Below are positions 1-64,000 of a stretch of 64,000 nucleotides of DNA, piece by piece. The first letter of the stretch is position 1, and each line of letters begins with the position of its first letter. Below the pieces are notes generated by a model that saw only the letters and a program-made list of their open reading frames with translations, searched no databases and was not told the origin of the DNA. The stretch is taken from the NCBI GenBank assembly GCA_007693945.1, contig RECP01000076.1, positions 36,687-100,686 on the forward strand, written 5' to 3'. Both the position numbers and the translations under genes were made by a program. The stretch is from Spirochaetaceae bacterium (lineage in GTDB: Bacteria > Spirochaetota > Spirochaetia > DSM-27196 > PWMO01).

Positions 1-312
1 GTCGCGGTGCTGGCACTGGAGGCCGGCGTTGACGTGCTGGTGCACCCGGAGCGACCGCTGGAGGCGTATCAGGCGGTGCTGGACGCGGTTCACGGCGGCG
101 TTCTGTCCGTCGAGCGCGTTGAGCAGTCGGCGCGCACCATTCTGGAGGTCAAGTATGATCTGGGGCTTCTGGGCGATACCGCGCAGCCTTCGGGGGTCCC
201 AAGCCTTGCAGCCGACCTGTCGATTCTGGGTGCCGAACAGCACCGGGCAGTGGCGGACGAAATCCTGAGCCGCTTCCGGCAGACGCAATCAGAACGCGGC
301 GGGTCCAGGTGA
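1..312 (+). CDS. Glycoside hydrolase family 3-like protein, C-terminal fragment truncated by window start
   Basis: ORF open to the window edge; ALEAGVDVLVHPE...ILEVKYDLGL resembles the C-terminal end of a GH3 N-terminal domain (nagZ/bglX type). Confidence 0.6.
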   Translation, partial: VAVLALEAGVDVLVHPERPLEAYQAVLDAVHGGVLSVERVEQSARTILEVKYDLGLLGDTAQPSGVPSLAADLSILGAEQHRAVADEILSRFRQTQSERGGSR

Positions 313-381
313 TCGGGACATGAAGGTCATCCGCAGGCACAAGAAAAACAATTTCGGCACCACCACAAAAGGAGCAACAGA

Positions 382-1740
382 GTGAACGGCAGTCAAGAGC
401 TGCGGTTCCCCGACAGCTTTCTGTGGGGCGTGGCAACCGCCGCCTACCAGGTGGAAGGGGCAGTCGGGGCGCACGGGCGCGCGCCGAGTATCTGGGACAC
501 CTTCTGCCGCCGGCCGGGCGCCGTTGTTCACGGCCACAACGGCGACGTGGCGTGCGATCAGTACCATCGTTATCCGCAGGATGTAGAGCTGATGCGGCGG
601 CTGGGGGTCGGCGCATACCGCTTTTCGCTGGCGTGGCCGCGCATCGTCCCTGCCGGGAGCGGAGCCGTCAACGAGGCGGGGTTTGACTACTACCACCGCT
701 TGCTTGACGCGCTGCAGCAGGCCGGAATTGCTCCGGCTGTGACCCTCTACCACTGGGATCTGCCGCAGGCGCTGCAGGACGCCGGCGGCTGGGCCAATCG
801 CGATACCGCCTGCCGCTTTGCCGACTACGCCGAACGCTGCTTTCGCGCGCTCGGTGACCGCGTCGGCTTCTGGTTCACGCTCAACGAGCCGTACTGCTCC
901 TCGATACTCGGCTATCTCGAGGGTGTTCACGCGCCGGGAATCCGCGACCGCGCGGTCGCCTACCGCGCCGTTCATCACCTGAACCTGGGCCATGGCCTGG
1001 CGGTGCAGGCCTATCGCGGGCAGGCGTCCGCCACCGGCACTGCGGCTGCGCGCGGTATCGGAGCGGTACTCAACCTGCTCGCAGCGCGACCGGCAACCGC
1101 ACGGCCGGAGGATATCGAAGCCGCCGACCGTGCGCTGGACCTGCAGAGCCGGATGTTTCTTGACCCGATCCTCGACCGCGGTTATCCCCGGCGGCACCTG
1201 GCGGCGTACCCCCAGGCTCCGCTGCCGATCGAGCCCGGTGACCTGGAAATCATCGCCGCGCCGGTTGATTTCCTGGGACTGAACTACTACTGGGAAGAGG
1301 CCGTGGAAGCCGACCCCGAGGCGCCCGAGGGGTACCGCCTGGCGGCGCAGTGGCAGCCGGCTAGCGAGATGGGATGGCCGGTGGTGCCCGGGGGGCTTCT
1401 GCGCCAGTTACGCTGGGTGCGGCAGCGCACCGGCGGGTTGCCGCTCTACGTAACCGAAAACGGCTGCGCGGTCGCGGACCGTCTGACCGCCGATGGGACG
1501 CGCTGCGCTGACCGGCGGCGGATCGACTTCCTGCGCGGGCATCTGGCCGCCTGCTCGCGGGCGCTGAGCGAGGGGATCCCGTTGGCCGGCTACTTCCTCT
1601 GGTCACTGATCGACAACTTCGAGTGGTCCTTCGGCTACACCAGGCGCTTCGGTATCGTCTACTGCGACTACACCGATTTACGCCGGATTCCCAAGGACAG
1701 TTACTACTTCTACCGGGATGTGATAGCAAACTATGTCTAG
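382..1740 (+). CDS. bglA: Family 1 glycoside hydrolase (beta-glucosidase)
   Basis: FLWGVATAAYQVEG N-terminal signature, TLNEPYC acid/base motif, YVTENG nucleophile motif. Confidence 0.95.
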   Translation: MNGSQELRFPDSFLWGVATAAYQVEGAVGAHGRAPSIWDTFCRRPGAVVHGHNGDVACDQYHRYPQDVELMRRLGVGAYRFSLAWPRIVPAGSGAVNEAGFDYYHRLLDALQQAGIAPAVTLYHWDLPQALQDAGGWANRDTACRFADYAERCFRALGDRVGFWFTLNEPYCSSILGYLEGVHAPGIRDRAVAYRAVHHLNLGHGLAVQAYRGQASATGTAAARGIGAVLNLLAARPATARPEDIEAADRALDLQSRMFLDPILDRGYPRRHLAAYPQAPLPIEPGDLEIIAAPVDFLGLNYYWEEAVEADPEAPEGYRLAAQWQPASEMGWPVVPGGLLRQLRWVRQRTGGLPLYVTENGCAVADRLTADGTRCADRRRIDFLRGHLAACSRALSEGIPLAGYFLWSLIDNFEWSFGYTRRFGIVYCDYTDLRRIPKDSYYFYRDVIANYV

Positions 1741-3232
1741 CAATGCAGCTGTGATCGGTGCAGGGTTGGGATCGCTTGCGGCGGCTATTCGTCTGGCTGC
1801 CGCCGGATGGAGAGTCGATGTCTACGAGCGCGCAGCGGGCCCGGGAGGCAAGGCCGGGTGTGAGACCCTGGGCGGCTATCGTTTCGACAGCGGTCCGTCG
1901 CTGCTGACCATGCCGTGGGTATTTGACGCGCTGTTCGCCGCCGCCGGCAAGCGGCGCCAGGACTACCTCGAGTTCATCCCGTTGGAGATCATCTGCAAGT
2001 ATTTCTGGGATGACGGCGCGGTGCTGCGCACCTTTGCCGACCGGCAGAAGCTGCTGAGCGAGCTGCGGCGCACCACCGGCGAGTCCGAGGAGCGTATACG
2101 CGCCTATTTCGAGCGCTGCCGCGGGATCTACGATATCGCCGGAGATCTCTTCCTGGAGCATAACCCACGAGAGCCTTCGACCATCTTTTCGGCACGCTTC
2201 TTCAAGTCGCTGCTGCGCGTTGGCGGCATCGACGCCTGGCGTACAATGGCCGAAGCGCACGAGCGGGCGTTCCAGAGCCCGCGGCTGCGGCAGCTTTTCA
2301 ACCGCTACGCGACCTACAACGGATCGAGCCCGTACCGGACGCCGGCCACGCTCTCCATCATTCCACACGTTGAGTACTCCGGCGGGGGCTACGCCGTGCG
2401 CGGTGGAATCTACGCCATACCGCGCGCGCTCGAGCGGCTGGCGCGCGAACTGGGGGTGCAGCTGCACTACCAGGCGCCGGTCGAGCGCATTCTGCACCAG
2501 GCCGAAACCAAACGCGGCCGTTACCGCGTGCGCGGGGTGGTGGTCGGCGGAGCCGAGCTGGAGTACGACACAGTGATAGCCGGTGCGGACGTACGCCCGG
2601 TCTACGACGATCTGCTGCAGGATCAGGAGGCGCCGGATGTCGTGCGCTACCGCCGCCTGGAGCCCTCTTCATCGGGTCTGGTGTTCTTCTGGGGCATGAA
2701 GCGCGCGTTTCGGGAACTCGAGCTGCACAACATCTTCTTCTCGCGCAACTACCCCGACGAGTTCTCGGCCATCTTCGACCGCCACGAGTGTCCCGCCGAT
2801 CCCACCATCTACGTCAATATCACGAGCAAGGTGACGCCTGAGGACGCGCCGCCGGGCGGTGAGAACTGGTTTGTGCTGATCAATGCGCCGTGCGATATCG
2901 GCCAGGACTGGGCCGCGGAAACCGCGCGCGTGCGCCGGCGCGTCATCGCGCGCATATCGGAGCTCTTCGGTTTCGATCTGGCCTCCGAGATTGCCGCGGA
3001 ATCGGTGATGACGCCGCGCGACATCCAGCAGAGAACCAACAGCCCCGGCGGGGCGCTCTACGGTATCTCGTCCAACAGCCGTACGGCGGCATTCTCGCGC
3101 CATCCCAACCGCTCGCGGCGCTACCGGGGGCTCTACTTCTGCGGCGGCAGTACGCATCCCGGCGGCGGCATGCCGCTCGTGCTGCTCTCGGCCAGGATAA
3201 CCGCCGAGCTGATTGCGCGCTACCAGCGGTAG
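1733..3232 (+). CDS. crtI: Phytoene desaturase / CrtI-family carotenoid oxidoreductase
   Basis: N-terminal FAD dinucleotide fold (VIGAGLGSLAAAIRLAAAGWRVDVYER), FDSGPSLLTMP, C-terminal GLYFCGGSTHPGGGMPLVLLSARITAE. Start codon overlaps the GH1 stop. Confidence 0.92.
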   Translation: MSSNAAVIGAGLGSLAAAIRLAAAGWRVDVYERAAGPGGKAGCETLGGYRFDSGPSLLTMPWVFDALFAAAGKRRQDYLEFIPLEIICKYFWDDGAVLRTFADRQKLLSELRRTTGESEERIRAYFERCRGIYDIAGDLFLEHNPREPSTIFSARFFKSLLRVGGIDAWRTMAEAHERAFQSPRLRQLFNRYATYNGSSPYRTPATLSIIPHVEYSGGGYAVRGGIYAIPRALERLARELGVQLHYQAPVERILHQAETKRGRYRVRGVVVGGAELEYDTVIAGADVRPVYDDLLQDQEAPDVVRYRRLEPSSSGLVFFWGMKRAFRELELHNIFFSRNYPDEFSAIFDRHECPADPTIYVNITSKVTPEDAPPGGENWFVLINAPCDIGQDWAAETARVRRRVIARISELFGFDLASEIAAESVMTPRDIQQRTNSPGGALYGISSNSRTAAFSRHPNRSRRYRGLYFCGGSTHPGGGMPLVLLSARITAELIARYQR

Positions 3233-3271
3233 GCAGCCGGGCGTGAGCGCGATTCGCCGCGTGAGCCGCGC

Positions 3272-3973
3272 CTAACGACGCCCGGTCGGCGGTTTCAGGG
3301 CGTAGCCCACGTAACAGAGGTTCTTGAAGATGCTCTCGTGACAGCGAAACAGGTTGCACAGATCGCGGAAGTTTATCGTGTCGGCAACCAGCCTGGGCAG
3401 CCGCGGAAGATTATACACAAAGCTCAAACCCGGCAGCACGCCGCGCATGTCCTCAACTCGCATGCCGCCGGCTCTGATGGCCCTGGTGAGCTCTCCTGGT
3501 TTGATGAAGTAGCTCCAATCATGAACGTGTGCCGGCATGACACGGGTCAGGGGGAACTCCTGCATGAAGAAAATCACCACGAGATAGCTCAGAATCGTGC
3601 GGTTGACGGTCTCGAAGAAGCAGAATCCGCCGGGAACGAGCACGCGCGAGATCTCCGAGACGACCGCGCGGTAGTCACGCACGTGTTCAAGTACATCGAG
3701 GCAGAAGACCATATCGAAGCTGTTGTCCGCAAAGCTGAGCTCTTCGCCGGCGATCTCCTCGGTGAGAAAGCCGCCGCCACAGCCGATATCCAGTACTCGT
3801 CTGCTGCGGTAATCGTAGGACAGCTCGACCAGCTGCCTGATAACATACGCAAATCGGATAGGATTCATCATGTAGCGGATTATGGCCAGCGGACTTTCGG
3901 AGTCCGACCACCAGTACGCGGCTTCGCGATCATAGAAATCGTTATCGATGAACGACCTCTTGCTCCGCTTCAT
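3272..3973 (-). CDS. Class I SAM-dependent methyltransferase (UbiG-like)
   Basis: VLDIGCGGGFLTEEIA SAM motif; FDMVFCLDVLEHVRDY. Confidence 0.85.
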   Translation of the reverse strand: MKRSKRSFIDNDFYDREAAYWWSDSESPLAIIRYMMNPIRFAYVIRQLVELSYDYRSRRVLDIGCGGGFLTEEIAGEELSFADNSFDMVFCLDVLEHVRDYRAVVSEISRVLVPGGFCFFETVNRTILSYLVVIFFMQEFPLTRVMPAHVHDWSYFIKPGELTRAIRAGGMRVEDMRGVLPGLSFVYNLPRLPRLVADTINFRDLCNLFRCHESIFKNLCYVGYALKPPTGRR

Positions 3974-4026
3974 ACCTCAGTCGTAACATGCATATCGATT
4001 TCTGTCGAACCGGAGGACGGGCACGG

Positions 4027-5142
4027 TCAGTAATGGCCCCACTTCTGCGCGGCTTCATAAATAGCTCGTATGTTATCGACCTTGGCGTTGGCCGGCACCG
4101 TACATCCGGTTGAAAGGATGAACCCGCCACCCTTGCCCGCCTTCTCTATCAAGCCCCGGCAGTAGTCCAGCACCTCGCACCTCTGCCCGAAGGCGGTAAG
4201 ACTGGCGGGCACGTTGCCCTTTATGCACGTGTGTCCGCCCAGTACCCGCTTGGCCTCGGCCATACTGGTGTCACCGTCAAACTCGATGATACACGTGCCG
4301 GCACGAAAGCGTTTAAACACCTCGAGCCTGCCTTTCCAGCCGGTGTCGCAGTGCAGCACGGGCGTGATGTTTGACTCGATCAGCATGCCCACGATTGTCT
4401 TGAGGTCAGGATATACAAACTCTTCGAAATGCGCCGGCGAGATGAAGGCCGGCGACGCGCGAGCAACCGGGACAAACACGCGGTTGACCCCCACCAGTCC
4501 GGCCCAGCGGATCGCCATGCGGGTCATTGCACCTGCCCAGATACCGCCGGCGGCCTTGATCGCCTGCGGCCGATCGTACAGGTCCCGAAGCATCGTCGCG
4601 AGGCTGCGGCCAATCGAGAAGTACTCGAACAGCGGCCCCGGGTGCATGAAGCCCGCAGCCGGCTCGATACCGGCCGCCCGCAGCTCCCCGGCCTGGCGGC
4701 GCAGTTTCCAAATGTAGGAACACAGCAGAGACAGCCCCTGAACGACGTTGATCTCGGGATAGAGTCGCCTGGCCACTTCGCGCAGGAAGCGAAGCAAGCC
4801 GACGCGCTGAAGCAGCGCGTAATCCTCGGGGCCGAGCAATTCGAACTCCTCCACCTGGTGGACTACATCGGCCGGCAGGTCGCGGCCCGGCCAGTGCACC
4901 CGTGCCGGCACTGCCAGAAGCAGAGCTTCGCTGGCGTTCTCACCCATGTAGGTCATGTCCCACGGGCCGAGCTCCACGGCCGTTCTGAGCACGGCGGCAA
5001 ACCGTTTGTCGCTGCTAAAGATGAACTCCTCCTTGGACAGCCCCGTGTAGGAAGCGGCAAACAGGCCGAGCCACGGCGCCACCGGAACACGGTCCGTTGC
5101 TTCAAGCGCTATGGCGGCCTGTATACGCTGCCGGGAGTTCAT
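4027..5142 (-). CDS. Uroporphyrinogen decarboxylase (URO-D)/MtaA-type methyltransferase family protein
   Basis: Start RIQAAIALEATDRVPVAPW; HCDTGW plus STGC (H-x-C...C zinc-type arrangement), IKGNVPASL; full-length URO-D-like ORF. Confidence 0.8.
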   Translation of the reverse strand: MNSRQRIQAAIALEATDRVPVAPWLGLFAASYTGLSKEEFIFSSDKRFAAVLRTAVELGPWDMTYMGENASEALLLAVPARVHWPGRDLPADVVHQVEEFELLGPEDYALLQRVGLLRFLREVARRLYPEINVVQGLSLLCSYIWKLRRQAGELRAAGIEPAAGFMHPGPLFEYFSIGRSLATMLRDLYDRPQAIKAAGGIWAGAMTRMAIRWAGLVGVNRVFVPVARASPAFISPAHFEEFVYPDLKTIVGMLIESNITPVLHCDTGWKGRLEVFKRFRAGTCIIEFDGDTSMAEAKRVLGGHTCIKGNVPASLTAFGQRCEVLDYCRGLIEKAGKGGGFILSTGCTVPANAKVDNIRAIYEAAQKWGHY

Positions 5143-5157
5143 ATGTTGATCATCGTA

Positions 5158-5232
5158 GCACGAAGAGACCGGCGCCGGTTGGCATAGTATGGCTGCGTGC
5201 CTGCCATGAGAGACGCACTCGGGCGCGGCGCA
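5158..5232. repeat. Intergenic repeat copy A
   Basis: Shares GCACGAAG, a 21-mer (18/21) and GCACTC..GGGCGCGGCGCA in the same order with copy B at 13.03-13.11 kb. Confidence 0.5.
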
Positions 5233-5245
5233 TCGATCGGCTCGC

Positions 5246-5767
5246 TCAGCGGCGCCGCAACTCGCCGATCAGGGCGCTCAGGTAGTCCGGCAGGTCCGGC
5301 GGGCGGCGGCTGGAGACAATGTTGCCGTCGATCACTACCGGCTCGTCGAGCCAGATGGCCCCCGCGTTGGTCATGTCGTCTCGGATGCCGGGCGTGCTGG
5401 TTACGCGTTTGCCTTTCAGGATCCCGGCTGATATCAGCACCCACCCGGCGTGACAAATCTGACCGATGATCCTGCCGTCGGCGTTCATGCTGCGCACGAT
5501 CGCCAGTACGGTTTCAAAGCGGCGGATCCTGTCCGGCGCCCATCCCCCGGGCACCAGCAGTACATCGTAGTCCTGGGGGTCGACGTCATCCCAGCTCATC
5601 GCTGCCGTGGCCGGGACGCCGTACTTGCCGACATAGGTCCGGGCGTGCTCGCCGGCGACATCGACAACCATCCCTTCTTCGCGCAGCCGCAGCGTCGGAT
5701 ACCAGAACTCGAGATCCTCAACGTCGTCGTGCAGCAGGCTCAAGGCGCGTTTGCCGTTCAGTGTCAT
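5246..5767 (-). CDS. DJ-1/PfpI family protein
   Basis: YDVLLVPGGWAPDRIR, IGQICHAGWVLISAGILKGKRVTS (nucleophile-elbow Cys). Confidence 0.9.
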   Translation of the reverse strand: MTLNGKRALSLLHDDVEDLEFWYPTLRLREEGMVVDVAGEHARTYVGKYGVPATAAMSWDDVDPQDYDVLLVPGGWAPDRIRRFETVLAIVRSMNADGRIIGQICHAGWVLISAGILKGKRVTSTPGIRDDMTNAGAIWLDEPVVIDGNIVSSRRPPDLPDYLSALIGELRRR

Positions 5768-5924
5768 TGCATACCTCCCGCTTGTTGCCGTCAGAATACA
5801 GGAACGCGCCGCCGGTTTCTACCGCCCGCCTGTTTGGCGGCCGTCGCGGCAGGACGCCTGGGGGTTGACGTGTGCCGTACAGGCTTTGCGTGCTACACTG
5901 GTAGCGTATCGGGAGGCAAGTCAG

Positions 5925-6527
5925 ATGGCAAACAAACAGAAGTCTACGGCCGGTAAACGGAGTGCGACCGGAACCGGACGGAAACCCCGCGCCGGCCGGC
6001 GCGCCGCGGCCGGCGCGCAGAAGCCCGGCGCCGGGCCGAAGCTTTCGGCCGCCGACAAGAAGCTGATTGCCGAAATCGAAGCGCTGCTGCCGGGGCTGGA
6101 TCGACAGGGGCTGGAGTTCATCAAGCGCCAGGCCGAAGTGCTGTTGGCTACCGAAGAGCTTGCCCGCAGTCGCGAGCAGACCATCAAGGCTATCGAGAAG
6201 GTCAGTACGAAGGAGCCGGCCCGGCTCGACCGCCCCGTCGAACCGTCGCCCCCGGCCGTGGCCATCGAGCGGAAGCAGGAGAATGCGTTTTTCATCCGCA
6301 CCTACGGCAAGAAGGTATTTTTCAACCGGCACGAAATGCGGGAGCTGGCGCGCCTGGCACATGGCGCCGACAACCCCGCTGACGGTGCGCGTCGACTGCA
6401 CGCCTGGCTCAAGCGCGAGCGGAATGACTATCTGATCGACACCGGGATGACCGGACCCGGCGATCCGGCGCTGAGGATAGTGTGGGAACAGATCGTCAGC
6501 ACGTATGCGCCGCCGCGGATCCGCTAA
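5925..6527 (+). CDS. Hypothetical protein with Lys/Arg/Ala/Gly-rich N-terminal tail
   Basis: ATG at 5925 preceded by GGGAGG; no recognised domain. Low-complexity tail then a predicted soluble region. Confidence 0.5.
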   Translation: MANKQKSTAGKRSATGTGRKPRAGRRAAAGAQKPGAGPKLSAADKKLIAEIEALLPGLDRQGLEFIKRQAEVLLATEELARSREQTIKAIEKVSTKEPARLDRPVEPSPPAVAIERKQENAFFIRTYGKKVFFNRHEMRELARLAHGADNPADGARRLHAWLKRERNDYLIDTGMTGPGDPALRIVWEQIVSTYAPPRIR

Positions 6528-6668
6528 CAGTGACCGGCTGACGGCGCCGTGTACGTCCGGAATCGGCGTAGAGTTGCTGCCCGGTCTTGTAAGGCCGGCC
6601 GGTAGCCGACTATAATGCTCCAGATTGTGGTGCGGCAGTAAAGCGGGAACCAGAAGGGGTGTTGCGCG

Positions 6669-7817
6669 ATGACCGTTGGTGTGCTTCGAGAAACGTTTGC
6701 GGGGGAGCGTCGAGTGGCGCTGGTTCCGGCGCACGTGGGGCCGCTCGTCAAGGCCGGTGCGGCGGTTGTACTGGAGACCGGCGCCGGGTGGGAAGCGGGG
6801 TTCCGTGATCAGGATTATGCCGGGAAGGGCGCCGAAATCGCGGCCGATGCCGCTGCGGTTCTGTCACGAGCCACGGTGCTGCTGACGGTGCGCTTTGCCG
6901 CCGCCGCGGAAAGCGACGCGGCGCTGATCGGCCGGTTGCAGGAAGGCGCGGCGCTGATCGGCTTTCTGGAACCGTGGAAGCCCCACGACAGTTTTGCGAG
7001 GTTGCGCGACCGCGGCGTCTCTTCGTTTGCCATGGAACTGATGCCGCGGATCACGCGCGCGCAGAGCATGGATGCGCTCTCCTCGATGGCCAACCTCGCC
7101 GGCTACAAGGCCGCCGTGATGGCCGCCGCCAGCCTGCCCAAGATGCTGCCGATGATGATGACCGCCGCTGGTACCATCGTGCCCGCGCGGGCGTTCATCG
7201 TCGGTGTTGGCGTCGCCGGGCTGCAGGCAATTGCGACCGCCAGACGGCTCGGTGCGGTGGTCAGTGCCTATGACGTGCGCCCGGCGGTCAGGGAGCAGGT
7301 GCAGAGTCTGGGCGCGCGCTTCGTGGAGATCGAACTGGACGCCGAGGACGCCGAGACATCCGACGGCTACGCCCGCCAGATGGACGAGGATTTCTATCGC
7401 AGACAGCGCGAGCTGATGACCGGTGTACTGGCCGAGAGCGACATCGTCATCACGACTGCGGCGGTGCCCGGTAAGACGGCGCCGGTGCTGGTTACGCGGC
7501 AGATGGTAGAGGCGATGCATGCCGGATCGGTGATCGTCGACCTGGCGGCCGAACGCGGCGGGAACTGCGCGCTGACCCGCGCCGGCGAGACCGTGCAGCA
7601 CAACGGTGTGACCATCCTCGGTCCGCTCAACCTCGCTTCAACCCTGGCGCGCGACGCCAGCCAGCTCTACTCGAAGAACATCACCGCCTTCCTGCAGACA
7701 ATCGTCAAGGACGGCGAGCTGGCCGTAGACGGTGACGACGAGATCGTCGCCGCAACCGTGGTAACCCACGCACGGGCGGTTCCAAACGAAGAAACCCGCT
7801 CCCGGCTGCAACTGTAG
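6669..7817 (+). CDS. pntAA: NAD(P) transhydrogenase subunit alpha part 1
   Basis: MTVGVLRETFAGERRVALVPAHV; SSMANLAGYKAAVMAA; VGVAGLQAIATARRLGAVVSAYDVRP. Confidence 0.95.
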   Translation: MTVGVLRETFAGERRVALVPAHVGPLVKAGAAVVLETGAGWEAGFRDQDYAGKGAEIAADAAAVLSRATVLLTVRFAAAAESDAALIGRLQEGAALIGFLEPWKPHDSFARLRDRGVSSFAMELMPRITRAQSMDALSSMANLAGYKAAVMAAASLPKMLPMMMTAAGTIVPARAFIVGVGVAGLQAIATARRLGAVVSAYDVRPAVREQVQSLGARFVEIELDAEDAETSDGYARQMDEDFYRRQRELMTGVLAESDIVITTAAVPGKTAPVLVTRQMVEAMHAGSVIVDLAAERGGNCALTRAGETVQHNGVTILGPLNLASTLARDASQLYSKNITAFLQTIVKDGELAVDGDDEIVAATVVTHARAVPNEETRSRLQL

Positions 7818-7826
7818 GAGAAACCG

Positions 7827-8117
7827 ATGGGAGAGACACTGCTGTTCGTCAACATTCTGACGGTATTCGTGCTGGCGATCTTCGTCGGCTTTGAAGTGAT
7901 CACCAAGGTCCCGCCGATCCTGCACACCCCGCTGATGTCAGGTTCCAACGCGATTTCCGGCATCACCATCATCGGGGCCATTCTGGCGGTCGGAACCGGC
8001 CGTCAGACGTTGACCGTGGCGCTCGGTTTGGCCGCCCTGGTATGCGCCACCATCAACGTTGTCGGCGGTTTTCTGGTTACGCACCGCATGCTGAGCAAGT
8101 TCAGGAAGAAGGACTGA
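7827..8117 (+). CDS. pntAB: NAD(P) transhydrogenase subunit alpha part 2 (membrane)
   Basis: FVGFEVITKVPPILHTPLMSGSNAISGI; located between pntAA and pntB. Confidence 0.95.
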   Translation: MGETLLFVNILTVFVLAIFVGFEVITKVPPILHTPLMSGSNAISGITIIGAILAVGTGRQTLTVALGLAALVCATINVVGGFLVTHRMLSKFRKKD

Positions 8118-8119
8118 TC

Positions 8120-9520
8120 GTGGACCGGGCAATCATCTCCAACCTTGCGTATCTGGTGGCGGCCGCGCTCTTCATCGTGGGGCTCAAGGGTCTGACGCAT
8201 CCCCGCAGCGCGGTACGCGGCAACCTGCTGGGCGCGGTCGGCATGCTGCTGGCGGTTGTGGTGACGCTGCTGCAGCAGGAAATCCTGGGCTTTGAAGTGA
8301 TTCTGGCCGGGATTCTGATCGGCTCGCTGGTGGGAGCGGTTCTGGCGCTCAGGATCCAGATGACGGCGATGCCGCAGCTGGTGGGACTGTTCAACGGATT
8401 CGGCGGCGCGGCCTCGGTGCTGGTGGCCGGCGCGGTGCTGGTGCAGGCAATTGCGGCCGTCACTGCCGCGGCAACGGTCTCACTGCAGTTCACCGTGGCA
8501 ACCGCGGCGTCGGGCCTGATTGGCGCGGTGACGTTCTTCGGCAGTCTGGTAGCCTTCGGCAAGCTGCAGGGCCTGGTGACCGAACGGCCGATCCGCTACC
8601 CCGGTGAGCAAATCGTCAAGCTGCTGGTTCTGCTCACGGCGCTCGTGTTCGGGGTGCTGGTGGTACGCGATCCCGCCGACACCAACCTGTACTGGTACCT
8701 GGTGGCGGCCGGCTCGCTGCTCGGCATCCTGCTGGTAATCGCTATCGGCGGGGCCGATATGCCGATTGTGATCGCCTTGCTGAACTCCTATTCGGGACTG
8801 GCTGCGGCGGCCACCGGCTTTGTGCTCTCCAACAACATCCTGATCATCGCCGGATCGCTGGTGGGCGCCTCGGGTATCATTCTGACTCAGATCATGTGCA
8901 GGGCGATGAACCGCTCGCTGGCCAACGTACTGTTCGGCGGGGTGGGGGCGGTCATCGAGGACGCCCGGCAGGACGATATCTACGCCGGCAAGGTTACTGC
9001 TACGTCGGCCGAAGAGGTCGCCATGATCCTCAAGACCGCGCGGCGCGTGGTTTTTGTGCCGGGCTACGGTATGGCGGTTGCGCGCGCCCAGACGCCGGTG
9101 CGGCTGCTGACCGAACTGATGGAGAAAGACGGGATCGAGGTGGAGTTCGGTATTCACCCGGTTGCCGGGCGCATGCCCGGTCACATGAACGTGCTGCTTG
9201 CCGAAGAGAACATCTCATATGACAAGCTGTGCGAAATGGATCAGATAAACCCTTCGTTCCCGCAAACCGACGTTACCATCGTGCTGGGCGCCAATGACGT
9301 GGTCAACCCGATCGCGCGCCAGACCTCGGGAAACCCGATTGCCGGTATGCCGATTCTGGACGTCGACAAGTCGCGAACCGTAGTGGTGATCAAGCGCAGC
9401 CTGGCGGCCGGCTTTGCCGGCATTCCCAATCCGTTGTTCGCCGCCGACAATACGCTGATGCTGTTCGGCGACGGCAAGAAGGCAATGGACGAGCTGGTGG
9501 CGGCGTACAAGGAGGCGTGA
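8120..9520 (+). CDS. pntB: NAD(P) transhydrogenase subunit beta
   Basis: GTG start at 8120 (frame of ORF 8042..9520); FVPGYGMAVARAQ, GIHPVAGRMPGHMNVLLAEENI, GANDVVNP. Confidence 0.95.
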   Translation: MDRAIISNLAYLVAAALFIVGLKGLTHPRSAVRGNLLGAVGMLLAVVVTLLQQEILGFEVILAGILIGSLVGAVLALRIQMTAMPQLVGLFNGFGGAASVLVAGAVLVQAIAAVTAAATVSLQFTVATAASGLIGAVTFFGSLVAFGKLQGLVTERPIRYPGEQIVKLLVLLTALVFGVLVVRDPADTNLYWYLVAAGSLLGILLVIAIGGADMPIVIALLNSYSGLAAAATGFVLSNNILIIAGSLVGASGIILTQIMCRAMNRSLANVLFGGVGAVIEDARQDDIYAGKVTATSAEEVAMILKTARRVVFVPGYGMAVARAQTPVRLLTELMEKDGIEVEFGIHPVAGRMPGHMNVLLAEENISYDKLCEMDQINPSFPQTDVTIVLGANDVVNPIARQTSGNPIAGMPILDVDKSRTVVVIKRSLAAGFAGIPNPLFAADNTLMLFGDGKKAMDELVAAYKEA

Positions 9521-9549
9521 CGGCACGCGCGGCGGCTGTGAACCGCCGG

Positions 9550-10839
9550 TTACGATTCTACCTCGTCCGGATCGGCATAGCGGGACGAGATGGTCTGGAT
9601 GCTTGGCAGAACCTTGAAAAAAATATCGACCAGCTCGGGGCTGAACTTGGTGCCGCGCATGCCCTCGATCTCCTGGAGCGTCTGGGCTTCGGTCCACGCC
9701 TGTTTGTAGACGCGACGCGAGCGCAGCGCATCGTAGACGTCTGAAATACTGACAATCTGGCCGAAAAGGGGGATTTCCTCGCCGCACTTGCCGACCGGGT
9801 TACCCAGCGGATCGGTCTTGGTGGGCGTCCCGGTCTCGATGTCGATATGGCCGGGGTAGCCGCTTCCGTCCCAGTTCTCGTGATGATTGAGGGCTACCAG
9901 CTGTGCCAGCTCGTCAAAGTCTGACTGCTTGTTGATGAACAGCCGGGCGCCCATCAGAGTATGAGACTTCATCACGTCGTACTCGTCATCGGTAAACCGC
10001 CCGGGCTTCTTCAGGATGATGTCCGAGATGGCAACCTTGCCGACGTCGTGCAGCATGGCGGCCATGCGCAGGTTGTCCTTGGTCTTTTCAATCTCTCCGT
10101 CATCAACGCTGTGCATCCTGGCCCAGCGTTCGTAGATCTCCACCGAATAGCCGGCAACCCGGTTGACGTGCGGGCCGGTCTCTTTGGGATCGCGCAGCTC
10201 CGCCATCTTGATCATCCGCAGCAGAATCGCGCGGGTCATCTGTGCCCGCTGCAGTGCCACCGTGGCATTGGTCGCAAAATGCATTAACACGAGCTCGTCC
10301 TCTTTGTTGAAAGGAATGACGTTTCCTTTCTGACTTATCTTGTTGATAAGCTGGATGACGCCCAGGATCTCGCCGGTATTGCTGCGCAACGGTGTACTCA
10401 GAATCGATTTGGTCTTGTAGCCCGAGATTCTGTCGTATGAAGGATTGAATCCGTACGGTGCATTATCCGGAATCTTGTAGGCGTCGCGAATGTTCAGCGG
10501 CTCTCCGGTTGCCGCGGCATAGCCTGAAACCGTGGTGGTGTCCACCGGGACTTTGAACACCTTGTAGATCAGCTTTTCACCCTCCGGCAACTCCGCCTGT
10601 TTGGTGTCGTTCTGTGCGTAATTGATGACCAGCTGATCGTCGTCGCGGATGTAGATCGATCCGGCATCTGCACTGATGACTCGACGCGCCTCGGTCAGTA
10701 TGCGTTCCAGCAGTACGTCGAGATCCTGCAGCTTGTTGAGTTCCGAATCCAGGCTGATGACCTGCCTGAGACGTTTGTTACCGGTGGCCATGGTGCGTAA
10801 CGAGCTACTCCTCTCGTAGATTATCGGCGCAACCGGCAA
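9550..10839 (-). CDS. GAF-HD-GYP domain protein (putative c-di-GMP phosphodiesterase)
   Basis: GAF region (DAGSIYIRD...GYAAATGEPLNIRDAYKIP); HDVGKVAISD; HHENWDGSGYPG. Confidence 0.9.
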   Translation of the reverse strand: MPVAPIIYERSSSLRTMATGNKRLRQVISLDSELNKLQDLDVLLERILTEARRVISADAGSIYIRDDDQLVINYAQNDTKQAELPEGEKLIYKVFKVPVDTTTVSGYAAATGEPLNIRDAYKIPDNAPYGFNPSYDRISGYKTKSILSTPLRSNTGEILGVIQLINKISQKGNVIPFNKEDELVLMHFATNATVALQRAQMTRAILLRMIKMAELRDPKETGPHVNRVAGYSVEIYERWARMHSVDDGEIEKTKDNLRMAAMLHDVGKVAISDIILKKPGRFTDDEYDVMKSHTLMGARLFINKQSDFDELAQLVALNHHENWDGSGYPGHIDIETGTPTKTDPLGNPVGKCGEEIPLFGQIVSISDVYDALRSRRVYKQAWTEAQTLQEIEGMRGTKFSPELVDIFFKVLPSIQTISSRYADPDEVES

Positions 10840-10914
10840 AGGATATAGTCAAATCGGTTTCAGACGGCTATCTCAAGGCCTGCCCTCCGCGCGACTGCGG
10901 GAAGGTTGGAGCCC

Positions 10915-11196
10915 TCAGTCGTGAACATGCGGCTCGTGGGAATGCTCGCAGACAATGCGGAACTCGTGGCATTGATCACACTCGTTGATCTGGTGATGCT
11001 CGGCGAACGCCTGCCAGTGACGTTTCTGGTTGGGTGTCAGGATTCCCACGCCGCGGCAAAGCGGGCAGGCGTTATCGAGAGCATTCAGAATGGCGGCGCG
11101 GATGAATTCGCTACGGTTCGGGAGTCCGGCGAGTGCCTGAGCCAACGCCTCGTCGACCTTGAACGTGATCACCTCTCCCTTGCGGTTTGAGGACAC
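10915..11196 (-). CDS. Small ribbon-helix-helix regulator with Cys/His-rich C-terminal tail
   Basis: ITFKVDEALAQALAGLPNRSEFIRAAI looks like a CopG/RHH fold; CPLC...CDQC...CEHSHEPHVHD tail suggests metal binding. Confidence 0.75.
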   Translation of the reverse strand: MSSNRKGEVITFKVDEALAQALAGLPNRSEFIRAAILNALDNACPLCRGVGILTPNQKRHWQAFAEHHQINECDQCHEFRIVCEHSHEPHVHD

Positions 11197-11233
11197 AAAA
11201 CCCCTCCTGCTGAGCAGAGCGAGACAGGCTACG

Positions 11234-11251
11234 CTATCGTGAGACCGATAG
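11234..11251. promoter_or_regulatory. Perfect inverted repeat CTATCG-N6-CGATAG in the RHH gene promoter
   Basis: ctatcg tgagac cgatag read directly; adjacent to TTGACA on the minus strand (11255-11260). Confidence 0.6.
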
Positions 11252-11391
11252 AACTGTCAACCGACTCCGTGCAGACAAACGCGGCTCCTGACTTCGCTGC
11301 TGCCGACGGACAGCCCGCGGCACCCGTAGTGGTAGACGGTCAAAACGCGAACTGCGAAGGCGCCGGACCGGCGCGCCTGCCTCGCGCGCGG

Positions 11392-11631
11392 CTACACAAC
11401 GTCCTTGAGCTGCAGCCCCTGCTTGCGCAGAAACGCCATCAGGCCGAGCTTGCTGATACTGCGCAACGCGCGGGTTGAGACACGCACCCGTACGCTTCGT
11501 TCGAGTTCAGGGACATAAAGCTTCTTGTAGTGGATATTCGGTTTCTGCCACTTCTTGGTCTTGTTGTGAGCGTGCGAGATATTGTTACCCGACAACGGTT
11601 TCTTTCCGGTAATGCTGCATCGTCGCGCCAT
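11392..11631 (-). CDS. rpmB: 50S ribosomal protein L28
   Basis: MARRCSITGKKPLSGNNISHAHNKTKKWQKPNI; 79 aa. Confidence 0.95.
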   Translation of the reverse strand: MARRCSITGKKPLSGNNISHAHNKTKKWQKPNIHYKKLYVPELERSVRVRVSTRALRSISKLGLMAFLRKQGLQLKDVV

Positions 11632-11662
11632 ATCGAAAACTCCTTACACAGTGGGAACGTAC

Positions 11663-11691
11663 TTATTATCAGACTATGCGTCTCTGGTCAA
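11663..11691 (-). promoter_or_regulatory. Candidate sigma70 promoter for rpmB: TTGACC-N17-TAATAA
   Basis: Minus-strand hexamers read directly; overlaps the 3' end of the acyltransferase gene. Confidence 0.5.
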
Positions 11692-12968
11692 GCCCCGGAG
11701 GAATCTCCGGACGCCGCCCGGGCGCCGGCCGACAGGCTCTGCAGATGACGCACGGTGAGGTGCCACTTGTAACTGTTGCCGCGGCGGTCGGCAATTGTTA
11801 CGCGGTACAGAGAGCCGCGGGCGTAGAATTCCAGGTGTTCGCTGTTCTGGACGTTGATGCCTTCGATGTCAGAGAGCAGGAACACCACCGGTGCGGCGCC
11901 GTCTTCGGGCAGCAGAATGATGCGATCAGCGTGCATCTGCAGCCGCCCCCGGGCAAACGGCTCCAGCGGGCTGCTCTTGTACCCGATCTTGACGATCACG
12001 CGTGGTTCCTCAAACAGCGGATCACAGCTCTGAGACGCCGCGTGCCGCTCGGCTGTGCGGCCCAGGTGGCCGCTCTGCCACAGGTTCCAGCTGCGGATGG
12101 TATCGTGATAGAGCGGGAATCCGCCGTCGGACTCGAAGAACCCGCGTGCGGAGAAGCGTACACGATAGCCGCACTGCTCGCAGGTCAGCATATCAGCGGC
12201 GGAAAGCAGCCGGCCGATGGAGTGACAGTGCGGGCAGACGCACAGCACGATCTCGAGGTACTCGGCGCGCGCGCTACCGCGGTACGGAACCATCGATTGC
12301 CGCTGAAACTCAAACTCGTCGTGCTCGAGCGCTCTGCGTATCCCGTCGTAAATCTCATCCACCGCGGCAGCCTTGAGCTGCTCGGTGGTATAGACCAGGT
12401 CAAACGAGATCACGATTCGGCCCCGCCGGTAACTCCTGGCCCAGCGCGGCAAGGAGAGAAAGGCGCCCTGCACTTTGGCGGCCACCACCGGTATCTTGAG
12501 TGCCTTGAGCAGTTTGGCGGTTGCAGGATAGATCGGCAGCGTATGGCCGTCCCAGGTGCTCTGGCCCTCGGGATAGACCCCGATAATCCCGCGACTCGCC
12601 TTGACCTTGACGATGTTCTTGACCGTCTCCAGATCCGACATGGCCTTGGTCTTGGGTATCGACCCTACGAGGCCCAGGCCGAATTCAACCAGTCGCGAGC
12701 GGAAGTTGGAGTCCGATACCACGTAGTGCACCGGCGCCGGAATCTGGCAGTTGATCATGAACGGATCCAGAACGCAGGCGTGGTTGGCGATCAGTACCCA
12801 GGGCGGCTTGAGGTCGCGCACCAGCTGCCGGTTCCTGGTTTCGATGCGGAACAGCCATCCGAGGGTCGGGCCGAGGGCGGAGCGCAGAAAGGTATTGAAG
12901 TGTCTGGGTGCGTGGATGTGACGTCGCGCGCGCCGGCGATCACGGCGCCGGGCCCGGTTCTGATTCAT
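11688..12968 (-). CDS. PlsC-like lysophospholipid acyltransferase with C-terminal zinc-ribbon-like extension
   Basis: ANHACVLDPF (NHx4D), YPEGQSTWDG; later CVCPHCHS...CEQCG. Confidence 0.85.
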   Translation of the reverse strand: MNQNRARRRDRRRARRHIHAPRHFNTFLRSALGPTLGWLFRIETRNRQLVRDLKPPWVLIANHACVLDPFMINCQIPAPVHYVVSDSNFRSRLVEFGLGLVGSIPKTKAMSDLETVKNIVKVKASRGIIGVYPEGQSTWDGHTLPIYPATAKLLKALKIPVVAAKVQGAFLSLPRWARSYRRGRIVISFDLVYTTEQLKAAAVDEIYDGIRRALEHDEFEFQRQSMVPYRGSARAEYLEIVLCVCPHCHSIGRLLSAADMLTCEQCGYRVRFSARGFFESDGGFPLYHDTIRSWNLWQSGHLGRTAERHAASQSCDPLFEEPRVIVKIGYKSSPLEPFARGRLQMHADRIILLPEDGAAPVVFLLSDIEGINVQNSEHLEFYARGSLYRVTIADRRGNSYKWHLTVRHLQSLSAGARAASGDSSGA

Positions 12969-13030
12969 CGTGACGCATTATAGCGCAAGCGCCCGCCGAT
13001 GCAAACCGGCCCGCCCTCCGCCCGGGAATT

Positions 13031-13108
13031 CGCGTTTTGACCGCACGAAGTCGGTCGGTATAGTACGGCTGCGGAGACGTTGCGAGGCGCACTCCCGGGC
13101 GCGGCGCA
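13031..13108. repeat. Intergenic repeat copy B
   Basis: Matches copy A in its 3' part and copy C (18/20 over CGCGTTTTGACCGCACGAAG) in its 5' part. Confidence 0.5.
13037..13064 (+). promoter_or_regulatory. Candidate sigma70 promoter TTGACC-N16-TATAGT upstream of lnt
   Basis: Hexamers and spacing read directly; ATG of lnt at 13183. Confidence 0.5.
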
Positions 13109-13182
13109 CCATCGTCATGCCGGCGCGTAATCCGGCGTCCGGCGGCTGTACCGCTACGTTGCTTCTCGGTTACTATAGCGCT

Positions 13183-15363
13183 ATGGCACAGGAAGCACTT
13201 CGTCACCCCGGCCGCGTCGCCGGAGCGTGTTACCTGCTGGTGTCGCTGCTGGCGATCTACCTGACCATCTCCGGCCCGGCGCCGCTGGAAGCGCCCGGTC
13301 TCGGTGATTCGCTCTACTTTGTTCTGATTGGGCTGCACGTTGTCTGGGGCGTGCTGCTGCTGATGCCCCCGGCCTCCCGTGCGGCGGCCTTTGATTGCCG
13401 CCGCGTACGACGGTTCATACAGGTTCCCGAGGCGCTGCTGGCCTATGCGGTAGTACTGTTTCTGTTCGCGTGGGTTTTTGCGATCAACGCCAACATGGAT
13501 TACGTGCAGCGCTTCATCGAAATGGGTGGTGATCTGCGTCTGGCGCTCGATACCGAAACCGAGCGCGCGATCGCGGTACTGCGCTACGGACCGTTCCTGG
13601 TGCTCAATCTGGCGTTCTATCTGCTGCTGAGGGTCTTGCGGCCGCAGCTGGTACGCCGCGCGATTGCGCCCTCGCTGATCGCCGACCGGGATACTGTTGC
13701 GCGTACGGTCCGCTGGCCGGCGGTCTGGGGCCTGATGCTGGTGTTTCTGTCGGTCTTCCTCAGCGCCACGGCGTTGCCTTCGTTTCTCAATCTGAACGGC
13801 GTTGCGCTGCTGGGGTTTGTCTCACTGGCCCCGTTGCTGCTGGCGCTGCGCGGTTCGAGCTACGCACGCGGCGTCTTCTTTGCAGTCGTGTACGGAACGC
13901 TGACGACGCTGGTGGTGAACTTCTGGCTGGGAACGTTCAGTCTTGTTTCGCTGCAAATCAGTGTGATCATCTTTCTGTTCTTCTACCTGTTGTTCATTGT
14001 GCCCGCACTCTGGTTCTATCGGCGCGTCGCGGTGCTGCGGTTCACGGTGATTCCGCTGGCGTGGACCGGGTTTGAACTGCTGCGCTCATCGGGGTTTCTG
14101 GGTTACCCGTGGGCGCTGATCGCGCACTCGCAGTATGCCGTCCTGCCGCTCATCCAGATGGCGGCGTTTAGCGGTGTCTGGGGAATCAGCTTCGTGCTGC
14201 TGCTGGTCAACGCCGGCCTGGCGGAACTGCTCGCCGGAGTCGGCAGCGGCCGCCGTCCGCCCCTGATGCCGCTGCTCGGCGCGCTGGCTCTGCTGGGCAG
14301 TGCGATGTTCGTCGGTACGGCTGTTCTGGCGGCCGACGGACTGGATCAACGCCAACCCGACCGGACGGTACGCATTGCGCTGATCCAGCAGAACTCCGAC
14401 CCGCGCAAGCACGAGTATCGCCGGACGTTCACCTCCCTGACACGGCTTACCGATCAGTCACTGGCCTACAATCCCGACATCGTAGCGTGGTCGGAGACGG
14501 CGTTTGTGCCCAATATCCGCCGCTGGAGCCAGGAGGATCCGCGCTATCACAGTCTGGCACGGCTGGTGCAGGATTTTGTGCGCTATCAGCACTCAATTGC
14601 AACGTGGCTGGTAACCGGCAACGACGACTACGCGCGAGTCTTTGACGACGAGGGCAGTGAGGTGGAACGCCACCACTTCAACGCGGCGGTTCTGTTCTCT
14701 GATCGCGGAGAGCGGAAGCAGACGTACCACAAGATTCGCCTGGTTCCGTTCACCGAGCACTTCCCGTACGAGCACATATTCCCGCGCGTGCACGCGCTGC
14801 TGCAGGAGTATGACGTGCACTTCTGGGAGCCGGGCAGCGAACGCACCGTCTTCGAACACCCGATGTTCCGGTTCTCTACGCCAATCTGTTTTGAAGACGT
14901 CTTTCCTGACGAGGTGCGCCGGTTTGTGCTGGAGGGCACCGAGGTGATCCTCAATATCACAAACGATTACTGGTCGCTGACCGAAGTGCAGGCCAAACAG
15001 CACTTCGTCGGAGGAATGTTTCGTGCCGTCGAGAATCGGCGTCCGCTGGTTCGCTCGACCGCCAGTGGCCTGACCTCGCACGTTGACGAGTACGGCCGCA
15101 TTCTGGCAACCCTGCCATACTATGAAGAACTCTACCTGGTGGCCGATGTCGAGATTGCCGCTGATCAGCCGATCACCTTCTACACGCGTCACGGCGACTG
15201 GTTTCCGGTAACCGCGCTGGCGCTCCTGCCGATCATGCTGCTTATCAGCGACCGCAACCGCCTGGCAGCCCGGCTGAAACGGGCGCGCAACCCGGAGCCG
15301 CGCGGCCCGCGCCGCTGGCCGGCTATTCTGCGGGGGCGGCTTCGATCTCGACGCGACGATTGA
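13183..15363 (+). CDS. lnt: Apolipoprotein N-acyltransferase
   Basis: Multiple TM segments followed by a nitrilase domain (IALIQQNSDPRKHEY, SETAFVPN, TPICFEDVFPDEVR, NITNDYW). ATG at 13183 within ORF 12970..15363. Confidence 0.92.
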   Translation: MAQEALRHPGRVAGACYLLVSLLAIYLTISGPAPLEAPGLGDSLYFVLIGLHVVWGVLLLMPPASRAAAFDCRRVRRFIQVPEALLAYAVVLFLFAWVFAINANMDYVQRFIEMGGDLRLALDTETERAIAVLRYGPFLVLNLAFYLLLRVLRPQLVRRAIAPSLIADRDTVARTVRWPAVWGLMLVFLSVFLSATALPSFLNLNGVALLGFVSLAPLLLALRGSSYARGVFFAVVYGTLTTLVVNFWLGTFSLVSLQISVIIFLFFYLLFIVPALWFYRRVAVLRFTVIPLAWTGFELLRSSGFLGYPWALIAHSQYAVLPLIQMAAFSGVWGISFVLLLVNAGLAELLAGVGSGRRPPLMPLLGALALLGSAMFVGTAVLAADGLDQRQPDRTVRIALIQQNSDPRKHEYRRTFTSLTRLTDQSLAYNPDIVAWSETAFVPNIRRWSQEDPRYHSLARLVQDFVRYQHSIATWLVTGNDDYARVFDDEGSEVERHHFNAAVLFSDRGERKQTYHKIRLVPFTEHFPYEHIFPRVHALLQEYDVHFWEPGSERTVFEHPMFRFSTPICFEDVFPDEVRRFVLEGTEVILNITNDYWSLTEVQAKQHFVGGMFRAVENRRPLVRSTASGLTSHVDEYGRILATLPYYEELYLVADVEIAADQPITFYTRHGDWFPVTALALLPIMLLISDRNRLAARLKRARNPEPRGPRRWPAILRGRLRSRRDD

Positions 15364-15452
15364 GGTGCAGCGGTCACAGTCGCAGGTCACCGGGAGGACG
15401 GAGCCGTGACCGGTCACCCGTTCGGCCGCCACGCGACACGAGGTGCTCAGCG

Positions 15453-16487
15453 TCAGCGCTTCTTCCTGCGCCGTTTCGTCCCCTTTGCCCGGCCCTTGGC
15501 CGACGGCGGCAGCACACGCTCCATGGTGGCAACCTTCGGCTCAGCGCGCTTCATGCGGTGGAACAGCAGCAGACAGATCGCGCCGGCTACTATCATCAGA
15601 AACGAGAGGATCTGGCCGGTTGTTACGTTGAACAGTGAGACAAACAGCTCCGGAGGATTGGGCCGCCCGGAGAGCTGGATGGGAAACGCCAGATCGGCAT
15701 CCGGTTGTCGCGTGTATTCAGCCACAAACCGTACGGCGCCGTACCCGATGAGGTAAGCGCCGATCATGAAGCCGCGAAACGGTTTGCGCGTGCGGAACAC
15801 AAACCACAGGACGGCCCACAGCAGGATGCCTTCGAGGAAGGCCTCGTACAGCTGCGACGGATGGCGCGGGAGGTTGAGCATCTGCTCCGGACCGATGACC
15901 GGGATACCCACTTTTTGGGCTATGGCCGCCGCCCACGGCTCGCTGGCCGGAATGCGGCGCGCGTGCGGAAATATCATCCCCCACGGCCCGGCGGTAACGC
16001 GCCCGTAGAGCTCGCCGTTGATGAAATTCCCCAGCCGCCCGAACGTGTAGCCCAGCGGAATCGCGGTAACCAGCATATCGCCCCAGTCCAGGATGTCGAG
16101 CTTCTTCGCACGCAGGTAGACCACCGTACCAATCACTGCACCGACCAGGCCGCCGTGGTAGCTCATGCCCTGCAGGCCGGTGAAGTTCATGTTCTCGTCG
16201 AACGGCCAGAAGATCAGCCATGGCCGGCGAAGGTAGTATCCGCTGGGCTCGTAGATCGTAGTTGCAAAGACCCGTGCGCCGATCAGCAAACCGATGATCG
16301 CCCAGAAGAACATGTTGACCACGTGATCCTGGTCAACGTTCAGCTTGCGTCGCCGCACCTGGTACATGAACAGCAGGTAGGTGATCCCGAAGGCCAGCAG
16401 GTACATAAGTCCGTACCAGCGCAACGGCAGGCCGGGAACAATCACCGGCGAAAGCCATTCGGGATACTGCATATAGAGTGTAGACAT
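15453..16487 (-). CDS. lgt: Prolipoprotein diacylglyceryl transferase
   Basis: LRWYGLMYLLAFG; GLQGMSYHGGLVGAVIG; GRLGNFINGELYGRVT; HPSQLYEAFLEG. Confidence 0.97.
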   Translation of the reverse strand: MSTLYMQYPEWLSPVIVPGLPLRWYGLMYLLAFGITYLLFMYQVRRRKLNVDQDHVVNMFFWAIIGLLIGARVFATTIYEPSGYYLRRPWLIFWPFDENMNFTGLQGMSYHGGLVGAVIGTVVYLRAKKLDILDWGDMLVTAIPLGYTFGRLGNFINGELYGRVTAGPWGMIFPHARRIPASEPWAAAIAQKVGIPVIGPEQMLNLPRHPSQLYEAFLEGILLWAVLWFVFRTRKPFRGFMIGAYLIGYGAVRFVAEYTRQPDADLAFPIQLSGRPNPPELFVSLFNVTTGQILSFLMIVAGAICLLLFHRMKRAEPKVATMERVLPPSAKGRAKGTKRRRKKR

Positions 16488-16513
16488 GGTGTTCCTCGCG
16501 GTCAGGCGGCGCG

Positions 16514-19471
16514 TTAAGCGTCCCGTTTGTCGATCGGCTGCTCGATCACGCGTCCGGTCAGCTCGTCAAAGTTGAAGCTGACGCTTCTGCGCGGCGTCCT
16601 GATGTCAATTGTACGGCCGTGGCTCTCGAGTGTCACCCCCGGATGGACCGTTCCCGGCACGGTCACAGCAGCATCGTGGTGCTCCTCAAAGCGCTCGCGC
16701 AAGGTGAAGAGTCGCAGACTGCGTTTCTCCATTGCTTTCAGCAGACGCTTCTTCTCGCGGCGCAGCTCATCGATCTGATCAGGGGTCAGTCCGCTTCCGC
16801 GCATGCTCTGATCGACGGCGGTCACACGGCGCTTGATTGTCTCGATCTCCTTTTCCTGCTTCTCGATCTGGTCGGCAATCAGGTAGTCCTGGCCGAACGA
16901 GATCGACGTTCGAACGCCGTTGGGTGAGCCGAGGTTGGCGGCTGTCACACCGTGGCGCGCGCGGACCGAGCCCCCCGTGATTGCCCCTCGGTCGCCGTTC
17001 ACCACCAGACGGCCGTTAGTCTTGACGGTGCAGTGAAGCGCCGCGCTGGCTACCGAGATGTCTCCAACCGAAAGCAGTGCGGCCTGCTCGGCAAATCCGG
17101 TCCCGATGGCGCTTCTGGACCGCAGCACTCCCTTTCCGGCGCCTTTGATTCCCTGCCGCACCACTATTCTGCCGTCAGCCGAGAGCAGGCTTGCTTCGAC
17201 AGTCTCCCCGACCGTGATATCGCCGCCGGCGATCACCACAAAACCGCCGGTCACCGAACCGCTGACGTTGACCGAGCCGGGAAAACGGATGTTGCCGGTT
17301 GCAAAATCAACGTTCCCTTCTACACGGTACTCGACGCGGATTTCGAGGCGATTGTCCTGCATCACAAAATCGCCGTCGCGCTCGGCGACCAGCAGCAGCG
17401 TGCCGTCCGGTTGCCGCTCAGTGCGCACGAACGCGCCGATCTGCGGCTCGGCCTCGGGCTGAGGCGCCGGCGGCAGCGCCGCACCGGTGACGTCGGTTCC
17501 GTGTCGGGCCTCCGCGTGGTGCGGCAGAATGCGTGCCAGCCGGGTGCCCGCAGTAACCGTGCGAATGTTGCCCTGGTTTTTGTAGTCGGCGCCGCCGTCA
17601 TCGCGGATGGTAACCGCGCTTCCACCGGCCGGCTGCACCAGCAGCTCGAAGGTCTTTCCCGCGGAGCGTCCGGGCGGTGTGCCTTCGGCTATCAGCAGAT
17701 TGGTGATACGCCGGCCGCCCGTCACCGCCCGGACGGCCGCTTTGAGAACGCCATGCCTGATTCCGTGGCGAACGTTGTGCCGGGCCAGCGCGTCAGCGAC
17801 GATGTCCTGGTCAACACGCCTGCCGCTGCCGCGGCCGTCGAGCAGTGACAGATAGGCTTTCATGCGGTCCGGGCTGACGGTCACGCCGACATCGGCGTCG
17901 GCGTGCGGGCGCACACGCAGCATGGTCACGCCGTCGACCTCTCCGCAATCGAGCACCCCGTCAATCTGCGCGATGACCACCGATCCGGTCTGGCTGAGGT
18001 TTTCGAACAGACGCAGCGAAGGTTCGGGAGTCGTGGCGCCCCTGATCGGTTTGCCGAATACATCGCTGCCGGGTGACCCCTCCACGGTTGGAGGGATGGT
18101 GACAACCCGCTGCTCGCGGTCAACCAGAGCCATCTGACGCACGGCGTTCATCGGGAACGTGTCCAGCGAGTCAATTCCCTCCAGCACGCGCGGATCCTCA
18201 GCGGCCGCACGCAACAGATCGCGCTGCTGTGTCTCCGGCAGCGGCCGGAACGAGAACTCCGGATCCCGCGGCGGTCCCTCGCCCGGCGCAGTGCCCTCGG
18301 CCAGCACGTAGCCGATCAGGTCGACCTCGCTGGATCGATAGAACGCCAGAACATCCTGCTGGATCTGCGCCTGGTCGAGCCGCACCAGACCCCGCGACCG
18401 GATCGCGCGGCCGACCTCCTTGAGCACCAGCGGTTTGCCGCGCCCTTTGCCCTTGCTCAGGTTGAGCAGCGCGGTGAGACGGTCTTCGGTTATGTGGATG
18501 CTGTACGCGGCGTCGCGGCTACCGGTCATCGGAATTCTGTCGGCGGCACCCCGGCGCGCGGCAACCGCGAGCTGCTGCGCGAGCAGTTCGGCGCTGATCA
18601 GCTGGTCGGTCTGGAATCCCAGCTGCTGCGCCTGCCCGATGAGCTCCCGCGCATCCGGCAGGCGGGCCTCGGCGTTTCCGGGAAAGAAATCGACAAAGCA
18701 GCTGACCTGGTCCTCCGAGCGCACGACCTGCCAACTGTGCGCAGCGTAGGAAACAACGTCAGTCCAGTTGGCTCCGACGCGTAGAAACCCGGTTGTGTCG
18801 GCAACCAGCTCCTCGCCGCGGCGCTGCACGCCGCTGCCACAGTAGAAAAGCGGGTCGGCCGACGGCCTGGGATGGATGACCTTGCCGTAGACGCTACGTC
18901 CCGGAGCTCCGGCAGTGCGCGGCACGATGCGTCCGATCCGCTGCCCGGCCTCGACGTAGGCCGTCTGCTCGACGACCGGGTCAACGTAGACTCGTTCGGG
19001 AACCGTTTCGGTTTCGGTAACCATTACCCGTTCCTGCCTCGGACGCATGAACGGCAGTTTGGGTTTCACCGTTTGAAGCTTGGAGCGCTGGACCTTGCGT
19101 GTGCGTTTGACCACGATTTCGGGATTGGCGGCCGCGGCCAGCACTCGCTCGGCCTCATCGGCCATCTCCTCCGGTACCGCTATGCCGGCGAACTCGGCGC
19201 GCTCGGAGGTTGCGGTTTCAGCCGCCAGCCCCTGGGCGACTACAATTGCGACCACCGGCTCGTCATTCTTGTCCGCCGCTTCGATGCGCCGTCGCATCTC
19301 CGCCCCGTCGAGGGGTTCAATTACGCCCCTGCGCTTGAGAAACGCGTGTATTGAGTCCGCCGACCACGCGGTCCCATCCGCATCGCGGGTGATGGTCAAC
19401 GTTGCAACCAGACCGTGTTCGTCTACCTGGAGCTCGACACTCCCGATGATCTGCGCCTCGGTATTCGCCAT
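16514..19471 (-). CDS. FapA/DUF342 family protein with three N-terminal FapA-like repeats
   Basis: Polymer-like VNVSGSVTGGFVVIAGGDITVGETVEAS region, coiled-coil near the C-terminus, repeated AEGTxPGxx / PGxDVFGKxI units. Confidence 0.85.
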   Translation of the reverse strand: MANTEAQIIGSVELQVDEHGLVATLTITRDADGTAWSADSIHAFLKRRGVIEPLDGAEMRRRIEAADKNDEPVVAIVVAQGLAAETATSERAEFAGIAVPEEMADEAERVLAAAANPEIVVKRTRKVQRSKLQTVKPKLPFMRPRQERVMVTETETVPERVYVDPVVEQTAYVEAGQRIGRIVPRTAGAPGRSVYGKVIHPRPSADPLFYCGSGVQRRGEELVADTTGFLRVGANWTDVVSYAAHSWQVVRSEDQVSCFVDFFPGNAEARLPDARELIGQAQQLGFQTDQLISAELLAQQLAVAARRGAADRIPMTGSRDAAYSIHITEDRLTALLNLSKGKGRGKPLVLKEVGRAIRSRGLVRLDQAQIQQDVLAFYRSSEVDLIGYVLAEGTAPGEGPPRDPEFSFRPLPETQQRDLLRAAAEDPRVLEGIDSLDTFPMNAVRQMALVDREQRVVTIPPTVEGSPGSDVFGKPIRGATTPEPSLRLFENLSQTGSVVIAQIDGVLDCGEVDGVTMLRVRPHADADVGVTVSPDRMKAYLSLLDGRGSGRRVDQDIVADALARHNVRHGIRHGVLKAAVRAVTGGRRITNLLIAEGTPPGRSAGKTFELLVQPAGGSAVTIRDDGGADYKNQGNIRTVTAGTRLARILPHHAEARHGTDVTGAALPPAPQPEAEPQIGAFVRTERQPDGTLLLVAERDGDFVMQDNRLEIRVEYRVEGNVDFATGNIRFPGSVNVSGSVTGGFVVIAGGDITVGETVEASLLSADGRIVVRQGIKGAGKGVLRSRSAIGTGFAEQAALLSVGDISVASAALHCTVKTNGRLVVNGDRGAITGGSVRARHGVTAANLGSPNGVRTSISFGQDYLIADQIEKQEKEIETIKRRVTAVDQSMRGSGLTPDQIDELRREKKRLLKAMEKRSLRLFTLRERFEEHHDAAVTVPGTVHPGVTLESHGRTIDIRTPRRSVSFNFDELTGRVIEQPIDKRDA

Positions 19472-19480
19472 TCCTGTTGC

Positions 19481-20620
19481 CTACCTGGTGTAGCCCTGCT
19501 GTATTGCCTGCACCAGTCTTGTCTTGTAGAACGTGTTCTGCTTGCGTAGATGACTGATCTCGATCTGTTGACTCCTGATGGTCTCGATCAGATCGCCGGT
19601 CGACAGCGCACCGCTGTTCATCAGATCCTGTACGTAGTCGATCTTACCGGCAAAATCCGCCTCGGCCTCCAGCCCGGCTTCCCTGTAGCCGGCGTCGATC
19701 GCGGGCCACGTCTCCGGCTCGCCGTCCCGGTCGAGTTGAACCATCTTGGCGGCGATTCTGGCAACCGCCTGCGACAGTACGGCGCGCGGCTTATAGACCA
19801 GCACCGGCAGTCCCGAGGAAAGCGCCGTGTCCTGGATATCGTCGCGGTAGATGATCCCGAGATGCTCGAGCTCGATGCCGAGATACTGCTGGCATGAACG
19901 GCGCAGTCCATTGACCTTCTCGGCGTCCTCGGGATCCTCGAGCATGTTGAGTATCAGGCGCGGCCGAAAGCCCTGCATGCGAGCGCGCAGGCCGTCGAAA
20001 CTGTGTGGGTCGACCTGCCCGATATTCGCCATCAGCTGCGGGATGGATGCGTGCCGCAACGAGTCCTTCTGCTTGTGCAGCGATGCCAGGTACTCGCCCG
20101 CAGTGCTCTTGCGCGGCAGCGAAATCTGGATCAGACGGAAGACCGCGTTCTTGAGAAACAGATAGGCATTCACTGTTGCGGTGGGCGTGGGGGTCGTAGC
20201 GACGATTCCGCGCCCCGATATCAGAAAGAAATCGAGAACATTGAAATGAGTGCCGGCGCCCAGATCCAGAATCAGGAAATCGGCATCCAGCTCGGCGAGC
20301 CGCCGGATGAGCATGTTCTTCTGCGATGCCGGCAGGTTCGCGATACCCGCAATCTCGGCGTCTCCGGCGATGAACCGCAGCCCGCTATAGCCGGTTTCAA
20401 CCATGATCTCTTCGAGCGGTCGTCGCGAATGGCTCAGCCACGTTCCGATGCCGTGCTTGAGGTTGCGCATGCCGAGGATCAAATGCAGATTGGATCCGCC
20501 GAGGTCCAGATCGGCCAGAATAACGCGTTTGCCCTCGCGGCTGAGTGCCACGGCCAGATTGGCGGCAATCAGCGATTTGCCGACTCCTCCCTTGCCTCCC
20601 GCAACCGGAACGATTCGCAT
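19481..20620 (-). CDS. FlhG/MinD-like P-loop ATPase
   Basis: GGKGGVGKSLIAANLAVALSREGKRVILADLDLGGSNLHLILG deviant Walker A; FLILDLGAGTHFNVLDFFL. Confidence 0.88.
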   Translation of the reverse strand: MRIVPVAGGKGGVGKSLIAANLAVALSREGKRVILADLDLGGSNLHLILGMRNLKHGIGTWLSHSRRPLEEIMVETGYSGLRFIAGDAEIAGIANLPASQKNMLIRRLAELDADFLILDLGAGTHFNVLDFFLISGRGIVATTPTPTATVNAYLFLKNAVFRLIQISLPRKSTAGEYLASLHKQKDSLRHASIPQLMANIGQVDPHSFDGLRARMQGFRPRLILNMLEDPEDAEKVNGLRRSCQQYLGIELEHLGIIYRDDIQDTALSSGLPVLVYKPRAVLSQAVARIAAKMVQLDRDGEPETWPAIDAGYREAGLEAEADFAGKIDYVQDLMNSGALSTGDLIETIRSQQIEISHLRKQNTFYKTRLVQAIQQGYTR

Positions 20621-20627
20621 GAGAGTC

Positions 20628-21032
20628 TTACTCCTCTCCGGTGATGCGGTATGATAGCAGGAAGAAAAACAATAGGGAATCGACGCCCAGAACGGCCAGC
20701 GGCGTAACCGCGCGCACCAGATAGGCTGCCGGCGAGACCATATCGAGACTGACCGGGATTCCGCTTGTCACCGCGAGGATCGCGGGGCCGAACGACAGCA
20801 GCTTGGCAAGGCGCACAAGCGGCAGGTAGCATCGGTAGCGCTCCGGGAAGAAACCCAGCATAGCCATCGCTGCGGCCAATGCCAGTTGCCCGGAGCCAAA
20901 CCAGAGAGCGGTAACGGTATACACCGCTGCGCCGGCAGTTCCCGGTTGTACCGTCAGAATTGCAAACAGGGCGGCAAAACGCACGACCTCCCACGCGGCG
21001 CACACGGCAAAGAACAGTTTCTCTCGTCCCAC
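20628..21032 (-). CDS. Small integral membrane protein of unknown function
   Basis: 134 aa, several hydrophobic segments, 7 bp upstream of the FlhG-like gene on the same strand. Confidence 0.65.
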   Translation of the reverse strand: MGREKLFFAVCAAWEVVRFAALFAILTVQPGTAGAAVYTVTALWFGSGQLALAAAMAMLGFFPERYRCYLPLVRLAKLLSFGPAILAVTSGIPVSLDMVSPAAYLVRAVTPLAVLGVDSLLFFFLLSYRITGEE

Positions 21033-21136
21033 GTATCCTCGGCCGAGTGTAGGCGCGAAAGATTTGGCGCGTCAATAGAAAGTTGATCTGAATCGCAGTA
21101 TATTGTGATTACGACGGTAAAAGAGGGGATAACGTC

Positions 21137-22570
21137 ATGTTCGATAGAGCAAAAGCCGGTCAGTCGCGTGAACGGCTGGTATGGTTAGGCGTCACGGTTG
21201 CCCTGATTGGTGTGCTGTTTGTCGTTCTGCTCCCAACCGATGTCTTCGCGCAGGCCGGGGCCCAGCACCGTACCGGTGAGACCGAGCGAGTGCTTGAAGT
21301 GTTTTCACAGGTGTTCCGCTTTGTCCAGGACAACTATGTGGACGAGGTGGAAGCCGACGAACTCATAAAGGGGGCCCTCGACGGCCTTTTCGAGAGCCTC
21401 GGTGATCCGCATTCCAAGCATCTCAGCGCTGAAGAGATGCGTGGGCTCAGCGACACCACCTCCGGTCAGTTCGGTGGCGTCGGTATGTATATCTCCAAGC
21501 AGGCGCCGTCGGGTAACGGTACACCGTCATATGTCGAGGTCGTGTCGCCGATCGAGGGTACGCCCGCCTATTTTGCCGGGGTTCAGTCCGGCGACCTGAT
21601 CATCCGTATCGAGGGCGAGAGTACCGCACCGCTTTCGATCGACGAAGTTCTCAACCGTCTGCGCGGGCGGCCCGGCAGTGAGGTCAATATCACCCTGCGA
21701 CGCGGCCGCACTCACGAGTTCGACGTCGATCTGGTGCGTGACGTGATCCAGGTTCCAACCGTACGCCGTGAAATGATCGACGATGACATCGGCTTTATGC
21801 GGATAATCCAGTTCACGCCTTACACCGACGATCGCGTGCGCGACGCAATCAAGTACTTCGAGGAGAACAACTACCGTTCGATGATCATCGATCTTCGACG
21901 TAACCCGGGCGGCCTGCTCAGCGGCGTGGTCGATACCGCCGATCTGTTTCTCGATGGTGGCCTGGTGGTCGGCACGCGTGGCCGCAACCCGCGCGAAAAC
22001 GAGCAGTTCCGTGCAACCAGCGGCACGGCGGTTTCCGATGAGATCCCGATTGTAGTGCTCATTGACGGCGGTTCAGCCTCGGCGGCTGAGATCCTCGCCG
22101 GGGCGCTGAAGGATCGCGGCCGAGCCTTTCTGATCGGCGAGACTACCTACGGAAAGGGCAGTGTGCAGCAGGTGCGCAGAATCGGGAGCGGTGGTTTCCG
22201 CCTCACCATGTCGCGCTACTATACGCCGTCAGGAACCTATATCGACAAGGCCGGCATCTCGCCCAACACGATCGTGCGCGAGCCCGAGTTGAGCGACCAG
22301 GAGCTCGAATCGCTGGCTACGCTGCGTACCGAGCGGCGCGTGATACGTTTTGTCGACCAGAACCCTTCACCGTCCGCCGCCGACGTCGACGCCTTCATCG
22401 ACCGGATCGAGTCCGACGGACTGTCGTTGCGCGAATCACTGGTGCGACGGCTGGTACGCGACGAGGTCAACCGCGTCAACAACGTGACGCTGGTGTACGA
22501 CCTCGATTTCGATACCGTACTGCAAGAAGCGGTGCGTATGTTGCGGGACAACCAAATCTCGCTCCCGTAG
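21137..22570 (+). CDS. ctpA: S41 family C-terminal processing peptidase
   Basis: FRFVQDNYVDEVEADELIKGALDGLFESLGDPHSKHL; PDZ; DLRRNPGGLL; GGSASAAEILAGALKDRGRA; GKGSVQ. Confidence 0.96.
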   Translation: MFDRAKAGQSRERLVWLGVTVALIGVLFVVLLPTDVFAQAGAQHRTGETERVLEVFSQVFRFVQDNYVDEVEADELIKGALDGLFESLGDPHSKHLSAEEMRGLSDTTSGQFGGVGMYISKQAPSGNGTPSYVEVVSPIEGTPAYFAGVQSGDLIIRIEGESTAPLSIDEVLNRLRGRPGSEVNITLRRGRTHEFDVDLVRDVIQVPTVRREMIDDDIGFMRIIQFTPYTDDRVRDAIKYFEENNYRSMIIDLRRNPGGLLSGVVDTADLFLDGGLVVGTRGRNPRENEQFRATSGTAVSDEIPIVVLIDGGSASAAEILAGALKDRGRAFLIGETTYGKGSVQQVRRIGSGGFRLTMSRYYTPSGTYIDKAGISPNTIVREPELSDQELESLATLRTERRVIRFVDQNPSPSAADVDAFIDRIESDGLSLRESLVRRLVRDEVNRVNNVTLVYDLDFDTVLQEAVRMLRDNQISLP

Positions 22571-22577
22571 CGCTGCG

Positions 22578-23345
22578 ATGCGCACGTTCGTGCTGCCGCC
22601 GCAGTGTGCCGCGGCGGGCCGCCAGACGCTGGACGGTCGGAGCTATCACTACCTTTGCCGTGTGCGACGCTGCAGCGTCGGTGACGCCTTCGATGCTACC
22701 GACGGCAGGGGAACCCCATACCGGTGTACCGTTGTTGAGCTGCGGCGCAACAGCTGCGTTGTGCAAGTGAGTCATGCGCCGCGTAACCCCGTGCACGTTT
22801 TACCCGCTTCGACCCGCATCACGCTCTACCAGGCGCTGGCCAAGGGCAGGAAGCTCGAGCAGATCATCCGGCAGACCACCGAGGCCGGGGTTGCGTGCAT
22901 TGTACCCTTCAGCAGTCGGTTCTGTGTGGCCGAAGTGGTCCAGGGCCAGCGGCTGCGGTCCAGGCTGGCCCGCTGGCGTACGATCGCGCGCGAGGCGGTT
23001 CAGCAGTCGGGGCGGCTCGAGGTGCCCGAGATCACCGAACCGGTCTCCCTTGAGCAGATAGCGGCGGTCGACGGTACTACGGAACTGGGGTTGCTGTTTG
23101 TTCAGCAGCCGCTTGCACAGCACTCCCTTCACGAGTATCTTAGGCCCAATCCGTCACGCGTGGCCATCGTTATCGGCGCCGAAGGCGGGTTCTCCGGCGA
23201 CGAGGTGGATTATCTGTGCGGTCAACGCGGATATCAGCCGGTCTGTCTGGGGCCCACGGTGCTGCGCACCGAGACTGCGGCTCTCTACGCGCTGGCAGCA
23301 GTACAGACGATACTGATGGAGATCGAAGCTTGGAGCGGAAACTAG
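22578..23345 (+). CDS. rsmE: 16S rRNA (uracil(1498)-N(3))-methyltransferase
   Basis: KGRKLEQIIRQTTEAGV; AREAVQQSGRLEVPEI; VIGAEGGFSGDEVDYL; LGPTVLRTETAALYALA. Confidence 0.95.
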   Translation: MRTFVLPPQCAAAGRQTLDGRSYHYLCRVRRCSVGDAFDATDGRGTPYRCTVVELRRNSCVVQVSHAPRNPVHVLPASTRITLYQALAKGRKLEQIIRQTTEAGVACIVPFSSRFCVAEVVQGQRLRSRLARWRTIAREAVQQSGRLEVPEITEPVSLEQIAAVDGTTELGLLFVQQPLAQHSLHEYLRPNPSRVAIVIGAEGGFSGDEVDYLCGQRGYQPVCLGPTVLRTETAALYALAAVQTILMEIEAWSGN

Positions 23346-24082
23346 CCGACGTGGTGCGCACCGATGTGCTTGGTGTCCCGGTTGATGTGGTCAAATCGCA
23401 GGATCTGCCTTCCGTGATTGCCGCCCTGCTGGCTGAGCCGGGTCGCAATCAGATTGTGTTCCTGCGTACCTGGGATCTGATGCGCGCCCGGCGCAGTCGC
23501 GCCGTGCGCCTGATGCTGCGCAATGCGGCACTGGTGATTCCGGTGTCCCGAGGAATTCAGCGCGGCGCTCGCTTCCTGCTGCGCCGCGTGCCCGCGCGCT
23601 ACCACCCGTTCGACTTCGTTATACGCATGCTTAACGTTGTTGAAGAGAAGCGGGCCTCGCTCTACCTGCTGGGACTCAAGCGCAAGGACGTAGTTCTGGT
23701 GGAGAACAACATCCGCCGTACGTTCCCCGGGATAGCGCTGGTCGGGCGGTATAACGGCTACTACCCATCGAGCGTCGAACCAGACATCATCATGGCAATC
23801 AAGAAAGCGGCGCCCTCGGTCTTGCTGGCAGGGCCCGGCGTGCCCCGGCGCGACCGGTGGATCAACGATCGCAAGTCGCAGTTGCATCCGGGGATCTATC
23901 TCTGGTCGGCCGAAGTACTCGAAATACTGGCCGATCGCCGCCAACGGCCACCCAGGAAGTCGTTCGAACGCGGCACCGACGCGCTCGCGGATGCCATCAG
24001 ACGCCCCTGGCGTATCCTGCGTCTGTTCGTTTACGCCTGGTACGGCCTGCTGCTGCTGGTCCACCGCGTTCTGAAGAAGTAG
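23330..24082 (+). CDS. WecG/TagA/CpsF family glycosyltransferase
   Basis: TTG start overlapping rsmE; HPFDFVIRML...LYLLG; VGRYNGYYP; VLLAGPGVPRRDRWI. Confidence 0.8.
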   Translation: MERKLADVVRTDVLGVPVDVVKSQDLPSVIAALLAEPGRNQIVFLRTWDLMRARRSRAVRLMLRNAALVIPVSRGIQRGARFLLRRVPARYHPFDFVIRMLNVVEEKRASLYLLGLKRKDVVLVENNIRRTFPGIALVGRYNGYYPSSVEPDIIMAIKKAAPSVLLAGPGVPRRDRWINDRKSQLHPGIYLWSAEVLEILADRRQRPPRKSFERGTDALADAIRRPWRILRLFVYAWYGLLLLVHRVLKK

Positions 24083-24138
24083 CCTGCGCGCGCAGGCCGC
24101 CGGGGCGCTCGGACGGCCACAACCGGAGGTGGCGTCCC

Positions 24139-24588
24139 TCAGGTCGATTCCATTCTCAAATGTTCGTATACTTCGCTCAGCTGTCTGCGCCACGGTCGGC
24201 AAACCGCAAACCCCAGCGCGCTGCGCAGCGGCGGCAGGTAGAACAGCAGCCCTATCAGATCGGTAAAGAATCCGGGAATGATCAACAGCAGTGCGGCAAT
24301 CAGCAGTGCGGCCACGTCGTGGTACTGGCGACGCGGGTATTCACCCTGAGATACCCGGATCCGCAGAGTGTGAAGGGTGGTCGAGACCGAGTTGATCAGG
24401 AAGAAGAGACCGAAAAAGCCGGTTGACGCGCAAATTGCGAGCGCCAGATATCGGCCGCAGCGCTCCGCCAGCAGCAGCAGCAGGAATCCGTCCGCAATCA
24501 GAGGGACGGACAGCAACAGGAGCAGCATGAACAGCCGTACGATGTAGCCTCTGCTGAACAGCTGCAACAGTGTCGGTGCGCGGTACAT
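24139..24588 (-). CDS. FxsA-like membrane protein
   Basis: GEYPRRQYHDVAALLIAALLLIIPGFFTDLIGLLFYLPPLR matches FxsA family pattern. Inner ATG at 24588 favoured over the longer ORF. Confidence 0.75.
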   Translation of the reverse strand: MYRAPTLLQLFSRGYIVRLFMLLLLLSVPLIADGFLLLLLAERCGRYLALAICASTGFFGLFFLINSVSTTLHTLRIRVSQGEYPRRQYHDVAALLIAALLLIIPGFFTDLIGLLFYLPPLRSALGFAVCRPWRRQLSEVYEHLRMEST

Positions 24589-24705
24589 GGCATAGCAGAG
24601 TATATCCCGTCGGTTGCTCGCCCACAATCGGCAGGTGATCACCGGGGCCGAAACTGCGCTCTCCGGCACCGCGTTGCCTCGTCCGGCACCGCGCTGATCG
24701 AAAAC

Positions 24706-24734
24706 TTGACAACAATCCCGGCAGCAGCTATAAA
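24706..24734 (+). promoter_or_regulatory. Sigma70-like promoter TTGACA-N17-TATAAA
   Basis: Hexamers and 17-nt spacer read directly, upstream of the ATG at 24747. Confidence 0.7.
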
Positions 24735-24746
24735 GAGGCGACAAAA

Positions 24747-25880
24747 ATGGTCAGGATTTTGTTGGTTGCAAGCGATCCCAGGTCGCACAACACCTTGCGA
24801 ATGATGCTGCCCGCCGGCTGGGGAGTCCAGGCGGCCGGCACGGGTCGCGATATCCGGTCCAGCATCGGCAGTCAACAGCCCGACGTGGTGCTGATCGATT
24901 GTGACGACGAACCCGAGACCATCGAGCATCTGGTGCGGCGCGCGACCGCCGCGCCACTGTCTCCGCCGGTGGTAGTTCTTTCGTCGCTGCGCAGCGACAG
25001 CGTGATAGTCAGATCGATCCATGCCGGTGCGCTGGACTTCGTCGTAAAGCCCTTCAGCGCCAGACGGTTGATGGACGCCTTTGAACGCGCGGCCATCGCG
25101 CGTGCGACTGCCGACAGCCGGACGTCGGCGGTAGCACCTGACGCCGCCGACGAGCGCTTTCTGGGCGGCAGCCGATCCGCGCGTCAGGTCAGAAATCTGA
25201 TCCGATCATACAGTGGGGTCGACGCTCCCGTACTGCTGCAGGGTGAGAGCGGTACCGGCAAGGATCTGGTGGCGCGGCTGATCCACGATCTGTCCGCTCG
25301 GGCCGCCGGGCCGTTTGAGCCGGTCAACTGTGCTGCGGTTCCGGAGTCGCTGTTCGAGTCCGAGGTCTTCGGCAGCGAGCGCGGCGCGTTCACCGGGGCC
25401 GTGTCGCGGCCGGGTTTGTTTGAACGCAGCCATGGCGGCACGTTGTTCCTGGACGAGATTGGTGAAGCATCGCCCCGGGGGCAGGTCAAGCTGCTGCGCG
25501 CTATCGAAAGTGGCTCCGTGGTCCGGATCGGCGGTCGAAGAGCAATCCCCGTCGACTCGCGCCTGATTGCGGCCACCAATCGGGATCTGCACGCCCGGAT
25601 GCAGCGGGGCGCCTTCCGCGGCGAGCTGTTCTATCGTATCAGCGTGCTGCCGCTGGTCATACCGCCGCTTCGTGAGCGGGTGGAGGACATACCGGTACTG
25701 GCTCGGTTCTGGCTGGAGCGACTGGGATCGGGCGGTGAGAGCTTCACTCCGGCGGCCGTCGAGCGGCTGGCTTCGCACCGTTGGCCGGGCAACGTCCGGG
25801 AACTGCGCAATGTCGTGCAGCGCAGCCTTTTGCTCGGCGACGGTAACAGCGTCGACGCCGCCTGCATTCAGTTTGTCTGA
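24747..25880 (+). CDS. Sigma54-interacting response regulator (REC-AAA+) without a C-terminal HTH
   Basis: REC-like N-terminus; GESGTGKD Walker A; ERGAFTGA; GTLFLDEIGEA; RWPGNVRELRNVVQRS; ends shortly after the AAA+ lid. Confidence 0.9.
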   Translation: MVRILLVASDPRSHNTLRMMLPAGWGVQAAGTGRDIRSSIGSQQPDVVLIDCDDEPETIEHLVRRATAAPLSPPVVVLSSLRSDSVIVRSIHAGALDFVVKPFSARRLMDAFERAAIARATADSRTSAVAPDAADERFLGGSRSARQVRNLIRSYSGVDAPVLLQGESGTGKDLVARLIHDLSARAAGPFEPVNCAAVPESLFESEVFGSERGAFTGAVSRPGLFERSHGGTLFLDEIGEASPRGQVKLLRAIESGSVVRIGGRRAIPVDSRLIAATNRDLHARMQRGAFRGELFYRISVLPLVIPPLRERVEDIPVLARFWLERLGSGGESFTPAAVERLASHRWPGNVRELRNVVQRSLLLGDGNSVDAACIQFV

Positions 25881-25892
25881 GGCCGTCGGGCG

Positions 25893-26390
25893 TCAGTTGA
25901 TCGGCCGCAGGTCGAATCCGTCGATAATCGGCGCCCGGGTTCCGTCCTCATCCACAAAGACGTCGATAATCGAACCGAGTACAATCACGCGGCTGTTGAG
26001 CGCGATGACGCCCGTAGCGTCCTCAGGCAGAGGCCGCGCACTGATGCGCTCGGCGAACGCGGACCCCTGGACGAACACGTAGGCGCGATAAAGGCGGACC
26101 TCCTGCAGTCCAATCCAACGGCCGCTCACCAGGTCGATCTGGGCCAGATAGCTCTCCGGATCGGGATCGATGACCGTGATCTCGGCTACCACGCCGTCCA
26201 GCAGCACGGCGCGGTCGGTCGGTAAGCCTGCCGCCCCGTGTTCTTCGAGTATGCGGTGGATTTCTTCGAGCGTGAGCGAGAAATCGACAACGTTCGCCGG
26301 CACGCTGCGCTCCAAAGCCCCGAGCACAGCCGCGCCCGGCATCAGAACCAGCAGAAGGCCCAGCGTAATCGCAACCCTGGCTGTACGCAC
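25893..26390 (-). CDS. Putative exported protein of unknown function
   Basis: Signal-peptide-like MRTARVAITLGLLLVLMPGAAVLGA from an inner GTG with AGGAG upstream; no recognised domain. Confidence 0.55.
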   Translation of the reverse strand: MRTARVAITLGLLLVLMPGAAVLGALERSVPANVVDFSLTLEEIHRILEEHGAAGLPTDRAVLLDGVVAEITVIDPDPESYLAQIDLVSGRWIGLQEVRLYRAYVFVQGSAFAERISARPLPEDATGVIALNSRVIVLGSIIDVFVDEDGTRAPIIDGFDLRPIN

Positions 26391-26534
26391 CACAACTCCT
26401 CCGCAACCGGTGTAGCGCCTGTTGCGGCGCCCGTCCGGTATCTCCGGGCACCACGGCAACCCAGTATAGCCGAAACTACGCCAATCTGTCCAAGGACGGG
26501 AAAGCGGGTGTGCGATGTGCTATGCTCTGCAGTA

Positions 26535-27320
26535 ATGAGTAGCGCCTCACCCGGTTCCCACGCCCAGACCGCACCGTTCAGCGGGACTACCGCCCTCGTG
26601 GTGGGCGCGAGCGGCGGTATCGGCCGTGCGGTCGCGCGCGAGCTTCATCGGCTGGGAGCCGAAGTGCGTATTCACGGACGCGATCGCCGGCGCATCGAAG
26701 CGCTGGTCACCGAGCTGCAGCGGAACGGAGGGCGGGCGCACCCGGTTGTTCAGGTACTCGAACCCGATGCCCCCCTTGACGCCGCCGTCGAAACGGTGCT
26801 GGCCGGAGACGTGCCCGATATTGTCGTGGTGAGCTACGGACCGTTCATTGAGCAGCAGCTGCTGCAGACCGACGGATGCGAGTGGCGCCGGCTCTATGAG
26901 GCCAACGTGATGCTGCCGGTACTACTCGGACAGCGCTGTCTGCCGACGATGATGCAGCGCGGGTTTGGCCGTATGCTGGTGTTCGGCGGAACCGGTACCG
27001 ATCAGATCAGGGGCTACCGCACGATCGGCGCCTATAGTGCGGTCAAGACCGCGCTGATGTCGTGGGTCAAGAGCGCCGCCGCAGAGGTAGCCGGCCGCGA
27101 TGTGGCGGTGAGCGCAATCTGTCCGGGCTACGTAGAGACCGAGTACCTCGATCAGGCGGCGCTGGCGCGGTATTCACGGCGAGTTGCGGGAGGGCGGTTG
27201 TCGACACCACAGGAGGTAGCGTACGCCGCGGTGACGCTGCTCGATCCGCGTTCGGCGCTGATGAACGGCGCGGTCATCGCGCTGGATGGCGCAGGAGCCA
27301 CAGCCGTGCGCACTATTTGA
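26535..27320 (+). CDS. SDR family NAD(P)-dependent oxidoreductase
   Basis: ALVVGASGGIGRAVARELHRLG; YSAVKTALMSW; ICPGYVETEYL. Confidence 0.93.
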   Translation: MSSASPGSHAQTAPFSGTTALVVGASGGIGRAVARELHRLGAEVRIHGRDRRRIEALVTELQRNGGRAHPVVQVLEPDAPLDAAVETVLAGDVPDIVVVSYGPFIEQQLLQTDGCEWRRLYEANVMLPVLLGQRCLPTMMQRGFGRMLVFGGTGTDQIRGYRTIGAYSAVKTALMSWVKSAAAEVAGRDVAVSAICPGYVETEYLDQAALARYSRRVAGGRLSTPQEVAYAAVTLLDPRSALMNGAVIALDGAGATAVRTI

Positions 27321-27345
27321 CAAAACTACAACGGACGCATACTAT
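27317..27345 (+). promoter_or_regulatory. Near-consensus sigma70 promoter TTGACA-N17-TACTAT
   Basis: Read directly; overlaps the stop of the SDR gene and precedes the STAS-PspA operon. Confidence 0.75.
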
Positions 27346-27406
27346 TGGACATACTGCAGGTAAAGAAACAGCCGGGTATAGTGCCGTGGCAGAGTGAAGG
27401 AGAGTC

Positions 27407-27958
27407 ATGAGCAATAACGAGATTGTAGCGGGTTTCGACGAAGAAAAGGACGAGAGCCTCAAGATACGTCTCCAGAAAGTAGACTCTGTCGAAGGCTGTC
27501 TCATTATGTATCTCACCGGGTACATCGACACGTACAATTCGAACTTCTTCCAGAAGCGGGTCACGCGCGCGGTAGAGTCCGGCTTCACGCGGTTGATCTT
27601 TCACTGTGGTGGTCTGAACTACGTATCGAGTACCGGAATCGGGTCGTTTACGGCCTTTCTGAAGGCGGTCAAGCCGCGCGGCGGTGACCTCGTGTTGCTC
27701 GAGATACAGCCCAAAGTCTATGAGGTCTTCCAGCTGCTCGGGTTTTCGCAGTTCTTCAACATCAAGGACAACCTCGACGAAGCGGTCGATTTCTTCAAGA
27801 AGGGCGGAACCAAGGTCGAGTCCGATGTCTTTCCCAAGATCTTCAAGTGTCCAATCTGTTCCAAGAAGCTCAAAGCCACGCGGGCAGGCAGATTCCGCTG
27901 TTCCGAGTGCAAGACGATTCTGGCAATCGACAACTCGGGGCAGGTCTTCCTGGGATAA
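27407..27958 (+). CDS. STAS domain protein (anti-sigma factor antagonist-like) with C-terminal zinc ribbon
   Basis: GGLNYVSSTGIGSFTAFLK (phospho-Ser loop); CPICSKK...CSECK at C-terminus. Confidence 0.88.
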   Translation: MSNNEIVAGFDEEKDESLKIRLQKVDSVEGCLIMYLTGYIDTYNSNFFQKRVTRAVESGFTRLIFHCGGLNYVSSTGIGSFTAFLKAVKPRGGDLVLLEIQPKVYEVFQLLGFSQFFNIKDNLDEAVDFFKKGGTKVESDVFPKIFKCPICSKKLKATRAGRFRCSECKTILAIDNSGQVFLG

Positions 27959-27964
27959 GTATCC

Positions 27965-28786
27965 GTGGGATTGTTTGATCGCTTTCGTCGTCTGATCAAA
28001 TCCAATATCAACGATATGATCAGCAAGGCTGAAAACCCCGAGAAGATGCTGAATCAGCTGATCTCGGATATGAGCCAGCAGCTGATGGACGCCAAGAAGA
28101 GCGTCGCGTCGGCAATCGCCGACGAGAAGAAGCTCAAACGCCACATAGACGAAACGCGCGAGCATGCCACGGAGTGGGAGCGCAAGGCGATGCTGGCGCT
28201 CAAGCGTGAGCGCGAAGACCTGGCGCGACAGGCGTTGGCGCAGAAGCAGGAGTACGAAAAGCTCGCCGGCGAGTACGAACAGCAATGGAACTCCCAGCGC
28301 GACGCGGTCGAGCGGCTCAGGCTCTCGCTGCGCGGACTGGATCAGAAGATTGAAGAGGCTCAGCGCAAACGCAATATGCTGATTGCGCGGGCCAAGCGTG
28401 CTGAAGCCCAACGCAAGATGCAGGAGACACTCGGCGGACTGTCGGATACTTCGGCTTTTGAAGCGTTCGAGAAGATGTCCGCCAGGATGGACCAGATCGA
28501 GGCCGAGAACGAGGCCCTGGAAGAGATCGAAGGCAAGATTCAGGATGACTCGCTGGAGCGGGAGTTTGCCAGTCTGGAAAGCTCTTCGGGGGCCTCGGAC
28601 AAGCTGCTGGATGCGCTGCGTGAGAAGATGGCCCTGGAGGATCAGAGCGGGCAGGCCTCGACCGATGCACGGGAGACGCCGGATTCGACTGCGCCGCCGG
28701 CCGCTTCGGCTGCCTCAGAAGACATCGATGAGACGCTCGAAACGCTGAAGCAGAAGCTCAAGAACGAATCATCCGGTGAAGCCTGA
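27965..28786 (+). CDS. pspA: Phage shock protein A / IM30 family protein
   Basis: GLFDRFRRLIKSNINDMISKAENPEKMLNQLISDM; long coiled coil. Confidence 0.95.
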   Translation: MGLFDRFRRLIKSNINDMISKAENPEKMLNQLISDMSQQLMDAKKSVASAIADEKKLKRHIDETREHATEWERKAMLALKREREDLARQALAQKQEYEKLAGEYEQQWNSQRDAVERLRLSLRGLDQKIEEAQRKRNMLIARAKRAEAQRKMQETLGGLSDTSAFEAFEKMSARMDQIEAENEALEEIEGKIQDDSLEREFASLESSSGASDKLLDALREKMALEDQSGQASTDARETPDSTAPPAASAASEDIDETLETLKQKLKNESSGEA

Positions 28787-29435
28787 ACGGATCACCGTTC
28801 ACTGCATCGCGGTCCCCGCTGATCTTGCTGATCAGATTCGCCTCCACGTCTTGAACATGCATGAGTGGATACTCTCGTGGTCCGGGGGCGTTGCCGACCT
28901 GCCGGGCTGCGATGCAATAGTGCTGCCGGCCGCTCTGCTGCCGGATCTGCGGATATCGCAGCCCGGGGCCATCCTCGGCGCGCAGGTGCTCGCCTTCGGT
29001 CCGGCCGAAATGCTGCCGATCGCCTTGATGCGCGGTGCCGACGAATTCCTGCGGACTCCCTGGGCTGCCGCGGAGCTGTTCGCCCGCCTCAGGCACTGCC
29101 TGCTGACGGCTACCCGCGCGTCGCGGCGCCTTGGCCTGTCGCTGCAACCCGGCGCGGTATCGAGTGCGGCGACATCGGTCGCACTCTCTGGTGCCGAGTA
29201 CCGCATTCTGCAACTGCTGCTGCGTTTTGCCGGGGAGGTTGTGGATCGACAGGCGTTCTGTTTCGCGCTCTGGGGCCGTTTCCTACCGCAATCGCGCGCC
29301 GTTGACGTGCACATCTCCTCCTTACGCCGCAAGTTGGCCCAACTGGCGTCCGGCACGTCGTCCTGGACCATTCAGACCGTCAGAGGCCAAGGCTATGTCT
29401 TCATCGGGCATCAGTCCCCTGTGGACAATCTGTGA
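28776..29435 (+). CDS. OmpR/PhoB-type winged-helix protein with degenerate receiver domain
   Basis: Overlaps pspA; C-terminus LSGAEYRILQLLLRFAGEVVDRQAF...VDVHISSLRRKL...TVRGQGYVF; N-terminal receiver-like fold lacks the phospho-Asp. Confidence 0.85.
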   Translation: MKPERITVHCIAVPADLADQIRLHVLNMHEWILSWSGGVADLPGCDAIVLPAALLPDLRISQPGAILGAQVLAFGPAEMLPIALMRGADEFLRTPWAAAELFARLRHCLLTATRASRRLGLSLQPGAVSSAATSVALSGAEYRILQLLLRFAGEVVDRQAFCFALWGRFLPQSRAVDVHISSLRRKLAQLASGTSSWTIQTVRGQGYVFIGHQSPVDNL

Positions 29436-29651
29436 ATAAAATCGACTCGAAGCAAAACGGCTACACAGATTTTTAGGCCTAACCTGAACATTCGGTCGAC
29501 TTCTTTTCGGATTCGACGTCAAGATCTTTTAAATAGCTATAACAAAGTGAATTAAACCGTGCCAAAACGTAATCTGGCTCGAATCGGCCATGCGGCCGTC
29601 GATTAAATCATACAACTGCCGGTCTGTAGCCTGTGGGTAACCTGTTGAAAA
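29420..29651. promoter_or_regulatory. AT-rich region with four DnaA-box-like 9-mers (candidate oriC-like or DnaA-binding locus)
   Basis: TGTGGACAA 29420-29428, TGTGAATAA 29431-29439, TGTGGGTAA 29632-29640, TGTTGAAAA 29643-29651, all same orientation; AT-rich stretch between. Confidence 0.45.
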
Positions 29652-29691
29652 CTCAAGCACAATCTCGTCGCGGTACGATTGGCTGCTTTGG

Positions 29692-30744
29692 TTGCATTGC
29701 GGGCATGCGCGTGATAGGATTCTCCTCAGCGTGAAAACCGGTTTGACTGTTCTCCTTCTGTTTCTCGGTGCCTTTCTGGCGCTGGCGCTCCTCATCAGCG
29801 GGGTGCACGTGCTGGTTCTGTGGGGAATCTCATTTGACGAGGCGTCTTCAGGGCGCGTCGGCGCCGATCTGGTGGTGTCGATTTTGCGCGAAATGCGGGC
29901 CACGCTGCTGGTGGCCGCCGTTCTGGCAACTCTCGGGGTTCTGTTTCGTTGTCTGCGTCTTGACGGCAGGCCGACCGGCGCCTTGCTGCTGCTGTGGCTC
30001 TGTGCGGCCGGCGCAATCTATGGCGGTCTGCTGGTCAGTGATGTTCTGCGCCGGCAACTGTCGCCGGTCGCGGAGCCGGTGCGGGCTCCGGCAACCGGCA
30101 CACTGCTGCGATCGCCGCAAACCGCGATCTATATCGGTCAGCGGGAGAACAACGAGCTGCATGGGGTGCTGCTGTGGCGCTCGCCGGCCGCATCCGACGC
30201 TGAAGACAACGCCGTAACCGGCGCCCAAGCCGGTTTCAGCGTTCATCCGCTGGCACACTACCGCCGGGAATCCGAATTGATAGAGCTGCAAAGCAACGGC
30301 TTCAGGGTCGCGCTGCGCGACGTGCAGAACGGCCACTGGCAGCTCTTTGAGCCTCCGGCGGTGCTTGAGCGGCTGAACGAGGACGTGGCGCGCACTGCCG
30401 ACCGGCTGAGCTTCATCGTGCGGTCCGACCGGATGGCCGGTGCGCTGACGGTAGTGGCGCTGGCCTTGATCGTGACGATGTCGTGGGTCATCGTCCGCCT
30501 GACCCGCTGGCCGCTGTTGAACGTTGTCATGGCAATCGGCTGGATTCGCCTGCTCTTTTCCGTATTGCCGTTTGCGCTCGATTCTGAACTGGGACAGCCG
30601 CTGCAGAGACTGCTTCCGTCAGCTGCCGCGCTGTCGCACTATCTCCACCCGCTGATTCTGGCAGCGGTCGCTCTGGTGCTGGTCATCGTAAACGTCGTCA
30701 TGCCGTCCTTCAGCCACTGGAAGAGGGAAGTCAGTGATGGATAG
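29692..30744 (+). CDS. Integral membrane protein of unknown function
   Basis: Multiple TM segments; first gene of a three-gene same-strand run. True start may be GTG at 29731. Confidence 0.7.
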   Translation: MHCGHARDRILLSVKTGLTVLLLFLGAFLALALLISGVHVLVLWGISFDEASSGRVGADLVVSILREMRATLLVAAVLATLGVLFRCLRLDGRPTGALLLLWLCAAGAIYGGLLVSDVLRRQLSPVAEPVRAPATGTLLRSPQTAIYIGQRENNELHGVLLWRSPAASDAEDNAVTGAQAGFSVHPLAHYRRESELIELQSNGFRVALRDVQNGHWQLFEPPAVLERLNEDVARTADRLSFIVRSDRMAGALTVVALALIVTMSWVIVRLTRWPLLNVVMAIGWIRLLFSVLPFALDSELGQPLQRLLPSAAALSHYLHPLILAAVALVLVIVNVVMPSFSHWKREVSDG

Positions 30745-32485
30745 ACAGGGCCGAACGGCGATCATCGTGCTGACGCTTGTCTACCTGATCGCGTTTGCGG
30801 TTCTGGTGGCCTACTCAATGTTCGTCTTTCCCGGGCGGATTGTTCTGCCGGCGCTTCAGACGGGCTGGATAGTATGGAACAGCGTTGCGCTGTTCGTTGA
30901 GCTGCTGCCCACAACGCACCTGACGGCCGTGTTGCTGCTCTATTCACTGTTCGCCGGGATCGGGCCGGTTGTGCGGCTTGCCGATCGGGCTCTGATCCGG
31001 ACGCTGAAGGGACCGCTGGTGTTGTTCACGCTGCTTGCGATGCTGTTCGCCGTTGCGGTGGGAATCATCCAGCCCTGGGCGGCCGGTCGACGCGACGGCT
31101 ACGTCTACCAGAGCGAGTTTGCGCGGGCGCTGCTGCAGCAGGCTGAGCAGCTCGAGCGTTCCGCAGAATACCAGCGCGCAGCGCTGGACTACGCGCTCTA
31201 CCTGAATATTGACCCCCATAATCTCGATGTGCGCGCCAGGCTCGACGAGGCGCGTGCTCGGGCTGAGGCGCGCGAGCATCAACAGCCTGCGGAGCGCGAA
31301 ACTGTCTTTCAGACTGCCGCGCGTCGGGAAGGGCCGGATGCCACCGCGCTTGCCAATCGGGCGGCATCGGCTCTCCAGCGTGAAGACTTCTTCTCGGCCC
31401 ACTACTACGCCCGTTTGGCGCTGGCACTCGATCCGGGGCGTGAAGAGGCGCGTCTGACACTCGCAAACGCCAACCAGGGGATGCGCTCGTTTGGACAGAC
31501 GCTCGCGGAAATTGATGACCAGCGGCGCTACGCACGCAAGCGCGACGCCTACGAGCTGCTCAGCAGCGATCAGAGTCAGGCGGTGATCCAGGCCTATTAC
31601 GCCTTCGCCGACCTTCGTTCAGACTACCCCGATGACCCCGACGTCGAGCGCTACTATCCGCTGGCGCTCGAGGCCGTTCAGCGTGTTTCGTTCTTTCTGG
31701 ATGAGATAGCGCGCGCCGAGGCGTTTCCGACGCGCTACAACCTGACTTTCCGCAATGGGGGGCCGCACGACGGTGTCCGCGAATTCGTGCACATTGACCG
31801 CTTGATCATGGCGTCCGGCGGGCGCTATGCGTTGGGCATTGAGGCAATCAGCTACGACAGCCACGGCGAGCCGGGCTATCACCTGCGCGCCGAGTACGGC
31901 AAAATAGAGCAGCGCGACAGTTACGACGGCGTCTCTTCGGCGTTTCTCAACATGCGAACGGTTGATTCCGCTGAGCGAACCGTCAGCCAGCCGCGCTACC
32001 TTGCCGGCAAACGTGACCCGAGCGTGGCTCACGTGCTCGAGCTGCGCGCACCGCTGAGCCGCCTCGAATTGGTGGCCGCCGCCGATGGGGGGGTGTCAAA
32101 CGTCGGGCTGCCCGATCTGCTGCACAAGGCGCGGTTGTTTCCCGCGTTCGGCTTTGCCGTTGAGCCGGTCTACGTGGAGATCGGGATGCGCCTTCTGCTG
32201 CCGTTCAGCCTGCTGGTGTTTTCGTTGTTCGGCATAACGCTGGGAATCCGGTGGCGCAGCCGTTATCTGCGGCGCATCACGCTGCTCGGCATCCCGGCGC
32301 TGGTATTGGTGCCCCTGGTAGTGCACCACCTGATCCTGCTCTACTTCTACTTCTTTCGCGTGCTGCTGGGGTTTCTGGTGCTCTCGGCCGGCGTTGTCGT
32401 GGCGGCTGTGGTGCTGATCGGCGTCCAGGCCCTGCTGCTGACGTGGGCGCTGTTCAGCGTGGCGGCGCGCATGAACGAATCATGA
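30734..32485 (+). CDS. Membrane protein with TPR-like region, unknown function
   Basis: TM segments at both ends; YQRAALDYALYLNIDPHNLDVRARLDEA TPR-like; overlaps both neighbours. Confidence 0.75.
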   Translation: MMDRQGRTAIIVLTLVYLIAFAVLVAYSMFVFPGRIVLPALQTGWIVWNSVALFVELLPTTHLTAVLLLYSLFAGIGPVVRLADRALIRTLKGPLVLFTLLAMLFAVAVGIIQPWAAGRRDGYVYQSEFARALLQQAEQLERSAEYQRAALDYALYLNIDPHNLDVRARLDEARARAEAREHQQPAERETVFQTAARREGPDATALANRAASALQREDFFSAHYYARLALALDPGREEARLTLANANQGMRSFGQTLAEIDDQRRYARKRDAYELLSSDQSQAVIQAYYAFADLRSDYPDDPDVERYYPLALEAVQRVSFFLDEIARAEAFPTRYNLTFRNGGPHDGVREFVHIDRLIMASGGRYALGIEAISYDSHGEPGYHLRAEYGKIEQRDSYDGVSSAFLNMRTVDSAERTVSQPRYLAGKRDPSVAHVLELRAPLSRLELVAAADGGVSNVGLPDLLHKARLFPAFGFAVEPVYVEIGMRLLLPFSLLVFSLFGITLGIRWRSRYLRRITLLGIPALVLVPLVVHHLILLYFYFFRVLLGFLVLSAGVVVAAVVLIGVQALLLTWALFSVAARMNES

Positions 32486-33216
32486 GGCGGTTGCCGCTCG
32501 GTACGCTGTTGGGCGGTCTTATTGGTCTTCCGGCGGGCGTATTTGGCGTCGGATTCGGCCTGCTGGTTGGAACGCTGGTCGACCAGGCGGTACAGCGGGC
32601 GCGCGAGCGGCGGTCGCTGACGCGGCTGGTGGAACATCCGCTGCAAGACAGCGCGCTGCAGGCGCTGCCGGTGGAAACGGCCATCGTTGTCCTCAGCTTT
32701 GTGCTCGATGGTGAGCTGTCCAGCGATCGACAGGCGCTGCTCCTGCAGCGCTTGAGCGAACTCTACCAGCCGTCGAGCCGTCGCGCTGCCGAGCTGGCGC
32801 GGGTGGCCGGCGAAGGAGCTTCTCTGGCGCTGCACGCCGACAGAGCCGGGCTTACCGAGTTCCTGCGACGCAAACTGCCGCTGCACGAGCGTGAAGCCGT
32901 CGTTGATCTGCTGCTGGCCGCCGGTGTCGAGCCCGTCCGGGTGCGGCGGACCGCGGAACGCTGGGATATTCCCGCTGAGCGCTATCGGTTGCTGCGTGAG
33001 CCCTACCGGGTGCTCGATCCTCAGGCCTGCGCGCTGCTGGGTGTCTCGCCGGCAGCCGGACCGGAGGAGGTCAAGCGGGTCTACCGGGCGCTGGCGGTAC
33101 AGTTCCACCCCGATGCGGCCGGCGGCCTGGATGAGGCACAGCGCAGGCAGGCCGAGCAAGCCTACCTGAGGGTGCAGGCGGCGTATCACACCATCATGCG
33201 CGAGTTCGAAAACTGA
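32482..33216 (+). CDS. DjlA-like protein (Gly-rich TM segment, TerB-like middle, C-terminal J domain)
   Basis: ATGA overlap with previous gene; LGTLLGGLIGLPAGVFGVGFGLLVGTLVD; ALLGVSPAAGPEEVKRVYRALAVQFHPD. Confidence 0.8.
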   Translation: MRRLPLGTLLGGLIGLPAGVFGVGFGLLVGTLVDQAVQRARERRSLTRLVEHPLQDSALQALPVETAIVVLSFVLDGELSSDRQALLLQRLSELYQPSSRRAAELARVAGEGASLALHADRAGLTEFLRRKLPLHEREAVVDLLLAAGVEPVRVRRTAERWDIPAERYRLLREPYRVLDPQACALLGVSPAAGPEEVKRVYRALAVQFHPDAAGGLDEAQRRQAEQAYLRVQAAYHTIMREFEN

Positions 33217-33247
33217 CGCGGAGCGCGCGGCTGCCGTGACGTGGGCG

Positions 33248-34546
33248 TCACTGGTCGACGGTGACGCGCGTGATGCCGATTCCAAGGCTCCTCAGACGTG
33301 AGGCCAGGTTCTCATAGCCGCGTTCGATCTGGTAGACATTGTGAATGATGCTCTGCCCCTCGGCGCACAGCGCGGCTATCACCATTGCCATGCCGGCGCG
33401 CACGTCGGGCGACGTAAGCACCGAGCCGGTCAATCTGCAGGGGCCGGAGACCACCGCACGGTGCGGGTCGCATAGCACAATGCGCGCACCCATGCCGATC
33501 AGTTTGTCCACAAAGAACATGCGCGACTCGAACATCTTCTCGTAAACCAGCACGGTACCGCTTACCTGGGTGGCCACAACCAGCACGATACTGGTGAGGT
33601 CGGGCGGGAATCCGGGCCACGGAGCGTCGTCGATCTTGGGAATTACGCCGCCCATGTCGGAGACTACCGTGAGTTTCTGGTTTGCCGGGACGTGGATGGT
33701 GTCGCCGCTCTGTTCCCAGCCGATCCCCAGTTTGGCAAACGCAATCCGGATCATCCGCATGTGGCGCGCCGGTGCGTCCTCGATTGTCAGCTCACCGCGG
33801 GTGGCAGCGGCCAACCCGATAAACGACCCGACCTCCATGTAGTCCGAGCCGATGCGGAACTCGGTGCCGTGCAGCTTGCTGACCCCACTGATCCGCAGAA
33901 TGTTGGAGCCCACTCCAGTGATGCGGGCTCCCATTGCGATGAGCATGTTGCACAGATCCTGGATGTGCGGCTCCGAGGCGGCGTTTTCAATTGTGGTCTC
34001 ACCCTCCGCGAGTACGGCGGCCATCACGGCGTTCTCGGTAGCGGTAACCGACGCCTCATCGAGGAAGATCTGGTTGCCGACCAGACGCGGCGCCGAAAGG
34101 CTGAATTGCCCGTCAATGCGTACCTCGGCTCCCAGCGCCGTGAGCGCCAGAAAGTGCGTGTCAAGGCGCCGGCGTCCAATCACGTCGCCGCCCGGAGGCG
34201 AGAGCTCCACGCGACCCGCCCGCGCCAGCAGCGGACCGGCAAACAGGATCGAAGCGCGTATTCGCGAGGCCAGCGAATCGGGAATCTCGGTGGTGCGAAT
34301 ATTGCCCACGCTGACGGTGTACTCTCCGGCAACCGTGCCGCCGGTCACGGTTGCACCGAGATGGATCAGAATCTCGATGACCACCTGTACGTCCTCGATA
34401 TCCGGGATATTGCGCAGCGTCACCGGCTCGCTGCTGAGCAGCGTAGCTGCCAGGCAGGGGAGCGCCGCGTTCTTGTTGCCGCTGGCGCGAATGGTGCCCC
34501 GGACGGGGGTGCCGCCATCAACGAGGTACTTGTACATCGGGTTCAC
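33248..34546 (-). CDS. murA: UDP-N-acetylglucosamine 1-carboxyvinyltransferase
   Basis: [63 protein letters not shown]. Confidence 0.97.
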
Positions 34547-35757
34547 TCTCCTTGAAACGCTATCGGAGCAAAGAAAAACTGCTGAGGCTGAAACGGATTC
34601 CGCTGCATCCCGATCCGGGCCTCGTAGAAGTAACTCTCGGTCTCGGGTGTCACCACTCTCAGCAACGTGCGGAAACTGGTCTCAACGCCCATATCGCGAA
34701 ACGGATTACGGACGATATCGGGGAAGACCACCTCCGCAATCCCGTGCTGCCGCGCGACTGCGGTCAAGGTGAGGCCGTTCTCCGGCAGAAACAGCAGGTC
34801 GACAATCGCGGTGTCGTCGAAGCCCCGCTGACGCAGGCTGCCTACGGCGGCAGGCAGTACGACCCGGTCGATGAATTGGCCCCAGGCGGCGAGTTCCAGG
34901 CTCCTGGCGGCGCGTTCGAGAAAGCGCGTCAAATTGCGTACGACGTTGGTTGTCTCGCCGGGTTCGAACCCCGCGACGGTCCAGCGCGTGCGGCTGATCA
35001 GGGTGTCGTAACCGCGCCCCTGCTCGAAAACCGGCTGGTAGCGGACGAAGTCAAGCCGATGGGTGTTATCGATGTCGGCGATGATCGTGCGTGTGGTGCC
35101 CGTGTTATCCGCCAGCAGGCTCGTGGGCTTGCCGTCAGCGTCAAATGCGCACCAGTACTGCTCGGATCCGTCACGGGTCACCACGGTGACTACAAACGCT
35201 GCCGGTGTTCCGCGATCGAGCCGCAGCGGATGAACGCTGACGTCGCTTACCACGCGGCGCTTGCCGATCGCAAAGCGGTGGCGTTCGCTGAAGCGATCCC
35301 CGTCACGGATCAGGACGGCCAGAAACAGATCGGGAGTACGGGCATCCGGAATGTAGAGTCGGGTTGCATCCGAGAGCACGGCGAAGTCGGCAAGCTCGGC
35401 GAACTCCGTCCCCAGCACCAGCAGCCCGATCTCAAGGCAGCCGTTTCCGTCCAGATCGAACACGGCGCCGAGGTAGCTGTCATCGTCGAGGCGCACCGCC
35501 ACTCCATCCGCCAACGCAGCCACCGCGCGGCGGACGAGCTCACGAGCCTCGGTCGGCGTCGGCGGTTCGGCGGCCGGCATCGCCACCGAGGCCGATTCGA
35601 CGGTTTCTTCCGTGGCGGTCGGATGCTCAACCTCCATCTCGACGTCGGTGGCCACCGCGCCGGGCTGCGGCGCAACGGCTGTGGCGCACGCGGCACATAC
35701 CAGTAGCGCAACAAGCGGGCCGAGACTGATGCGCAGTGTCCGGCGTGACGGGAGCAT
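34543..35757 (-). CDS. Putative lipoprotein of unknown function
   Basis: Signal sequence with lipobox-like LLVCAAC; overlaps murA start by 4 bp. Confidence 0.7.
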
Positions 35758-35864
35758 GTCACTATCATAGCGTCGATTAGGGGTTTTCGCTACCGATCAA
35801 AACTTGATTTTTGTTAAGCTTTCCCCGATTATGGGCTTCAGATGGAACGGGGGAAGACACACAC

Positions 35865-37301
35865 ATGAGAGTATTGAAGTTTGGCGGCAGCTCACTGGCA
35901 GATGCGCAGCGCATTCGCGGAGTCTGCGGTATCATCGGCCAGGCGCGTCATCGTGAGCCGATTGCCGTGGTGCTGTCGGCCATGAAGGGCGTCACCAACC
36001 TGCTGCTGCAGTCCGCCGGTGAAGCAGCCGTCGGTGACGCCGCGTATCATGATCACGCCCTCGAGATCTTCGCACAGCACGCAGACGCCGCTGAGACGCT
36101 CTTCCCCGCGACTGAACGCGCATCCGTCCTGGCGCCGGTAGAGGAGCTGATGGCGGAGCTGACGGAATTGCTGCGCGGCGTGGAACTGGTCAAGGAGTGT
36201 TCGCCGCGTACGATGGACCTGATCGCCAGCTTCGGCGAGCGTATGAGCTGCCGCCTGGTAGCGGCCTACCTGGATTCAATCGGGACCCCCGCGATTACGA
36301 TTGACGCGCGCAACCTGATCATTACCGATGACTACCATGGCAGCGCGGCGGTGGATTTCAGGCTCAGTTACCGTCTGATCGCCGAGGCGCTGCGCGACCT
36401 GCACGAAGTGCCGATTATCACCGGTTTCATCGCCGCGACCGGCGAAGGGGTGACAACCACGCTGGGCCGCAACGGCTCCGATTACACCGCGTCGCTGGTT
36501 GGCGCGGCTGTCGGCGCCGGCGCGATCGAGATCTGGACGGACGTGGACGGTGTGCTGAGCGCCGATCCGCGCTACGTTCCCGAAGCGTTCGTGGTAAGCC
36601 GCCTGTCTTTCAAGGAAGCGATGGAACTGTCGTACTTCGGCGCCGAGGTGATTCATCCCTACACCATGGTCCCGGCGGTCGAGAAGAACATACCGATCTG
36701 GATCCGTAACACGCTCAATCCGGGTGCGGCCGGCACGCGCATCTCCGCCGAGCCCGTGCACGACAAGCACCCGATCACCGGAATCGCTTCAATTGACAAC
36801 GTCTCGCTGGTCAACGTCGAAGGTGGTGGCATGGTGGGTGTACCGGGAATGGCCGGCCGCGTCTTCTCGACACTGGCAAGGGTAGGCGTCAACGTGATCA
36901 TGATTTCCCAGGCTTCCAGCGAGCACAGTATCTGCATCGTCTGTCGCCAGGGGCAGGCGCGCGCGGCAATCGAGGGCCTGCAGAGCGAGTTGGCGCACGA
37001 GCTGACCCACAAGCAGATCGAGCGCTTCGAGTTGATCGAAGACCTTGAAATCATCGCTGTGATCGGCGAGAAGATGCGCGGAACACCCGGTATCTCCGGC
37101 CGGCTTTTCAGTGCCCTCGGTGACGCGGGGATCAACATCCTGGCTATTGCGCAGGGCTCAACCGAGATGAACATCTCGTTCCTGGTGCATCGCGACGACC
37201 GCGAGCGTACGCTGCAGGTCGTGCACCGCGCGTTCTTCGGTGACGGCAACGGAGCAGGCGCCCGAAGCGGCCGGGCCGGCGCTGCGGGGGCGAAGCGATG
37301 A
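35865..37301 (+). CDS. Aspartate kinase (ThrA/LysC-type, with ACT domains)
   Basis: MRVLKFGGSSLADAQRI; GFIAATGEGVTTTLGRNGSDYTA; SQASSEHSICIVC; AQGSTEMNISFLV. Confidence 0.95.
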   Translation: MRVLKFGGSSLADAQRIRGVCGIIGQARHREPIAVVLSAMKGVTNLLLQSAGEAAVGDAAYHDHALEIFAQHADAAETLFPATERASVLAPVEELMAELTELLRGVELVKECSPRTMDLIASFGERMSCRLVAAYLDSIGTPAITIDARNLIITDDYHGSAAVDFRLSYRLIAEALRDLHEVPIITGFIAATGEGVTTTLGRNGSDYTASLVGAAVGAGAIEIWTDVDGVLSADPRYVPEAFVVSRLSFKEAMELSYFGAEVIHPYTMVPAVEKNIPIWIRNTLNPGAAGTRISAEPVHDKHPITGIASIDNVSLVNVEGGGMVGVPGMAGRVFSTLARVGVNVIMISQASSEHSICIVCRQGQARAAIEGLQSELAHELTHKQIERFELIEDLEIIAVIGEKMRGTPGISGRLFSALGDAGINILAIAQGSTEMNISFLVHRDDRERTLQVVHRAFFGDGNGAGARSGRAGAAGAKR

Positions 37302-38611
37302 CGTTTGCCAGTACCCGGGATCCGTCCGACCGGGTGAGCTTTGCCGCCGCCGTATTTCGCGGACTGGCGCCCGACGGTGGACTCTACCATCCGGTGACCG
37401 AGACCGACCTCAGCGGGCTGATCAGCAGCTTTGGTCCGCAGACGTCGTTCAACGAAATCGCCGCCGAACTGACCTGCGGCCTGCTTGGCGATGAGCTTTC
37501 GCGTCACGAATCCGAAGCCGTGGTCGAGCTCGCCTTCAGCTTCGGCCCGCGTCTGGAGGCACTCTCAGACTCAATCGAGCTGCTCGAGCTGTTTCACGGT
37601 CCGTCGTGCGCCTTCAAGGACTTCGGCGCGTCCTTCCTGGCTGCCTGCATGGAGCACTTCCTTGGTCACCGTGACCGCCATGCGATCATTCTGACCGCTA
37701 CCAGCGGAGATACCGGCAGCGCCGTGGCGCAGGCCTTCTACGGGCGTCACAACATCAGCGTTGTGATTCTCTACCCTTCGGGGCGCGTCAGTCCGCTGCA
37801 GGAGAAGCAGCTCACAACGCTCGGAGGCAATATCGCAGCACTGGAGGTGCGCGGCTCGTTCGATGACTGTCAGAGAATGGTCAAGGAGGCGTTCATCGAC
37901 CGGGAGGTGACACGGCAGCTGGTGCTGACGTCAGCCAATTCGATCAATCTGGGACGGCTTCTGCCGCAGTCGTTCTATTACGTCTGGGCGGCGACGCAGT
38001 GGCGCGCTGCGCGGCGGCCGCCGCCGGTGTTCTGCGTACCAAGTGGCAACTTCGGCAATCTGACCGCCGGCGTGCTGGCGTGGCGCTGGGGAATGCCCGT
38101 CGAGCGCTTTGTGGCTACTACCAACGCCAACGACGTCGTCCCGGAGTATCTTGCCAGGGGCGTGTTTACGCCGCGCCCGTCGGTACGGACGGTGTCGAAT
38201 GCCATGGACGTCGGTAATCCGAGCAATTTCGAAAGACTCTCGGCGCTCTTCGGCGGTGATGTCGATGCGATGCGGGCCTGCATCGAAGGTTCGGTGATTA
38301 CCGACCAGGAGACCCTCGCAACCATTGAACGTTATCATCGCAGCCGCGACGTGTTTCTCGACCCGCATACCGCAACCGGTGTGCTGGCGGCCGAGCGTTT
38401 TCGCGCGCGGCGTGCAGAGACCGACATTGGTGTCATCTGTCTGGCCACCGCGCATCCCGGTAAGTTTCTGGAGGTAGTCGAGCAGGCAACCGGTACCCGC
38501 CCTCCGCTGCCGCCGCAACTGGCAGCGGTGCTCGAACGCCGCAAGCAGGCCACCGTCATCGAGAGCAGCTCCGAGGCGCTCAAAGGTTTTCTGCTCGACA
38601 CCTTCGGCTGA
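37298..38611 (+). CDS. thrC: Threonine synthase
   Basis: LAPDGGLYHP; FHGPSCAFKDFGASFLA; TATSGDTGSAVAQAFYG; ATGVLAAERF. ATGA overlap with aspartokinase. Confidence 0.95.
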   Translation: MTFASTRDPSDRVSFAAAVFRGLAPDGGLYHPVTETDLSGLISSFGPQTSFNEIAAELTCGLLGDELSRHESEAVVELAFSFGPRLEALSDSIELLELFHGPSCAFKDFGASFLAACMEHFLGHRDRHAIILTATSGDTGSAVAQAFYGRHNISVVILYPSGRVSPLQEKQLTTLGGNIAALEVRGSFDDCQRMVKEAFIDREVTRQLVLTSANSINLGRLLPQSFYYVWAATQWRAARRPPPVFCVPSGNFGNLTAGVLAWRWGMPVERFVATTNANDVVPEYLARGVFTPRPSVRTVSNAMDVGNPSNFERLSALFGGDVDAMRACIEGSVITDQETLATIERYHRSRDVFLDPHTATGVLAAERFRARRAETDIGVICLATAHPGKFLEVVEQATGTRPPLPPQLAAVLERRKQATVIESSSEALKGFLLDTFG

Positions 38612-38659
38612 CGCGCGCGACAGCGGCGTTCTGCGGGGGGACGCGTTCGGGCGCCAGGG

Positions 38660-39742
38660 CTACTCGACGTAGAGCCTGAGCAGCTTCTTGCCGTCGACGG
38701 CCCGGAAGGGATTGGCGCGGTTCTTGAGAAAGCTGCGATACACTTTGCAGGCGCGATAGTAGCCGTCGGGGCCGCGGTAGGTCGAGCAGAGATCGCACCG
38801 GTAGAGTTCGAGCAGCAGCGGGAAGAGTGGTGACGCCATCGCTTTCTCACTGCGGTAGGTCGGCAGCCGGTGCAGGTTGCCGGGCAACATGTGGTTGCGA
38901 ATCAGCCACGTGACGTTGTCGATGAACTGGCGCGAGAACTGCAGGCGGCGCAGCAAGCTGACGGCCGTCCGGGTTCCCAGCTCGGCGTGCTGGTCAAAGG
39001 CGCGCTCCCGGGTTCGGCGCGCGTGGGGTTTCCCGCTGTCGTGCAGCAGCAGGGCCATGGTCAGGGTGAGATCGGTTGATTTGCGGTACCGCAGCGTCTC
39101 CAGCGAATGCTGCCAGACGTTGCCTTCGGGGTGCTCTTCCTTGGAATGAACGGTGCCGTTCATCGGCTGCAGCTCGGGCCACAGGGCATGAACCGCGCCG
39201 CCATCCATCAGTATCTGCAACCCCTTCCACGCGAAACTGCCGCACAGCACGTCGATCAGCTGGCGTCGCTGCGCAGCGGCGGAAAGCGTCCGCATGACCG
39301 AGACGCAAGGCGGAGAGACTCTCTCGACGTCGTAGCCGTAACGCGCGCTGAGGACCGCCCCCTCCCAGAAGCTGGCGTCGTCATCGGGGTTGCGGGCCGA
39401 CAATCGTGCCGAGCGCAGCTGGTGGTAGGCGTCGGCGCGGTCAAAGAAGGTCTCCGTGCGCGGTTCGAAGAGCATATCGAGCACTGCATACCCGAAGCCG
39501 GCGTACTCAGCGTCCTCTTCAACGCAGCGGAAATAGATGTATCCCTCGCCGTTGGGAAGCGCGGCGTCCCATTCGTCCACGCCGGGATACTCGAGCGTAT
39601 CGTGCATGCGGGCCAGATCGACCAGGCTTCCACGCACCGCTACATAGAGGTTCTGCCCGAAAGGGCGGTGAAAGTAGCGGTCCAGCGCGCTGATAGAAGC
39701 GAGGTAGCAGGGTAGCGGGAGCGCTTGCAACTGCCGTAACAC
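38660..39742 (-). CDS. HD-domain protein related to CCA-adding/poly(A) polymerases, nucleotidyltransferase head not recognisable
   Basis: LWPELQPMNGTVHSKEEHPEGNVWQHSLETL...LLLHDSGKPHARR is PcnB/CCA-type HD; no GGxxRD/DxD motif in the N-terminal part. Confidence 0.8.
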   Translation of the reverse strand: MLRQLQALPLPCYLASISALDRYFHRPFGQNLYVAVRGSLVDLARMHDTLEYPGVDEWDAALPNGEGYIYFRCVEEDAEYAGFGYAVLDMLFEPRTETFFDRADAYHQLRSARLSARNPDDDASFWEGAVLSARYGYDVERVSPPCVSVMRTLSAAAQRRQLIDVLCGSFAWKGLQILMDGGAVHALWPELQPMNGTVHSKEEHPEGNVWQHSLETLRYRKSTDLTLTMALLLHDSGKPHARRTRERAFDQHAELGTRTAVSLLRRLQFSRQFIDNVTWLIRNHMLPGNLHRLPTYRSEKAMASPLFPLLLELYRCDLCSTYRGPDGYYRACKVYRSFLKNRANPFRAVDGKKLLRLYVE

Positions 39743-39763
39743 CGAATTCCTCCTGTACGCGCA

Positions 39764-41575
39764 CTAATCCGTGCCGCCAAGATGTCGCAGCAGCTCGTCA
39801 ATCTCGGTCCGCAGCTGCAGAACCTGCGCCGCAACGTGCTGAACGACATCGTCGTCGTCCAGTTCAGGATGCGTACAACTGTAGTCGTCGATGATGCGCA
39901 GGCCCCGTTCGCGATCGCGTTCCCGCGATGCTCGCACCGACTGATGCAGCGCTTCGATCATGTCACGCAGCTGATGGAGTTGACCGCGAGCGGACCGGTC
40001 CTCCTCGCATACCGGGCGCCGCTTTCCGATCAGGCGCCGCAAGAGCCCTCTTTCGAGCGCCAGGCAGCCTGCGTAGTCGATGAACCAGCGATAGGTCTCG
40101 ATAGCATCGATGCGATCCTGCTCCAACACCACGTTCTTGCCGATACCTTCGATTGTTCCCGGAAGGTAGTGCGGCGCAGGCTGACCGACCGCCTCGAGCC
40201 GCTGCACGGCTTCACCCATCATTGCTACAATGTCATCACGCAGGTACGAGAAGTCAAACTGATGGCGCCGGGCGTTATTCCGGCGGCGATACTTGATCTG
40301 ATTGCGCTCCAGCGCGTAGAGGTTGTGGCGCAGGCTCCACGCCGGAATCAGGCGGTTGAAGGCCGGCGACACGCCGGGCAGGTGTTGCTGCGTCTCGACA
40401 ATCAGCGAGAACGGAAACGATACCCGCTGCGGCAGCGTGGTGACTCCGCTGGCGATCACGCTGTACGGCGCCCGGCTGTAGTCGGCAGGAAACTTGATCA
40501 CGCTGTCCAGCCCGAAGAACATCCCCTCGCCGGGCCAGATTTCCTGATCGGGCACGCGCGACGTGTGGTTCGAACCGACGTTGGAGCCCGCTCCGAGCAC
40601 CCCGCGGCCTGCCGGCCAGAACGCCGCAATCAGCAGCGACTGATGGTGTGCGCCGGTGAACGGTCCGACGCACGAGGCGGTCACCTCACCCTCGCCAAGG
40701 ACTACGTTGGGTCCCACCACGCTCTGTGACACCTTGGCCTGGCGCTCCACGGTACTGTGCTCCATGATCAGTGACCGCTGAACGATCGCGTGGCTGTCGA
40801 TCCGGGCGCCGGGCTGTACCAGGCAGTGCTCCAGAATTGCGCCGGTGCCGATCTCCGTCGGCTCGTCGCTGTTCGAGAGCACGGTAGACTCAAGGATAAG
40901 CTCCGCCCCGCTGATGCGCGCCGCGGGACCAATCCAGCTGTTCCTGATCGACCTGCAGTTCTCGACTCGGGCGCCGTCTTCGACGCCACCGGCGCCGGCG
41001 GCGCACCGGGCGACGTAACGTTGGGCGACACCCTCGTAGGCGCTCTGCGCAGCGATGTCGCCGCGGCCGCCGAGCACGGCGCTGACGGTCGGCATGTCGA
41101 GCTCGGCCAGCAACGTGATCTCTCGGCCTCCGGGCTCGATCCCGGCGGAGATTCTGGTCCCGTTGCCGAACGTGCAGCTGCCGCTGTGCACCAGCGAGCT
41201 GGCGCTGAGGTAGGCGCCGGCGCCGATGAGATAGCCGGAAATCAGCGGGCAGCGATGGATCACGACGTCATCACCGAGCTCGCAGTCCACGAGCGTACTG
41301 GCGAGAATGCCGGGGCCGGGATGGCTGCCGGACGGCGTGAAGCTCCCGAGCACCACGCGGCCGTGGAAGGAGCTGTGATGGACGCGCGACGGGTCAAAGC
41401 GGTCGCGAACGGCCAGCAGTGACCAGTTGCCGCAGACATTGCCCTGCCGCTCCAACTGCGCGATTTCGGCTGCCTTCAGCGCACGCGTCGTATCGGTTGC
41501 GCGGGTCTGCTGTCTCAGCCGCATGAGAAAACTCGAATTGGCGATGATACGGTCGAAATCAGAAGATCGCTTCAC
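39764..41575 (-). CDS. DUF4954-like left-handed beta-helix protein
   Basis: Hexapeptide-repeat rich (LGDDVVIHRCPLISGYLIGAGAYLSASSLVHSG...); GTG start favoured. Confidence 0.75.
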   Translation of the reverse strand: MKRSSDFDRIIANSSFLMRLRQQTRATDTTRALKAAEIAQLERQGNVCGNWSLLAVRDRFDPSRVHHSSFHGRVVLGSFTPSGSHPGPGILASTLVDCELGDDVVIHRCPLISGYLIGAGAYLSASSLVHSGSCTFGNGTRISAGIEPGGREITLLAELDMPTVSAVLGGRGDIAAQSAYEGVAQRYVARCAAGAGGVEDGARVENCRSIRNSWIGPAARISGAELILESTVLSNSDEPTEIGTGAILEHCLVQPGARIDSHAIVQRSLIMEHSTVERQAKVSQSVVGPNVVLGEGEVTASCVGPFTGAHHQSLLIAAFWPAGRGVLGAGSNVGSNHTSRVPDQEIWPGEGMFFGLDSVIKFPADYSRAPYSVIASGVTTLPQRVSFPFSLIVETQQHLPGVSPAFNRLIPAWSLRHNLYALERNQIKYRRRNNARRHQFDFSYLRDDIVAMMGEAVQRLEAVGQPAPHYLPGTIEGIGKNVVLEQDRIDAIETYRWFIDYAGCLALERGLLRRLIGKRRPVCEEDRSARGQLHQLRDMIEALHQSVRASRERDRERGLRIIDDYSCTHPELDDDDVVQHVAAQVLQLRTEIDELLRHLGGTD

Positions 41576-41676
41576 GACGCTGCCCGCCTGCGGTATACTA
41601 TCACGATCATGATGAGCACGCAAACCGCGCCCCGTTGTTGTTTCCGGCAGCCGTGACGGATCGCGGTAAGCCGGGC

Positions 41677-41682
41677 TATAAT
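41677..41682 (+). promoter_or_regulatory. Perfect TATAAT -10 upstream of the rhamnose-type cassette
   Basis: Read directly; weak -35 GTGACG 18 bp upstream. Confidence 0.5.
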
Positions 41683-41718
41683 GCCGGGACAACGAGCCGT
41701 GTCGATCGGGGGGTAAGT

Positions 41719-42033
41719 ATGAATCGCGTGGCGTTCACAATGAAACTGAAGGCGGGCTACGAGTCGGAGTACAAGCGGCGGCACGACGAGATCTGGCCCG
41801 AACTGGTACGCGAGATCGAAGCGGCCGGTGTGCAGGACTATTCGATCTTTCTCGATCCCGACAGTCTGACTCTGTTCGCGGTGCAGAAGGTCAAGGACCA
41901 CGACACCACGGCGGACCTGCCAAAATCGCGGGTTGTCAAGAAGTGGTGGAAGTACATGGCCGACATTATGGACTGTAACGATGACAACTCCCCGGTGGTC
42001 AGGCATCTGCAGGAAGTCTTTCACATGGATTGA
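41719..42033 (+). CDS. rhaM: L-rhamnose mutarotase
   Basis: FTMKLKAGYESEYKRRHDEIWPELVREIEAAGVQDYSIFLD; WWKYMADIM. Confidence 0.93.
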   Translation: MNRVAFTMKLKAGYESEYKRRHDEIWPELVREIEAAGVQDYSIFLDPDSLTLFAVQKVKDHDTTADLPKSRVVKKWWKYMADIMDCNDDNSPVVRHLQEVFHMD

Positions 42034-42048
42034 CGGGAGGATAGAGAC

Positions 42049-43197
42049 TTGAGTCTCGAACAACTGGTTGACCTTTCGCGGTTCTACGGGGCCAACCCGC
42101 AATGGGTTCTGGCGGGCGGCGGCAACACCTCGGTGAAGCAGAACGATACGCTCTACGTCAAGGCTTCGGGAACCACGCTGGCGGACGCTTCCGAAGAGAC
42201 CTTCGTCAGGATGGATCGCACCCGGCTGGCCGGCGTGCTGCACAAGGAGTATCCGCGGGACGCCGATGAGCGTGAACGGCAGGCGCTGCAGGATCTGATG
42301 GATGCGCGCCGGCCGGGAGAAGAGCGGCGCCCCAGCGTTGAGACGCTGATGCACGAGCTGATGCCGTTTCGCTTTGTTGTCCACACCCATCCACCGCTGG
42401 TCAACGGGATTACCTGTTCCCGGGAAGGGCAGTCGGCGGCGCAACGCGTGTTTGGTGACACGGTGGTCTGGGTCCCGAACATCAATCCCGGGCTGATTCT
42501 GGCGCGGGCGGTGGGTGACGCGATCGAGGCCTTCCGCCGGCAGCATAACGATGCGCCGCGGATCATTCTGCTGCAAAACCACGGCCTGGTTGCAGGAGCC
42601 GATACGGCGGAAGAGGTGCGCAGTCTGCACAAGACAATCTTCGGGCAGGTGAAAGGGCACGTCGCGCGTATGCCGGATTTTGACAGTATTCCCTACGACG
42701 GCCAGCGCTCCGAGCTGTTGGCGTATCAGCTCGTCAAACGTGCGCAGGAACTCGATTCCGGAACGCCGGAGTACCGCAGCGTCTTGCTTACCAATCGCGA
42801 GATCGCCCGCTTCGTGCGGTCGGAGAACGCATTTGCCCCGCTGGCACGCGCATTCAGTCCCGATCACATAGTGTATGCCGGTCATCGCACTCCGTTTTTG
42901 AAGCTGACTGACGATATCATAGCGGCCAAGCAGGCAATCGGCGCAGCTCTCGGCGCCTTCCTCGCGGAGAGTGGCCGGATTCCGCCGGTGGTCGCGGTGC
43001 AGGAGCTGGGCGTCTTCATCAACGGCCGCACTCAGCGCAAGATGGATGCCGCGGCGGCTCTCTTCCTGGACGCGGTACAGGTTGCCGTCCACGCCGAATC
43101 CTTCGGCGGGGCCGTTCCGCTGCCGCCTGAGCAGACGGAGTTCATTATGGGCTGGGAAGTGGAACGCTTCCGTAGTCAGGTCAGCGCGGGAGAATGA
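42049..43197 (+). CDS. Class II aldolase/adducin family protein (rhamnulose-1-phosphate aldolase-like)
   Basis: GGGNTSVK; VVHTHPPLVNGITCS; ILLQNHGLV. Confidence 0.85.
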   Translation: MSLEQLVDLSRFYGANPQWVLAGGGNTSVKQNDTLYVKASGTTLADASEETFVRMDRTRLAGVLHKEYPRDADERERQALQDLMDARRPGEERRPSVETLMHELMPFRFVVHTHPPLVNGITCSREGQSAAQRVFGDTVVWVPNINPGLILARAVGDAIEAFRRQHNDAPRIILLQNHGLVAGADTAEEVRSLHKTIFGQVKGHVARMPDFDSIPYDGQRSELLAYQLVKRAQELDSGTPEYRSVLLTNREIARFVRSENAFAPLARAFSPDHIVYAGHRTPFLKLTDDIIAAKQAIGAALGAFLAESGRIPPVVAVQELGVFINGRTQRKMDAAAALFLDAVQVAVHAESFGGAVPLPPEQTEFIMGWEVERFRSQVSAGE

Positions 43198-44693
43198 GCA
43201 TGGACTACGCGATAGCGGTTTTTGACGTCGGCAAGACCAACAAGAAGCTGCTGGTTTACGACCAGCAGCTGCAGTTGATAGAGACGGTCTCCGAGCGTTT
43301 TGCGGCGGTTCAGCAGCACGGTGTATCCGCGGAACCGGTGGTGGAGATCGAGCGGTGGCTGATACGTAATCTCAACCGCTTCGCGGAGCAGTACCCGATC
43401 CGGGTGATTTCAGTTGCCACCCACGGCGCCGCTTTCGTCTGTGTTGACCGTGACGGCGAGCCGACGGTGCCGGCGTTGGACTACACGCACGATCCGGGGG
43501 ACGATTTTCACGACACCTTCTTCGAGGCCTTCGGTTCCCGGATCGAGCTCCAGCAGCAGACCGCCACCGCCGAACTCAAGCCGCTGATCAATCCCGGCAA
43601 GGCTATCTTCTACCTGCAGCAGAAGTTTCCCCGCGACTTCGCGCGTACCGTTTCGGTGCTCTTCTTTCCCGGCTATTTCGGCTTTCGCCTCACCGGACGC
43701 AAAGCCGCCGACTACACCTACCCGGGGTGCCACACGTTTCTGTGGGACTTTGCGCGTGACAGCTGGTCGGCGGTCACCGACGGCCTTGGCATCCGCACAC
43801 TGCTTCCTGAACGGGTAGGTTCCCCGTGGGAAGTGCTCGGCACACTGAAACCCGAGGTCATCGAAGCAACCGGACTCGATCCTGCCACCGTTGTGACGCT
43901 CGGCATTCACGACTCCAACGCCTCGTTGTTGCCCTATCTGCTGAAGATGCGCGAGGATTTCGTACTGAACTCCACCGGCACGTGGTGCGTGGCGATGCAT
44001 CCGATGGAGGAGGTCTTCTTTTCGGAGGATGAACTCGGCAAGACCGTCTTCTACAACCGCTCGGCCTTCGGAGCTCCGATCAAGACATCAATTCTGATGG
44101 GCGGACAGGAGTTCGAGGTCTACACGCGGCTGCTGCTTGACATCAACAATGCCGGCGTCTACCCGCAGTTCAATAGCGAGCTCTACCAGCGCGTAATCCG
44201 GGACAAATCGCTGTTCATCTTTCCGAGCGTGGTTCGCGGCACCGGACAGTTTCCCGACTCCGAGCCACGCGTCTACGAGCGTGGAACGGTCTACCCGTTG
44301 CAGGACATCACTTCCGGCAGAGCTGTGCCGGACTTCTTCAGCGATCTGCCGGTGGCGTTTGCCGTGCTGAACCTGTCGCTGGTGATTCAGACCGGTGTGG
44401 CATTCGAGCGCATCGGCCACCGCCCGGGCACGGCGATCTACACCGAGGGAGGGTTTCGCAACAACCTTGACTACAACACTATCCTGGCGGCGTATCGCTC
44501 TGAGGCCCCGGTCTACCTCAGCAATCTCGAAGAGGCAACCTCATTCGGCGCGGCAATGGTCGGACGTACCGCGTGGGAAGGTATCGACGTACGCGATCTG
44601 GCGGATACGTTCGAGATTCACACCCAGCGGGTTCAGCCGGCAGCGATCGAGGGGCTCGAAGAATACGCCCGGGCATTCATGCAACTGCTCTGA
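43194..44693 (+). CDS. FGGY-family carbohydrate kinase (rhamnulokinase-like)
   Basis: VFDVGKTNKKLLVYD; ATHGAAFVCVD; LGIHDSNASLLPYL; overlaps the aldolase stop. Confidence 0.87.
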   Translation: MSMDYAIAVFDVGKTNKKLLVYDQQLQLIETVSERFAAVQQHGVSAEPVVEIERWLIRNLNRFAEQYPIRVISVATHGAAFVCVDRDGEPTVPALDYTHDPGDDFHDTFFEAFGSRIELQQQTATAELKPLINPGKAIFYLQQKFPRDFARTVSVLFFPGYFGFRLTGRKAADYTYPGCHTFLWDFARDSWSAVTDGLGIRTLLPERVGSPWEVLGTLKPEVIEATGLDPATVVTLGIHDSNASLLPYLLKMREDFVLNSTGTWCVAMHPMEEVFFSEDELGKTVFYNRSAFGAPIKTSILMGGQEFEVYTRLLLDINNAGVYPQFNSELYQRVIRDKSLFIFPSVVRGTGQFPDSEPRVYERGTVYPLQDITSGRAVPDFFSDLPVAFAVLNLSLVIQTGVAFERIGHRPGTAIYTEGGFRNNLDYNTILAAYRSEAPVYLSNLEEATSFGAAMVGRTAWEGIDVRDLADTFEIHTQRVQPAAIEGLEEYARAFMQLL

Positions 44694-44781
44694 CGTCCAT
44701 CGCACGCTGGGCCGACGGGCCGATTTGCGCTATATTCTGGTGTAGAATCAAATCTTCGGCATACAACTGAAGGAGAACCCC

Positions 44782-45528
44782 ATGACTGTGATTCCGGCGA
44801 TTGATATTCTCGGCGGACGCTGCGTTCGGCTCACGCAGGGCGACTACGATCAGGTTGACGTCTATGACAAAGACCCCGTGGCCGTTGCGCGCGGTTTCGT
44901 GGAAGCAGGTGCCGGTCGACTGCACATTGTTGATCTCGACGGCGCGCGTGGAGACAAGCAGAGCAACCGCAAGAAGATCCGCAAGATTCGCAAGGCGGTG
45001 AACTGCACGCTCGAGTTTGGTGGCGGTATTCGCACCGATGAAGACATCGAAGAGTTGATGGATCTGGGGATCGACCGGTTTGTGATCGGTACCACCTTTG
45101 CCCGGCGACCCGAAGTCGTGGAAGGGTGGAGTGCGCATTACGGCAACGTGTTTCTGGCCGGAATAGATGCGCGTGATCACATGGTCTACGTGGAGGGCTG
45201 GGAACGGCAGACCGGCGTCGAAGACCTTACCCTGGCCCGGCGCGCCCGCGAAGTAGGCGCCTGCGGTATCATCTATACCAACATCGCCAACGACGGCACG
45301 CTCGGCGGACCCGATATCGAAGGCGCCAACCGGATTGCCGAGGTCTCGCAACTGCCGGTGATTCTATCCGGTGGAATCGGGTCCGCGGCGGACATAGAGC
45401 GCGTCGCGGTCGAGCGGCATCCAAACGTGGTGGCGGTTATCGCCGGCAAGGCGATCTACGAGGACGCAGTCGACCTCAGGGAGCTGTTTCGCGCCTTTCC
45501 ACCGCCCGACGGAGAACAGCAGTGGTAG
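44782..45528 (+). CDS. hisA: HisA ProFAR isomerase
   Basis: VIPAIDILGGRCVRLTQGDYDQ; HIVDLDGA; FGGGIRTDEDIEELMDLGIDRFVIGT; SGGIGS. Confidence 0.97.
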   Translation: MTVIPAIDILGGRCVRLTQGDYDQVDVYDKDPVAVARGFVEAGAGRLHIVDLDGARGDKQSNRKKIRKIRKAVNCTLEFGGGIRTDEDIEELMDLGIDRFVIGTTFARRPEVVEGWSAHYGNVFLAGIDARDHMVYVEGWERQTGVEDLTLARRAREVGACGIIYTNIANDGTLGGPDIEGANRIAEVSQLPVILSGGIGSAADIERVAVERHPNVVAVIAGKAIYEDAVDLRELFRAFPPPDGEQQW

Positions 45529-46079
45529 ACCGCAAGCCGGTGGTCATCTGCAACCGTTGCGGAGAGCCGATCGAGCTGGCTGAGACCTCGCGCAAGGGAT
45601 TCACGAAGAGTATCGAACAGGGCTCGCTGTGGATTCTCGACGCGCGCAGCGACCGGCTGCTTCCGCTGCGGCCGGAGGCCGCGCTGCGATCGATTGTTGA
45701 GCGCGCGTCGTTCTACCTGGCAGTCATCGACGTCGCCTGCCCGGCTGTCGCGGTCCCGGATGCCGCCGAAGACCCGGCCGCCGTGCGGCCGACGGATCGG
45801 CCCACGGCAGACGGTCTGCTGTCGAGTCTGCAGCAGGTCGTCGCCGAGCGCCAGGCGTCAATGCCGGAAGGCTCCTACACCACGCACCTGTTCCGCGAGG
45901 GGCTCGACAAGATCCGCAAGAAGACCGGTGAAGAGGCCATCGAGCTGATCCTGGCGCGCGGAGATCAGGAGATTATCTCCGAAAGCGCGGACCTGCTTTA
46001 TCACCTGACCGTATTGCTGCAGGCGGCCGGCCTGTCCATCGACGCGGTGCTCGACAGGCTGCGTGATCGCATGACTTGA
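45522..46079 (+). CDS. hisE: Phosphoribosyl-ATP pyrophosphatase with degenerate HisI-like N-terminal domain
   Basis: C-terminus SYTTHLFREGLDKIRKKTGEEAIELILARGDQEIISESADLLYHLTVLL is HisE; N-terminus resembles a partial HisI. Confidence 0.88.
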   Translation: MVDRKPVVICNRCGEPIELAETSRKGFTKSIEQGSLWILDARSDRLLPLRPEAALRSIVERASFYLAVIDVACPAVAVPDAAEDPAAVRPTDRPTADGLLSSLQQVVAERQASMPEGSYTTHLFREGLDKIRKKTGEEAIELILARGDQEIISESADLLYHLTVLLQAAGLSIDAVLDRLRDRMT

Positions 46080-46088
46080 CCGGAATGC

Positions 46089-49296
<3,208 letters not shown>

Positions 49297-49325
49297 GTGC
49301 GTTACAACGGCTGCCGCTGGAGGAC

Positions 49326-50888
49326 ATGATGGCCGGTTTTCTGCTGGGATTTGACGTCGGAAGCTCGTCGATCAAGGCCAGCCTCGTTGATGCACAATCA
49401 GGCTCGCTGGTTGGCTCGGCGACATCGCCGGACAGCGAGTTGAAGATCCATGCGGCGCAGCCGGGATGGGCCGAGCAGGATCCTGAAGTCTGGTGGGAAC
49501 ACGTGCAGAAGAGTGCTGCGCTGTTGCGGTCCCGGCACCCCGCGCAGCTGGCCGGGGTGGCCGCAATCGGAATCTCGTATCAGATGCACGGCCTGGTACT
49601 GGTCGATAGACAGGGTGTGCCGTTGCGGCCGTCGATCATCTGGTGCGACAGCCGCGCGGTTCCCTACGGGAACCGGGCCTGTGAGGAACTCGGCGCGGAG
49701 CGTTGTCTGCAGCGCCTGCTCAATTCGCCGGGAAACTTCACCGCCGCAAAGCTGGCGTGGGTAAAGCAGAACGAGCCCGAGATCTTCGGCCGGATCGATC
49801 GGATGATGCTGCCCGGGGATTATATTGGGCTGAAGCTCACCGGAGAGGCGGTAACTACACCGTCGGGCCTCTCCGAGGGCATCCTGTGGGACTTTGTCGA
49901 TGATGCCCCGGCAGCATTTCTGATGCAGCACTTCGGGTTTCCACGGCAGATAGTACCGCCGGTCAAGCCGACCTTTGCGGAACAGGGCGCAGTTACGCCG
50001 CAGGCGGCCCGGGCTCTCGGAATACCCGCCGGGATACCCGTAGCGTATCGCGCCGGCGATCAGCCCAACAACGCCTTCAGCCTGGGTGTACTCAACCCCG
50101 GTGAGGCCGCCACCACCGCCGGAACCTCCGGTGTGGTGTATGGAATACTGGATTCGCCGCGCTATGACCCGCAGTCGCGCGTCAACACCTTTGTTCACGT
50201 TAACCACAGCAGGGAGTGCGGGCGGTACGGTGTGTTACTCTGTCTCAACGGGACCGGAATACTCTACAGTTGGCTCCGGCGGATAACCGCCCGGGCCTTT
50301 CCCGACGACGCGCCAACCGCCGACTACCCCGCCATGAACGATCTGGCCGTACAGGCGCCGATCGGCTGCCAGGGGCTGCAGATCCTGCCGTACGGCAACG
50401 GCGCTGAACGCATGCTCGAGAATCGTGATATCGGTGCGTCGGTGCACGGACTCAACTTCAACATCCACGAGCGTTGCCACCTGCTGCGGGCCGGGCAGGA
50501 GGGCATCGTTTTCGCGCTGCACTACGGGCTGCAGATCATGCGCGACATGGGTATCAGGATTGATACGGTCAAGGCCGGTCACGCCAACATGTTTCTCAGC
50601 CCTCTGTTCCAGACCATCTTTGCAACGGTCACCGGAACAGAGGTTCACCTCTATCAGACCGACGGTGCAGAAGGAGCGGCTCGCGGGGCCGGTGTCGGCG
50701 CCGGGCTGTTTGGCAGCCCGGAGGAAGCTTTCGGCGGTCTCGAACGCACCCGGGTCATCGAACCGGACCGCTCGGTTGCCGGCCAGTACCGTGAAGCCTA
50801 CCAGCGTTGGGAAGGGGTGCTGCAACGGGAGCTCTCCGGCGCGCCTGACGGGCAGGCGCATGATACACCCCCGGGGCTCAGTAGTTGA
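49326..50888 (+). CDS. xylB: Xylulokinase-like FGGY kinase
   Basis: GFDVGSSSIKASLVD; QPGWAEQDPEVWWEH; SYQMHGLVLVD; GAARGAGVGAG. Confidence 0.88.
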   Translation: MMAGFLLGFDVGSSSIKASLVDAQSGSLVGSATSPDSELKIHAAQPGWAEQDPEVWWEHVQKSAALLRSRHPAQLAGVAAIGISYQMHGLVLVDRQGVPLRPSIIWCDSRAVPYGNRACEELGAERCLQRLLNSPGNFTAAKLAWVKQNEPEIFGRIDRMMLPGDYIGLKLTGEAVTTPSGLSEGILWDFVDDAPAAFLMQHFGFPRQIVPPVKPTFAEQGAVTPQAARALGIPAGIPVAYRAGDQPNNAFSLGVLNPGEAATTAGTSGVVYGILDSPRYDPQSRVNTFVHVNHSRECGRYGVLLCLNGTGILYSWLRRITARAFPDDAPTADYPAMNDLAVQAPIGCQGLQILPYGNGAERMLENRDIGASVHGLNFNIHERCHLLRAGQEGIVFALHYGLQIMRDMGIRIDTVKAGHANMFLSPLFQTIFATVTGTEVHLYQTDGAEGAARGAGVGAGLFGSPEEAFGGLERTRVIEPDRSVAGQYREAYQRWEGVLQRELSGAPDGQAHDTPPGLSS

Positions 50889-52701
50889 GTGCCACGCGAC
50901 GTTGGGGAACCGTGTCGGTGTACTTGATCAGCAGTGATCTGGTCTGCGGGTTGTAGTGCCGGCCGCGGGCGTAGGCCTCAAACGAGGGATCGTTACGCCA
51001 CTCCAGCCCGAACAGTTGCATCGATCTGAAAGGCGGTATGCCCTGGACAACCAGGTAGTGGGTTCGGTTGACCGGCGCCTGCACCGCAAACGAGATCTGC
51101 TGGTCGGTTACCCTGATGGCCGAGACCGTGGCGACCGTCCACATCCAGGTGCCCGGTCCGATTTCGTCATACAGCGAGACCAGGTGCGGATAAGACGGAT
51201 TGTCGTGCAGATAGGGATAGAGGTCCTCAGGGCCGATGGCCCCGTCACTGGATTGGAACCCGCCGCCGGCGGAGATCAGAACGCGCGGAAGGAAGCCCTC
51301 CTGGTCGGCCAGCGAGAGCGCTGATACGACCAGGTTGCGTCCGACATCTATCAGGATAGCATCGCCGCGTCGGCGGCCTTTGTGCTCCAGAATGACGCCG
51401 GCGCGCACCGAGAGGAGCATATCGATCTGACCCGGGGTACTTTGCAGAAAGAAACCCTCGTCGATGCGAATCACCGCCGGGAGGATCCGTTTTTCGATCA
51501 CGGAATCAAAACGCGCAAAAGCGCGTTCCGCTTCGGCGCTGACGGGATCCGCCATATGAGCGTTCTGAAGCAGCCCCACGGTCTGAAACAGGTCGAGGTC
51601 ACGGTAGTCGAGCTCGGCGGCAAAAGCGATGATCGCGTCGGCCAGTGCGCGGCTGCCGCGGTGCAGCGCAAACGTCATCAGATCGTCGGTGCGGAACAGA
51701 TCAGCGTCGCGCTGCTCGGCGGCCGTCAGCAGTTGGCGGGTGGTAGCGCTGTCCGCCGCCTGAACCCTCAACTTGAGCTCTCGCAGATTCCCGAGGTATG
51801 CGCTCGACAGCAGACCTATCTGGTCGGCGTGGCGGTCGGCGGCACGCCGCATCTCGGCAAACGCCTGTCCGTACTGATCGCGGCGCCACGCTTCGGCCAG
51901 TGTAGCGGTCAGTATCTCTTCGCGGAATTGCGGTGAGCCCTCGCGCATGTCCCACGTGCCGCTTGCGGCATTAAAGCGTCCGCTGCGCCAGCCGACGTAG
52001 CCGCGCTCGATGTAGTTGCGCACAAAGGCCTCGTAATCCTGGTCGGCGATTGCCAGGCTGCGATCCGAGAACCAGCGCGTGACCGCGTCCTCCTCGTCTG
52101 CCTCCATGGCCGTGTAGCGAACCGTCTGGGAGTGTACGTCGGCCGGAAGCCGCAACGCGCTACCGTTGACGACCGACCGCGGCGGCGGAGCCAGCAGGAA
52201 CGTGGTCGAATCATAGCGCACCGGGAGCGTGGCCCCCGCCGCCTCCTGCTCGGTCCGGGCACCGCCGACGGTAGCAAACGGGATAGTAATACGCGATGCT
52301 CCCGGCAGCGGTACCGGTATGTGCGGACGGATATGCAGCTCGGCGGCATCCTCGCCGGTCAGCAGGAACTGTAGGCGTACGTCGTCTTCCAGCTGCACTT
52401 CAAAACCGTGGTCCAGCCGCGAGTAGCCCACAACCGCCAGCATGGTCTCGGCCCCGTCGTCGCTCTCCAGTGAAACGCTTGAATTGGAGTTGAACACAAA
52501 CTCGAGGCCCCGGTACTGAATCCGCAGCTCGGTGATCGGCTGATCCTGGTCTTCAATGGCCAACGCGCGCCTGCCGCGCAGGCTGAGGGTGCCGTACTGC
52601 TCGGCAAAGCTCCGGTCGTCAGAGAACTGCAGCACTACCAGCAGGGCAATTATTCCTGCGTACAACACCGGAATGACGAGCAAAGGCAACCACTTTTTCA
52701 T
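50878..52701 (-). CDS. Membrane-anchored protein of unknown function
   Basis: MKKWLPLLVIPVLYAGIIALLVVLQF anchor then a ~580 aa exported region. Confidence 0.7.
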   Translation of the reverse strand: MKKWLPLLVIPVLYAGIIALLVVLQFSDDRSFAEQYGTLSLRGRRALAIEDQDQPITELRIQYRGLEFVFNSNSSVSLESDDGAETMLAVVGYSRLDHGFEVQLEDDVRLQFLLTGEDAAELHIRPHIPVPLPGASRITIPFATVGGARTEQEAAGATLPVRYDSTTFLLAPPPRSVVNGSALRLPADVHSQTVRYTAMEADEEDAVTRWFSDRSLAIADQDYEAFVRNYIERGYVGWRSGRFNAASGTWDMREGSPQFREEILTATLAEAWRRDQYGQAFAEMRRAADRHADQIGLLSSAYLGNLRELKLRVQAADSATTRQLLTAAEQRDADLFRTDDLMTFALHRGSRALADAIIAFAAELDYRDLDLFQTVGLLQNAHMADPVSAEAERAFARFDSVIEKRILPAVIRIDEGFFLQSTPGQIDMLLSVRAGVILEHKGRRRGDAILIDVGRNLVVSALSLADQEGFLPRVLISAGGGFQSSDGAIGPEDLYPYLHDNPSYPHLVSLYDEIGPGTWMWTVATVSAIRVTDQQISFAVQAPVNRTHYLVVQGIPPFRSMQLFGLEWRNDPSFEAYARGRHYNPQTRSLLIKYTDTVPQRRVALNY

Positions 52702-52855
52702 TATAGCGCCGATTGTAGCAAGACCCGGGCGGAATTGCAACGTACATCCGGGATCCGTCGCGGAGCTCGGTAGTGCCGCGGGCCTATTGACGGGTGTCGC
52801 TGCAGCGTGGGAGAATCACGGTTACCGTAACGGTATTGATTTGGAAGAACTGACC

Positions 52856-54274
52856 ATGGATGTATCGAGGAGGCGCCACCCGTTTCCGTGGCGCGCGGGT
52901 TGTGTATCGCTTGGGCTGCTGCTGCTTCTGTCGGGATGTGCCACCGTGGCGGAGCGTCCAGCGGAACCCCCGGACACAGCCGTGATTCCGGAACTCGAGG
53001 ATACCGAGCCGGATTTCTATGAGAGTATCAGCATCTACATGAGCCTCGGGGATCCGCAGGCGGCGATCGCCGCCTACGAAGAGGCCCGGCGCGGCAGGCC
53101 CGAGGACCCCCGGACTCGTGTGTTGCTGTCGGGCCTGTTGCTGGCCGCGGGTCAGTTCGAAACCGCGGCCTCGGTGCTGGATGCGGTGCTGGAGGCAGAG
53201 CCCGATAATCCCGATGCGCTGTTCAATCGAGCGCTGCTGCTGGGTTATGACGGCGAGACTGAACGGCAGTCCGAGCTGCTGCACAGGGTCATCGAACGGC
53301 AGCCCGACAACGCCCAGGCACACGCGGCGCTGGGTGAGAACTACCTCCAGCGCGGCCGTATCACGCAGGCGCGCGCGGCGTTTCAAACCGGTCTCGAGTA
53401 CGACCCGGACAACTTCGTGGCTCTGGTCGGGCTAGGCAATACGCTTCTGCGTCAGCGGGAGCATCAGGAGGCCGAGAAGGTGCTGACCCGCGCGGTCGAG
53501 ATCGACCCGCAATACTCGTTTGCATGGTCGGATCGCGGTCGCGCGCGCGCGCGACAGCACAATCTGTTTGACGCGGAGCAGGACCTCAACCGGGCAATTG
53601 AACTGCAGCCCGATTTCTCGTGGCACTACGTTGACCGTGCGCGTGTACGCGCCGAGCGGCGCGACTTCCGTGGCGCCATCGATGACTACACTCGTGCCAT
53701 AGCGCTTGAGCCCTCGGTCTTTCTGAGCTACGCGAATCGTGGTCGTCTCTACGCCACCGTGGGAGAGTCTGACCGGGCCTACCGTGACTACACAACCGCC
53801 CTGGAAATGCGGCCCGACTACCACGCGGCGTTCGCGCCGTTGGGGATGCTGACCTTCATGCGACAGGAGTGGGAGCGTTCGGCGGGCTACTTTCGCCGTG
53901 CATGGCAGTACGAAGAAAGCCAATACGGCTACCCGCTGTTGGCGGCGCTGGCACTGCGCAACAACGATGACGAGGCCGGGGCGCGTCGCTATCTCAACTC
54001 CGTCCTCAATCAATTGCCGCGCGACACGCTCTATTACGACATGGCGCGCTTCTACATCACTCCGAACGTCGACAGTCGCTTGCTGCGTCAGATTGAACAG
54101 GAGAGCAACAGAATGATCAAGGCGCAGATGTATTTCCTGATGGGCGGTCATTACGAGCTGCGCGGTCAGAACCGGCTCGCCAGGACCGTCTATCTTCAGA
54201 CCGAAGAACAGCGGCTGCCGCAGCTGATCGAGAGTCAGCTGGCGACGTGGGCGCTCGATCAGAGGTATCGGTAA
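52856..54274 (+). CDS. TPR-repeat lipoprotein
   Basis: Lipobox LLLLLSGC; multiple TPR units (ALFNRALLLGYDG..., YSFAWSDRGRARARQHNLFDAEQDLNRAIELQP). Confidence 0.85.
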   Translation: MDVSRRRHPFPWRAGCVSLGLLLLLSGCATVAERPAEPPDTAVIPELEDTEPDFYESISIYMSLGDPQAAIAAYEEARRGRPEDPRTRVLLSGLLLAAGQFETAASVLDAVLEAEPDNPDALFNRALLLGYDGETERQSELLHRVIERQPDNAQAHAALGENYLQRGRITQARAAFQTGLEYDPDNFVALVGLGNTLLRQREHQEAEKVLTRAVEIDPQYSFAWSDRGRARARQHNLFDAEQDLNRAIELQPDFSWHYVDRARVRAERRDFRGAIDDYTRAIALEPSVFLSYANRGRLYATVGESDRAYRDYTTALEMRPDYHAAFAPLGMLTFMRQEWERSAGYFRRAWQYEESQYGYPLLAALALRNNDDEAGARRYLNSVLNQLPRDTLYYDMARFYITPNVDSRLLRQIEQESNRMIKAQMYFLMGGHYELRGQNRLARTVYLQTEEQRLPQLIESQLATWALDQRYR

Positions 54275-54277
54275 GCG

Positions 54278-55234
54278 ATGAAAGGCATCCAGGAGCTGAT
54301 CTCGCACGTCGATCGCTCTCGCGATCTCGTGATTCAGGCCCACGACTTTCCTGACCACGATGCCGTCGCCTCGGCGTACGCGCTTGCATCGCTGCTGGAA
54401 ATCAACAAGGTTCCTTCGATTCTGTGCTATGGAGGGGAGATTCAGAGCAACAGCCTGAGCGAGGCAATCAAACTACTGCGGATCCCGATTGCCTCGTCCG
54501 CCGAAACAGAGTTCCACGAGGACGCGCAGATAGTGGTCGTTGACGGGTTTCTGGGAAACAGCAATATCGCCGGGCTGCCTGGAGAGATACTGGGGGTCAT
54601 CGATCATCATCGCCCCCCGTCGGAACCGGATTGCAAGTACTGGGATATTCGCGAACACTACGGATCGTGCTCGACAATTCTCTACGAGTACTACAAGATA
54701 TCCAAGAATGAAATGTCACGCAGTGTTGCCACCGCCCTGCTGATGGGACTGATGATGGATACAGCGTTCATGACGCGCGGGGTTGGCCCGGTGGACCTGG
54801 AGGCTTTCTCGGTGCTGTTCGGTCTTGCCGACTGGCAGAGCGGTGCGCGACTGCTGAAGAACTCGCTTTCGTTGAACGATCTTTCGGTCTTCCGTGAGGC
54901 GATCAACAGCTGCATTGTCGCGGACGACTTCTGCTTTGTGCCGATTCAGAAAGAGTGCACACCCGAAGTGATGGCGCTGGTGGCTGACTTCTTTCTGGGA
55001 ATGCGCGAGATACACTTTGTCGTGGTGCTGGAACCGGAACGCGACGAGTACCGCCTGTCCGTGCGCAGCGAAGACCTCTTTCGCCCCTGCGACGTGATCA
55101 TCCGGCGCGCACTGGAAGGCGTCGGTGCCGGTGGCGGCCACGTCCACATGGGAGGCGGCAGCATCCCGCGCGACCTCTTTCCCGGAGAGGAGGGGCTTCG
55201 CAAGCGCTTCCTCGCGGCGATGGGCAAAGAGTAG
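54278..55234 (+). CDS. DHH/DHHA1 family phosphoesterase (NrnA-like)
   Basis: IQAHDFPDHDAVASAYAL; IDHHRPP; GGGHVHMGGGSIP. Confidence 0.87.
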   Translation: MKGIQELISHVDRSRDLVIQAHDFPDHDAVASAYALASLLEINKVPSILCYGGEIQSNSLSEAIKLLRIPIASSAETEFHEDAQIVVVDGFLGNSNIAGLPGEILGVIDHHRPPSEPDCKYWDIREHYGSCSTILYEYYKISKNEMSRSVATALLMGLMMDTAFMTRGVGPVDLEAFSVLFGLADWQSGARLLKNSLSLNDLSVFREAINSCIVADDFCFVPIQKECTPEVMALVADFFLGMREIHFVVVLEPERDEYRLSVRSEDLFRPCDVIIRRALEGVGAGGGHVHMGGGSIPRDLFPGEEGLRKRFLAAMGKE

Positions 55235-55269
55235 GGCCGGCGCCTCATTACCACTCAAGGAGAACCCCG

Positions 55270-56445
55270 GTGAGTCAGACTACCACCACAGTTCAACTGC
55301 AGGGACGAGAGATTGCGATCATCGGTACCGCCCACGTGTCGCGCGACAGTGTAGACGAAGTGTGCGCCTGGATTGAAGCCAACCGGCCGGACCACGTATG
55401 TGTCGAGATTGACGCTGCGCGCTACAACTCGCTGGTCAGCGGCGCCGGCTGGTCGCAGCTGAACATCTATCAGGTGATCCGCAGCCGCAAAGGGTTCCTG
55501 CTGCTCGGCAACCTGGTGCTGTCATCGTTCCAGAAACGAATCGGGATGGATCTGGGTGTCAAACCGGGCGAAGAGATGCGCGCGGCCATTGAAACCGCGC
55601 AACGAAACCTTATTCCGTACTCGTTCTGTGACCGCGATATCCAGACTACGCTGAAACGGGCCTGGGCAATGACCGGTTTCTGGGGCAAGAACAAACTGCT
55701 GGCCGCACTGCTGAGCTCGGTGCTCACGCGGGAGAAGTTCGATGCCCAGGAGATAGAGAATCTGAAACAGACCAGCGCCGTGGAAAGCATGATGGCCGAG
55801 CTGGCCGATTACCTGCCCTCGGTCAAGCACGTTCTGATCGACGAGCGCGACCGTTATCTGGCTACCAGAATCTTCGAGTCCCGCGGTGACAAGACCGTGG
55901 CCGTGGTGGGAGCCGGACATGTTCCGGGCATCGTCGCGTGGCTCGAGCGGCTGGACCGCGGCGAGGCTTCGACCGATCTGGACGACATCAGCGACGTGCC
56001 TGCGCCCAGGCCGATCAGCAAGGTGCTGCCATACGTTCTGCCGGCGCTGATTCTGGGCCTGATTGTGACCGGATTCGTGCGATCCGGCTGGCAGGGCGGT
56101 GTGGAGATGCTGTGGCGCTGGTTCCTGGTCAACGGCACGCTCTCTGCGATTGGGGCGCTGATTGCGCTGGCTCATCCGGTCACGATCATCGCCAGTTTTC
56201 TGGCCGCGCCAATAACCTCAATGAACCCGACCATCGGTGTGGGGATGGTGAGCGGACTGATGGAGGCCGGTCTGCGCAAGCCGCGGGTGATCGACTTTGA
56301 GACGCTGCAGGACGATATCCTGACCGTGGGCGGGTTCTTCCGCAATCGTCTGACGCACATTCTGCTGGTATTCTTCTTCTCCACTCTCGGCAGTGCAATT
56401 GGTACCTTCATTGCGCTGCCGTTCCTGTTTCCGCAGGCGGTGTAG
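55270..56445 (+). CDS. TraB/PrgY family membrane protein
   Basis: IIGTAHVSRDSVDEVCAWIEANRPDHVCVEID; VAVVGAGHVPGI; C-terminal TM segments. Confidence 0.87.
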   Translation: MSQTTTTVQLQGREIAIIGTAHVSRDSVDEVCAWIEANRPDHVCVEIDAARYNSLVSGAGWSQLNIYQVIRSRKGFLLLGNLVLSSFQKRIGMDLGVKPGEEMRAAIETAQRNLIPYSFCDRDIQTTLKRAWAMTGFWGKNKLLAALLSSVLTREKFDAQEIENLKQTSAVESMMAELADYLPSVKHVLIDERDRYLATRIFESRGDKTVAVVGAGHVPGIVAWLERLDRGEASTDLDDISDVPAPRPISKVLPYVLPALILGLIVTGFVRSGWQGGVEMLWRWFLVNGTLSAIGALIALAHPVTIIASFLAAPITSMNPTIGVGMVSGLMEAGLRKPRVIDFETLQDDILTVGGFFRNRLTHILLVFFFSTLGSAIGTFIALPFLFPQAV

Positions 56446-56514
56446 AGACCCGGTCGGCCCCGACAACTATGCCCGCGGCCATCTCGCAGGGTTGCGGCTC
56501 GGGGCGGGCTGCGG

Positions 56515-57894
56515 CTACCAGAGTCCGGCGATGCACTCGCCAACCGTGCTGATGCGTGTCCAGTTTTCGCTGCCGCCGGCCTCGTCGCGGGCCGCAGCGG
56601 GCCCGAAGCAGTGCGTAAACCCGAATTCGTGGGCGGCGCGTACTCTCCTGCGCAGGTGCGGCACCGGCCGCACTTCGCCGGCCAGGCTGAGCTCACCGGT
56701 TACGGTGGCCTTCTCCGGCAGGGGACGACCGGTACGCGCCGAAAACAGCGCCATTGCCAGCGGCAGCTCAACTCCGACCTCGGCGATGCGCATGCCGCCG
56801 GCAACGTTGACGTAGAGATCCTGGTCCGAGAAACGGATTCCGGCGTGCTTCTCCAGCACTGCCGCGACCCGCGATACGCGCCCGGAATCGATGCGATCCG
56901 AGAAGGTTCTTGAAACCCCGCCCTTGGCCGGAACCGTCAGTGCCTGGATCTCCACCAGCAGGACGCGCGAGCCCTCGTACACCGGGGCCGCAACCACGCC
57001 GGCGGGCAGTTTGCCGTCACGGTGTACCAGGAACAGCGAACTCGGGTCGCTGACCTGGGTCAGCCCGCGTTCGCGCATCGAGAAGACCCCGATTTCGTCG
57101 GTGGCGCCAAAGCGGTTCTTCACGGCACGCAGGATCCGCACGTCGCTCTCGGACTGTTCGAAATAGAGCACCGTATCGACCATGTGCTCGAGCACCTTCG
57201 GCCCGGCTATCACGCCTTCCTTGGTGACATGCGCCACCAGGAAGAGCGCCGTGTTGTGGTTCCGTGCCCAGTCGGCCAGTTCGTAGCAGCAGTAGCGGAT
57301 CTGGTTGACCGTCCCCGGCACCGCACCGGCTTCCGGATCGTGAAGCGTCTGCACCGAGTCGACAATGCAGACCGCCGGCTTGACGCTCTCCAGGGCGTGC
57401 AGCACGCTCGAGAGCCCGGTTCCTGCAAGCGTCTGGATCCGATCACCGGCTACGCCGATGCGGTCGGCGCGGCGGCGAATCTGATGCGGCGATTCCTCAC
57501 CGGAAACGTAGAGCACGCCGCGGGCCGCAAGTGCCCCGGCGCACTGCAGCATCAGGGTTGACTTGCCGATACCCGGTTCACCTCCTACCAGCACGGAACT
57601 GCCCGGCGTGACCCCTCCCCCGAGTACGCGGTCCAGCTCGTCAAAGCCGCTCGGCAGGCGTGGATGCTCGTCGGTCGCCACCGCCGAAAGCCTGACAATC
57701 GACGCCTGCCCCTCGGCGGTGGAGCGGCCGCCGCGGGCGGTGTCGCTTGTTCCTTTGCCGCGGCCGCCGCCTCCGGCTGCCTGCGTCCGTTCCTCGAGGC
57801 TGTTCCACTGTCCGCACTGCGGACAGCGGCCGAGCCATTTGGGCTCGACATGGCCGCACTCGCGGCACACAAAACTGACCCTGTTTCTGCTCAC
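56515..57894 (-). CDS. radA: DNA repair protein RadA
   Basis: FVCRECGHVEPKWLGRCPQCGQWNSLEE; GGEPGIGKSTLMLQ; KNRFGATDEIGVF. Confidence 0.97.
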   Translation of the reverse strand: MSRNRVSFVCRECGHVEPKWLGRCPQCGQWNSLEERTQAAGGGGRGKGTSDTARGGRSTAEGQASIVRLSAVATDEHPRLPSGFDELDRVLGGGVTPGSSVLVGGEPGIGKSTLMLQCAGALAARGVLYVSGEESPHQIRRRADRIGVAGDRIQTLAGTGLSSVLHALESVKPAVCIVDSVQTLHDPEAGAVPGTVNQIRYCCYELADWARNHNTALFLVAHVTKEGVIAGPKVLEHMVDTVLYFEQSESDVRILRAVKNRFGATDEIGVFSMRERGLTQVSDPSSLFLVHRDGKLPAGVVAAPVYEGSRVLLVEIQALTVPAKGGVSRTFSDRIDSGRVSRVAAVLEKHAGIRFSDQDLYVNVAGGMRIAEVGVELPLAMALFSARTGRPLPEKATVTGELSLAGEVRPVPHLRRRVRAAHEFGFTHCFGPAAARDEAGGSENWTRISTVGECIAGLW

Positions 57895-57978
57895 TTTTCC
57901 GCTCCCCGTCCGACAACTATACTACAGAAAACCGCCGTGTATTGTAGCCTGCACCCGAACAGGATAGACTGACGATTC

Positions 57979-59391
57979 ATGTCAATCAGCAGCAGTACTG
58001 ACTCCGTTCCAAGACCCTCATTGCGCCGCGTGGTTACGGTCCTCATGGCTCCGACGTTGATGAGCATTATGACCATGTCGATGTTTGCGGTGGCGGTACC
58101 GGTCATTCGGCTTGAATACGCGTTGACCGCAGACGTCACGTCGTGGCTGCTGGTAGCCTACACGCTGCCGTTCATGATGTTCATGCCTCTGTACGGCCGG
58201 CTGGGAGACGGCCTCGGTAAACGTCGGCTGCTGCTGTTTGGAATCGTGCTCTTTATCGCAGGTACTACGATGCTGCTGTTCGTGCGGTCACTGCCGCTGA
58301 TGCTGCTTGCCAGGGCGGTTCAGGGGATCGGCGCGGCCGGGGTCAACCCGCTGGCGATGGCAATCATCGTGCAGTTTGCTCCGCCCGAGCAACAGGGCAA
58401 GGCGCTTGGTACGTGGAACTCCATCGGACCGGCGGCCGCAATTGCGGGACCCTTGATAGCCGGTGCGATGATCGATGCACTCGGTTGGAGATCGATTCTG
58501 ATACCGGCGCTGCTCGTGGGTTTCTGTACTCTGGTGTTCACCGCGCGGTTTCTGCCGCCCGGCACGCGGGCCGTCCGGCCGCGGACCGTGATTCGCGGCT
58601 TTGACTGGGGTGGGGTGGCGCTGTTCAACGGGGCGGTGGCACTACTGGTCTTCTTCACCTCCAGCCGACCTATAACCGGCGTGCCTCCCTTGCGCGATTT
58701 GCGGCTACTGGCCGCCGGCCTGCTATTGCTGGCGGGTTTTGTCTTGCGGGTGCGCCGCCGCCAGAACCCGTTTATCGAGCTGTCGATCTTCCGCAACCGG
58801 AATTTCTCGTTAGCGTCAGTCTGCGTCAGCATCCGCATGCTGCTGATGGGAGGCGCGCACTTCGTGCTGCCGCTGTTCGTTACCGACCTCTACGGCCTCC
58901 CGTCGGCGGCCACCGGCAGTCTTCTGATGCTGCATTCCGGTGCGCTGCTGACGACCATGTGGCTCGGCGGTATCCTCATAGATCGCTGGCGCAGTCGGAT
59001 GCAGATCGTCGTGGGGCTGGGGATTGAATCGCTGGCGATGCTGCTCTTCCTGTTGCTGCCCGACGGCGCTCCGCTTCACCGGGTGTTCGCCATTCTTGGT
59101 CTTCACGGACTTGGAGCCGGATTGTGCCTGGCGGCGCTGCATCTGTACGCCATGGGTGCTGTTTCGCGCGAACGATCGGCTACCGCTGCGGGACTCTACA
59201 GCATGGTCCGCTTCGGCGGCTCGATGCTGGGTGCGGCCATCGGCGGCGTGGTGCTCTACGCCGGCCTCGAGACGCACGGTATGACTGCCGCCGGCTATCG
59301 CCCCGCGTTTCTGTTCTACCTCGTCGTCAGCGTAATCGGAGCGTTATCCGCGATGGGCCTGACAAAGCGCATGCCGCGACCGGTTGAGTGA
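57979..59391 (+). CDS. MFS transporter (DHA2-like)
   Basis: Many TM segments; PLYGRLGDGLGKRRLLL; LARAVQGIGAAGVNPLAMAII. Confidence 0.9.
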   Translation: MSISSSTDSVPRPSLRRVVTVLMAPTLMSIMTMSMFAVAVPVIRLEYALTADVTSWLLVAYTLPFMMFMPLYGRLGDGLGKRRLLLFGIVLFIAGTTMLLFVRSLPLMLLARAVQGIGAAGVNPLAMAIIVQFAPPEQQGKALGTWNSIGPAAAIAGPLIAGAMIDALGWRSILIPALLVGFCTLVFTARFLPPGTRAVRPRTVIRGFDWGGVALFNGAVALLVFFTSSRPITGVPPLRDLRLLAAGLLLLAGFVLRVRRRQNPFIELSIFRNRNFSLASVCVSIRMLLMGGAHFVLPLFVTDLYGLPSAATGSLLMLHSGALLTTMWLGGILIDRWRSRMQIVVGLGIESLAMLLFLLLPDGAPLHRVFAILGLHGLGAGLCLAALHLYAMGAVSRERSATAAGLYSMVRFGGSMLGAAIGGVVLYAGLETHGMTAAGYRPAFLFYLVVSVIGALSAMGLTKRMPRPVE

Positions 59392-59427
59392 CGCTGCCGG
59401 CCGGCGGACCCGCGCTGCCGCGCGCCG

Positions 59428-59640
59428 CTATGGCCAGTCGGCACCGCGTTCGATCTCGTGCGCCAGGCGCAGGGTGATTGCCGAGTTGGCCACATTCGAC
59501 GTGGTGCGTGCCCCGGCTCTGACGGCATCGAAGAACTCACGGTACTGATCGATGTACCCGCCGGCCTCAAGCGGGTCGGAGCTTTGCTCGCTGAATGTTT
59601 CGATGGTGGGCGAGTTGCGGCTACTGCCCGGCGGGCCGGC
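59428..59640 (-). pseudogene. C-terminal remnant of a Gfo/Idh/MocA family oxidoreductase
   Basis: Minus-strand open frame without start, ends ...GYIDQYREFFDAVRAGARTTSNVANSAITLRLAHEIERGADWP*, typical of the end of Gfo/Idh/MocA proteins; in-frame stops immediately upstream. Confidence 0.65.
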
Positions 59641-59642
59641 TC

Positions 59643-60629
59643 TTATTCATCAGTTTTGAGCGGCCGTTCCAGTGGTCCGGCGAGCAGCCAATCCAGGTCG
59701 AACCGGCAGGCGCGGATCATGTAGCGATCCTCGGTGTAGCTCAGTAGAACGGTGCCGTCGCGGCGTGCAACAAGCGAAGGATAAGAATACTCTCCGTCAC
59801 CGCGGGCTACGCTACGGCAATGGGTCCACGTCTCCCCGTCATCGGGCGACAACGCCACCTGAAGCTCTCTGCGACTGTGTCGGGAGTTGTTCAACGCCAG
59901 CAGCAATTCGCCGCCCTGCAGCCTGATCAGGTCCAGTGCGCTGTCCGGGTTGGCAAGTGTCGTCGGTCGGCAGATCGTCCAGCTGAAACCGGCGTTGTGA
60001 GACACGCTCTTCCAGATCGTGCCCTGATTCGTGCGGCACAGCATCATAAGCCTCCCGTCGGACAACGGAACAATGACCGGCTGGATCGCCTTGCCACGTG
60101 CCATTGTCTCAGCCACCAGCGCCGCGTCGGCCGGCCTGCTGGTGTCGTCGATGATCATGACGTAGGGGCAGTACGTCGTCTCGTGGTAGAGCGGGAAGAC
60201 CAGCCGTCCCTGGGCGCTGATCGGCCTGGTCTTGGCCATGAAACCGCGACGCGGTTGAAACAGCGACGGGTTGTTCCAGCTGGCGCCTCCGTCGGTCGAC
60301 TGGGTTTCGAAGAGCAGGCTCTCGGTCCAGGATTCGCCCAGCAGAACCGAGAACACAAGCCGTAACGGTCCGTCCGGGTCCTGCCACACCACCGGGTTAC
60401 CCAGCGGAACGCCGTGCAGGTCGACAATGGTCCGTGCCGCCTGCCACTCGGCGCCGGCGTCGCTCGGCAGGCGCGCCATTCTGAGTACCGTGTCCGACGA
60501 GGTCTCATACGCGCCCTCGTACCAGATACAGACCGCGTCTCCGGTGGCCGCCTCGGCGACCGTGGAGCAGTGGACAATCGCCGGTTGATCACGGATTTCC
60601 CGAACGGTGGAGCAGTCGAAGCTGTTCAT
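59643..60629 (-). CDS. Sialidase/BNR-repeat family protein without an obvious signal peptide
   Basis: STDGGASWNNP, SHNAGFSWT, SPDDGETWTHC Asp-box repeats. Confidence 0.85.
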   Translation of the reverse strand: MNSFDCSTVREIRDQPAIVHCSTVAEAATGDAVCIWYEGAYETSSDTVLRMARLPSDAGAEWQAARTIVDLHGVPLGNPVVWQDPDGPLRLVFSVLLGESWTESLLFETQSTDGGASWNNPSLFQPRRGFMAKTRPISAQGRLVFPLYHETTYCPYVMIIDDTSRPADAALVAETMARGKAIQPVIVPLSDGRLMMLCRTNQGTIWKSVSHNAGFSWTICRPTTLANPDSALDLIRLQGGELLLALNNSRHSRRELQVALSPDDGETWTHCRSVARGDGEYSYPSLVARRDGTVLLSYTEDRYMIRACRFDLDWLLAGPLERPLKTDE

Positions 60630-60687
60630 CTGGGTCTTCCCGCTGCCGGCATTGTGCCTCGCCGGGCGCCCGGCCTGCCGCACACTA

Positions 60688-61530
60688 TCATTTTATGGCG
60701 CCCGAAATCGAGATACCGCGTATAATGCGCCGCCGCAACGACAGGAACACCAGCAGGGACGGGATCATTATCAGCAGCGACGAGGCGAAGAGGTTGCCGT
60801 ATTCGATGTTCTGCGCGCCCATGATCGTCTTCAATCCAATCGGAAGCGTCAGCATGCGCGATCGCTGCAGCGATATCAGCGACCAGAAGAACTCGTTCCA
60901 GGCAAAAATGAATACCCAGATAATCAGTGCCCCGATCGCCGGGATCGACATCGGAACAAATATGCGAAACAGCACGCCGAAGCTGCGGCAACCGTCCATG
61001 CGCGCCGCATCCTCCAGATCCTGCGGTATGTTGATGAAGAACTGCCGCAGCAGAAACATGCCGACCGGCATCGCCGCTATCGGCAGGAAGATGCCGGCAT
61101 GCGTATTGAGCAGGCCCAGCGCGTTGGCCACGAAATAGAGCGGAATCGCGTTGATTTCCCACGGTATGAACATCGAAGCCAGAAAGAGCAGGAAGACCGT
61201 ATCGCGACCCCTCCAGCGCAGGCGCGCAAAGGCAAATGCCGCCAGCAGTGAGACAACGGTCGTGACGACCAGCGCTCCGGCGGTAACGGTCAGCGAGTTC
61301 TGGAACCAGCGCAGGAACGGCCAGCGCTGTAGAACGGTGACGATGTTCTCCAGTGTCGGACGGACCGGAAGAATCCGCGCGGCGCTGCGCAGAATCTCGG
61401 CGTTGGGTGTGAAGGTCTTGCCTATCAGCCAGACCACCGGGAAGAACCACAACACACCGGTTGCGGTGAACAGCGCGGTTCGCGCAAGCACGCGAGGGTC
61501 AAACCGTTGTCCGCGCGGCAGCGAGCTCAC
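60688..61530 (-). CDS. Carbohydrate ABC transporter permease (MalG-like)
   Basis: DLEDAARMDGCRSFGVLFRIFVPMSIPAIGALIIWVFIFAWNEFFW (EAA loop). Confidence 0.94.
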   Translation of the reverse strand: MSSLPRGQRFDPRVLARTALFTATGVLWFFPVVWLIGKTFTPNAEILRSAARILPVRPTLENIVTVLQRWPFLRWFQNSLTVTAGALVVTTVVSLLAAFAFARLRWRGRDTVFLLFLASMFIPWEINAIPLYFVANALGLLNTHAGIFLPIAAMPVGMFLLRQFFINIPQDLEDAARMDGCRSFGVLFRIFVPMSIPAIGALIIWVFIFAWNEFFWSLISLQRSRMLTLPIGLKTIMGAQNIEYGNLFASSLLIMIPSLLVFLSLRRRIIRGISISGAIK

Positions 61531-62408
61531 TGGAGATCTCCCGTCAGCCTGAGAATCCTGACCAGGCCCATGCTCACCGCAAAGATCATCAAAAAGAGCA
61601 CAAACCCGACCGCCGCCGCCCGGCCGAAATCGAGAAAGTCAAACCCCAACCGGTACATGTGCAGCGCCAACACTTCTGATGACGTTCCGGGTCCGCCGCC
61701 GGTCATCAGGATCACCTGTCCAAAGGTACGCATGCCGCCGACGGTGGTGATCACCAGGGCGAACAACAGCGACGGCCGCAACAGCGGCAACGTGATGGCG
61801 AAGAAGGTTCGAATTGGGCCCGAGCCGTCAAGTCGGGCAACCTCGTACAGCTCGTGGGGGATCGACGCCAGCGCGGCCCGGAAGATGATCATGCGGTATC
61901 CGGCAAGCCACCAGATCGTGGCAACCGCGATCATCGGCAATGCCCAGAAGCTGCTGCTGAGCAGCGGCGGTGCGGATACTCCCAGCCTGATGAACAACGG
62001 CCGGATGATTCCCACGTCCGGATCGTGCAGCAAAGCCCAGATGATGCTGATGATCGATACGTTCAACAGGTACGGAAAAAACAGGATCGACTCGAACGCA
62101 CTGCGTCCGTGGAAACGGCCGAACTGGAGGATCAGCGCCGCTGCCAGTCCGACCAGCACAATGCCCGGAATCACGAACAGAACAAAGCGCCACGTGACCA
62201 GGAAGGAGTTCAGAAACCGCGAACTACTCATCAGGCCGATGTAGTTTCGTACCCCTATGAACTCGTTGCCGCGCAACGGATCCCAGCGGTGAAGACTGAT
62301 TATGAAGCCGAACAGTAAAGGGCCAAACAGGAAGAGCAGCCACAGTACGGCGTAGGGGAGAATGAACACGAGCCATTCGTGCCTGTGCGACAACCGACGC
62401 AATTGCAT
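61527..62408 (-). CDS. Sugar ABC transporter permease (MalF-like)
   Basis: PHELYEVARLDGSGPIRTFFAITLPLLRPSLLFALVITTVGGMRTFGQVILMTGGGPG. Confidence 0.94.
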   Translation of the reverse strand: MQLRRLSHRHEWLVFILPYAVLWLLFLFGPLLFGFIISLHRWDPLRGNEFIGVRNYIGLMSSSRFLNSFLVTWRFVLFVIPGIVLVGLAAALILQFGRFHGRSAFESILFFPYLLNVSIISIIWALLHDPDVGIIRPLFIRLGVSAPPLLSSSFWALPMIAVATIWWLAGYRMIIFRAALASIPHELYEVARLDGSGPIRTFFAITLPLLRPSLLFALVITTVGGMRTFGQVILMTGGGPGTSSEVLALHMYRLGFDFLDFGRAAAVGFVLFLMIFAVSMGLVRILRLTGDLQ

Positions 62409-62488
62409 ATGGTATCCGTTGGGACTGCGCCGGGAAGCGCATCAAGTCTTCCCGGCGCGCACTGTCGGGAGAATCGGTTCCGGGCGGT

Positions 62489-63763
62489 CTACCGCAGAAC
62501 GTCGTTCACGGCGCGTTCGCCGCGCGCCAGAGCGTCCGCCACGGAGATGTCTCCGTTGTACGCTTCTTCGATGTACGGTTCAATAGCTGCGTTGATCTCG
62601 TTGATCTTGGGATGTACCGGAAGTGGTCGATAGACGCCGCCAAACGCCATGTCCGTAAACAGGCCGAGGCTCTTCTGCCAGGTTTCCGAGTTGCGCAGCT
62701 CCGAGCTTTCAAGCGCAGTTCGGCGCAGAGGAACGTGGCCGCCGTAGATTCCCCACGTATGCGAGTTCTCGCTCATCCACTTGATGGCCTGAGCCGCCGC
62801 GTCCACGTAGCGCTCGGCGTCGCGGCCGGATTGCCGCGGGATAACCAGGAAGTGATTGGATCCCCACGTGTACTGGTGGTCGAAGAACTTCGGCATTCCC
62901 ATGAAGCCCCAGTCGAGGTCTCCCCGCGCCAGGTTGAGATAGTGCCATGTACCGTTGACCATCATGCCGAGCTCTCCGGCGTCGAACTGCGCGGCGCCGT
63001 TTGTTCCGGGCTCGTTCCACCCGCGGGTTCGCGTGGTAACCAGGAACTCCAGTGCGTCGCGGCCGGTCTGGTTGTTGAACGCGGCACGCTCATTCTCGAT
63101 CAGGCGGCCTCCCTTCTGCCACAGGTAGACGTACCACATGCGTCGATACCAGCGTGCCTGACCGTAGGCGCCGGGGTGATAGGCGTAGTACCCGGCATCA
63201 CGGATTGCGTCCGCGGCGCGCTGAAACTCGGCCAGCGTCTGCGGCGGATTGTCCGGGTCGAGCCCCGCGTCGCGGAATATCTGCTTGTTGTAGTAGATCC
63301 CGAGCATGGTGTTGTCAAGCGGAATGCCGTACTGGTTACCGTCGATACTGGCGATGTCCCAGACTTCCTCTACGTAGTCCGATCGGTTGAAGCCGTAGCG
63401 CTCGAGCAGGTTGCCGGCCGGTGAGTCGTTCAGCGGCGTCAGCGCAGGGTAGATGTCGAGCATCCGGAAGTTGAGGCTGATGCCGATCTGCGGCGCCTCA
63501 CCAGCCACCACGGCGTTGTTCAACTGTGCGAAGTACTCGGTCCAGCCGCCCTGCATCAGGTCGATCTGGATGTCCTGGTGCGACGCGTTGAACTGCTCCA
63601 CGATCATCTCCATCGCCTGTGCGTCACCGCCGTGGAACAGCGTGTTCATCCACAGCTCTACGGGCTCGTCGGGTCGCGCGGCTTCGCGGGCGCCGGCCGC
63701 CAGAACCGGCGTGGCGAACGAAACCAGCATAGCAACAACGAGCATGAGAGTCAGTTTTCTCAT
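62489..63763 (-). CDS. Extracellular sugar-binding protein of ABC transporter
   Basis: Signal peptide MRKLTLMLVVAMLVSFATPVLAAG; family 1 SBP features; upstream of two permeases. Confidence 0.93.
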   Translation of the reverse strand: MRKLTLMLVVAMLVSFATPVLAAGAREAARPDEPVELWMNTLFHGGDAQAMEMIVEQFNASHQDIQIDLMQGGWTEYFAQLNNAVVAGEAPQIGISLNFRMLDIYPALTPLNDSPAGNLLERYGFNRSDYVEEVWDIASIDGNQYGIPLDNTMLGIYYNKQIFRDAGLDPDNPPQTLAEFQRAADAIRDAGYYAYHPGAYGQARWYRRMWYVYLWQKGGRLIENERAAFNNQTGRDALEFLVTTRTRGWNEPGTNGAAQFDAGELGMMVNGTWHYLNLARGDLDWGFMGMPKFFDHQYTWGSNHFLVIPRQSGRDAERYVDAAAQAIKWMSENSHTWGIYGGHVPLRRTALESSELRNSETWQKSLGLFTDMAFGGVYRPLPVHPKINEINAAIEPYIEEAYNGDISVADALARGERAVNDVLR

Positions 63764-63807
63764 ATATACCTCCTCCTCTTGACCGTCCGCACCCTTATAC
63801 GCGCAAC

Positions 63808-63842
63808 GTTCGCATATAAGAACGCAGTTCGGATTTAAGAAC
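63808..63842. promoter_or_regulatory. Two tandem 16-bp dyads GTTCGCATATAAGAAC and GTTCGGATTTAAGAAC, 3 bp apart
   Basis: 63808-63823 and 63827-63842 read directly; between promoter and start of the SBP gene. Confidence 0.65.
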
Positions 63843-63855
63843 CGGCTGATGCATA

Positions 63856-63884
63856 ACCATACACCTGCTTGGTCCAGTTGTCAA
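63856..63884 (-). promoter_or_regulatory. Sigma70-like promoter TTGACA-N17-TATGGT for the sugar ABC operon
   Basis: Minus-strand -35 at 63879-63884, -10 at 63856-63861, read directly. Confidence 0.65.
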
Positions 63885-63909
63885 TTCGCCGCGGGCGGTT
63901 GCAGCAATC

Positions 63910-63929
63910 CGCATTTTGACCGCACGGAG
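63910..63929. repeat. Intergenic repeat copy C (partial)
   Basis: CGCATTTTGACCGCACGGAG, 18/20 to copy B. Confidence 0.4.
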
Positions 63930-64000
63930 CCGCACGCGCCGACGTTGTCCTTACCCCCAGGCGAGCGGCAGCCGTCGCCATATGGTGCACGGAGTCGGTT

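Follow-up and report, generated by a model that had tools for sequence, protein, structure and literature searches.

What are four DnaA-box-like words doing in an AT-rich gap far from any dnaA gene? The window, a 64,000-nucleotide stretch of a Spirochaetaceae contig analysed as a whole, carries such a quartet on the minus strand at positions 29420–29651, for which a sequence-only reading had offered three answers: a replication origin displaced from dnaA, a DnaA-titration site, or a DnaA-controlled promoter for the operon that follows. The dnaA gene does sit elsewhere, on contig C71. Re-reading the sequence and scanning it for boxes also bear out the positions of the four candidate 9-mers, their single orientation and their 11-bp pitch. 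Box 1 (TTGTCCACA, 29420–29428) lies within the 3′ end of a winged-helix (wHTH) regulator gene, and box 2 (TTATTCACA, 29431–29439) overlaps the stop codon of that gene and is, as claimed, the sole perfect TTATNCACA of the quartet. Box 3 (TTACCCACA, 29632–29640) and box 4 (TTTTCAACA, 29643–29651), like box 1, each carry one mismatch to TTWTNCACA. Along the minus strand, pair 1 (29420–29439) reads TTATTCACA-GA-TTGTCCACA, as a whole TTATTCACAGATTGTCCACA, and pair 2 (29632–29651) reads TTTTCAACA-GG-TTACCCACA, as a whole TTTTCAACAGGTTACCCACA. Only pair 1 overlaps a gene end, the quartet being otherwise non-coding.

Such pairs are rare in this organism. When the whole 3.73 Mb genome was searched with the paired-box pattern TTWTNCACANNTTWTNCACA, pair 1 was the only match at one mismatch, and pair 2 was one of three at two mismatches; a base-composition model expects 0.03 and 0.77 places, respectively. 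The other two matches at two mismatches fall in the dnaA–dnaN gap and downstream of khpB, both on contig C71, and the two pairs of the quartet are among the four best paired-box matches of the genome. No second 400-bp stretch with four boxes was found in the 163 kb of contigs C4 and C71.

All annotated genes around the quartet lie on the plus strand. Its most constant neighbour, identified by Pfam and synteny, is a STAS-domain protein with a C-terminal zinc ribbon (27407–27958), which shares 76–90% identity across spirochaete families (alignment A1) and 96–99% within the genus, far above the neighbouring proteins. It is followed by a PspA/IM30 family protein (27965–28786, Pfam) and by the wHTH regulator (28776–29435, Pfam and ORF), whose N-terminal part looks on visual inspection like a degenerate receiver domain, the one Pfam match being Trans_reg_C. 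Beyond the quartet, the downstream operon opens with a membrane protein (29731–30744, ORF; the GTG start at 29731 is preferred, and the frame can be extended to a TTG at 29692) and continues with a large membrane protein termed TPR583 (30734–32485, ORF, no Pfam match) and a DnaJ-domain protein (32251–33216, Pfam), whose true start lies downstream of 32251. At the quartet itself, no Rfam match to a regulatory RNA was found, and its one weak terminator-like hairpin is no better than those of shuffled sequence.

The sequence-only reading had held that its proposal would fall if a clear GC-skew minimum and a box cluster lay next to dnaA elsewhere and these boxes were not conserved in close relatives. 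A cluster next to dnaA does exist, whereas the boxes proved strongly conserved: among relatives aligned on pspA, each of the 26 with sufficient flanking sequence, a number that includes this genome, has same-strand box-like words at the two positions, typically 640–930 bp after pspA. A position-free search recovered at least one pair at no more than one mismatch in 56 of 61 related genomes, and a reversed control pattern gave very few matches. The gene order common to relatives is NtrC-like, x, SDR, STAS, PspA, wHTH, quartet, membrane protein, TPR583, DnaJ and MurA, with the membrane-protein homologue starting shortly after the quartet in most of them. The quartet outlasts several of these neighbours. 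One genome (G007) has lost the wHTH gene and carries the boxes directly after pspA, another (G013) has lost both pspA and the wHTH gene, and in four loci (L249, L251, L255, L269) the downstream operon is replaced by murA.

A broader scan of named genomes by STAS alignment yielded 80 loci, 70 of them with enough downstream sequence. The quartet is present on the antisense strand in 47 of these 70 loci of Spirochaetia and on the other strand in five, compared with none in the upstream flanks of 51 STAS loci and none in shuffled sequence; the STAS loci share ancestry, and their counts should not be read as independent events. Among the carriers are Treponema MAGs, Gracilinema caldarium and Breznakiella homolactica. 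In five Treponema MAG loci (L275, L292, L295, L296, L300), an overlapping run of opposite-strand boxes replaces the quartet in about the same slot. The closed Spirochaeta thermophila-type genome (G052) retains the STAS–PspA–wHTH block and lacks the quartet. In closed genomes the quartet lies roughly 10–473 kb from dnaA, and in closed relatives it falls on the origin side of the chromosome.

The spacer between the pairs (29440–29631) is 56% AT, and at its midpoint lies an AT-rich core (29527–29556, TTTTAAATAGCTATAACAAAGTGAATTAAA) of 83% AT, a proposed bend or loop apex. Taken as 36 bp, this core is the most AT-rich place of its length in the 100-kb contig, consistent with the unusual AT-richness first remarked upon. 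In all 49 quartets the spacer exceeds its flanks in AT content. Its most AT-rich 30-mer falls in the middle third in 39 of them, against 16 ± 3 expected from shuffles. What is conserved across quartets is the place and composition of the core, not its sequence. The suggested likeness to the E. coli 13-mer unwinding repeats is weak, as the word occurs in a single copy that is not conserved in congeners, and an E. coli-type 13-mer array was rejected on these grounds. Lying midway between two pairs of like orientation, the core fits the apex of a loop better than it fits an unwinding element placed next to an array of boxes, and we infer from its placement that it may serve as the former. The pairs are mostly 197–244 bp apart, head-to-tail on one strand, and the helical phasing of their separations is suggestive over all 48 values, with p about 0.08 on distinct values. 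No interior motif is universal across the spacers, and a CTAYACAGRTTTT-like word occurs in 9 of 49 (0.6 expected from shuffles). Within the genus, conserved spacer blocks at 29460–29620 (CTACACA..TTTTTAGG, TTCGGTCGACTTCTTT, AATTAAACCGTGCC) are not DnaA boxes.

Of the three answers, the titration site is the best supported, by the deep conservation, the same-direction boxes and the origin-side position. We consider it probable that the quartet is a conserved extra-origin locus at which DnaA binds, acting as a looped DnaA sink or inactivator that is duplicated early in replication. Firstly, DnaA would bind each 11-bp-pitch pair cooperatively and head-to-tail. The AT-rich centre would let the spacer bend, probably with HU (HU-family proteins are encoded in the genome), so that the two pairs, loaded with DnaA and separated by about 20 helical turns, could meet in a loop. 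Because an origin-side locus doubles soon after initiation, the extra copy would capture DnaA, which may there undergo promoted ATP hydrolysis as at E. coli datA. Finally, this capture would restrain re-initiation, and the chromosome would be copied once per cycle. Several observations count against a sink: three of the four boxes are imperfect in this species, in most genomes the membrane-protein operon starts right beside the quartet, an arrangement for which a pure titration site has no need, and G052 has the gene block alone.

The main and serious rival to a sink is a DnaA-regulated promoter, in which the quartet would repress or time the membrane protein–TPR583–DnaJ operon (or pspA/wHTH) with no role in initiation. 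Its weight comes from gene positions: at 35 of 47 loci a co-directional gene follows, with its start no more than 250 bp from the boxes and often at 30–100 bp. Congeners keep the stretch just before the start codon, and Borrelia DnaA binds upstream of replication genes and has been proposed as a regulator (PMC9879097). A gene start is usually near, yet the same gene is not always there: the quartet persists at loci that have the 3′ end of murA in place of the operon, and about 1.4–1.7 kb separate it from the membrane-protein homologue in three genomes (G010, G017, G007). Moreover, pair 1 falls within the preceding gene or at its end, about 200 bp from pair 2, and a simple scan of the quartet gave no sigma-70-like promoter. 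On balance, regulation of the operon as the only role is rather unlikely, and DnaA at the quartet may act in both ways.

An origin displaced from dnaA, or a second and dormant one, would account for a box cluster flanking an AT-rich core, an origin-like layout, in a genus whose dnaA has no upstream module or a reduced one. GC skew argues strongly against it. Skew was measured in four closed quartet carriers, G242, G175, G169 and Breznakiella being left out. In two carriers (G011, G007), the cumulative minimum falls within about 30 kb of dnaA, whereas the quartet is 113 and 74 kb from that gene; in two Treponema-type carriers (G142, G254), both flanks of the quartet have positive skew, and the change of sign comes at dnaA, at distances of 473 and 389 kb. 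In these relatives, the quartet is thus origin-proximal and is not the origin. In the contig of the window, skew likewise stays positive from one side of the quartet to the other. The skew near dnaA is weak and uninformative in this fragmented genome and does not allow its own origin to be located. The AT core, moreover, is central, unconserved in sequence and without a 13-mer array. Taken together, an origin at the quartet is very improbable. That the boxes are chance resemblances in a gap between genes, to which their three imperfect members and the AT-richness of the gap might point, is more improbable still and is refuted by the comparative data. The genome-wide rank of the pairs, their conservation in relatives and the excess over shuffles in STAS loci all oppose it.

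The likely origin region has modules of its own. This genome carries box clusters at dnaA–dnaN and after khpB; in other families one two-pair module precedes dnaA and a second follows khpB, and two genomes (G022, G039) hold three two-pair modules each. The khpB–gcvH gap of this genome (G000, contig C71:43605–44521; L009, about 13600–14530) contains two perfect TTATCCACA boxes, and many relatives have a full two-pair module there. In G052, a perfect pair lies on each side of the record start, just upstream of dnaA, the two being 213 bp apart (L126). The khpB–gcvH module, together with the second module upstream of dnaA in several families, suggests a split origin. The modules in the gyrB–dnaA and khpB–gcvH gaps resemble the quartet in having two pairs of the same pitch about 150–265 bp apart. 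They differ in showing only a mild central rise in AT, whereas the core of the quartet is stronger; the quartet also lies 74–473 kb away in the four skew-tested relatives, without a skew turn.

E. coli datA combines same-direction boxes, bending between boxes and a position near oriC that is duplicated early (PMC5742627), and the quartet resembles it in being non-coding, about 250 bp long, with one box direction, a candidate bend site between the boxes and an origin-side location. It differs in consisting of two 2-bp-spaced pairs, where datA has single spaced boxes, in its gene neighbours, and in a spacer where the E. coli IHF consensus, the site that lies between the boxes of a strict datA, is not enriched. 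In B. subtilis and Streptomyces coelicolor, extra-origin DnaA-box clusters reportedly hold back untimely initiation (PMC5295017, PMC5742627). The quartet shares with the oriC-proximal clusters of B. subtilis and the analogous cluster of S. coelicolor the clustering of boxes outside the origin; B. subtilis, however, has six clusters, whereas the quartet is one locus with a fixed two-pair geometry, a central AT core and the same synteny class-wide. The E. coli DARS1 and DARS2 loci are also extra-origin DnaA-box loci, and DARS depends on head-to-head boxes I/II (PMC5742627). DARS membership was rejected, as the four boxes of the quartet are co-directional and the head-to-head core is absent; the locus is also origin-side in closed relatives.

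A more specific proposal, which we advance tentatively and hold to be somewhat doubtful, is that the quartet plays the part of datA throughout this spirochaete class: a loop bridged by DnaA and bent by HU, with the two-pair module of the origin region as its building block, which would sequester or inactivate DnaA after each initiation and would have kept its neighbourhood since the common ancestor of Treponema and Spirochaetales.

Extra-origin DnaA loci are known from few model bacteria. A literature search of incomplete coverage, and so weak evidence of absence, returned no paper that links this spirochaete gene neighbourhood to DnaA boxes. An extra-origin DnaA-box locus is as a kind already known; what appears new is the geometry of the quartet and its synteny across the class. 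The quartet was found by sequence alone, in a group whose replication control has hardly been studied, and it indicates that equating DnaA-box clusters with the origin can mislead origin searches in spirochaetes. With a fixed geometry and synteny across the class and carriers that can be cultured, it makes the generality and antiquity of DnaA-titration sites directly testable.
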